DNA of 39,471 nucleotides from Verrucomicrobiota bacterium (GTDB lineage: Bacteria; Verrucomicrobiota; Verrucomicrobiia; Opitutales; Opitutaceae): positions 1-39,471 of the forward strand of contig JAFEGX010000004.1 of NCBI GenBank assembly GCA_018239675.1, in the 5' to 3' direction. The notes under the pieces are model-generated. The model was given only the letters and a program-made list of their open reading frames with translations, ran no database searches and had not been told where the DNA came from. Both the position numbers and the translations under genes were made by a program. Positions 1 to 39,471 of this stretch are shown one piece after another; position 1 is the stretch's first letter; each line of letters starts with the position of its first letter.

Positions 1-5
1 CGGCC

Positions 6-557
6 TCAGATCACTTCCCGATATACATCCGGATGCGGGCGGCTGATGACCGCGGCATTCACGAGCACGCCGGCGTCGGCGATGATCTCGCGGCCGGCCT
101 TCACCGCCGTCTGCACCGCGGCGACGTCGCCCGTCAGCGTCACGAACGCCTTGCCGCCGAGCGCCATGGCCACGCGGACCTCGAGCAACTGGACCGGCGC
201 GCTCTTGGCGCACGCGTCGGCCGCCTTGATCAGCGTCGCGACATTGAACGACTCGAGGATGCCGAGCGCACCCGACGGCGGGGCCGCCGAGGTGCGGCCG
301 AGGGCCAGGATCACGTCGGGGTGGATGTTCGTGATGACAAAGCTGTCGATCAGGCAGCCGTTGGCCGCCTCGCACGCCGCGGCGATGGCGCTCTGCACCG
401 CCGAGGGATCGCCGGCGATCAGGACCATGTACTTGCCCGAGCAGATGGAACGGGACAGCACGAGGCGCACGGTGCCGGCCTTGAGCGCGGCGTCGGCGAC
501 CAGGAAGCCGGCCACGACACTGGAGAGTTCGACCAAACCGATGGATTTTTCTGTCAT
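6..557 (-). CDS. pduT: PduT-like tandem-BMC (BMC-T) shell protein
   Basis: This 183-residue protein is two BMC domains in tandem, at about residues 4-88 and 96-183, the architecture of trimeric shell proteins. It reads closest to PduT: the first domain starts IGLVELSSVVAG, the second GILESFNVA, and the N-terminal half contains the segment SICSGK. In PduT the Cys of the equivalent TICPGK segment binds a [4Fe-4S] cluster at the trimer pore; here that is Cys39. Length matches PduT (about 184). The gene follows the PduS-like gene by 7 bp on the same strand, so the two are probably co-transcribed and act together in electron transfer across the shell. The family and tandem domains are read directly; the bound cluster is inferred from Cys39. 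Confidence 0.93.
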   Translation of the reverse strand: MTEKSIGLVELSSVVAGFLVADAALKAGTVRLVLSRSICSGKYMVLIAGDPSAVQSAIAAACEAANGCLIDSFVITNIHPDVILALGRTSAAPPSGALGILESFNVATLIKAADACAKSAPVQLLEVRVAMALGGKAFVTLTGDVAAVQTAVKAGREIIADAGVLVNAAVISRPHPDVYREVI

Positions 558-564
558 GGTGGCG

Positions 565-1881
565 TCAGCTGCGGTTGAGAATGACGTGGGTGGCGGTAAC
601 CTCGGCGACCGATGCCGCGAACGGCGCGTGGACCATCGCGCCGAGGGCCTTGTCCGGGATGGCGCCGACGGCCTGTCCGGCCGAGACGGTCTCGCCGGCC
701 CGGACGAGCGGCTGGCAGGGGGCGCCGGCGCTCTGCTTCAGGGGAAGCGCGACCCGGGCCGGGGTGACTTTCGTGGGCTCCCAGTGCGCCGGGTGGTCGT
801 ACTGCGCAAGGTTGAGCTTCTTCATCAGCGCCTTGATCGGCGTGCGGCGGCCGTCGCGCAGCGGGTGCGGCTTCACGGTCGTGGGGCCGGCGTACTTCTG
901 ATTGGCCTGGCGCAACTCGGCCTTGGACTGGTCGCAGGCCTCCTTCGGGTAGAGTTCCTCGGGGCAGGCGAACAGGGTGCAGAGGCCGCAGGAGCAGCAC
1001 ATGGCGGCCCACTCGTTGAAGTGCGCCGCGCCGGTCGAGGTGAACGCCAGGCTGCGCATCACCTGGTGCGGTTCGACCGCGTACCCGAGCAGGTAGCGCG
1101 GGCAGAGCTCGGTGCAGTAGCGGCACTGGTCGCACGCCGACTTGCCGATGGCATTGCGCTCCCTCGCGGGCTTAAGCTTGCGCTCCATCACATGATGGGC
1201 CCGGTCGAGCACGATCACGCCACCCGTGGTCTTGCCAACGGGGCGGTCGAGGTCGTCGGTCGTCTCGCCCATCATCATGCCGCCGATGGCGAGCACGGGA
1301 TGGGGCACGGTCACGCCGCCGGCCGCGGCGATGCACTCGCGCAGGCTGGTGCCGAGCGGCACCGTGAGCGTCTTCGGCTCGCGGACGGCGCCGGCGATGG
1401 TGAGCGTCTTGTCGAGCACCGGTCGCCCCTCGGCCGCGGCCGCGATGTTCACGAACGTCTCGACGTTGCACACGACGACGCCGACGTTCAGCGGGATGCC
1501 TCCGGGCGGGATCAGCCGGCCGGTGGCCTCGTGGACCAGGTCGTATTCGTCGCCCGCCGGGTAGTAGTCACCGAGCAGGTGCACCTTCACCGTGGTGTCC
1601 TGGCACGCGGCCTGGACGGCGGCGACGGCCTGCTTGTTTTTGGCCTTGATGCCGACGATGCCGGTGTTCGCGCCGACGGCCTCCATCGCGAGGCGGATGC
1701 CGCGCACCATCTCGACGGCCTGACGCTCCATGACGGCCGCGTCCTTGTGGAGCAGCGGCTCGCACTCGGCCCCGTTGGCAATGACCGTGTCGGCCCTCGC
1801 CGCGAGTTTCACGTGGGTCGGAAAACCGCCGCCGCCGGCACCCACGACGCCGGCCTGACGGACCTGTTCAACCAGACTCAT
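565..1881 (-). CDS. pduS: PduS-like flavin/Fe-S oxidoreductase (RnfC/Nqo1-related)
   Basis: A 438-residue protein of PduS length. The N-terminus has the glycine-rich GAGGGGFPTHVK segment of the complex-I 51-kDa/RnfC fold, which binds FMN and NADH. Two ferredoxin-type clusters follow: C250-x2-C253-x2-C256-x3-C260-P, and C295-x2-C298-x2-C301-x4-C306-P. The C-terminal third (AGETVSAGQAVGAI) resembles the soluble-ligand-binding/barrel-sandwich segment of RnfC and PduS. PduS reduces cobalamin in propanediol BMCs, but no B12-dependent dehydratase is encoded here. A role in reoxidising luminal NADH through the neighbouring PduT-like pore protein is therefore an attractive inference. The start is the ATG at 1881; no good Shine-Dalgarno site precedes it. 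It lies 109 bp downstream of deoR. Confidence 0.92.
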   Translation of the reverse strand: MSLVEQVRQAGVVGAGGGGFPTHVKLAARADTVIANGAECEPLLHKDAAVMERQAVEMVRGIRLAMEAVGANTGIVGIKAKNKQAVAAVQAACQDTTVKVHLLGDYYPAGDEYDLVHEATGRLIPPGGIPLNVGVVVCNVETFVNIAAAAEGRPVLDKTLTIAGAVREPKTLTVPLGTSLRECIAAAGGVTVPHPVLAIGGMMMGETTDDLDRPVGKTTGGVIVLDRAHHVMERKLKPARERNAIGKSACDQCRYCTELCPRYLLGYAVEPHQVMRSLAFTSTGAAHFNEWAAMCCSCGLCTLFACPEELYPKEACDQSKAELRQANQKYAGPTTVKPHPLRDGRRTPIKALMKKLNLAQYDHPAHWEPTKVTPARVALPLKQSAGAPCQPLVRAGETVSAGQAVGAIPDKALGAMVHAPFAASVAEVTATHVILNRS

Positions 1882-1990
1882 GGGAGGAGTTGTAAGCTGA
1901 AGATTGAAGGTTGGGCGAGGGGCATGCGGATGGGGGAGGGGAAGGATAAGGCGGAGGGATGCGTGCGGGCGCGCCCCGGTCTTTCAACGT

Positions 1991-2785
1991 TCAGCCGTCG
2001 ACATTCAACTCGTGATCAAGACGCGACGGGGCGATCACGACCTCGAGGCCCTTGGCCCGGAGGGCGGCCACCAGGTCGGCCGGAGCCTGGTCGTCGGTGA
2101 CGATCACGTCCACCGCGGAAAAGTCCGTGAGGAAGAATGGCGACCGCCGGCCAAACTTGCTGTGATCGAAACAGAAGATGACCTTCGCGGCGCCCGCGAT
2201 CATTGCGCGCTGGATGTCCACAATCAGCGCGTGCGAGTTGTAGATGCCGTCCTCCGCGATGCCGCTGCCGCTCAGGATCGCGACGTCGGCGTGCATGCGG
2301 GAGAACGTCTCGACCGCGTGCGGTCCGACCAGCACCCCGAGCCGCGGGTAGATCACGCCGCCGGAGAGATGAACCTCGTGGCGGTTCGACGCCGAGAAGA
2401 GATTCGCGATCGGGAGGGAATTCGTGATGATCTGCGCGACCTTGTCGCCGAGGCATTTGGCGACGTGAAAACAGGTCGTGCCGGAGTCCATGATCACATT
2501 CTGGCCTGGCGAGATGAGCGCGGCGCACGCGTCGCCGATCACATCCTTCTCCGCGATCTGGTGGGTGTCGCGGACGTTGAAGACAAACTCGTCCGACTTC
2601 GGCTGCTGCAAGGTGCGCGCGCCACCATGCGTCCGGCGCACTTGGCTGCGTGATTCCAGCGCCGTCAGGTCGCGCCGCACCGTCGAAACCGAGACTCCCA
2701 CATGCGTCGCGAGCTCTTCAAGTGAGGCAAATTCAGCCTTTTGCAGGTATGACTCAATCCTCGCCTGACGCTCCTCGGCTTGCAT
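1991..2785 (-). CDS. DeoR-family transcriptional regulator of the BMC locus
   Basis: A 264-residue DeoR-type repressor. The N-terminal helix-turn-helix spans about residues 6-60 (LEELATHVGVSVSTVRRDLTAL, then RRTHGGA). The C-terminal sugar-phosphate sensor domain has the conserved DSGTT motif and ITNSLPIANLF. An open frame continues upstream to 2881, but the ATG at 2785 is chosen because it gives the usual family N-terminus and length and leaves a divergent promoter region. DeoR regulators respond to phosphorylated sugars, so fuculose- or rhamnulose-1-phosphate, or DHAP, is a sensible inferred effector. It faces away from pduL and heads the minus-strand pduS-pduT group, so it probably controls both arms and itself. 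Confidence 0.9.
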   Translation of the reverse strand: MQAEERQARIESYLQKAEFASLEELATHVGVSVSTVRRDLTALESRSQVRRTHGGARTLQQPKSDEFVFNVRDTHQIAEKDVIGDACAALISPGQNVIMDSGTTCFHVAKCLGDKVAQIITNSLPIANLFSASNRHEVHLSGGVIYPRLGVLVGPHAVETFSRMHADVAILSGSGIAEDGIYNSHALIVDIQRAMIAGAAKVIFCFDHSKFGRRSPFFLTDFSAVDVIVTDDQAPADLVAALRAKGLEVVIAPSRLDHELNVDG

Positions 2786-2888
2786 TGATAGGGTCTGGTT
2801 TGGAAGATTTTGGAAGATCTTGCAATCTTTTCGTTGACTATTTGGCAGAATTTGGATGGTCATTGGTCGAATTCGCCCCAAACCGCGT
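2786..2888. promoter_or_regulatory. Divergent deoR/pduL promoter region with candidate operator
   Basis: This short AT-rich stretch separates the divergent regulator and BMC operon. It contains an exact tandem repeat of the 10-mer TTTGGAAGAT at 2799-2808 and 2809-2818, so the two copies lie on the same face of the helix. An inverted pair, AAGAT (2814-2818) and ATCTT (2825-2829), follows. A TTGACT box at 2834-2839 could be a -35 element for pduL, but I see no convincing -10 at standard spacing. The repeats are seen; their use by the DeoR protein is inferred. Confidence 0.6.
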
Positions 2889-3569
2889 ATGTCTTTGCCA
2901 CCGCCATTGCCACACCGCGTAGAGATCGAACATCTGGTTCGACGGTCGATTTACCAGCGTTTGGGCAAGGACCTGCCTCGCACGGCCCGCGCGCCGAATC
3001 CGCTGCTGGTCAACGTCAGCGCGCGCCATTGCCACCTCACGCCGCAGGCGGTTGAGACGCTCTTTGGGCCGGGTGCAAAGCTCACGCCGATCAAGTGGCT
3101 CTACCAAAAGGACCAGTTTGCCGCGAAGGAGACGGTCACCCTGATCGGCCCGCGCAGCCGGGTGATTTCCAACCTCCGCATCCTCGGCCCGTGCCGCAAC
3201 CTGAACCAGGTCGAGCTCGCGCTCACCGATTCCATCGCGCTCGGCTTCGAGGCGCCGATCCGGTTCTCGGGCAACATCAAGGGCACGCCCGGCTGCATGC
3301 TCATGGGCCCGAATGGTTTTCTCGAGCTGGAGGAGGGCGTGATCCGCGCCGCGCCGCATGTCCACATGCATCCGGACGACGCGGCGTTTTACGGTGTGAA
3401 GGCCGGCGATTTCATGCGGCTCCGCGTCGGCGGCCCGTGTGCCACGACCTTTGACCGCATCTTCGTCCGCATCGATCCCGAGTTCAAACTCGAGATCCAC
3501 ATCGACACCGACGAGGGCAACGCCTGCGCCCTCCAGCCCGACACCCCTGTCGAGCTCGTCAAGGCCTGA
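2889..3569 (+). CDS. pduL: PduL-type phosphotransacylase of the BMC
   Basis: A 226-residue PduL-family phosphotransacylase, which converts acyl-CoA and phosphate to acyl-phosphate and recycles CoA inside the compartment. Characteristic segments are VSARHCHLT (first metal-site histidines), HVHMHPDDAAFYGVKAGD, and HIDTDEGNAC near the C-terminus. Residues about 10-27 (VEIEHLVRRSIYQRLG) look like an amphipathic encapsulation peptide, as known for BMC PduL. The ATG at 2889 is preferred over the in-frame ATG at 2856 because it places this helix near the N-terminus. It is first in the plus-strand BMC operon. Given the lactaldehyde-producing aldolase downstream, the natural substrate is probably lactyl-CoA (inference). 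Confidence 0.95.
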   Translation: MSLPPPLPHRVEIEHLVRRSIYQRLGKDLPRTARAPNPLLVNVSARHCHLTPQAVETLFGPGAKLTPIKWLYQKDQFAAKETVTLIGPRSRVISNLRILGPCRNLNQVELALTDSIALGFEAPIRFSGNIKGTPGCMLMGPNGFLELEEGVIRAAPHVHMHPDDAAFYGVKAGDFMRLRVGGPCATTFDRIFVRIDPEFKLEIHIDTDEGNACALQPDTPVELVKA

Positions 3570-3619
3570 GCCCGACCCGATTTTCCACGTCCCCGTCAAC
3601 CCTCACCCAATCCAACATC

Positions 3620-3889
3620 ATGAGTGATTCCATCGGCATGGTAGAAACCAAAGGCTATGTAGGCAGCGTCGAAGCCAGCGACGCCATGGTCAAAGCGGCG
3701 AACGTCTCGCTCGTTCGCCAGATCCAGATCGGCGGCGGTTTCGTCACCGTCATCGTCAAGGGCGACATCGGCAGCATCAAGGCCGCCGTCGACGCCGGCT
3801 CCCAGGCCGCCAAGCGCGTCGGCGAGCTGGTCTGCTCCCACGTCATCGCGCGCCCGCATACCGAGCTGCTCCGCAACGTCGGCCTGTAA
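3620..3889 (+). CDS. BMC-H hexameric shell protein 1
   Basis: An 89-residue single BMC domain, the size of PduA, PduJ or EutM. It opens with IGMVETKGYVGSVEASDAMVKAANV and contains [18 protein letters not shown] and HVIARPHTEL, all standard BMC-H segments. The pore loop reads QIGGGF, a small glycine-rich variant of the usual GSG, suggesting a standard narrow polar pore. It lies 50 bp after pduL and 24 bp before the second BMC-H gene. The upstream sequence has no Shine-Dalgarno motif. Confidence 0.96.
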   Translation: MSDSIGMVETKGYVGSVEASDAMVKAANVSLVRQIQIGGGFVTVIVKGDIGSIKAAVDAGSQAAKRVGELVCSHVIARPHTELLRNVGL

Positions 3890-3913
3890 CCGCAACCTCA
3901 ACCTCTTTTCTCT

Positions 3914-4207
3914 ATGGCTACCCAGGAAGCTGTCGGACTCATTGAAACCAAGGGCCTGTGCGCGCTGCTCGAAGCCGCGGACGCCGCCCTCAAGGCCGCG
4001 AGCGTGACCATGACCGGTTACGAGGCGGTGGGCAGCGGCTACGTCTGCGCGTTCTTCCGCGGTGACGTCGCCGCGATCAAGGCCGCCGTCGACGCCGGCG
4101 CCGAGGCCGCCTCCAAGGTCGGCGAAGTGGTCTCCGTCCAGGTCATTCCGCGCCCGCACGAGGAGCTCTCCGGCCTCGGCAAGTGGCTGCAGACGCCGTC
4201 GGCCTGA
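3914..4207 (+). CDS. BMC-H hexameric shell protein 2
   Basis: A 97-residue BMC-H protein ([26 protein letters not shown] at the start, [19 protein letters not shown] in the middle, [10 protein letters not shown] near the end). The pore loop is VGSGY, the common form. A short tail, [12 protein letters not shown], follows the domain. Its DNA closely parallels that of the BMC-H genes on either side, so these are recent paralogues. It lies in the BMC operon between another BMC-H gene and the acetate-kinase-like gene, and its product should form part of the facets of the shell. Confidence 0.96.
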
Positions 4208-4271
4208 CCCCGGGCGAGTCGCCCGTCCGGGACCGGCCGCCGGGCCGGTCCCGCTCTTCCCCAGACTCGTG

Positions 4272-5468
4272 ATGAACATCCTCGTCGCCAATCTCGGCTC
4301 GACCTCCTTCAAGTTCCGCCTGTTTCGCTTCGACGGAGCCGGGGAGCCGTCGCTGCTCGCGAAGGGCGGCTACGAGCGCGTGAACGATTTCGGCAAGGCG
4401 ATCGACGATTGCCTCGGCGAGCTCCGCGCGGCGGGTCACCTGCGCTCCGCGGCCGAGGTCCACGGCGTCGGCTTCAAGGCGGTGCTGGGCAAGGATCTCA
4501 CCGGCTGCGTGCCGGCCGACGACCGCGCGATCGCCGCGCTCGAGGGCATGCGGGAGATCGCGCCCGCCCACAACCCGGCGTACGCCGAGGGCATCCGCCG
4601 CTTCCGCGAGAAGCTGCCGGGCGTCCCGCTCGTCGCGCTGTTCGAGACCGCGTTCTACCAGTGGCTGCCCGCCGCCGCCACCCGCTACGCCGTGCCGGAA
4701 TCCTGGTACCAGGCCGGCGTGCGTCGCTACGGGTTCCACGGCGCGAGCCACAAGTTCATTGCCGAGCGCTCCGCCGAACTCCTCGGCCGCGCCGATATCG
4801 CCCAGCGCGTCCGGGAGCTCTACGTCAGCGGGCCCGCCCCGGTCGCCGCCGGCCGCCCGCCGCTGCGCGTCATTTCCTGCCACCTGGGCGGCAGCAGCTC
4901 CGTCGCCGGCATGCGCGACGGCGTCGCGATCGGCTCCAGCATGGGCCTCAGCCCGCAGTCCGGCCTCCCGCACAACAACCGCGTGGGCGACCTCGACTCG
5001 GCGGCCGTCCCGTTCGTGATGAAGACCCTGGGCCTGTCGCTCGCCGAGACGGAGCGCCAGATGACCAAGGAGGGCGGCCTGCTCGGGCTCTCCGGCGTCA
5101 GCAACGATCTCCGCGACCTCCGCGCCGCCGCGCAGCAGGGCCACGCCCGCGCCCAGCTCGCGCTCGACGTGCTGGTCCATTCCGCCCGGCACTGGATCGG
5201 CGCGCTGTTCTTCGCGCTCAACGGCGCCGACGCCCTCGTGTTCACCGCCGGCATCGGCGAGAACAATCCCGACCTCCGCGCCGCGATCTGCGCCGACCTC
5301 GACCAGCTTGGCCTCGTGCTCGATCCGGCGAGGAACGCCGCGACCCGCACCGAGGGCGAGATCTCCGCGGCGGGTTCGCGCGTGAGGGTGTTCGTCATTC
5401 CGGCCAACGAGGAGCTCGTCGTGGCCCGCGAGACGCGCCGCTGCATTCTCCACACCGCCCGCAACTGA
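4272..5468 (+). CDS. ackA: Divergent acetate kinase family enzyme (acyl-phosphate to acid plus ATP)
   Basis: A 398-residue ASKHA-fold kinase of the acetate/propionate kinase family: NLGSTSFKFRLF at the N-terminus, APAHNPAYAEGI, RRYGFHGASHKFIAERS, CHLGGSSSVAGMRDG, FTAGIGENNPDLR and the late ANEE. It would make ATP from the acyl-phosphate produced by PduL. Several family positions differ. VGHRVVHGG reads VGFKAVLGK, so the substrate-site Arg is Lys. FDTAFH reads FETAFY, so the catalytic Asp is Glu. MGTRSGDID reads HNNRVGDLD. These suggest a dedicated substrate, plausibly lactyl-phosphate, rather than acetyl-phosphate. The ATG at 4272 is chosen because it begins the conserved MNILVANLGS strand; an upstream ATG at 4062 lies inside the preceding BMC-H gene. 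Confidence 0.93.
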   Translation: MNILVANLGSTSFKFRLFRFDGAGEPSLLAKGGYERVNDFGKAIDDCLGELRAAGHLRSAAEVHGVGFKAVLGKDLTGCVPADDRAIAALEGMREIAPAHNPAYAEGIRRFREKLPGVPLVALFETAFYQWLPAAATRYAVPESWYQAGVRRYGFHGASHKFIAERSAELLGRADIAQRVRELYVSGPAPVAAGRPPLRVISCHLGGSSSVAGMRDGVAIGSSMGLSPQSGLPHNNRVGDLDSAAVPFVMKTLGLSLAETERQMTKEGGLLGLSGVSNDLRDLRAAAQQGHARAQLALDVLVHSARHWIGALFFALNGADALVFTAGIGENNPDLRAAICADLDQLGLVLDPARNAATRTEGEISAAGSRVRVFVIPANEELVVARETRRCILHTARN

Positions 5469-5521
5469 CCCCAACCCGTCGAACTTACACCGTAATCCCT
5501 AACCCTTAACCCTCAGCCACT

Positions 5522-5812
5522 ATGTCCAAAGCCATTGGTCTCCTCGAAACCCGCGGTCTCACCGCGCTCGTCACCGGCGTCGACGCCATGCTCAAGTCCG
5601 CCAACGTCACGCTCGCCGGTCCCATGAAGCAGGTCGGCAACGCCCTCGTGTCCGCCGTGGTCATCGGCGACGTCGCCGCGGTCAAGGCCGCGACCGACGC
5701 CGGCGCTCAGGCCGCCCGCACGGTCGGCGAGGTCGTCAGCGTCCAGGTCATTCCGCGGCCGCACGACGACGTCACCCTCGTCCTCCCGAAGGCCCCCGCG
5801 GCCAAGAAGTAA
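5522..5812 (+). CDS. BMC-H hexameric shell protein 3 with atypical pore loop
   Basis: A 96-residue BMC-H domain ([54 protein letters not shown]) with a short lysine-containing tail. The loop that lines the pore reads KQVGNALV instead of the GSG- or GGG-containing loop of the two paralogues upstream, so it should give a pore with different polarity. It lies 53 bp after the kinase and 27 bp before a pentamer gene. The family assignment is read directly; the altered permeability is inferred. Confidence 0.95.
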
Positions 5813-5839
5813 ACCGGGCCCCGCGTCCGGCCTCCGCCC

Positions 5840-6151
5840 ATGTTTCTCGCACGCGTTATCGGCTCCGTGGTCTCGACCAAGAAGGACGAGGCCATGAAGG
5901 GCCGCAAGCTGGTCATGTTGCGCCCGATGCTGGTCGACGAGGCCAACCCGACCCAGTTCCGCGGCGGCGCGAACACCGTGGTCGCCGTCGACGCGCTCGG
6001 CGCCGGCCTCGATGAGGTCGTGCTGTTCTGCCAAGGCAGTTCCGCCCGCCAGGCCACCGGCATGAAGACCCTGCCGGTGGACGCCGTCGTCGTCGGCATC
6101 GTTGATGCCGTCGACGTCCTCAACCAAAAGATCTATCCACCGAAGAAATAG
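5840..6151 (+). CDS. BMC-P (EutN/CcmL) pentameric vertex protein 1
   Basis: A 103-residue EutN/CcmL-family protein: MFLARVIGSVVSTKKDEAMKG, KLVMLRPML, VAVDALGAGLDEVVLFCQGSSARQ and VVVGIVDAVDV are the family's beta-barrel signatures. These proteins form pentamers that cap the vertices of the icosahedral shell. It is the first of three pentamer genes in the locus, the other two lying after the aldehyde dehydrogenase. The start has no Shine-Dalgarno motif. Confidence 0.96.
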   Translation: MFLARVIGSVVSTKKDEAMKGRKLVMLRPMLVDEANPTQFRGGANTVVAVDALGAGLDEVVLFCQGSSARQATGMKTLPVDAVVVGIVDAVDVLNQKIYPPKK

Positions 6152-6172
6152 CCGGCGCCCGCCGGACATTGC

Positions 6173-6203
6173 GGAATTCGTGATTCGAAATTCGGAATTC
6201 GCC
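6173..6203. repeat. Short intergenic GAATTC/GATTCG-type repeat
   Basis: The gap between the pentamer and aldehyde dehydrogenase genes contains GGAATTCG twice (6173-6180 and about 6193-6200) around TGATTCGAAATTC, which makes a partly palindromic, AT-richer patch. A similar patch occurs at about 18307-18376. The patches look like degenerate copies of a dispersed intergenic repeat; no function is evident. Confidence 0.5.
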
Positions 6204-6279
6204 ACTCATCCCGCCTGACTCCAGCGACCGCCCGGCGCCCCGAAATCCGATCCCTCGAACCCGAGTTTCGAACCCTGCC

Positions 6280-7770
6280 ATGAGCACCCTGCAACTTGAT
6301 GACCAGGCCCTGCGCGCCGTCGTGGAGGACGTGATGCGCAGTCTCGGCCGATCGCCGGTCCTGGCGCCCGCGCCCGCCCCGTCCGCCCCATCCCCGGGCG
6401 CGCCCGCCCGCGCCAGCGTCGGCCACTCCGTGAAACCCGGCCGCTTCGGCGTGTTCGAGGATGTCAACGAGGCCTGCGTCGCCGCGGCCGCCGCCTACGA
6501 GCAGCTCCGCGAGAAGGGCGTCGCCGGCCGCGCCAAGGTCGTCGAGCTGGTCAAGGAGATCGTCACCGCCAAGGCGGTCGAGTGGGGCAAGTACGAGTTC
6601 GAGGAGACGAAGATCGGCCGGCTTGAGCACAAGATCGAGAAGCTGCAGATCGTGAAGCTGGTGCCGGGCACCGAGTGGCTCCGGCCCTACAGCCTCAGCG
6701 GCGACCACGGCATCACGATGGAGGAGCGCACCCCGTTCGGGGTCGTCGGCGCCGTCCTGCCCGTCACGCATTCCGTCCCGACCCTCAGCGGCAACATCAT
6801 CAACATCGTCGCCGCCGGCAACGCGGTCGTCTTCAACCCGCATCCGGGCGGCGCCCGCTCGGCCGCGCTCGCGGTCCGCACCTACAACGAGGCCATCCAC
6901 GCCGCGCTCGGCATCGAGAACCTCGTGTGCACGGTCCTCAAGCCGACGCTCGACTCTTTCAACGCCCTCACCAAGCACCCCGCGATCAACATCCTGCTGG
7001 TCACCGGTGGTCCCGGCGTCGTCAGCGCCGCGATGAAGTCCGGCAAGCGCGCCATCTGCGCGGGCCCCGGTAACCCGCCGGTCATCGTCGACGGCACCGG
7101 CTGCCTCAAGAAGGCCGCGCGCGACGTCATCCAGGGCGGCGCCTACGACAACAATCTCCTCTGCATCGGCGAGAAGGAGGTCTTCGTCCTCGAGAAATAC
7201 GCCGACAAGTTCATGGAGGGCCTGCGGGAGGCCGGCGCCGCGCAGCTCAACCCCGCGCAGCTCGCCAAGCTCACCGCCGCGGCGTTCACGTTCTCGAAGG
7301 ACGCCGGCGGCTGCTCGCACGCCGCGGTCAACCGCCAGCTCGTCGGCGCCGACGCCGCCGTGCTCGCGAAGCACGCCGGCGCGAACGTCGCGCCCAACAC
7401 GCCGCTGCTCTTCGCCGAGACCGACGTTGACCACGCGTTCGTGCTCGAGGAGCAGATGATGCCGATGGTGCCGGTCGTCCGCGTGAAGGACATGGACCAG
7501 GCGGTCGATTACGCGCTGAAGGCCGAGCACGGCTACAAGCACTCCGCGATCATCCACTCGCTCAACGTCGACCACATGACCCAGATGGCCCGCGCGCTCG
7601 ACGCCACGGTGTTCGTGAAGAACGGGCCGTGCGTCGCCGGCCTCGGCCTCGGCGGCGAGGGCTACCTGAGCTACTCCATCGCCACCACCACGGGCGAGGG
7701 CATCTCCAACCCGGCGACGTTCACGCGCACCCGCCGCTGCGTGATGGTCGACAACCTCCGCATCTACTGA
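6280..7770 (+). CDS. CoA-acylating aldehyde dehydrogenase (PduP/EutE-like), BMC cargo
   Basis: A 496-residue CoA-dependent aldehyde dehydrogenase, oxidising an aldehyde with NAD+ and CoA to acyl-CoA. Conserved segments include TPFGVVGAVLPVTHSVPT, NAVVFNPHPG, LLVTGGPGVV, AICAGPGNPPVIVD and the catalytic-Cys block YDNNLLCIGEKEVFV, with Cys295 as nucleophile. Residues about 5-23 (QLDDQALRAVVEDVMRSLG) form an amphipathic helix typical of an encapsulation peptide, followed by a Pro/Ala-rich linker to about residue 45. With the aldolase at the operon's end, the likely substrate is L-lactaldehyde (inferred), as opposed to propionaldehyde or acetaldehyde. It ends 4 bp before the next pentamer gene. 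Confidence 0.95.
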   Translation: MSTLQLDDQALRAVVEDVMRSLGRSPVLAPAPAPSAPSPGAPARASVGHSVKPGRFGVFEDVNEACVAAAAAYEQLREKGVAGRAKVVELVKEIVTAKAVEWGKYEFEETKIGRLEHKIEKLQIVKLVPGTEWLRPYSLSGDHGITMEERTPFGVVGAVLPVTHSVPTLSGNIINIVAAGNAVVFNPHPGGARSAALAVRTYNEAIHAALGIENLVCTVLKPTLDSFNALTKHPAINILLVTGGPGVVSAAMKSGKRAICAGPGNPPVIVDGTGCLKKAARDVIQGGAYDNNLLCIGEKEVFVLEKYADKFMEGLREAGAAQLNPAQLAKLTAAAFTFSKDAGGCSHAAVNRQLVGADAAVLAKHAGANVAPNTPLLFAETDVDHAFVLEEQMMPMVPVVRVKDMDQAVDYALKAEHGYKHSAIIHSLNVDHMTQMARALDATVFVKNGPCVAGLGLGGEGYLSYSIATTTGEGISNPATFTRTRRCVMVDNLRIY

Positions 7771-7774
7771 GCCC

Positions 7775-8050
7775 ATGATCCTCGCGCGCGTCGACGGCGT
7801 GATCGTCTCCACCCACTGCCATCCCAGCATGGTGGGCTGCCGCACGATCATCTGCCAGCCGCTCGACGAGGCGGGCCGCAGCGAGGGCGCGCCCATCCTG
7901 GCGATCGACCCGCTCGGGGCCGGCCAGCACCAGCGCGTGCTGGTCTCGACGGACGGCTCCAAGACCCGCGAGCACGTCGGCGATCCGAAGTCCCCGCTGC
8001 GCAATCTCGTGCTCGGCGTCGTGGACCCGCTCGGAAAGGAGGCGAACTGA
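7775..8050 (+). CDS. BMC-P (EutN/CcmL) pentameric vertex protein 2
   Basis: A 91-residue EutN/CcmL-family protein: MILARVDGVIVSTHCHPSMVG, PILAIDPLGAGQHQRVLVSTDGSKTREHVGDPKSP and LVLGVVDPLG are typical. It is closely packed between the aldehyde dehydrogenase (4 bp) and the next pentamer gene (1 bp), so translation is probably coupled. It carries three cysteines in the first 30 residues (C15, C22, C27), which its two paralogues lack; I do not know their role. Confidence 0.95.
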   Translation: MILARVDGVIVSTHCHPSMVGCRTIICQPLDEAGRSEGAPILAIDPLGAGQHQRVLVSTDGSKTREHVGDPKSPLRNLVLGVVDPLGKEAN

Positions 8051-8051
8051 G

Positions 8052-8351
8052 ATGCGCCTCGGCCACGTCATCGGCCGCGTCACCCTCTCGCAGTGGGACC
8101 CCGCCTACAAGGGCGCGCGCTTCCTGCTGGTCCAGCCGTTCACCAAGGCCGAGTTCGCCGGCAAGGGCGTGACCCCGCTCGCCGCCGGCTCGTCGCTCGT
8201 GGTTTACGACAATCTGGGCGCCGGGGTGGGGCACGTCGTCGGCTTCACCGAGGGCGCCGAGGCCGCCGCGCCGTTCGACACGCCCACGCCGGTCGACGCG
8301 TTCAACGCCGCGATCATCGACGAGATCTTCTATACGCCACCCGCCTCCTAA
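8052..8351 (+). CDS. BMC-P (EutN/CcmL) pentameric vertex protein 3
   Basis: A 99-residue EutN/CcmL-family protein: MRLGHVIGRVTLSQWDPAYKG, LLVQPFTKAEF, SSLVVYDNLGAGVGHVVGFTEGAEAAAPF and AAIIDEIFY. It begins just after the stop of the previous pentamer gene. The sequence GGAAAGGAGGCGAACTG before it supplies one of the few clear Shine-Dalgarno sites in the operon. Three different pentamer paralogues in one locus is typical of Planctomycetes/Verrucomicrobia-type BMCs, as far as I recall. Confidence 0.95.
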   Translation: MRLGHVIGRVTLSQWDPAYKGARFLLVQPFTKAEFAGKGVTPLAAGSSLVVYDNLGAGVGHVVGFTEGAEAAAPFDTPTPVDAFNAAIIDEIFYTPPAS

Positions 8352-8363
8352 CCCGTTTTTCCC

Positions 8364-9437
8364 ATGGCCAACGTCATCACCGCCCGTGAAGCCGAGGAGC
8401 TTCTCCGCAAGGGGGAGCAGCCGCCCGCCGGCTCCATCCTGACCCCGTCCGCCCGCGACGTGCTCAGCGGCCGCGCCCAGCCCGCCTTCAAGTCCCCCGC
8501 GGCCGCCACCGGCGGCGGCGCCGCCAAGTCCGGTGCGCCCAGCACGCCCGACCTCGAGTACAAGTGGGCCCCGGGCTCCGACCCGAAGACCCCCGCCGAG
8601 ATCGAGCGCTTCTTCCGCTCGCCCGCGATCGAGGTGCTCAAGGAGCGCATCTGCGACATTGGCCGCCGGCTCTGGACCCGGGACTACACCGACGGCAATG
8701 GCGGCAACATCACCATCCGCGTCGGCGACAATCTCGCGCTCTGCACGCCCACGCTCATCTGCAAGGGCTTCATGAAGCCCGAGGACATGTGCCTCGTGGA
8801 CCTCGACGGCAAGCAGCTCGCCGGCACGCGCGTCCGCACGAGCGAGGCGCTGACCCATTTCGGCATCATGAAGCGCCAGCCCGCGGCCAAGTCCTGCGTG
8901 CACGCGCATCCGCCGCACGCCACCGCGTTCGCCATCGCCAATGTCGACATCCCGTCGTGCCTCATTCCCGAGGCCGAGGTGTTCCTCGGCAAGATCGGCG
9001 TCGCGAAGTACCAGACGCCCGGCACGCCGGCCAACGCCGCCGAGGTGGGCGAGGTCGGCAAGGTCCACCAGGCCGTCCTGATGCAGAACCACGGGGTCAT
9101 CGTCTGGGGCAAGGACGTCGAGGATGCCTACTGGAAGATGGAGAATATCGACTCTTACTGCCGCACCGTCTGGATCGCGGCCGGCCTGGGCAGCGGGCTC
9201 CACCGCTTCACCGGCGGCCACGCCAAGGAGCTCATTGCCCTCCGGCAGAAGCTCGGCATGCCCGACCCGCGCGCCAACCTCAAGGAGTGCGAGCTCTGCG
9301 ACAGCGCCGATTTCCGCCCCGCCACCGTCTGCGCCGCCCCCGCGGCCCCCGAGGCCAGCACCCCGGCCGACCCCCAGGTCGAGGCCCTCGTCCAGCAGAT
9401 CACGGAGCAAATTCTGAAGGCGATCGCCTCAAAGTAG
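8364..9437 (+). CDS. Class II fuculose/rhamnulose-1-phosphate-type aldolase, BMC cargo
   Basis: A 357-residue protein with a class II aldolase/adducin domain at about residues 85-290. It has DGNGGNITIRVGDN, the zinc motif VHAHPPHATAFA, EAEVFLG and the third zinc ligand in MQNHGVIVWG. The family cleaves L-fuculose- or L-rhamnulose-1-phosphate to DHAP and L-lactaldehyde. Two extensions stand out. A roughly 75-residue N-terminal segment carries REAEELLRKGE and ILTPSARDVL, and a C-terminal amphipathic helix (VEALVQQITEQILKAIA, about 338-355) follows a Pro/Ala linker and looks like an encapsulation peptide. It is the last gene of the operon and defines it as an aldolase-type, not diol-dehydratase-type, compartment. 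Fuculose versus rhamnulose specificity cannot be read from sequence. Confidence 0.94.
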   Translation: MANVITAREAEELLRKGEQPPAGSILTPSARDVLSGRAQPAFKSPAAATGGGAAKSGAPSTPDLEYKWAPGSDPKTPAEIERFFRSPAIEVLKERICDIGRRLWTRDYTDGNGGNITIRVGDNLALCTPTLICKGFMKPEDMCLVDLDGKQLAGTRVRTSEALTHFGIMKRQPAAKSCVHAHPPHATAFAIANVDIPSCLIPEAEVFLGKIGVAKYQTPGTPANAAEVGEVGKVHQAVLMQNHGVIVWGKDVEDAYWKMENIDSYCRTVWIAAGLGSGLHRFTGGHAKELIALRQKLGMPDPRANLKECELCDSADFRPATVCAAPAAPEASTPADPQVEALVQQITEQILKAIASK

Positions 9438-9515
9438 CGAGTAGCGGGTAGCGCGTAGCGAGCATGCCATAGGGTTGATCGTAGCTGGTAGGCGGCTCCC
9501 ACCGACCACGCCAGC

Positions 9516-9560
9516 CCGCGGAATACGCGGAACGACCCGATGCTTCCGTGTGTTCCGTGG
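9516..9560. repeat. Imperfect inverted repeat after the BMC operon
   Basis: The arms CCGCGGAATACGCGGAA (9516-9532) and TTCCGTGTGTTCCGTGG (9544-9560) pair at 14 of 17 positions. They lie about 80 bp after the aldolase stop, in a 185-bp gap that also holds a GTAGCG-type tandem word at about 9438-9462. The hairpin could end transcription of the operon, though it has no T-tract, or it may simply be a dispersed repeat. Confidence 0.55.
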
Positions 9561-9622
9561 GCCCACACTGAAACGGGGCGGGAGCTCTCGCCAAGAACCG
9601 TGCGCCGTGTCCTGATGGCCCG

Positions 9623-10552
9623 GTGAACTCTGCTGATCCGTTCCGCACCATCGCCATCGTCGGGGCCGGGGCGATCGGCACGTTCTATGGCGCCCGCCTC
9701 GTGCTGGCGGGAAGGGAAGTGCGTTTCCTGATGCGGAGCGACCTTGCGCTGGTGCGTGAGCAGGGCGTCCGGTTGATTGAGACGGCGGGCACGCGGTCGT
9801 TGCATCCCCTGCAGGCGTTTGGTTCCACCGACGAAATCGGCCCGGTTGACCTGGTGGTGATCACGCTCAAGGCGACGGCCAACGCCGAGCTGCCGCGACT
9901 CCTGCCGTCGCTGCTGCACGCCCGCACCGCGGTGCTCACGCTCCAGAATGGTCTCGGCAACGAGGAGGCCGTGGCGGCGGTGGTGGGCGCGGAGCGGGTG
10001 CTCGGGGGATTGTGTTTCATCGCCGCGACCCGCACCTCGCCGGGTGAGGTCACCTGCGGCCACCCGGGCTCGATGGACGTCGGCGAGCTTCTCGGTCCCG
10101 CCCGCGAACGCACCCGCGCCGTGGCGGCACTGTTCACCTCGGCCGGCGTGCGGTGCACCGTGGACGACCGGCTGGAGGAGGCGCGCTGGCGCAAGCTCTC
10201 CTGGAACATTCCCTTCAACGGCCTCGCCATCGCGGCGGGAGGACTGACGACCGACCGGCTGCTGGCCGACCCGCGTCACGTGGCGCGCATCCGGGTCCTG
10301 ATGGACGAGGTCGCCGCGGCGGCGCGGGCGCTGGGGCATGACATCCCGGCGGCGTTTCTCCAGCGGCATCTCGACCAGACGCCGAAAATCGGGGCGTACC
10401 GGCCGTCCAGCCTGGTGGACCACGAGGCCGGCCGGCCGATCGAGCTCGAGGCGATCTGGGGCGAGCCGCTCCGCCGCGGGCGGCGGGCGGGGGTCGACCT
10501 GCCGGAGCTGGCCGCACTCTACGCGGAGCTGCAGGCGGCCACCCGCCGATGA
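9623..10552 (+). CDS. Ketopantoate reductase (PanE/ApbA) family protein
   Basis: A 309-residue NADP-dependent reductase of the PanE/ApbA family. The Rossmann motif is at the N-terminus (IAIVGAGAIGTFYGARL). It is followed by VVITLKATANAE, LTLQNGLGNEE and GLCFIAATRTSPGEV. The C-terminal domain has the family's Lys/Asn block RWRKLSWNIPFNGL and the later SSLVDHEAGRPIELEAIWG. The start is the GTG at 9623, since no in-frame ATG lies nearby. Known members reduce ketopantoate in pantothenate synthesis, but many paralogues act on other 2-oxoacids. Its position just after the BMC operon and before an epimerase-like gene leaves the actual substrate open. Confidence 0.85.
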   Translation: MNSADPFRTIAIVGAGAIGTFYGARLVLAGREVRFLMRSDLALVREQGVRLIETAGTRSLHPLQAFGSTDEIGPVDLVVITLKATANAELPRLLPSLLHARTAVLTLQNGLGNEEAVAAVVGAERVLGGLCFIAATRTSPGEVTCGHPGSMDVGELLGPARERTRAVAALFTSAGVRCTVDDRLEEARWRKLSWNIPFNGLAIAAGGLTTDRLLADPRHVARIRVLMDEVAAAARALGHDIPAAFLQRHLDQTPKIGAYRPSSLVDHEAGRPIELEAIWGEPLRRGRRAGVDLPELAALYAELQAATRR

Positions 10553-10634
10553 CGCGACGCGGACGGATCGGGCTTTCCCTCGGCCGGGACCTGTGTTTCG
10601 TGGTGTTTTCCCCGGTGGAAAACCGGCTACCTTC

Positions 10635-11477
10635 ATGAAAATCGGCGCACATATCTACCTCTGGATGGAACGCTGGTCCGACGCGGAAGTCGGGCTGCTG
10701 GAGCGCGCCCGCGGGCTCGGGCTGGAGGCGATCGAACTCTCCGTCGGCCTCGACGTGACGTTCTCCGCCGCGCTGACCCGCCGGGTGGCGGAGGCGAACG
10801 GCATCATGCTGCTCGTCGGCCCGGGCGGGGCCTGGCCGGACGGCGCCGACCTGTCGGACGACGATCCGGCGAACCGCCGCCGAGCGCTCGACTTCCACAA
10901 GGCGATTGTCGACCAGACCGCCGAGCTGGGCGCGGTCGCCTATGCGGGCGCCCTGTACGGCCGCCCAGGCAAGGTGCTGCGCCGCCGGCCGCCGGCCGAC
11001 GAGCTTCCGCGCACGGCCGAGGGTCTCCACGCGCTGGGCGAGCATGCACGCCGGGCCGGCGTGAAGATCGTGCTCGAGCCGATGAGCCGGTTCCGCTCCC
11101 ACGTGGCCAACACGCCGGCGCAGATGCTCGCGATCGTGAACCGGGCGGACCATGCCAACCTTCACATTCTCCTCGACACCTACCACCTCGTCACCGAGGT
11201 CCGCGACTACGCGGCGGCAATCCGTTCCGTCGGCGACCGTCTCTGGGGCCTGCACGCCTGCGAGAACGACCGCGGTGTCCCCGGCGGCGGGCTGATCCCG
11301 TGGCCGGCGGTGTTTGCGGCGCTCAAGGAGACCAGGTGCCAGTACGTCGGCTTCGAGGGCTACAATACCGGGCTCGGTGACTTCGGCTGGCGGCGCGGGA
11401 TTTTCCAGAACGTTTGCCCCGACGGCGACGCGTTCGTGCGTCAGGCGGTCGCCTTCACGCGGCCGTTCGTGCGGTAG
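10635..11477 (+). CDS. Sugar phosphate isomerase/epimerase-type TIM barrel protein
   Basis: A 280-residue AP-endonuclease-2/xylose-isomerase-like TIM barrel related to D-tagatose/psicose 3-epimerases. The expected metal and catalytic residues are visible: VLEPMSRF (Glu), LLDTYHLVTE (Asp, His), the loop LHACENDRGVPGGG, and YVGFEGYN (Glu). The start at 10635 gives the family's usual beginning, MKIGAHIYLW; an upstream open frame overlaps the preceding gene. It may interconvert ketohexoses or ketopentoses feeding the kinase/aldolase route, but the substrate is unknown. It lies 82 bp after the reductase gene and may be co-transcribed with it. Confidence 0.82.
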   Translation: MKIGAHIYLWMERWSDAEVGLLERARGLGLEAIELSVGLDVTFSAALTRRVAEANGIMLLVGPGGAWPDGADLSDDDPANRRRALDFHKAIVDQTAELGAVAYAGALYGRPGKVLRRRPPADELPRTAEGLHALGEHARRAGVKIVLEPMSRFRSHVANTPAQMLAIVNRADHANLHILLDTYHLVTEVRDYAAAIRSVGDRLWGLHACENDRGVPGGGLIPWPAVFAALKETRCQYVGFEGYNTGLGDFGWRRGIFQNVCPDGDAFVRQAVAFTRPFVR

Positions 11478-11562
11478 CGCCGGGACCGCGGGCGGCGTTC
11501 ATCCTCCCGAACCGGCACTCGGTCGCGCCCATTTGCCGTTCGTCCCGGCGGACTTGTCGCTT

Positions 11563-11576
11563 TCCGTCCGGACGGA
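11563..11576. promoter_or_regulatory. Perfect 14-bp palindrome upstream of the M13 peptidase
   Basis: TCCGTCCGGACGGA is a perfect palindrome ending 12 bases before the peptidase start. It could be a dimeric-regulator operator or a small hairpin over the ribosome landing area. Nothing else in the 111-bp gap stands out. Confidence 0.4.
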
Positions 11577-11588
11577 TGAGGTTGGATC

Positions 11589-13601
11589 ATGCGCAACTAC
11601 CTCCCGTTGGCCCTGGCCGTGATGGCAGTGTCGCCCGCGTTCCTGCGTGGCGACGTCAATCCGGCGAATTTCGACCTGTCGGTGAAACCGCAGGACGACT
11701 TCTACCGGTACGTGAACGGCACGTACCTGAAGAACACCGTGATCCCTCCCGCCTACAGCTCGTGGGGCTCGCACGCGACGCTGCAGAAGAGCAACCAGGA
11801 GGCCCTGCGCAAGGTGTGCGAGGCCGCGGCGGCCAAGGGCGTGCAGGGCTCCGCGGTGGAGCGGCAGGTCGGCGACCTCTGGACGAGCGGCATGGACGAG
11901 GCTGCGATCGACGCCGCTGGCCTCGCGCCGCTGCAGGCTGAACTGGACCGGCTGGCGGCGATCAAGACGCCGGCCGAGGTGATGGCCGCAATCGCCCACC
12001 TCAAGGCTCTCGGCGTGGGCGGGGCCGGGTTCAGCTTTGGCAGCGCGGCCGACGCCAAGAACAGCGCCGTCGAGCAGGCCCAGCTGTTTCAGGGCGGGCT
12101 TGGACTTCCCGAGCGCGACTACTACCTGCGCGAGGACGAGAAGTCCAAGACCCTGCGCGCCGAGTACGTCGCGCACGTGGCCCGCATGCTCGGCCTGCTG
12201 GGCGACCAGCCGGCCGCCGCGCAGGCGGAGGCGGCCGCCATCCTGCGGCTCGAGACGGCACTCGCCCGGAATTCCCTGACGCGCACCCAGCTGCGCGACC
12301 CGCAGGCGCGGTACCACAAGATGACGGTGGCCGAGCTGGAGACCCTCGCCCCCGGCCTCGACTGGCCCGGGTTCTTCAAGGCGGCCGGCGCGAACCCGTT
12401 TGCCGACCTGAATGTCGGCCAGCCGGAATTCTTCAAGGGTTTCGCCGCTTTGGTCGCCGCGGCCCCGGTCGAGGACTGGCGCGCCTACCTGCGCTGGCGC
12501 CTTGCCAGCGCGGCGGCGCCGTACCTGAGCAAGCCGTTCGTCGAGGAGGATTTCGCGTTCAACGGCAAGATCCTGACCGGGCGCCAGCAGCTGCGCGAAC
12601 GCTGGCAGCGCGTCGTCGCGGCCCTCGACAACACGATGGGCGAGGCGCTGGGCCAGCTTTACGTCCGGGAATATTTCCCGCCCGAGTCGAAGGCCCGCAT
12701 GGTCCAGCTCGTGGCCAACCTCCGCCAGGCGCTGCGCGAGCGCCTGCAGACCATCGAGTGGATGGATGAGGCGACCCGCGCCCGCGCGCTGGCGAAGCTT
12801 GACGCCTTCACCGTGAAGGTCGGCTACCCCGACAAGTGGCACGACTACACCGCGGCGCAGGTCGACCGCGGCCCGTATGTGTTGAACATCCTGCGGCTGG
12901 CGGCCCTCGACCACCGCTGGGAGATGGAGAAGATCGGGAAACCGGTGGACCGCACCGAGTGGGCGATGACGCCGCCGACGGTGAACGCCTACTTCCGGCC
13001 CACCGCGAACGAGATCGTTTTTCCCGCCGGTTACCTCCAGCCGCCGTTCTTCGACGGAAAGGCGGACGATGCCGTCAACTATGGCGCCATCGGTACCAGT
13101 ATCGGCCACGAGATGACCCACGGCTACGACGACAGCGGCCGCCAGTATGACGGCAACGGCAACCTCGCCGACTGGTGGACGCCCGAGTCCGCGGCTCGGT
13201 TCAAGGCCCGCGCTTCCGGCATCGTGAAGCAGTTCGGCGCCTACACGGTGCTCGACGGCCTGCACGTCAACGGCGAGCTCACGCAGGGAGAAAACATCGC
13301 CGACCTCGGCGGGCTGAAGATCGCCTATGCCGGACTGCAGAAGGCGCTGGCCGGAAAGCCGCGCGAGAAAATCGACGGCTTCACGCCGGAACAGCGCTTC
13401 TTCATCAGCTTCGCGGCCAAGTGGCGCCGGGTCAGCCGGCCCGAGGAAATGCGCCTGCAGGTGCAGACCGACCCGCATTCGCCCTCCGAATTCCGCGTCA
13501 ACGGCCCGCTGTCCAATCTCGACGAGTTCGCCCTGGCGTTCGACGTGCCTGAAGGTGCCCCGATGCGCCGTCCGACCGCCGAGCGTGTAGCCATCTGGTA
13601 A
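11589..13601 (+). CDS. Secreted M13-family (neprilysin/PepO-like) zinc metallopeptidase
   Basis: A 670-residue M13 peptidase. Zinc ligands are H507 and H511 in GHEMTH, with catalytic E508, and the third ligand is E568 in GENIADLGG. The substrate-binding VNAYFRPTANEIVFPAG motif precedes them, as in the family. An N-terminal signal peptide (MRNYLPLALAVMAVSPAFLRG) predicts export. The mature N-terminus has the typical VKPQDDFYRYVNGTYL. The protein ends ERVAIW, whereas most relatives end CxVW, so the usual C-terminal Cys is absent. It probably degrades peptides in the periplasm. The gene stands alone, with no obvious link to the sugar genes. Confidence 0.95.
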   Translation: MRNYLPLALAVMAVSPAFLRGDVNPANFDLSVKPQDDFYRYVNGTYLKNTVIPPAYSSWGSHATLQKSNQEALRKVCEAAAAKGVQGSAVERQVGDLWTSGMDEAAIDAAGLAPLQAELDRLAAIKTPAEVMAAIAHLKALGVGGAGFSFGSAADAKNSAVEQAQLFQGGLGLPERDYYLREDEKSKTLRAEYVAHVARMLGLLGDQPAAAQAEAAAILRLETALARNSLTRTQLRDPQARYHKMTVAELETLAPGLDWPGFFKAAGANPFADLNVGQPEFFKGFAALVAAAPVEDWRAYLRWRLASAAAPYLSKPFVEEDFAFNGKILTGRQQLRERWQRVVAALDNTMGEALGQLYVREYFPPESKARMVQLVANLRQALRERLQTIEWMDEATRARALAKLDAFTVKVGYPDKWHDYTAAQVDRGPYVLNILRLAALDHRWEMEKIGKPVDRTEWAMTPPTVNAYFRPTANEIVFPAGYLQPPFFDGKADDAVNYGAIGTSIGHEMTHGYDDSGRQYDGNGNLADWWTPESAARFKARASGIVKQFGAYTVLDGLHVNGELTQGENIADLGGLKIAYAGLQKALAGKPREKIDGFTPEQRFFISFAAKWRRVSRPEEMRLQVQTDPHSPSEFRVNGPLSNLDEFALAFDVPEGAPMRRPTAERVAIW

Positions 13602-13811
13602 GGCGCGGTCGACTTCACGTTCCATCGCTCGGCGTGGCGACGGACCGCGGCCGCAGGCATTCGCGCGGGCCCGCGGCCGGAACGCTGCGCGACCGACCTC
13701 CCGGCTCTCGGCTGCCTGGCTCCAGCCGATCCAGCCCCGCGGCTGCATGGCATGGTGGTTCTGGCCGGCTCGGTTGTCATAGTCTATACTATGACCATGA
13801 GGTCCACCGTG

Positions 13812-15599
13812 ATGAAACTGGCGCTCGGCCTTCTGGGCGCGATCATGGCCAGCGCCGCGACTCCGCCGGCCTTTGTGGTGCAACCCTCGACCCAGTCTTT
13901 GCTCGTGGGCGGCACCGCGTCGTTTGCGGTCCTGACCAGCGGTGACCTGCCGATGACCTATCGCTGGCAGGCCGGGACCGCCGAATGGGATCCGGTGAAC
14001 CACGTGGTGGTCGGCAGCAACTGGACCGACCTAACCGATGGCTTACCATACGCGGGTACGGCAACCGCGACGCTGTCGGTCAACGCCACGAGCTATGCCA
14101 TGAGTTCCCTCCAGTTCCGCTGTATTGCCACCAATGCCGCCGGTTCCGCGACCAGCGACGTCGCCATGATGTCGCTCCAGTACACCGTCTACGACGGCGC
14201 CTATTTCGGCACGGTCAGCGGTGGCGGCAACTGGGCCCTGTGGGTCACCGGCCTCAATCACGGGAACTTCATCGCCTACCTGCCGGACCGCCACAGCGTC
14301 ATTGTCCAGGCGGTTTCGGTCGATCCCGTGACCGGCGTCTTCACGGGCACCGGGGCGGAAATGGTGCCGGCGGGCACGGCCACCGCCTACACCCTCACCG
14401 GCACCGTGCAGGCGCCGTCCAGCGGGACCGGAGGGCGAACCGTGACCGGGCAGCTGGCCGGCCTGGGCGAGGCATTCACCGGTGCCTTTCGGGCTGGCAA
14501 TGGCTCGCTCACCATGGTCTCGGGTTCGTACTACACCGCCACCGCGCTCAACGGCGACCGGGGCGACATCTACGCCGTCGTCGGCTACGGCGGCGACGTG
14601 CTCGCGGTGGTAGTTGCCCCGACGCTGGTGGACGCGGCGGGCGGAGTGCTGAGTGCCGCCGGCACCATGAACGTCACCTCTTCCGCGGGCGGGCAGTTCA
14701 CGCTCACGGTCGATCCGACTACCCGCTCGGTCACGGCCTCGCTCCTGCCAGCGACGGCGACCAAGGCGACCCGGTTCGCCGGCCTCTCCGCGCTGGTGGC
14801 GCCCACGACGCGGCTGGCCAATCTCTCGATGCGGGCGAACGCCGGCACCGGCGACCAGACCCTCATCATGGGCTTCGTGGTGCGCGGCGGCGATCCCAAG
14901 CAGGTGCTGGTGAGGGGACTGGGACCGGCGCTGGCCCAGTACGGCGTGACCACCGCGATCGCCGATCCGCAGATTCGCCTGGTCGCGGCGAGCGGTTCCA
15001 CGCTCGCGCAAAACGACAACTGGGGCGGGGCGGACGGCGTTGCCCAAGCCATCGCCGCGACCGGGGCCTCCCCGCTCACCCCGGACAGCCGGGATGCGGC
15101 CCTCCTCGCCACCCTCGATGCCGGGGCCTACACCGCGCTCGTCGCCAATGGCGCCGGGACCGCGGGGGTGGCACTCTGCGAAAGCTATGACGCCGACACG
15201 TCGGTCGCGACCCGGTTGGTGAACGTCTCCGCCCGCGCCCAGGTTGGCACCGGAGACGCCGTGCTTATTGCGGGCTTGGTGCTGACCGGGAACGCCCCGA
15301 AGCGTCTGCTGATCCGCGGGATCGGCCCGACGCTGGCAACCTACGGGGTGGGCGGGGTCTTGGCGGACCCCAAGTTGACACTGCTGCAGGGCGACACCCG
15401 TCTCGCCGAAAATGACAACTGGGCGGCTGACGGTGGCCTCAAGCTCGCGTTCGCCCAGACGGGAGCGTTTGCGCTGCCCGACACGAGCAGGGATGCGGCG
15501 CTGCTGGTTGCCCTGCAGCCCGGCGTCTACACCGTCCAGCTCGCGGGAGTGAACGGCGCCACGGGCACTGCGCTGCTTGAGGTCTACGAGGTGCCCTGA
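13812..15599 (+). CDS. Secreted Ig-domain protein with a duplicated C-terminal domain
   Basis: A 595-residue exported protein. The signal peptide MKLALGLLGAIMASA is followed by an Ig-like domain at about residues 18-125 (FVVQPSTQSLLVGGTASFAV ... RCIATNAAGSATSDVAMM). A middle Gly/Thr-rich beta region follows. The C-terminal half is two tandem copies of one domain, residues about 333-464 and 467-595, sharing TRLxN(L/V)S, GTGD, VRGLGPALAQYGV/IRGIGPTLATYGV, xENDNW or QNDNW, SRDAALL, and a terminal xYTxxV pattern. Such repeats are common in large secreted proteins of Verrucomicrobia, but I cannot name the function. The ATG at 13812 is preferred because GAGG precedes it by 9 bases; ATGs at 13797 and 13791 are in frame. 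No PEP-CTERM tail is present. Confidence 0.8.
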   Translation: MKLALGLLGAIMASAATPPAFVVQPSTQSLLVGGTASFAVLTSGDLPMTYRWQAGTAEWDPVNHVVVGSNWTDLTDGLPYAGTATATLSVNATSYAMSSLQFRCIATNAAGSATSDVAMMSLQYTVYDGAYFGTVSGGGNWALWVTGLNHGNFIAYLPDRHSVIVQAVSVDPVTGVFTGTGAEMVPAGTATAYTLTGTVQAPSSGTGGRTVTGQLAGLGEAFTGAFRAGNGSLTMVSGSYYTATALNGDRGDIYAVVGYGGDVLAVVVAPTLVDAAGGVLSAAGTMNVTSSAGGQFTLTVDPTTRSVTASLLPATATKATRFAGLSALVAPTTRLANLSMRANAGTGDQTLIMGFVVRGGDPKQVLVRGLGPALAQYGVTTAIADPQIRLVAASGSTLAQNDNWGGADGVAQAIAATGASPLTPDSRDAALLATLDAGAYTALVANGAGTAGVALCESYDADTSVATRLVNVSARAQVGTGDAVLIAGLVLTGNAPKRLLIRGIGPTLATYGVGGVLADPKLTLLQGDTRLAENDNWAADGGLKLAFAQTGAFALPDTSRDAALLVALQPGVYTVQLAGVNGATGTALLEVYEVP

Positions 15600-15653
15600 A
15601 GGGGCCTGGAGCCGCGACTTCGGCTTTGCCTGCGGCTGGAATTCGCGCTAGAA

Positions 15654-15670
15654 GGAGACGAATCGTCTCC
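15654..15670 (+). promoter_or_regulatory. Hairpin overlapping the Shine-Dalgarno site of the methyltransferase gene
   Basis: GGAGACG, AAT, CGTCTCC forms a perfect 7-bp stem with a 3-base loop, ending 3 bases before the ATG at 15674. The 5' arm contains the AAGGAG-type Shine-Dalgarno sequence (15652-15657), so the structure would hide it. Without folding, the site lies 16 bases from the ATG, unusually far. Confidence 0.5.
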
Positions 15671-15673
15671 GCG

Positions 15674-16474
15674 ATGAATTCCCTCCTGCCTGAAATCGCC
15701 CGCTCCTTCGACACGCGCGCCGAGAATTATTCCCGGGGCGAGTGGCACCGCCGCTACGCCGAGCGGTTGGTGACGCTGGCCCGCGTCCGGCCGGGACAGC
15801 ATGTCCTCGATGTCGGCACCGGGACCGGTTTCGCGGCGCTCGCCGCGGCGCGGATTGTGGGCCCGGCCGGCCACGTGCTCGGGATCGACATCTCGCCCGG
15901 CATGCTGCGTCACGCCGCCGCGGCCGGCCGCGCCGCGGGGCTCGCCAATCTCGAGTTTCTCGAGGGCGATGCGGTGCACCTCGGGCCCGCGGTCGCCGCA
16001 AACTTTGACGTCGTGCTGTGCGCCTCGGCGCTTCTCTACATGCCGGCGGCCGAGGCGCTCCGTGAATGGCACCGGGTCCTGCGGCCCGGCGGCCGCATCG
16101 CGTTCTCCACGATGCAGGCCGGCTCGCCGCTCCCGGCCCAGCTCTTCCGCGACTGCGCGGCCGAGTTCGGGGTCACCCTGACCGATCCCAGCGAACCGCT
16201 CGGCTCCGTTGCCGCCTGCCGGCAGGCCCTGGAGGCGGCCGGATTCAATCTAGAGACGGTCGTCGCGGAGAACGTGGACTTCATGAGCGAGGACCTCGCC
16301 CTCGCCTGGGAGGCGAATTACCGCTCGCCGGCAAACATTGCCGTGCACCGCCTCGGACTTGAGGACCAGCGGGCCTTGGAAAAACTGTACCGCGAGGAAT
16401 TGGACCGCCTAGCTCGCGAAGAGCCTGTGCGCCTGAAGCAGGTTCACGCGCTCTACGCGCTCGGGCGGAAATAG
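15674..16474 (+). CDS. SAM-dependent class I methyltransferase
   Basis: A 266-residue methyltransferase of the UbiE/Methyltransf_11 type. SAM motif I is VLDVGTGTGFAALAAA at about residues 44-59. It is followed by LGIDISPGMLRHAA, the acidic LEFLEGDAVHL, and the LREWHRVLRPGGRIAFSTMQ segment common in this family. Substrate specificity is not visible; the N-terminal FDTRAENYSRGEWHRRY is a generic substrate-cap region. It begins 74 bp after the Ig-domain gene and is convergent with rhamnulokinase, with a long inverted repeat between them. Confidence 0.88.
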   Translation: MNSLLPEIARSFDTRAENYSRGEWHRRYAERLVTLARVRPGQHVLDVGTGTGFAALAAARIVGPAGHVLGIDISPGMLRHAAAAGRAAGLANLEFLEGDAVHLGPAVAANFDVVLCASALLYMPAAEALREWHRVLRPGGRIAFSTMQAGSPLPAQLFRDCAAEFGVTLTDPSEPLGSVAACRQALEAAGFNLETVVAENVDFMSEDLALAWEANYRSPANIAVHRLGLEDQRALEKLYREELDRLAREEPVRLKQVHALYALGRK

Positions 16475-16488
16475 GCCGGGAAAATCTG

Positions 16489-16622
16489 CACAGGAGCTAA
16501 CAGAGGAAACGGAGGGGCGAACCGGCGAACACCGCGGCTCCTCGCCGGTTTGATTCAGGCCCTTGACGGAAATAGGCACGGATCGGCGGCCTGCCACTCC
16601 GTTCCGTCCGTTAGCTCCTGTG
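16489..16622. repeat. Nested inverted repeat between convergent genes
   Basis: The outer arms begin CACAGGAGCTAAC (16489-16501) and end GTTAGCTCCTGTG (16610-16622), and stay complementary inward for 26 bases with three mismatches. Inside lies a second perfect pair, AACCGGCGA (16520-16528) and TCGCCGGTT (16542-16550). The whole 134-bp unit fills the gap between the methyltransferase and rhamnulokinase stops, where it could act as a bidirectional terminator. Confidence 0.75.
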
Positions 16623-16642
16623 AAAAAGCTCTCCTCGCGCTC

Positions 16643-18070
16643 TCAGTCGCGCGGTCGGTAGGTCTTCTGCTGCAGCCCCTCGCCGAGATGCCGGCGGAAG
16701 GTGGCGAGGTCCTTGACCGCGCGCAGCGCGACCAGCTGGCTCGCGATGTTGCCAACGGCGGTGCCCTCGAGATTGAACGACACGACCGGGACGCCGGCGG
16801 CGTTGGCGGTGGCCTGGCAGAGAAGCCGGTTCTTGGAGCCGCCGCCGACCATGAGGATGCGGCGGAATTTCCGGCCGGTCATCTGCTCGAAGTTGGCGGC
16901 CGCCGTGGCGTGGCCGCGTCCGAGCGAGTCGCAGATCAGGCGGGTGTAGCCGGCGAGGTGCTTCGGCGTGGCGGCCCGGTTCCGCTTGAGCTGCGCGTCA
17001 ATCGCGGCGCGCATCGACTTCGGGGCGGTGAAGGCCGGGTCCGACGGGTCCAGCAGCCGCGCGGGCGCCGGCAGCTTCTCCGCCGCCGTGATCAGCGCGT
17101 CCCAGTCGCGCGGTGTCTGCGGGCGCTCGCGGAAGTCGGCCATCGTCTGCTCGAGCAGGAACAGCCCGACGACGTTCGTGAGCGGGCGGTAGGCCCCGAG
17201 GCCGGTGCGCTCGTTCGCCACCTTCGCCGCCAGCGCCGGCGCGCCGAGGAGCGGCGTCGGATTCTCGAAGCCGACCAGCGACCATGTGCCCGAACTGAGG
17301 AACAGGTCCCCGCCTTCCGGCGCCGCCGGCATGGCGTCGTACGCGCAGGCCGTGTCGTGGCCGGGCACCGCGATCACCTGCGTCGCGGCCAGCTCGACGA
17401 GGCCCGTGACCTTGCCCAGCTTCAGGCCGGCGCGCACCGGCGGACCGAACCAGCTCGGCGGGATCCGGAAGTGCTCCAGCGCCGTGCGCGACCAGTCAAA
17501 GCCGTGGACGTCGAGCAGCTGCGACGTGCTTGCCACGGTCAGCTCGTTCTCCATGCGGCCGCTCAGCAGGTAATTGAAGTAGTCGGGGAGGAAGAGGCAC
17601 CGCGTCGCGAGGTCGGTGACCGCCGGGCACCGGGCCACCGTCTCCGCGAGCTGGAGGCTCGTGTTGTAGAAGACATTCGGGATGCCGGTGGCGCCGTAGA
17701 TCCGCTCGACCCCGCGCTTCGCCAAGGCGGCGAGACCGGCCTGGGTGCGCGTGTCGCGGTACGCGTGGACGGGAAACACGAGACGCCCCGCGTCATTCAG
17801 CAGCACGTGATCGCACCCCCAGGTGTCGACCCCGACCGAAGCGAGCTTGGCGCCGCGCGGCAGCAGCGCGGCCGCCTTGCGCAGGCCGGTCTGCACTTCG
17901 TGCCACAGCGTGCCGATCTCCCAGTAGGTGTGGGTGCCGAGTTCCCGGTACGCATTCGGGAAACGGTGCGCCTCGGTCAGCGTAAGGCGGTGCTTGGCCC
18001 AGGTGCCCAGGATGACGCGGCCACTGGTGGCACCTAGATCGACGGCGGCGAGGTAGAGCGGGGAAGACAT
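16643..18070 (-). CDS. rhaB: Rhamnulokinase-like FGGY carbohydrate kinase
   Basis: A 475-residue FGGY kinase that reads closest to rhamnulokinase. Phosphate-binding segments are LAAVDLGATSGRVILG (N-terminus) and LSSGTWSLVGFE in the middle. Also visible are VGVDTWGCDHVLL, GATGIPNVFYNTSLQL, AVPGHDTACA and the late ILMVGGGSKNRLLCQ and VSFNLEGTAVGNIA. The family phosphorylates L-rhamnulose at O1, giving the substrate that the BMC aldolase would split. An open frame continues to 18214, but the ATG at 18070 starts the conserved domain. No rhamnose isomerase is encoded nearby. L-fuculose or another deoxyketose remains possible. Confidence 0.87.
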   Translation of the reverse strand: MSSPLYLAAVDLGATSGRVILGTWAKHRLTLTEAHRFPNAYRELGTHTYWEIGTLWHEVQTGLRKAAALLPRGAKLASVGVDTWGCDHVLLNDAGRLVFPVHAYRDTRTQAGLAALAKRGVERIYGATGIPNVFYNTSLQLAETVARCPAVTDLATRCLFLPDYFNYLLSGRMENELTVASTSQLLDVHGFDWSRTALEHFRIPPSWFGPPVRAGLKLGKVTGLVELAATQVIAVPGHDTACAYDAMPAAPEGGDLFLSSGTWSLVGFENPTPLLGAPALAAKVANERTGLGAYRPLTNVVGLFLLEQTMADFRERPQTPRDWDALITAAEKLPAPARLLDPSDPAFTAPKSMRAAIDAQLKRNRAATPKHLAGYTRLICDSLGRGHATAAANFEQMTGRKFRRILMVGGGSKNRLLCQATANAAGVPVVSFNLEGTAVGNIASQLVALRAVKDLATFRRHLGEGLQQKTYRPRD

Positions 18071-18423
18071 GGGAGGAAAAGGAGAAGCTGGAAAATCGGA
18101 AAATCGGAAAATCGGGAAATTGGGTTGCTGGGAAACTGGGAGGCTTGGGGGGCAGGACGGCGGAGGGGGTGGCCGTGGTTTTCCCCGATGATACTCCGTC
18201 ACGTCCCGTTGCACGCCAAATTTGGTGGCCGTCCAGAAAGTTCGGCAGACCTACCTTCTAGTCACGCTGGAGCATCCGGCGATACCTTCGATCCGAAGCA
18301 ACCGCCGGCGAACGGCCGCGATTGGAAATCCGAAATTGCCGACTCCGATCCGCGATCCGCGATTCGCAATCCGCAATGGAGAAAGGGTCTTGGTTTTGCG
18401 CTCCGCATGGCTAAACCCTCCCC
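18071..18423. promoter_or_regulatory. 353-bp divergent region between rhamnulokinase and OPT transporter genes
   Basis: This gap should hold both divergent promoters. Close to the kinase start the 8-mer GGAAAATC is repeated three times (18090-18113), followed by related GGGAAATT and GGGAAACT words. A perfect palindrome, CCAAATTTGG, lies at 18216-18225, flanked by CG and TG, and is a candidate operator. Near the transporter, 18307-18376 holds degenerate GATCCGCGATTCGCAATCC words resembling the patch at 6173-6203. I found no convincing -10/-35 pair and no open frame with gene-like content. Confidence 0.5.
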
Positions 18424-20715
18424 ATGCCATCTCCGTCCGCCCCGAAAGTGGAGCCCTACATCGCGCCGGAAACCGCGATCAGGGAATTCACCCTCCGTGC
18501 CGTGGTCACCGGCGCCGTCCTTGGCCTGATCTTCGGCGCCTCGTCCCTTTACCTCGTCCTGAAGGTCGGCCTTACCGTCAGCGCCTCGATCCCGGTCGCG
18601 GTCATCTCCCTCGCGATGTTCCGCGGCTGGTCCAAGCTCGGCGGCCGCGACGCGACCATTCTCGAGCACAACATCACCCAGACAGCCGGCTCGGCGGGCG
18701 AGTCGCTCGCGTTCGGCATCGGCGTGACGATGCCGGCCATCCTCATCCTCGGTTTCGACCTTGAGCTCACGCGCGTCATGCTCGTCGCCATGCTGGGCGG
18801 CATGCTCGGGATCCTGATGATGATCCCGCTGCGGCGCGCCCTGATCGTGAAGGAGCACGGCGTCCTCAAGTACCCCGAGGGCACCGCCTGTGCCGCCGTC
18901 CTGAAGGCCGGCGCCTCGGCCGAGTGCCGGGCGGTTGCGTCGCCCTCGGCCCAGGCCGAGATGCGCGCGGCCGAGGCGGCCGGACTGGGCCAGTCGCCCG
19001 GCGCAAAGGTCATCTTCACCGGCTTCGGACTCGGACTGCTCTACAAGACCCTCAACGTGGCGTTCAAGGGCTGGAAGGACGTCCCGGAGAAAGTGTTCGG
19101 CGCGCCCTTCAAGGCCGGGTCGATCAGCGCCGAGATCTCGCCCGAGTTGCTTGGCGTGGGCTACATCATCGGCCCGCGCATCGCCTCGATCATGTGCGCC
19201 GGCGGGGTGCTCAGCTACCTGCTCCTGATCCCGATGATCAAGTTCTTTGGCGATTCGATCCCGGGACCGCTGGCGCCCGGGACCGTGCCGATCGCGGAGA
19301 TGGGGCCGGGCCAGATCCGCGGGGCCTACATCCTGTACATCGGCGCGGGGGCGGTCGCGGCGGGCGGTCTCATCAGCCTGATCCAGTCGCTGCCGACGAT
19401 CTGGCACGGCCTGCGCGGCGGGCTCCATGACCTCGGCCTCGTGCGGGGCGAACTAAGCGGCGCCGGCCCGGTGGCTCGCACGGACCGCGATCTTTCCATG
19501 AAATTTGTCGGCATCGGCATCATTGCCCTGATCGCGATCGTCGTGCTCGCGCCCACGCTGCACATGAATCTCCTGGGTGCGCTGTTGATCGTGTTGTTCG
19601 GATTCCTCTTTGTGACGGTCTCCTCCCGGCTGACGGGCGAGATTGGCTCCTCGTCAAACCCGATCTCGGGCATGACAGTTGCGACCCTGCTCTTCACCTG
19701 CCTGATCTTCCTGCTCGTGGGCTGGACCGGCGGCACGTACTACGTGACGGCCCTCTCGGTCGGCGCGATCGTGTGCATCGCGGCCTCGAACGGCGGTTCC
19801 ACCTCGCAGGACCTGAAGACCGGCCACCTGCTCGGCGCGACGCCCCGCTACCAGCAGATCGCGATCATGGTGGGCTCGATGCTCTCGGCGCTGCTGCTCG
19901 GGCCGATCCTCCTCAAGCTGAACGACGTCGCGACCGTGTACGTGCCGGCCGCGCAGGTGGCGCCGGCGGGCCTGCACGCGGACGTGAAGACCCTGGCTGC
20001 GACCGAGACGCTGCGCGGCCCGCAGGCGCGCGACGACCACCACACGTACCACGTCTGGCAGAAGACCGACGATGCCGGCGGCCCGGCGGGACGCTACTTG
20101 GTCGACGACGCGGGCCGGGCGGTCTGGCTCGTCGACCCGGGCATCAACGGCGCGTTCAACACGCGGCCCGACGGCACCACGGTGCGAAAATTCGACGCAC
20201 CGAAGGCGACCCTGATGTCCTACATCATCAAGGGCATTCTTGACCGGAAACTGCCCTGGGCGCTGGTGCTGCTCGGGGTGATGATTGCGGTGACGCTCCA
20301 GCTGTCGTTCATCCCGGCGCTCGCCTTTGCGGTGGGCGTCTACCTGCCGCTCTCGTCGTCGTCGCCCATCTTCATCGGCGGCTTCATCCGGTGGCTCGTC
20401 GACCGGCGCATGCGCCGGCAGGACTCTCACGCGCATCTTTCGGAGGAGGAGTTCGCGGCGGAGAGCGACAAGAGCTCCGGCGTGCTGCTCGCCTCGGGCT
20501 ACATCGCGGGCGGCGCGATCGCCGGCATCCTCATCGCCTTCCTCGCGGGCGCCCTGGACCGGTTCGACGCGGCGCTCTTCGCGTGGTCATCGGCGCACAA
20601 TCCCTTCTTTGACGGCCCGTACTCCGACGCGCTCTCGATGATCCCGTTCCTGGTCATCTGCGTGATGCTCTACCTGGTCGGCCGCGAAAAGTGGCTCGTT
20701 CCGCGGAAACGGTAG
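18424..20715 (+). CDS. OPT-family oligopeptide transporter
   Basis: A 763-residue inner-membrane protein of the OPT (oligopeptide/YSL) family with many hydrophobic segments across residues about 25-510 and 598-757. Family motifs are [46 protein letters not shown] and [19 protein letters not shown] hydrophilic stretch at about residues 510-597 ([14 protein letters not shown] ... [19 protein letters not shown]) interrupts the membrane domain, probably as an extracytoplasmic loop. Bacterial members take up small peptides, probably with protons; metal-chelate transport is a less likely alternative. It ends in a likely intrinsic terminator. Confidence 0.93.
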
Positions 20716-20735
20716 GCGCGACGACCGTTTTTATT
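20707..20735 (+). terminator. Likely Rho-independent terminator of the OPT gene
   Basis: AAACGGT (20707-20713) and ACCGTTT (20724-20730) pair perfectly around a 10-base loop, and the 3' arm runs into TTTTT then ATTA. The 5' arm overlaps the OPT stop codon. Confidence 0.65.
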
Positions 20736-20738
20736 AGT

Positions 20739-20903
20739 CACCAAGCACACGAAGGTCACGAAGGCCAAACCTCGATCTTCGCGGCCATGGCGGCCTTTGC
20801 GGTTAACCATAGTTGAGCCCGATCCATTTCACCGCCAAGCACGCCAAGCTCGCGAAGGCTGGATGCGCTTGGGCTTAGTGCCCTTCGTGCGCTTCGTGGT
20901 GAA
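20739..20903. repeat. Four-block hairpin repeat element, copy 1
   Basis: Outer blocks are CACCAAGCACACGAAGGTCA (20739 on) and, at the far end, a GTGCCCTTCGTGCGCTTCGTG-like block ending in GGTGAA at 20903. The inner blocks are a GCGGCC/TTTGCGGTTAA word (about 20779-20806) and its approximate complement ACCGCCAAGCACGCCAAG (about 20831-20848). The element lies between the convergent OPT and cupin genes and belongs to the same family as the copies near 30.85 and 34.73 kb. Confidence 0.75.
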
Positions 20904-20911
20904 CCAGCCGC

Positions 20912-21385
20912 CTATTCCTCGCCCTCGTAATAGTTGGTCTCGGTCATCCGGAAGTTTTTCCGATAGGGCCGCAGACCCCATTTCCCGGAGTCGGGGTAGC
21001 GGAAGATGTCGACCGGGGGATTGTCGGCGATGATGTAGAAGACCAGGTCGCGCCGGCCGGTGTTGGTGATCTGGTGGGCCCGGCCGGGCGGGTGGATGAA
21101 GACGTCGCCGGCCTTCACGGGATACCGGCGCCCGTTGGCTCGGACGGTGCCCGACCCGGAGAGGATGATGAACATCTCCCACTGCGTGGTGTGGCTGTGG
21201 TACGGGCACGGGGTCTTGCCGGGCGGCACGCGGTTCAGCTCGAGGTTGAACGGGTGTCCGTCCTTCGGCCAGGCGTTCACCTTGTCACCGAGCAGCTCCG
21301 AGAGCTGTTTCCACGCGGCGACATACTTGCCGCGCGGCGAGCGGGAGCGGGTCCATTTCACCTTCGCTTGGTTGATGATCTTCAT
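20912..21385 (-). CDS. Single-domain cupin protein
   Basis: A 157-residue cupin_2 protein. Cupin motif 1 is PYHSHTTQWEMFIILSGSG, and motif 2 is GDVFIHPPGRAHQITNTG. Together they supply the His, Glu and His ligands of a metal site within one beta-barrel, at about residues 60-120. It could be a small sugar-binding or isomerase-like enzyme, or a sensor; the sequence does not decide. It follows the GH38 gene by 28 bp on the same strand, suggesting co-transcription. It ends at the hairpin repeat shared with the OPT gene. Confidence 0.87.
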   Translation of the reverse strand: MKIINQAKVKWTRSRSPRGKYVAAWKQLSELLGDKVNAWPKDGHPFNLELNRVPPGKTPCPYHSHTTQWEMFIILSGSGTVRANGRRYPVKAGDVFIHPPGRAHQITNTGRRDLVFYIIADNPPVDIFRYPDSGKWGLRPYRKNFRMTETNYYEGEE

Positions 21386-21413
21386 GGGGCGGGGGAGGCC
21401 GTCGCTACCTAAG

Positions 21414-23891
21414 TCAGGCCTTGGCTTTCGGCAACTCGGTGAGGAGGACGGGCGTGACGCGGCCGCGGTGCACGCGGTACGTCGCGATCGCGTGAGCCGG
21501 GAGGCGCGGCAGCGCGTACCGGTTGCAGGCGAGCGTCAGGCGCGGCGCGATGGCGCGGCCGGCGGTCTCCTGGACCCGCACGATCAGGCCGGCGCCGTCC
21601 TCGGCCGGCTTCAGCGCGAGCAGTCGGACCGAGGTGGGCGTCAGTTCCACCAGGCTGCCGGACCGGCCCAGCTTTCCCGGGTGCGGCGGGACCGCCAGGC
21701 TGTGCGCCGGCTGCTCCAGCTCGCGCGCCAGCTGCGGCAACCGGTCGCCGTTGGTGGTGAGGAGGAACTTGAATCGATATTCGCCCCGGTCGGTCACGGG
21801 CAGCCACTCAGGCGTGGCCGCGGTGTCGCGCGCGTCAAAGCAGTAGCGCGACGAACGCACCACCGAGGCGCGGAAGGTGCCGTCCGAGCTGTCGAAGCCG
21901 TACAGCGCGTCGCTGGCGAGGCCCAGCGTGCGCGGGCCCCGCTTGATCCGGACCCAGCGGCCGCCGGGCACCTCGCCCGCCGGGCCGCGGCTGACCACGC
22001 CGCCCGGAACCTCGAACTCGGCCTGGTCGCCGGCCCCGGGAAAGACGAGCTTCAGGCGGGCGCGCGTCTCGTTCCACATCAGCCGCGCCTCGACGTCGAT
22101 CGCGTCGCGGCCCTCGGACAGGCGGAACCAGAGGTCGAGCGACGACGCGCCGCCGGCCAGGCGGACCCAGAGTCCGGCGCGCAGCGGCCCGTGTTCCACC
22201 ACCTCGACGCCGGTGACCTTCCAGGCCTGGCGCACGGTGAGGAGATGGAGCCCGTCGGGCTCGTCGTAGAGCGCGCCCCACGAGCCGAACGCGTCGTCGA
22301 CGGTGACGGCTCCGAGGCCGGCCGGGCCCAGCAGCCGGCGGGCGCCGTGAAACAGGGCGACGCCGGATCCGCCGCGCCGCGCCTGCACCCGGTAGTGGCC
22401 GTTGGCGATCGTGTTCGCCCGCGGCGAGCCCGTGCGGGAGCGAATGGCGGGCGCCTTTGCGCCCTCGACCCATCCGACCGTGAAGGTGCCCCAGCCGAGC
22501 GCCGGAAGGCGGACGTCGGCCAGCACCCGGACGCGCCACGGGATGGTGGTGAGGAACGTGTGCTCGGTCTTGATGCGCTGGTAAGGCAGGGCGCGGCCGT
22601 CGGGTCCGCGCACCTCGAGCGGCACGGCCTCCGGGCGGTTCTGGTACGGGAACACCGGACGGTAATCGAGGCAGACTTCGAGCTCGAGCGGGCCCGCGTA
22701 GGCGTGCGGGAGCGGATTCCACACGAGCAGCGACACGGCGGTCGGATGGTCCGCCGGCGCGGCCGGAACCGTGGTGTCGACGCGGCGCGCGAGCGCGTTC
22801 AACGCGTCGAACTCCGTGCTCCGGGCCGTGTGCAGCAGGCCGCGGGCCCAGTCAACCTGCTCGTCCAGCGCGCGCTCGATGCTCGTGCCCGGCAGGATGT
22901 CGTGGAACGAATTGAACATGAGTCCGCGCCAGGCGGTGCCAAGGTTCGGCGGCGGCGCGGCGGTCGCCAGCGCGGCCGCCGTCGCCGTGGTTTCCGCGCG
23001 GCTCAGCGCCGCCTCGGCGTGGCGGAACGCGGACTTGAGCCGGGCCGCGGACACATAACAGCCGCGCTGGCAGTAGCCGAGTTCCCCGCGATGGACGAAG
23101 GGCGCGGCCTCGGGCCGGGTGGCGATCTCGTGCTCGAGCGCCGCGAAGAAGCGGTGCAGGCCCGAGTGCTCGACCTTCACCTCCGGGTGAGCCGCCGCCC
23201 AGGCCTGGATGTCACGCACGAGCCGGCGGGTGGGGCCGCCGCCGTGGTTGCCGAGGCCGTAAAAGACCGCGATGTTCTGGTATGGCTGCTTCGGCGCGGC
23301 CTGGAGAAAGCCGTCGAGCCGGTTCGGCACCTCGCCGCGCTCGCAGCCATACCACCCGGAAATGGGCCGGTAGCCAAGCACCCGGGAACCGCCCGGGCTT
23401 TCCCACCAGAAGGCGGGTCCCGGCAGCGGCCGCTGGCCGGGATCGGGCCGGAAGAACGAGAACGAGCGAAAGCCGGCGTTGGCCAGCAGCTCGGGCAGGC
23501 CGGCACTGTGACCGAACGAGTCCGCCGCCCAGGCCGCCGTCGCCGGCCGGCCGAAATGCCGGGCGAAGAACCGCTGCCCATGCAGGTAGATGCGGGCAAA
23601 CGTTTCCGCGGCCGGGAGGTTGGTGTCGGGCTGCAGGTACGCGCCGCCGATCGGATCCCACCGGCCCGAGCGCACGTGCCGCTGGATACGCGCGAATGTC
23701 TCCGGCTCCTCGCGGGCGATGTGCTCGTACAGCACGGTTTCACCCCGGACGTACGTGAGCTCCGGCAGCTCGTCCATCAGCGCGAGCATCGTGCGGACCG
23801 TGATGAGACCCTCGTTCAGCCCCTCGCGCCAGTCCCACTGCCAGACCGGATCAAGATGCGAGTTGGCGATCAGGTGAAAAGTGTAGTTCAT
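21414..23891 (-). CDS. GH38-family alpha-mannosidase-like glycoside hydrolase
   Basis: An 825-residue glycoside hydrolase family 38 protein. The N-terminal zinc motif is NSHLDPVWQWDW (H12, D14) and the nucleophile block is AWAADSFGHSAGLPELLANAGF (D124). A helical middle domain contains the conserved NSFHDILPGTSIERALDEQ segment, followed by the C-terminal beta-sandwich domains. No signal peptide is seen, so it probably acts in the cytoplasm on imported oligosaccharides. GH38 enzymes usually cleave alpha-mannosides. It is probably in an operon with the cupin gene and perhaps with the FAH-family gene upstream (179-bp gap with no feature beyond GGAGATGGG-type repeated words). Confidence 0.9.
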   Translation of the reverse strand: MNYTFHLIANSHLDPVWQWDWREGLNEGLITVRTMLALMDELPELTYVRGETVLYEHIAREEPETFARIQRHVRSGRWDPIGGAYLQPDTNLPAAETFARIYLHGQRFFARHFGRPATAAWAADSFGHSAGLPELLANAGFRSFSFFRPDPGQRPLPGPAFWWESPGGSRVLGYRPISGWYGCERGEVPNRLDGFLQAAPKQPYQNIAVFYGLGNHGGGPTRRLVRDIQAWAAAHPEVKVEHSGLHRFFAALEHEIATRPEAAPFVHRGELGYCQRGCYVSAARLKSAFRHAEAALSRAETTATAAALATAAPPPNLGTAWRGLMFNSFHDILPGTSIERALDEQVDWARGLLHTARSTEFDALNALARRVDTTVPAAPADHPTAVSLLVWNPLPHAYAGPLELEVCLDYRPVFPYQNRPEAVPLEVRGPDGRALPYQRIKTEHTFLTTIPWRVRVLADVRLPALGWGTFTVGWVEGAKAPAIRSRTGSPRANTIANGHYRVQARRGGSGVALFHGARRLLGPAGLGAVTVDDAFGSWGALYDEPDGLHLLTVRQAWKVTGVEVVEHGPLRAGLWVRLAGGASSLDLWFRLSEGRDAIDVEARLMWNETRARLKLVFPGAGDQAEFEVPGGVVSRGPAGEVPGGRWVRIKRGPRTLGLASDALYGFDSSDGTFRASVVRSSRYCFDARDTAATPEWLPVTDRGEYRFKFLLTTNGDRLPQLARELEQPAHSLAVPPHPGKLGRSGSLVELTPTSVRLLALKPAEDGAGLIVRVQETAGRAIAPRLTLACNRYALPRLPAHAIATYRVHRGRVTPVLLTELPKAKA

Positions 23892-24070
23892 GTTTCGGCG
23901 CGGAGGAATTCTAGGAGACTGGAGATGGGAACCCGGCGATGGAAAACGGAAGGACAGCTGCGGGGAGACGGAAGATCGAATGCCGGGCGATGGGAGATCA
24001 GAACCAAACGGACATTACCCCGCTGGTTTTTGGCCCCAGTCGTCATTCGTCAGTCGTAAATCGTAAATCC

Positions 24071-24874
24071 CTACACCGTCTCGTTGACGACGGGATTGGT
24101 CAGGGTCCCGATGCGTTCGATCTCGATACTGATCGTGTCGCCGGGCCGGAGAAACACCGGGGGCCGGCGGGCGAAGCCGACGCCGTGCGGCGTGCCGGTG
24201 AGGATCACGGTGCCGGGCAGCAGCGTTTTGCTCGCGCTGAGAAACTCGATGAGTGTTGGCACGTCAAAGACCATGTCGTTCGTGTTCCAGTCCTGCAGCG
24301 CCGTGCCGTTGAGAATCGTTTTGATGCCGAGGGCGTTCGGGTTGGGGATCTCGTCCCGTGTCACCAGGACGGGACCGAGCGGGCAGAACGTGTCGAAGCT
24401 CTTTCCCTGGCAGAACTGCCCGCCGCCCCAGCGCTGCTGCCAGTCGCGGGCCGACACGTCGTTCGCGCAGGTGTAGCCCAGCACGTAGTCCAGCGCCTGG
24501 TCGCGGCCGACGTTCTTGCAGCGCCGGCCGATTACGACCGCGAGCTCGCACTCGTAGTCGACCTCGGTGCTGCGGAGCTTCTGGGGAATCTCGATCGGAT
24601 CGCCCGGATGCTGCACCGTGTTCAGGCTCTTCATGAAGAGCATCGGCCGCTCTGGCACGCCCTTGCCGCCCTCCTCGGCATGCTTCCGGTAGTTGAGGCC
24701 GATCGCGAGGATGCCGGTGGGCTGCAGCGGGGCCAGGAGCTTGCCGGTCCGCACGACTCGGTCGGTGACGCGAAACTCGCCGAGAATGTCACCCGCGATC
24801 TCCCGGGCGGAGCCGTCGGCCTGCAGCGCGGCGTGCGCCGGCCCCGACGGGGTGAGGTGGCGGATGATCTTCAT
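24071..24874 (-). CDS. Fumarylacetoacetate hydrolase (FAH) family protein
   Basis: A 267-residue FAH-family hydrolase. Typical segments are AIGLNYRKHAEE, metal-binding STEVDYECELAVVIG, GYTCANDVSARDWQ, GKSFDTFCPLGPVLV and VILTGTPHGVGF. Members include 2,4-diketo-3-deoxy-L-fuconate or -rhamnonate hydrolases, ureidoglycolate lyases and acylpyruvases. Given the deoxyhexose genes nearby, a role in the oxidative L-fucose or L-rhamnose route is reasonable. That is inference from context; no dehydrogenase or dehydratase of that route is in the window. Confidence 0.88.
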   Translation of the reverse strand: MKIIRHLTPSGPAHAALQADGSAREIAGDILGEFRVTDRVVRTGKLLAPLQPTGILAIGLNYRKHAEEGGKGVPERPMLFMKSLNTVQHPGDPIEIPQKLRSTEVDYECELAVVIGRRCKNVGRDQALDYVLGYTCANDVSARDWQQRWGGGQFCQGKSFDTFCPLGPVLVTRDEIPNPNALGIKTILNGTALQDWNTNDMVFDVPTLIEFLSASKTLLPGTVILTGTPHGVGFARRPPVFLRPGDTISIEIERIGTLTNPVVNETV

Positions 24875-24954
24875 GCGCGAACGGCCCCAGCAAGAGCCGC
24901 CGGCTTTCCGAGGGCAAGATTGCCGCGAATGAATAACCGCGCCGGAGGCCGGGT

Positions 24955-24983
24955 TGTCATCCTTCGCTGCGCTCAGGGTGACA
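24955..24983. repeat. Short hairpin repeat (TGTCATCC ... GGTGACA)
   Basis: TGTCATCC and GGTGACA arms enclose TTCGCTGCGCTCAG, giving an imperfect stem in the 167-bp gap between the FAH and AraC genes, both on the minus strand. It is placed downstream of AraC and upstream of FAH. I recall similar words as dispersed intergenic repeats in many bacterial genomes. Confidence 0.45.
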
Positions 24984-25041
24984 GGGGAGGAAGCGGGATC
25001 GCCCGTCTTGGCGGGAGTTGGGGCGCGCGAAATTGAGCATC

Positions 25042-25866
25042 CTACGTTTCAGCCGCCCAGGCGCCCGGCGGCCGGCCGAACCGGGCGCGGAAGAGCCGGT
25101 AGAAATGGGACAGATCCCCGTAACCGCTCGAAAATGCGGCGCCGAGCACCGAGTGGCGACCCGCGCGCAGCAGCTGCGCCGCGTGGGCCAGCCGCCGCTC
25201 GGTCAATTCCTCGAGGAACGTGCGGCCGGTCACGGTTCGGAAAAGCTGGCTGAAGTGCCGCCGCGACATCCCGGCCCGGGCGCAGGCGCGCTCGAGGCTC
25301 CACGACTCATAGAAAGTCTCGGCCAGGTCCCGCGCCACCGCCTCGACGCGCCGCCGCGCCTGGTCGGTGGCCGCGCTGGCCGGCAGCCGCGCCAGCGAAA
25401 CCAGGATGTTGGCCGCCGCCGCGCCGAGTGCCGCGTCGCGGCCCACAAGGTCGCCCGACTGCTCGACCAGCCCGGCGCGCCACAGCCCGCCGAAACGCTG
25501 CCCCCAGGCGGGTCCGGGACGAAAACAGGCGGACGGACCGGCCGTCAGGCGGTTCCACGCCGCGGCCAGCCCGGGCTCCCGCCGGAGGAAACCGCGCGAG
25601 AAGCAGAGCAGCAGCAGCGTGGGCGGGGCGGCGTCGGTGAGCTGATGCCGGGTGCCCGCCGGCACGCACAGCACCGAGCCGGCGGGGGCCTGCACCGGGG
25701 CCCGGCCGCCCGGCTCGGCGTAGGTGACCCGGCCGTGCAGGACGTAGATCAGCTTGTGGAACCCATCCGCCCGCGCGGCCATGCGGAAGCCGGGCCCGTG
25801 CATGCTCTCGGCGAAGGCGACGCCGTGGGCGGGAACGGTGACGGGAATCGGGCGAAAGACCGGCAT
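25042..25866 (-). CDS. AraC-family transcriptional regulator
   Basis: A 274-residue AraC-type regulator. The N-terminal cupin-like effector domain spans about residues 1-150 (HKLIYVLHGRVTYAEPGG, SVLCVPAGTRHQL). The C-terminal double helix-turn-helix spans about residues 175-270 (SLERACARAGMSRRHFSQLFRTVTGRTFLEEL ... AFSSGYGDLSHFYRLFRARFGRPPGAW). The ATG at 25866 is chosen over a longer frame because it gives the normal family length. It is divergent from the methyl-transfer operon that starts at 26069 and is its most likely activator. Confidence 0.9.
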   Translation of the reverse strand: MPVFRPIPVTVPAHGVAFAESMHGPGFRMAARADGFHKLIYVLHGRVTYAEPGGRAPVQAPAGSVLCVPAGTRHQLTDAAPPTLLLLCFSRGFLRREPGLAAAWNRLTAGPSACFRPGPAWGQRFGGLWRAGLVEQSGDLVGRDAALGAAAANILVSLARLPASAATDQARRRVEAVARDLAETFYESWSLERACARAGMSRRHFSQLFRTVTGRTFLEELTERRLAHAAQLLRAGRHSVLGAAFSSGYGDLSHFYRLFRARFGRPPGAWAAET

Positions 25867-26068
25867 GGCGGAGGGTAGAGTGCCCGATCTGCCAATCGAG
25901 CCAAGCCCAATGCGCCAAGACGGGGCGAGAGGAATCCTGCTAGCGTGGTGCTCCCTATCTGCCATTGGGAGGACTCCGCCCGACGCCACACTCAGCCCCA
26001 CTGCCCAACCCACCCGAACCCACGGGTCCTTCGGCCTGCTGATTCCGGCCTCTTGCCCCCAACCCCGC
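25867..26068. promoter_or_regulatory. Divergent AraC / methyl-transfer operon control region
   Basis: GCCAA occurs three times in one orientation, at 25891-25895, 25900-25904 and 25914-25918, within a 28-bp stretch, and a similar TCTGCCATTGG word occurs about 60 bp further on. Direct repeats are the usual form of AraC-type binding sites, so this is a candidate activator site. I found no clear -10/-35 pair. Confidence 0.4.
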
Positions 26069-27133
26069 ATGCGCTCCCCCCATTCCGTTGCCACCCGAGC
26101 AGAAGTCGAGCAGGTCCTCCGCTGCGGCGCGCCGCGCGCCGTGCCCCTCTTCCTGCCGGCGATCTACGAGCACAAGGCCTGGTTCATCGGCCGCACGCCG
26201 TCGGCGATCGCCCGCGATGCGAGCCTGCTGACCCGCGCCCTCCTCGCCGAGTTCGAGGCCATCGGCCCGGACGCGCTGACGGTGGGGGTTGACGTGTACA
26301 ACGTCGAGGCCGAGGCGGTGGGTTGCACTGTGACCTATTACGAGGGCAACGACCCCAGCATCCCGGGTATCAAGCCCGGCAACCACCGGTTCGCGGTCGG
26401 CGATGATCTGTCAGCTGCGCCGCTGCCGAATCCGCTCAAGGACGGCCGCATGCCGTTGAACCTCGAGGCGGCCCGCCGCGTGCGGCGGGAGGTGGGGTCC
26501 GACTATTGGCTGCGGGGCGCGGTCTCCGGACCGTTCTCCCTGGCGATCGGCCTTGTCGGTTCGGAGGCGCTCTTCATGGCCTGCGTGGACCAGCCCGAGT
26601 GGGTCGCGCAGCTGCTCGATTACGCCGGCCGGATCGTCCGGGAATACGCCAAGGCCTACCGCGATGCCGGCGCCGAGCTCATCGTGTTCGACTCGCAGGC
26701 CTCGCCCGACCTGATCTCCCCGCGCATGTATGAGGAGATGGTCCTGCCGATCACCCGGGACTTGGCCGAATGGGCGGCGACGCAGGGCCTCCGCGACATG
26801 CCGCTCATCGTCGGCGGCAACACGGCGCCGATCGCCGGGCTGCTGGCCCGCACCGGCTGCAACAATCTCTTGTGCGATTTCACGGCGGACTTCGAGACGT
26901 GGGCGGCCGCCAGCCGCGCCGCCGGTCGCGCCCTGCGGCGCAACCTGCCGCCGCGAATGCTCGCGCAGACGACCCCCGACGCGATCCACGTCGCGGCGGC
27001 GCGCGAGGTGGCCCGCGGCCGGGACCTGCCCGGCTTCATCATGGGCACGGCCGTGATCCCATTTGGCACCCCGACGGAGAACATCCTCGCGGTGAAGCAG
27101 GCCTGCCTCGAGGCGCAGGCCGCGGCCATCTGA
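26069..27133 (+). CDS. UroD/MtaA-family protein, probable methyltransferase relative lacking the HxC zinc motif
   Basis: A 354-residue protein of the uroporphyrinogen decarboxylase / corrinoid methyltransferase (MtaA, MtbA) superfamily, a TIM barrel. Recognisable parts are GAPRAVPLFLPAIYEHKAWF, LRGAVSGPFSLAIGLVG, YAKAYRDAGAELIVFDSQASPDLISP and a late FIMGTAVIPFGTPTENILA. In MtaA-type enzymes a HxCGNTTPIL segment carries zinc ligands; here the aligned segment is LIVGGNTAPI, so the His and Cys are Ile and Gly. The protein may therefore not activate a thiol in the usual way. It leads the operon with MetFV-, LigM- and MetH-activation-like genes, which argues for one-carbon transfer and against haem synthesis. 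The ATG at 26069 is chosen from the conserved domain start. Confidence 0.8.
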   Translation: MRSPHSVATRAEVEQVLRCGAPRAVPLFLPAIYEHKAWFIGRTPSAIARDASLLTRALLAEFEAIGPDALTVGVDVYNVEAEAVGCTVTYYEGNDPSIPGIKPGNHRFAVGDDLSAAPLPNPLKDGRMPLNLEAARRVRREVGSDYWLRGAVSGPFSLAIGLVGSEALFMACVDQPEWVAQLLDYAGRIVREYAKAYRDAGAELIVFDSQASPDLISPRMYEEMVLPITRDLAEWAATQGLRDMPLIVGGNTAPIAGLLARTGCNNLLCDFTADFETWAAASRAAGRALRRNLPPRMLAQTTPDAIHVAAAREVARGRDLPGFIMGTAVIPFGTPTENILAVKQACLEAQAAAI

Positions 27134-27145
27134 CGCCTTTGCCCC

Positions 27146-28717
27146 ATGCCCACCTTGCAGGAACGACTCACCCAGGGCGCCGATTTTCTATTCGGCGTGG
27201 AGCTGGTTTCGACGCGCGGGACAATCCGCGAGCCGCGGGCGGCCAAGACGGTGGCGTTCGCCCAAGAACTCGGCGGCTGCGCCGGCATCGACTGGGTCTC
27301 GGTCACCGACAATGCCGGCGGCAACCCGATGCTGGCGGCGCCCGCGCTCGGCGGATTGCTGCGGGCGGCGGGGCGCGAGGTGGTGATTCACCTCTCGGGC
27401 AAGGACTTCAACCGTCACGGCATCGAGAGCGAGGCCTGGCGCTTGGCGAGCGAGGGATTCCGCAACCTGCTCGTGCTTTCCGGTGACTATCCGGGCAAGG
27501 GAATTGCCGGCGGGGGCAAGCCGGTCTTTGACGTGGATTCCGTGGGGATCCTGACGCTGCTCGGGCGGATGAACGCCGGGCTCGACGTGACGCGGCCCGG
27601 CGGGTCGCCGGCGCGGCTGGCTGGGGCGGACTTTTTCCCGGGGGCGGTGGTGACCAACTTCAAGCTGCACGAGAACGAGGTCATCCCGCAGCTGCTGAAG
27701 ATGGAGCGGAAGCTCGCCGCCGGCGCGCGTTTCCTGATCAACCAGATTGGCTACGATTCACGGAAGTGCTCCGAGCTGATCGCCTGGATGCGCCGGCGCG
27801 GCCATGGCAGCGTACCGCTGATCGGCAATGTCTACGTGCTCAATCCCGGCGTGGCGCGTCTCTTCCACGCGCGCCGGATTCCGGGCGTCGTGATCTCCGA
27901 CGAGCTGGCCGCGCTGTGCGAGCGCCACGCCGCCTCGCCGGACCGCGGCCGCGAGTTTTTCCTGGAGCTGGCCGCGCGACAGGTCGCGATCTTCCGCGGG
28001 CTCGGCTATCGCGGCGCGTACCTCGGCGGCGTCCACCGCCTGGCGGACATCGAGCGGATCCAGGCCCTGGCGCGGAGCTACGCCCCGGACGACTGGCGGG
28101 AGTTCGCCCGCGCGATCCGGTATTCGCGACCCGGCGAGTTCTTCGCCTTCGCCGAGGACCCGGCGACCGGCCTGGCCGACGAGGCGCGGCTGCATCCGGC
28201 CTACGAGACGGCCCAGGCGACGCGGCCGACGACCCCCAACGTCACCTACAGTTACCGTTTCTCGAAATTCGTCCACGGCCTGATGTTCACGCCGGACCGC
28301 GGGCTCTGGCGGCTCGGTGAACGCCTTTGCCGCGGGGCGAAGGATCCGGCGCAGGGCCCCGCGCTGCTGCGCACCGCGGAGCGCCTCGGGAAGTCCGTGA
28401 TGTTCGATTGCCAGGATTGCGGTGACTGTTCGCTGCCGGAGACCGCCTTCCTGTGTCCCGAGTCGGCCTGCGCCAAGAACCAGCGCAACGGTCCCTGCGG
28501 CGGCACGCGCGACGGCCGGTGCGAGGTTGAGGATTTCGAGTGCATCTGGTCCCGGGCCTATGACCGGCTCCGTCACGAGGGTCGCGCCCTGGACCTGCTC
28601 GCCCATACTCCCGTCATTCAGGACCAGGCCCTGCGCGGCACGTCCAGCTGGGCCAACACCTGGCTCGGCCGCGACCACCTCGCCCGCGCCCCGCAGCCGC
28701 CGGTCCTGCCTCATTGA
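27146..28717 (+). CDS. Fused methylenetetrahydrofolate reductase with MetV-type Cys-rich C-terminal domain
   Basis: A 523-residue protein. The N-terminal about 300 residues form a MetF-like TIM barrel (DFLFGVELVSTRGTI, DWVSVTDNAGGNPM, RNLLVLSGDYPGKG, FLINQIGY). The C-terminal part, from about residue 370, is a Cys-rich MTHFR_C/MetV-type domain: C422-x2-C425-x2-C428, then C437, C442, C451 and C459 around NQRNGPCGGTRDGRC. In acetogens MetV and MetF are separate subunits interconverting methyl- and methylene-tetrahydrofolate; here they are joined. It starts 12 bp after the UroD-like stop and ends 14 bp before the LigM-like start, so the three are surely co-transcribed. Oxidation of methyl-tetrahydrofolate made by the LigM-like enzyme is the likely direction (inference). 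Confidence 0.9.
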   Translation: MPTLQERLTQGADFLFGVELVSTRGTIREPRAAKTVAFAQELGGCAGIDWVSVTDNAGGNPMLAAPALGGLLRAAGREVVIHLSGKDFNRHGIESEAWRLASEGFRNLLVLSGDYPGKGIAGGGKPVFDVDSVGILTLLGRMNAGLDVTRPGGSPARLAGADFFPGAVVTNFKLHENEVIPQLLKMERKLAAGARFLINQIGYDSRKCSELIAWMRRRGHGSVPLIGNVYVLNPGVARLFHARRIPGVVISDELAALCERHAASPDRGREFFLELAARQVAIFRGLGYRGAYLGGVHRLADIERIQALARSYAPDDWREFARAIRYSRPGEFFAFAEDPATGLADEARLHPAYETAQATRPTTPNVTYSYRFSKFVHGLMFTPDRGLWRLGERLCRGAKDPAQGPALLRTAERLGKSVMFDCQDCGDCSLPETAFLCPESACAKNQRNGPCGGTRDGRCEVEDFECIWSRAYDRLRHEGRALDLLAHTPVIQDQALRGTSSWANTWLGRDHLARAPQPPVLPH

Positions 28718-28731
28718 ATTTCAACCCAACC

Positions 28732-30084
28732 ATGAGCACATCCAAACCCTCCAGTCTCGAAGCCAAGCTTCAGCAGTACCCCAGCCCCGTCGCCATGCTG
28801 CGTGACGCCCCCGTCGGCGGCTACCAGTTCCCGTTCACGCCCGAGTTCACGAACTGGCGGGACGAGCAGGAGTCGTGGCAGAACAGCGTCGTCCTGTTCG
28901 ACCAGTCGTTCCACATGAAGGATGTCTACTTCGAGGGACCGGACGTGCTGCGCCTGCTGTCCGACGTGGCCGTCAACACGATGAAGAACTTCGCCCCGAA
29001 CCGGGCGAAGCAGATCGTCACCTGCAATCCCGACGGCTACGTGATCGGCGACGCGATCCTCTTCGGTCACACCGAGCACAGGGTCAGCATCGTCGGCCGC
29101 CCGTCGGTGCCGAACTGGGTGGAGTACCAGGCCCGCCTTGGGCGGTACGACGTCAAGGTGACGCGCGACGAGCGGACGGTGGCCAACCAGGGCCGCCGCC
29201 TGATCTACCGCTACCAGATCCAGGGACCGAACGCGCTGGACCTCCTCCGGAGCGTGCACGAGGGCACGTTCCCGGAGATCCCGTTCTTCCAGCTGGGCGA
29301 CCTGAAGATCGCCGGCCGGCGGGTGCGCGCGCTCAACCACAACATGTCGCGCATGGGCGGGCTGGAACTGCATGGCCCGGTGGACGACGGTGAGGCCGTG
29401 CTGGCCGCGATCCTGGCGGCCGGCCCGCGGTTCGGGTTGCGGCAGGGCGGCAGCCGCGCGTACTCGACGGTCTCGCCGGAGAGCGGCTGGATTCCGTCGC
29501 CAATGCCCGCGATCTACGCCGGCGCGGCGATGAAGCCCTACCGCGAGTACCTGCCGGCCGACGGCTTCGAGGCCAACGCCTCGCTGGGCGGCAGCTTCGA
29601 CTCGCCGCGGATCGAGGACTACTACCAGACCCCCTGGGATCTCGGCTACGGCCGGCACGTGAAGTTCGACCACGAGTTCATCGGCCGCGCGGCGCTGGAA
29701 AAGCTCGCCGACCGGCCCCATCGCCGCAAGGTGTGGCTGCGCTGGAACGAGGAGGATGTCCTGCGCATCTACGCCAGCCAGCTCCGTCCCGGCACCCGCT
29801 TCAAGTACATGGAGATGCCCAACGCGTTTTACTCGATCCTGCCCTTCGACACGGTCCGGGCGGGCGGGCGCCAGGTCGGCCTGTCGACCTACACGGTCTA
29901 CACGGCGAACGTGCGCGGCTGGTTCTCGCTGGCGATGCTCGACGAGAGCGTGGCCGATGGCGCGGAGGTGTCGCTGGTCTGGGGCGAACCCAACGGCGGC
30001 TCGCTCAAGCCCAGCGTCGAGCGTCACGCCCAGACGGAAGTCCGGGCCACGGTGTCGTACCAGCGGCTCAACGGCGGCGCCTGA
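28732..30084 (+). CDS. ligM: LigM-like tetrahydrofolate-dependent O-demethylase (GcvT fold)
   Basis: A 450-residue GcvT-fold protein that resembles, along its whole length, LigM, the vanillate/3-O-methylgallate O-demethylase of Sphingobium SYK-6. Shared blocks recalled from LigM are PEFxNWRxEQ, VLFDQ, GSRAYxxxxxESGWIPSP, PAIYxGxxxKxYREYLPA, and GGSF followed by IEDYY and VKFDHxFIGR. Tyr244 aligns with LigM Tyr247, implicated in methyl transfer. Near the substrate pocket, LigM's YVYP and DQTHH read YQFP and DQSFH here, so the substrate may differ. The reaction moves a methyl group from an aryl methyl ether to tetrahydrofolate. A TTG at 28714 is an alternative start; the ATG at 28732 is preferred. 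The MetFV partner upstream mirrors the ligM-metF linkage in SYK-6. Confidence 0.87.
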   Translation: MSTSKPSSLEAKLQQYPSPVAMLRDAPVGGYQFPFTPEFTNWRDEQESWQNSVVLFDQSFHMKDVYFEGPDVLRLLSDVAVNTMKNFAPNRAKQIVTCNPDGYVIGDAILFGHTEHRVSIVGRPSVPNWVEYQARLGRYDVKVTRDERTVANQGRRLIYRYQIQGPNALDLLRSVHEGTFPEIPFFQLGDLKIAGRRVRALNHNMSRMGGLELHGPVDDGEAVLAAILAAGPRFGLRQGGSRAYSTVSPESGWIPSPMPAIYAGAAMKPYREYLPADGFEANASLGGSFDSPRIEDYYQTPWDLGYGRHVKFDHEFIGRAALEKLADRPHRRKVWLRWNEEDVLRIYASQLRPGTRFKYMEMPNAFYSILPFDTVRAGGRQVGLSTYTVYTANVRGWFSLAMLDESVADGAEVSLVWGEPNGGSLKPSVERHAQTEVRATVSYQRLNGGA

Positions 30085-30106
30085 ACCGCGCCGGCGACCT
30101 CGCCCC

Positions 30107-30814
30107 CTGATCCTCACCGCGTCCAACGCCCATCCCGTCGTCCGCGAGGCGGAGTTCAAGCGCCTGCTGCAGGTGCCCCCGGACTACGTGTTCGCGGACG
30201 AGATGGCCGGGCACGCCGCCTGGGCCCGCGACTGGTACGCGGCGCACGGGCGGCCGTGGCTTTGCGCCGGCGCGGTGGAGGAGTTCACCGTGGCGGACCC
30301 GGTGGTCCGGCTTGGCGGCCGGCCGCTGACCAGCCGCGAGCTGGCGCGGCGCTTCCAGGCCGCCCACGGCGCGGTGGTGGTCGCGGCGAGCGCCGGCCCG
30401 GAGGCCGAGGCCGAGGCGGCGCGCTGCTGGGCGAACGATGACGAGGACCGGTATTTCTTCATGGAGGCGTATGCCGCGGCCGTGGTCGAGGCCCTCCTGA
30501 CGGAGGCGCGCAGCCGGCTCTGCGCCTGGACCGCGGAGCGCGGCGAGGTGCTGCTGCCGCATTATAGCCCGGGCTATCCCGGCTGGAGCATCGCGGACCA
30601 GGCCAGCGTCTTCTCGCTGCTCACGGCGCAGGGCGCGATGCCCGGGCCTCTCGAAGTGATGGCGTCGGGCATGCTCCAACCCAAGAAGTCCCAGCTGGCC
30701 GTGTTTGCCGTGGCTCCGGCCGGCACGCCCGGTGCGGCCACGGCGGACCTGGTGCCCTGCCGGCACTGCGCGCTGCCGCGGTGCGGTTTCCGCCGGGAGC
30801 CGTTTCAGGGGTAA
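30107..30814 (+). CDS. Methionine-synthase-activation-domain-like protein, non-ATG start
   Basis: About 235 residues, resembling stand-alone B12-dependent methionine synthase activation-domain proteins found with corrinoid methyltransferases. The key SAM-site segment is LPHYSPGYPGWSIADQ. Next comes MLQPKKSQLAVFAV, then a C-terminal CRHCALPRC (Cx2Cx4C) motif as in many such proteins, possibly holding a metal or Fe-S centre. The in-frame sequence runs upstream into ligM. No ATG, GTG or TTG lies between the ligM stop (30084) and the start of the conserved region (about 30119), so the CTG at 30107 is the tentative start. It probably reactivates an oxidised cobalamin by reductive methylation, but no corrinoid protein is encoded in this operon. 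Confidence 0.72.
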   Translation: MILTASNAHPVVREAEFKRLLQVPPDYVFADEMAGHAAWARDWYAAHGRPWLCAGAVEEFTVADPVVRLGGRPLTSRELARRFQAAHGAVVVAASAGPEAEAEAARCWANDDEDRYFFMEAYAAAVVEALLTEARSRLCAWTAERGEVLLPHYSPGYPGWSIADQASVFSLLTAQGAMPGPLEVMASGMLQPKKSQLAVFAVAPAGTPGAATADLVPCRHCALPRCGFRREPFQG

Positions 30815-30845
30815 CGGGCGCCGGTTGCCGGCGCGGGCCGAAATT

Positions 30846-30975
30846 GGCCACGAAGGGCACGAAGGACACCAAGCCCCAAACCGGATTGGCCTTCGCGATC
30901 TTCGCGGCCTTGGCGGTGGAAAGGATCGGTATCGAACCAGTTTTTACCGCGAAGGCCGCAGAGACCGCTAAGGTC
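30846..30975. repeat. Four-block hairpin repeat element, copy 2
   Basis: GGCCACGAAGGGCACGAAGG (30846-30865) is the outer block. The inner blocks TCTTCGCGGCCTTGGCGGT (about 30899-30917) and ACCGCGAAGGCCGCAGAG (about 30946-30963) are approximately complementary. The opposite outer block is missing or decayed. The element lies between the convergent MetH-activation-like and gcvP genes. Confidence 0.7.
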
Positions 30976-31026
30976 TGGTCCTGGGCTTCGCGCCTAACGG
31001 GAACTAGGCGAGAATCCAGGCGTTGA

Positions 31027-33894
<2,868 letters not shown>

Positions 33895-34017
33895 GGCTGC
33901 GACGGTAGGGCCGGGGTGGGGTCGCGCAACCGCGTTCTGGCCGGGGCCGGGCAATTAAGGGTTTGTTTATCGGGCGAAAGCGCGGCTGTTTCTTGGCGCC
34001 CAACCCGGACCGTGCGC

Positions 34018-34701
34018 ATGCCTCCTTCCGAGCCCACTCCCGACTTTTCGACCCGGCCGGCCCGCGCCGCCTACGTGGACCGGCGGCTGGCGGAACTCTA
34101 TCTGGAAACCCCGGTGCCGCTGGACCATCGGGATCCCTATACCCTGCTCGTCGCCGTGCTCCTTTCGGCGCAGTGCACCGACCGCCGGGTCAATCTCGTC
34201 ACGCCGCAGCTCTGGGCCCGGGCGGACACCCCGGAAAAGATGAGGCGCGTGCCGGTGGCGGAGATCCAGGCGATCATCCGGCCCTGCGGCCTGTCGCCGC
34301 AGAAGGCCAAGGCGATCGCCGGACTGTCACGGATCCTGGTCGAGCGCCACGGCGGCCAGGTGCCGCGGACCTTTGCGGAACTCGAGGCCCTGCCTGGCGT
34401 CGGCCACAAGACCGCCAGCGTGGTGATGGCCCAGGCGTTCGGCGTGCCGGCCTTCCCGGTCGACACGCACATCCACCGCCTCGCGCAGCGCTGGAAGCTC
34501 ACCAGCGGCCGCAGCGTGGAGCAGACCGAGGCCGATCTGAAAAAACTCTTCCCGCGCGACCACTGGAACCGCCTGCACCTGCGGATCATCTTCTACGGCC
34601 GCGAGCACTGCACCGCGCACGGCTGCGACGGCACCGTCTGCGAAATCTGCCGGACCCTTTTCCCCCAGCGAAAACGCGCGATAAAGACCAGGGGCGCGTG
34701 A
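34018..34701 (+). CDS. nth: Endonuclease III (DNA glycosylase/AP lyase)
   Basis: A 227-residue Nth-family DNA repair enzyme, close to the usual length (211 in E. coli). The helix-hairpin-helix/GPD core reads LPGVGHKTASVVMAQAFGVPAFPVDTH, with catalytic Lys131 and Asp149. The C-terminal Cys loop reads HCTAHGCDGTVCEICR, that is Cx4Cx4Cx2C. This differs from the classic Cx6Cx2Cx5C of the [4Fe-4S] loop, but still has four cysteines. The ATG at 34018 starts a normal N-terminus; the upstream frame crosses the divergent promoter. It is divergent from gcvP. Confidence 0.92.
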   Translation: MPPSEPTPDFSTRPARAAYVDRRLAELYLETPVPLDHRDPYTLLVAVLLSAQCTDRRVNLVTPQLWARADTPEKMRRVPVAEIQAIIRPCGLSPQKAKAIAGLSRILVERHGGQVPRTFAELEALPGVGHKTASVVMAQAFGVPAFPVDTHIHRLAQRWKLTSGRSVEQTEADLKKLFPRDHWNRLHLRIIFYGREHCTAHGCDGTVCEICRTLFPQRKRAIKTRGA

Positions 34702-34730
34702 CGTACACCCTGGCCGGCGAGGCTGAGGTT

Positions 34731-34895
34731 GCCACGAAGGGCACGAAGCCCACCAACGCCAAGCGCATCGAAGCTTGGCGATCTTCGCGTGCTTCGCGGT
34801 TAAGCCTGCCGTGATCCAATCTTGGTGAACCGCCAAGGCCGCTAAGGCCGCGAAGACCAAGGCTTGGCTTTCGTGTTCTTCGTGCCCTTCGTGGC
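34731..34895. repeat. Four-block hairpin repeat element, copy 3 (best preserved)
   Basis: The outer arms GCCACGAAGGGCACGAAG (34731-34748) and CTTCGTGCCCTTCGTGGC (34878-34895) are perfect 18-bp complements. Inner blocks read GATCTTCGCGTGCTTCGCGG (about 34780-34799) and AACCGCCAAGGCCGCTAAGG (about 34827-34846), followed by CCGCGAAGACC. The element occupies almost all of the gap between the convergent nth and transporter genes and could fold into a long two-way hairpin. Confidence 0.85.
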
Positions 34896-34904
34896 AATTC
34901 AAGC

Positions 34905-36368
34905 CTAGGCGCTCGCGCCCTTGCGGGCCGCGAGGCGGAGCTTCACGTCGGCCATGAACTCCTGCGTGATGGGATAGCGGCGCGCGATCGGGATCACGAG
35001 GCCGGTGAAGAGCGCGCCGAGCCCGAAGGTCATCAGCACGAGCCACCGGATCGCGGCGGGCGACTGCTGGTCGCTGCCGTTCACGAAGCCGACCCAGTCG
35101 AGGCACGCGCTCGCGACGAAGACCGAGATGGAGAGCACCAGCTTTGACACGAAGGAGTAAATCGCGGCATAGCCGCCGTCCTTCCGCACGCCCGAGGAAA
35201 GCTCGTTCACCTCGGCGACGTCGGCGATCATCGAGATCGCGAGGGACATGAACAGGCCGCAGCCGAACCAGTTGAACATGTCGCAGCCGCCGAAGACGAT
35301 CACCGCGATCGGGACCGTGAAGCCGCCGATGTGCCAGACGGTGGTGGGCAGGAGGAACTTGCCGAGGAAGACCACCGCGGCGGTGGTGTCGGCGACGGCG
35401 GAAACCCCGGCGCCGATGCACACCGCGTTCCGCTTGTCGACGCGCTTCTCCAGCCAGACGCCCAGGAGTCCGCCGAGACCGTAGAGCACCATGCCGCCGC
35501 CGTGGATGATCGTCTTCTGGAACGCGGTGAGATGCATGAAGTACACGTAGAGGTACATCTGCAGGGTCGCGACGAACACGCCGCCCGTGGTGCCAATGCA
35601 CATGAACGTGGTGATGCGGAGCAGGTAGCGGTCGGTGATGATCTCGCGGAAATCGCGGTAGTACGCGGCCAGCGTGTTGCCCGTGCCGGTGACGATCCCG
35701 CGCGTGTCGAACATGTGCTGGCGGGTGGCGAGGACGACGACGAACGTGAACCCGATCGCGGCGATCGTGAACGCCGACGCCATGTGCAGGTAGTTCGAGG
35801 CCACGCTGGTGGCCTCGGGCCCGCCGGGCTTGTCGGGGAAGAACAGCGTCCAGCCGAGCGCGGGGCCGCAGATGTTGATCAGCATGTTGAACGCCGAGCG
35901 GGAGCCCTGGATGAGCGTGCGCTGGTGGTAGTCGTTGCTGATCTCGTAGCCGAGGGCGACGTACGGCACGGCGAACACCGCGTAGGCGGTGCGCATCACC
36001 ATGTTCATCACGAGCACGTACACGAAGAGCCGCGTGCCGTGGCTCGCGAAACTGGGGACGGCCCACAGGAAGTAGAACGAAATGGCCATGAGCACGCCGC
36101 CGACGAGGATGTACGGATGGCGGCGCCCCCAGCGCGAATGCGTGTTGTCGCTCAGGTGGCCGATCGCCGGGTCGACGATCGCGTCCCACAGGCTCGCGAC
36201 CGCGAACGCGATGCCCGCCTGGGCGAACGGCAGGCCGAGGGCTTGCGTGTAGTACAGCATCGCGAACGCCGCGACGCCGTTCATCGCCAGCGACGTCGCA
36301 CCCTCGCCGGAGGCGTAGCCGATGATTTCCCCGCCGCGAACCCTGGACCGTTCAGGCGCGAGTTGCAT
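34905..36368 (-). CDS. GPH-family (MelB/XynB-type) sugar:cation symporter
   Basis: A 487-residue MFS-fold transporter of the glycoside-pentoside-hexuronide family with about 12 hydrophobic segments. The diagnostic motif is in the N-terminal half: WDAIVDPAIGHLSDNTHSRWGRRHPYIL. Later parts include YEISNDYHQRT and a C-terminal cytoplasmic tail with basic residues. The family imports sugars or glycosides with H+ or Na+. No sugar enzyme is adjacent, so the substrate is unknown. The promoter should lie in the 111-bp gap behind the PEP-CTERM gene, which is on the same strand and upstream. Confidence 0.9.
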   Translation of the reverse strand: MQLAPERSRVRGGEIIGYASGEGATSLAMNGVAAFAMLYYTQALGLPFAQAGIAFAVASLWDAIVDPAIGHLSDNTHSRWGRRHPYILVGGVLMAISFYFLWAVPSFASHGTRLFVYVLVMNMVMRTAYAVFAVPYVALGYEISNDYHQRTLIQGSRSAFNMLINICGPALGWTLFFPDKPGGPEATSVASNYLHMASAFTIAAIGFTFVVVLATRQHMFDTRGIVTGTGNTLAAYYRDFREIITDRYLLRITTFMCIGTTGGVFVATLQMYLYVYFMHLTAFQKTIIHGGGMVLYGLGGLLGVWLEKRVDKRNAVCIGAGVSAVADTTAAVVFLGKFLLPTTVWHIGGFTVPIAVIVFGGCDMFNWFGCGLFMSLAISMIADVAEVNELSSGVRKDGGYAAIYSFVSKLVLSISVFVASACLDWVGFVNGSDQQSPAAIRWLVLMTFGLGALFTGLVIPIARRYPITQEFMADVKLRLAARKGASA

Positions 36369-36479
36369 GAAACGCGAGTGCAGCGGCTTCCGGCGGTCGC
36401 CGCAACGGGGAAATCCGGGCGCCAGTGGAACGCGCCGGCATCCTCCGGCCGATTCGTCGGTCCCGAAGGGAATCGCCGG

Positions 36480-37163
36480 TCACCCTGACCGGAGCCGTCG
36501 CAGCATCGCCAGGCCGAGCACGCCCAGCCCGGCGAGCAGCGGGCCAACCGTCACGGGCTCGGGCACGGGGGTGAACGAGCCGAAGCTCACCATCGACGTG
36601 GTGGGAATGCTGCCGCTGTTGGCGTTCATCGAATGGAGCACGGTGAAGCCGTTCGTCGTCGTGTAGCCGCCGGACAACCCGTAGTTGTTGAGCATCGAGA
36701 ATGCGGTGCCGCTGCTGGCTCCGTAGAAGGTCATCGCGTAGGCCGTGGTGCTTTGCAGGCCGAAGCTGGCGATGTTCGGGAGATCCGCCGCGGTGAGGGT
36801 CAGCGTGAACGGCGCGCTGCTGACCGGCAGGGTGAAGGTGACGGTGTCGCTGGCGAGCGTGGTGGGACCGGCGAGCGCGCTGGTGGTGGTGTCGGTGGCG
36901 TCGTGCAGGGCGACCGTGAAGCTGTAGGTTCCGCCGGCCGTCGTGAAGCTGTAGAGGTCCATCGTCATCAGGCCGATGGAGTAGGGACCCCCGGCACCGG
37001 TGAGGAAGACGATCTGCAGCGAGGTGGGCCAGGTGTCGTACGCGGCCCCCTCGAACGTCGAGTTGCTCGTCCACGAGACGCTGGGTGTCAGGTAGGGCGT
37101 GAATTGGGCGCGGCCCGCGGCGGCGAGGACGAGGCCGAGGAGGAGCAGGCGGACGGTAGCCAT
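36480..37163 (-). CDS. PEP-CTERM sorting-domain protein
   Basis: A 227-residue exported protein of low complexity, rich in Thr, Ser, Gly and Ala. A signal peptide (MATVRLLLLGLVLAAAGRAQ) leads into a predicted beta-rich body. The C-terminus is a textbook PEP-CTERM signal: VPEP, a hydrophobic segment GPLLAGLGVLGLAML, then RRLRSG. Such proteins are sorted and processed by exosortase (EpsH) systems and end up at the surface or in the extracellular matrix. The ATG at 37163 is chosen because it begins the signal peptide. The body resembles autotransporter-like or adhesion-type repeats but I recognise no domain. Confidence 0.9.
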   Translation of the reverse strand: MATVRLLLLGLVLAAAGRAQFTPYLTPSVSWTSNSTFEGAAYDTWPTSLQIVFLTGAGGPYSIGLMTMDLYSFTTAGGTYSFTVALHDATDTTTSALAGPTTLASDTVTFTLPVSSAPFTLTLTAADLPNIASFGLQSTTAYAMTFYGASSGTAFSMLNNYGLSGGYTTTNGFTVLHSMNANSGSIPTTSMVSFGSFTPVPEPVTVGPLLAGLGVLGLAMLRRLRSG

Positions 37164-37471
37164 GGCGAGGCCGCTCCGCCGGATCCCTCGTCCGCCGCGA
37201 CCTGGGCTGCCGGATGATGGCAGGGAGCCCACCTGACGGGCGGGCGTCGGACTAAAGCGGAGGGATTGCCTCGTGTACTCCTTTGCCGCCGCGCTTTCAA
37301 TCTATTCCCGGAGCTGCCGCTCGGCAGGCAACGCCGACGGGCTTGCCGAGTCATTGTCCGAAGGGCGAAGACTGGTGGACGCTACCCGAGTCACTGCACG
37401 CCATAGGCGAGCGTAAGCTTGATTGCTGTTTGGTGCCGCCGTTCGCAGGCGTATAAAACCTGAGAGACAGT
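37164..37471. other. 308-bp gap at the start of the low-GC island, with repeat site A
   Basis: The first part should carry the PEP-CTERM promoter. CTGCCG, CT, CGGCAG (37313-37326) is a small perfect hairpin. Two words recur at the window's end: GGCTTGCCGAGTC (37340-37352) and GCGAAGACTGGTGGACG (37365-37381). From 37376 the sequence TGGACGCTAC, then TCACTG, then TTGCTGTTTGGT at 37423-37434, matches site C at 38761-38819 with identical spacing. No open frame of gene character is visible. Confidence 0.6.
37459..37471 (+). repeat. Left 13-bp inverted repeat flanking the hydrolase gene
   Basis: CCTGAGAGACAGT directly abuts the stop codon of the hydrolase gene and is a perfect inverse of ACTGTCTCTCAGG at 38778-38790. 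The pair encloses just this one gene and its 5' region. Confidence 0.65.
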
Positions 37472-38689
37472 CTACTTTTCCAGTGCCTGATAGGTCAGGA
37501 CCTTAAAGCGTTTGAGAGTGGTTTGAACCTGCGGATACCGCTGAGCGAACCAGAGACCGATCAGATCGTTCTTACGATCAATCCAGTAGAAAGTTCCGCC
37601 AACGCCCGCACCATTGAACTCACCTTTAACACTTAGATCCTCATACGCTGGAGGATCTAGCAGCACGTATCCACCGAGTCCGTGACCAAATCCCTTGCGA
37701 CCGTTTGGTCCGTCGGGCGGGAGTACGTTTAAAGGTACGTGGTTCTGCATCATGTAGTCCACCGTAACAGGGCTGAGGATGCGGTGCCCATTAAGTGTGC
37801 CACCGTTAAGCAGCATTTGGGAGAAACGCAGGAAGTCTCCGGTCGTTGAATAGAGACCTCCACTGCCCCCAACGTAGACTGGTTTGTGATCAGGGGCACC
37901 CTGGTTGGACAGGAGTTCAATGGTGTGCTGCTCATTGAGCTTGTAGCCTTTCGCGAGTCGTCCGGCTTTGTCTGCCGGAACAAAGAAGCCCGTGTCCTTC
38001 ATATCCAGTGGCCGAAACAGCCGCTCAGACAGAAAGACATCGTAAGGCTGGCCAGAGCAGACCTCGACCAAACGGGCGAGGACTTCGTAGGAGACGCCGT
38101 AACGCCAAGCCTGTCCCGGTTGATGCGAAAGCGGGACTGTTGCTATCTTCTTTACCGTGGCTGCCAAACTGAGCTGTGGACCGACGCCAGCCGCTGCGTA
38201 GCCTTTAAAATTGAACAGCCCGTCAGTGTGGGTGAGGAGTTGCCGAATGGTGATCTGGCTGGCTGCGGGCACGACTTGCGTTTGATCGCCTCCTTCAGTG
38301 GCTAGAACCTGCATATTGGCAAACTCTGGCAGATACTTCGAAACAGGTTCCTCCAGGAGAAATTTTCCCTCCTCGTAAAGCATCATCACTGCCACCGCGG
38401 TTATAGGCTTGGTCATCGATGCGATGGCAAAAATCGTGTCTGGCTGCATCGCCTTTCGGGACTCGAAGTCTTGATAACCAAAACTTCCAGAAATCACGGT
38501 CTTGCCGTGCTGCGCCACAACTATGTCTACCCCCGCGTATTCTCTATGCTCCACTGATTCCGAGATAACATGCCGAAGCCGCTCAAGCCGTTCCGACGAA
38601 AAATCAGATTGAGCAGAAGATAACGCAGGAAAGAAAAGCACGAGCCAAGCAAGGACGTGTAACGTCGTGGCTAAGGGAGTGCGGAACAT
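37472..38689 (-). CDS. Secreted serine hydrolase of the class C beta-lactamase / family VIII esterase type
   Basis: A 405-residue protein with a signal peptide (MFRTPLATTLHVLAWLVLFFPALSSAQS). It has the SxxK motif SMTK (Ser91, Lys94), a WRYGVSYEVLARLVEVCSG block that supplies the conserved Tyr, and the FRPLDMKDTGFFVP segment of this family. The final motif is weak (GVGGTFYW in place of a clear KTG), which fits an esterase or D-aminopeptidase-like enzyme better than an antibiotic beta-lactamase. Base composition is visibly lower in GC than the genes to the left, suggesting acquisition. The 13-bp inverted repeats and sites A and C surround it. Confidence 0.87.
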   Translation of the reverse strand: MFRTPLATTLHVLAWLVLFFPALSSAQSDFSSERLERLRHVISESVEHREYAGVDIVVAQHGKTVISGSFGYQDFESRKAMQPDTIFAIASMTKPITAVAVMMLYEEGKFLLEEPVSKYLPEFANMQVLATEGGDQTQVVPAASQITIRQLLTHTDGLFNFKGYAAAGVGPQLSLAATVKKIATVPLSHQPGQAWRYGVSYEVLARLVEVCSGQPYDVFLSERLFRPLDMKDTGFFVPADKAGRLAKGYKLNEQHTIELLSNQGAPDHKPVYVGGSGGLYSTTGDFLRFSQMLLNGGTLNGHRILSPVTVDYMMQNHVPLNVLPPDGPNGRKGFGHGLGGYVLLDPPAYEDLSVKGEFNGAGVGGTFYWIDRKNDLIGLWFAQRYPQVQTTLKRFKVLTYQALEK

Positions 38690-38760
38690 CGAAGAGGTAA
38701 GTGGGCGCAGGAGCCGAGGGCAGCAAGCACCTTCTCAAAATGTGGGCGCTGCGCAATGAA

Positions 38761-38819
38761 TGGACGCTACTGGGCTCACTGTCTCTCAGGGTAGAGCATG
38801 GGCGCGGTTGCTGTATGGT
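38761..38819. repeat. Repeat site C between the hydrolase and VOC genes
   Basis: TGGACGCTAC, five variable bases, TCACTG, and TTGCTGTATGGT at 38808-38819 match site A (37376-37434) in order and spacing, with conserved ends and a diverged middle. The right 13-bp inverted repeat, ACTGTCTCTCAGG (38778-38790), lies inside it. I see no canonical GTTRRRY/RYYYAAC integron core. Confidence 0.55.
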
Positions 38820-38904
38820 AGAGCAGTTACTCCAAGCGATTCCTGCAATTTTGGCGTGAAAGCCCAGTCGGTTCGTTCAACGTTCGGTGCCAAGAAAACC
38901 GCTC

Positions 38905-39279
38905 ATGAATATAGCCACGCCTCAAGTTAGGCGAATCAGTCCGATGCTCGCTGTGGCCGATATGGATACCACCCTTGATTTCTACATGAAGGTCCTTGGA
39001 TTTGAGGTCACTCTGAGGTCGCCGGACTATTCCATCGTTAATCGCGATGGGGCTACGATTCACTTCATGAGAGCTGCCAATGAAGCGGTCATGAAGGCGG
39101 TTAGAGGTCACACGGAAATCTATATTGAAGTCGCAGACATCGCATCGCTTTGGGAGCACGTGAGTCGCTTCAGAAAGGACTATCGGATTCGAGACTTATT
39201 CGATCGCGAATATGGCATGCGTGAGTTTCATATTGGCGATCCCAACGGCTGTTTGGTGTTTGTCGGACAGAAAATCTAG
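38905..39279 (+). CDS. VOC-family (glyoxalase/bleomycin-resistance-like) protein
   Basis: A 124-residue vicinal-oxygen-chelate fold protein: two beta-alpha-beta3 modules, with ISPMLAVADMDTTLDFYMKVLGFEV at the start, ATIHFMRA, EIYIEVADIASLWEHV and the closing REFHIGDPNGCLVFVG. Small VOC proteins include glyoxalases, dioxygenases and drug-binding resistance proteins; the metal-site residues do not settle which. An in-frame GTG at 38887 is an alternative start. GC content is lower than the chromosome-like genes to the left, and such genes are common in acquired cassettes. It lies between repeat sites C and B. Confidence 0.83.
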   Translation: MNIATPQVRRISPMLAVADMDTTLDFYMKVLGFEVTLRSPDYSIVNRDGATIHFMRAANEAVMKAVRGHTEIYIEVADIASLWEHVSRFRKDYRIRDLFDREYGMREFHIGDPNGCLVFVGQKI

Positions 39280-39471
39280 GCAATCACGTTGTGCTCCGCC
39301 GCGGCAGCCTTCGCCATCTGTTTCACCTTTTGCGGTCAATCGCCGACCGGGCTGAGTGGCTTGCCGAGTCGTAGCCGCTTCGAGGGTTGTGGGCACGCCT
39401 TCGTCCGCTGGACGCGGGCTCCGGCGCGGCAGTCTTCTGGCCGCTGTTGCGGCGGCGAAGACTGGTGGACG
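39280..39471. repeat. Repeat site B with a strong hairpin, cut by the window end
   Basis: GGCTTGCCGAGTC (39358-39370) and GCGAAGACTGGTGGACG (39455-39471) repeat the two words of site A, but 84 bases apart instead of 12. The extra sequence holds a long stem: CAGTCTTC with GAAGACTG, and inside it GCCGC with GCGGC around a TGTT loop. The window ends inside the TGGACG word, so the rest of the site is not seen. Confidence 0.6.

Follow-up and report, generated by a model that had tools for sequence, protein, structure and literature searches.

The window analysed here is an entire contig of 39,471 bp (C93) from a draft genome of 3.85 Mb in 148 contigs, and its right end holds a stretch with a GC content of 0.54-0.59, compared with 0.61-0.74 across the remaining window, which bears out the earlier note's description of a low-GC island. 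As that note also proposed, each interval between the repeat sites of this stretch holds a single gene: one for a serine hydrolase between sites A and C, and one for a VOC/glyoxalase protein between sites C and B (Table 1). Both units carry cargo only, with no recombinase gene. The hydrolase has no close homologue in the remaining 11 genomes of the genus, and its best relative in the family (78%) is found in G158; the relatives of the VOC protein on plasmids are distant (best about 35%). Searches of the window with Rfam and ARAGORN gave no matches. We note that a gene for a PEP-CTERM-like protein (36480-37232) lies between the MFS gene and the island, and that a tblastn search of the congeners' tRNA-Val regions did not find it.

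Within the window the motif TGGACGCTAC-N5-TCACTG is confined to 37376 and 38761, and a search of the whole host genome that allowed up to two mismatches returned the same two places only. Sites A and C are identical at 39 of 59 positions without gaps, while 200 dinucleotide shuffles of 37301-39471 gave a best pair of 36 identities and a mean of 31.9, so that the repeat words reported for these sites are indeed shared above chance. GGCGAAGACTGGTGGACG is found at 37364 and 39454, GGCTTGCCGAGTC at 37340 and 39358, and GCGAAGACTGGTGGACG has no further exact copy in the host genome. The words that A and B were said to share are thus present, although GGCTTGCCGAGTC and GGCGAAGAC belong to the left flank and fall outside the site proper. 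The two left flanks also have different counterparts, that of A matching the sequence behind an intact tRNA-Val in one congener and that of B matching the end of a unit in another.

Table 1. Features at the right end of the window
Feature	Position	Strand	Basis
Chromosomal flank left of site A, outer island border; contains GGCTTGCCGAGTC and GGCGAAGAC	37324..37372	.	82% identity over 62 bp (37324-37385) to sequence directly 3' of intact tRNA-Val in congener G003
Site A: tRNA-Val(CAC) 3'-end core (reverse complement), spacer, arm GATTGCTGTTTGGTGCC; putative attR-type border	37373..37438	+	Core 17/20 vs host tRNA-Val end; aligned with 11 other sites
Unit 1 cargo: 405-aa serine hydrolase, beta-lactamase/AcmB-like superfamily	37472..38689	-	PF00144, E 8e-65
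Site C: tRNA-Val 3'-end core TGGACGCTACTGGGCTC, spacer, arm GGTTGCTGTATGGTAGA	38758..38823	+	Core 16/20 vs host tRNA-Val end; aligned with 11 other sites
Unit 2 cargo: VOC/glyoxalase-fold protein, ~130 aa	38887..39279	+	PF00903, E 2e-10
Right end of unit 2: GC-rich, stem CAGTCTTC...GAAGACTG abutting core	39393..39462	.	91% identity over 78 bp (39393-39470) to left flank and core start of complete site L080:14242 (-) in G001; stem from folding
Site B: initial 9 nt (TGGTGGACG) of a probable third core, cut by contig end	39463..39471	+	Identical to start of tRNA-Val end; homologous place in G001 runs on into full site

The origin of the sites was traced through a related copy. A relaxed pattern search of related genomes yielded one extra copy of the site in a congener, and a DNA search with that copy led to genuine tRNA-Val(CAC) genes, in which TGGTGGACGCTAC(T/A)GGACTC is the 3' end read as its reverse complement. 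The site extends over approximately 66 nt and consists of the final 17-20 bp of the tRNA-Val(CAC) gene in reverse complement, followed by a spacer and then a conserved arm, GGTTGCTGTTTGGTTGC; 12 sites from six genomes, A and C among them, align over 66 nt without gaps. The cores of A and C match the end of the host's tRNA-Val better than that of each of nine other host tRNAs compared. Site A scores 62.7 bits against the site model R1, a score to be read with the fact that A itself is in the training set, and the model finds no copies in the host genome beyond two, both of them in the window. Site B is cut after 9 nt of its core because the window is the whole contig; in G001 the unit end to which its flank is matched runs on into a complete site, and B therefore most probably represents a third one. 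Across the aligned sites, structure conservation was limited to three weak pairs, with no double change in any of them, and when single sites were folded against shuffles the G010 copy did better (z -2.3) and A and C did no better. That copy (L053:8891-8956, on contig G010:C6) is an orphan, with no tRNA-Val beside it and a tRNA-Cys gene about 200 bp away; a scan of genome contigs returned one record, at this same locus. A scan of viral contigs with a short form of the pattern yielded six matches, which lack the arm and which we take to be due to chance.

The intact tRNA-Val gene of the host lies on another contig, C58, beside ChrA, and on its 3' side are a gene for a 393-aa tyrosine recombinase and a GNAT gene. 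Copies of the arm, both direct and inverted (GGTTGCTGTTTGGTTCG, AGCAACCAACTGCAACCAAC), are located between this recombinase and the tRNA. In 10 of 12 genomes of the genus tRNA-Val(CAC) is near gcvP-nth, often with an MFS gene, and in four of the 12 it is near ChrA; the gcvP-nth-MFS side of the host locus is the window. Because this gene order is shared among relatives, with G010 carrying one variable region that contains tRNA-Val and is flanked by MFS and ChrA, and because of the orientation of the sites, C93 probably runs into C58. Moreover, the sequence directly behind the intact tRNA-Val of G003 matches the flank of the window left of A (Table 1), as would be expected of an empty site, and we therefore take site A, on this sequence match, to be the outer boundary of an insertion in tRNA-Val. 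The tRNA-Val and island appear to be inverted between MFS and ChrA in the host (L076, G000:C58) and in G003 (L082) relative to G010 (L054).

Further repeats and single-gene units, which the earlier note had proposed to look for beyond the window, do exist, as tandem arrays in relatives. A site model based on sequence only was run on 252 genomes of the family and on a sample of 384 genomes of the class; it matched 16 of the 252 and, among the 384 genomes of the class, found no sites outside the family. With local searches added, the total comes to 41 sites in 17 family genomes. The sites stand in tandem behind tRNA-Val or its remnant, in arrays of as many as 12; a unit holds about one gene, and most units measure approximately 0.3-4 kb. 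Eight contigs have sites together with an intact tRNA-Val, and on every one of them the sites (12 in all) lie on the 3' side of the tRNA and point in the tRNA's own direction. Most array cores have a few bases that deviate from the tRNA, although some cores and arms are nearly perfect; because of these differences, many units may be immobile. The longest array, in G158, has 12 sites within 12.4 kb and 12 units of 0.5-1.9 kb, the final one ending at a degenerate tRNA-Val, and four of its units are on one strand and eight on the other. Its units carry cargo without a recombinase: an AadA-like nucleotidyltransferase, two abhydrolases, GNAT, an ECF-type sigma factor and a protein of no family, and also PadR with a CAAX-protease-like protein, APH, FMN reductase, SnoaL, an Hsp70-like protein and an esterase. 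This genome is 10.3 Mb in size with an estimated contamination of 8%, so that the array is more certain than the host to which it is assigned. Of the other arrays, that of G007:C22 has four sites, those of G001, G009 and G223 have three each, and the rest have one or two. The arrays of G007 (L052:10381), G158 (L117:18222) and G009 (L081:19854) begin at a degenerate tRNA-Val rather than at an intact gene, and in G158 an excisionase-like HTH_17 gene follows the degenerate tRNA. The relative of the window's hydrolase in G158 is on the same contig as the 12-site array, but approximately 10 kb from the array and with no site adjoining it, and we rejected it as proof that a unit had been transferred.

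Insertion or removal of units precisely at the core is most clearly indicated by differences among three genomes of genus g58, as read from their sequences. In G220 a VOC unit directly adjoins the intact tRNA-Val. The same VOC unit is present in G219 and G225, but there an additional unit of about 800 bp comes after it, which opens with core, spacer and arm and runs up to the core of the tRNA. G220 in turn has a unit of about 700 bp, absent from G225, between the VOC unit and a toxin-antitoxin unit (RelB and a weak ParE match).

The C58 recombinase resembles tyrosine recombinases weakly: it matches a PHROG integrase (E 4e-23), and it scores 22.6 bits against PF00589, which is below the cut-off. 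Against TIGR02249 it scores 20 bits, where the cut-off is 265; judged by its sequence it is not an IntI. Among 18 loci with homologues (34-92% identical) that were examined, the gene is directly behind an intact tRNA gene at 17 and, at the other, in G009, behind a remnant of tRNA-Val; C58, G009 and G208 have a recombinase beside tRNA-Val or its remnant. Four residues (Arg, Arg, His and Tyr) that we presume to be catalytic, from general knowledge of the family and without a structure, are invariant in 14 aligned copies, and the expected His of the HxxR position is Asn in all 14. No close recombinase was found beside the array in G007, G008, G011 or G158:C33, all of which are incomplete assemblies. 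In G208, a compact element of approximately 4 kb (L166:1790-5815) holds tRNA-Val, the recombinase, HTH_17, a REP_ORF2-G2P replication protein and a full site, and it is plausible that this element represents an autonomous parent.

Taken together, we consider it likely that the region is the outer part of an island at the 3' end of tRNA-Val(CAC), one that would have grown by site-specific tandem accretion of small, non-autonomous elements, mostly of one gene each. Recombination at the sites is suggested by evidence that is comparative throughout. Under this model a unit would circularise, and the 17-20 bp core of the circular element would recombine with an equal core, either that of the tRNA or that of a site already present; insertion would duplicate the core, keep the tRNA whole and add one unit between two cores, each unit retaining one core and one arm, and the reverse reaction would take out one unit. 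The arm of each unit would be a putative accessory binding site for the recombinase, which a neighbouring or visiting element would supply to the non-autonomous units. Its source could be the tRNA-proximal element of the locus (that of C58 in the host), presumably acting on these sites, and the units may also travel from cell to cell.

The resemblance to integron cassettes pointed out in the earlier note survives as a functional analogy, in that conserved sites lie between one-gene units, relatives have longer tandem arrays and there is a tyrosine recombinase at the locus. Membership is another matter. An integron or CALIN, in which cassettes bounded by attC are moved by an IntI integrase, would account for tandem one-gene units with integron-like cargo, and true integrons do occur in other genera of the family: at L026, L027 and L028 (G016, G024 and G030) there are integrases over the cut-off, duplicated cassettes and long arrays of attC-like repeats, with about 20 repeats each in L027 and L028. 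Those arrays do not resemble A, B and C, however, and we rejected the reading of the three sites as attC. No integrase exceeds the TIGR02249 cut-off in the 12 genomes of the genus, the sites have no RYYYAAC...GTTRRRY pair and no conserved fold (the sole candidate pair in the window, at 38875-38932, is away from the repeats and folds weakly), their core is a tRNA end, and their cargo lies in both orientations, all of which make an integron extremely improbable. It is also very unlikely that a dispersed repeat, REP/MITE-like or derived from a tRNA, happens to flank two foreign genes: the G010:C6 copy does lie far from any tRNA-Val, but the host has two copies only, both in the window, the sites keep a consistent side and direction behind tRNA-Val, copies of the arm lie beside the recombinase, and units are inserted exactly at the core. 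We give hardly any credence to an artefact of assembly or binning, even though the contig ends within a site and the draft is fragmented, since the site and its architecture recur in 17 independent genomes and the MFS-gcvP synteny with congeners is unbroken up to the island.

The main rival is that the units are decayed, immobile remnants (CIMEs) of larger elements that inserted successively at tRNA-Val and shrank by deletion. The divergence of cores and arms at A and C, the degenerate tRNA-Val at the ends of the arrays in G007, G009 and G158, and the fuller element in G208 all accord with such decay. Nevertheless, the units follow a similar plan, with one intact gene in most of them, related genomes differ in the presence or absence of single units exactly at the core, and some arms and cores are nearly perfect, and we think decay unlikely, if a serious contender. 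Accretion of small elements might, in its strongest form, amount to an independent and still active gene-capture system parallel to integrons, in which a tRNA-targeting tyrosine recombinase acts in trans on minimal cassettes of one gene, each with no more than a tRNA-derived core and a single arm, that are gained, lost and exchanged within and between genera; we regard this as possible and put it forward tentatively. If the arrays are active, the family would have a second route besides true integrons for collecting single genes, such as those for transferases, hydrolases and toxin-antitoxin pairs, with a known landing place and a simple site of about 66 nt, and ordinary tRNA-targeting integrases would have converged on integron-like arrays. 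The site model makes such arrays searchable, whereas integron finders based on attC would miss them.

Systems of the same general kind are known. CIMEs formed by tandem accretion at tRNA genes are mainly decayed ICEs or IMEs beside a functional element (PMC5704250), and they share with the arrays a tandem order of elements with copies of the tRNA 3' end between them, units with no recombinase of their own and a tyrosine recombinase elsewhere in the locus (here on C58, if the join to the window is correct). By comparison, most units here measure approximately 0.3-4 kb and hold about one gene, as many as 12 follow one another, and their core-plus-arm site is uniform. In the ssrA islands of Dehalococcoides many tandem islands stand behind one RNA gene, many without an integration module, and a 20-bp 3'-end repeat with a conserved motif adjoining it bounds each island (PMC3146451); those islands are larger, their target is tmRNA and their recombinases are the serine recombinases DsiA and DsiB, whereas the target here is tRNA-Val and the recombinase matches tyrosine-recombinase families. 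Additive flexible genomic islands with tRNA-fragment repeats are reported for Ca. Actinomarinales (PMC7771536) and Ca. Methylopumilus (PMC10872708), and the available portions of these reports describe no arm motif, no recombinase tied to the repeat and no consistently one-gene unit. Tycheposons, as portrayed in PMC10872708, likewise have a tRNA border, a tyrosine recombinase and variable cargo, but are elements of 4-200 kb, as opposed to the small tandem units described here. Integrons share the tandem, mostly one-gene units between conserved recombination sites and similar classes of cargo, and differ in their recombinase, in the boxes and fold of attC, in lacking a tRNA-derived site and in the orientation of the cargo, which here runs both ways. 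Compared with the open-access subset of the literature that was searched, what is new here is the combination of one-gene units, long arrays and a uniform core-plus-arm site. Another feature to set beside the known systems is the spread of the recombinase family over many tRNAs, its neighbours at loci L158-L175 including Val, Ala, Pro, Met, Arg and others; at the tRNA-Met recombinase locus of G076, a site-like repeat lies approximately 15 kb away.
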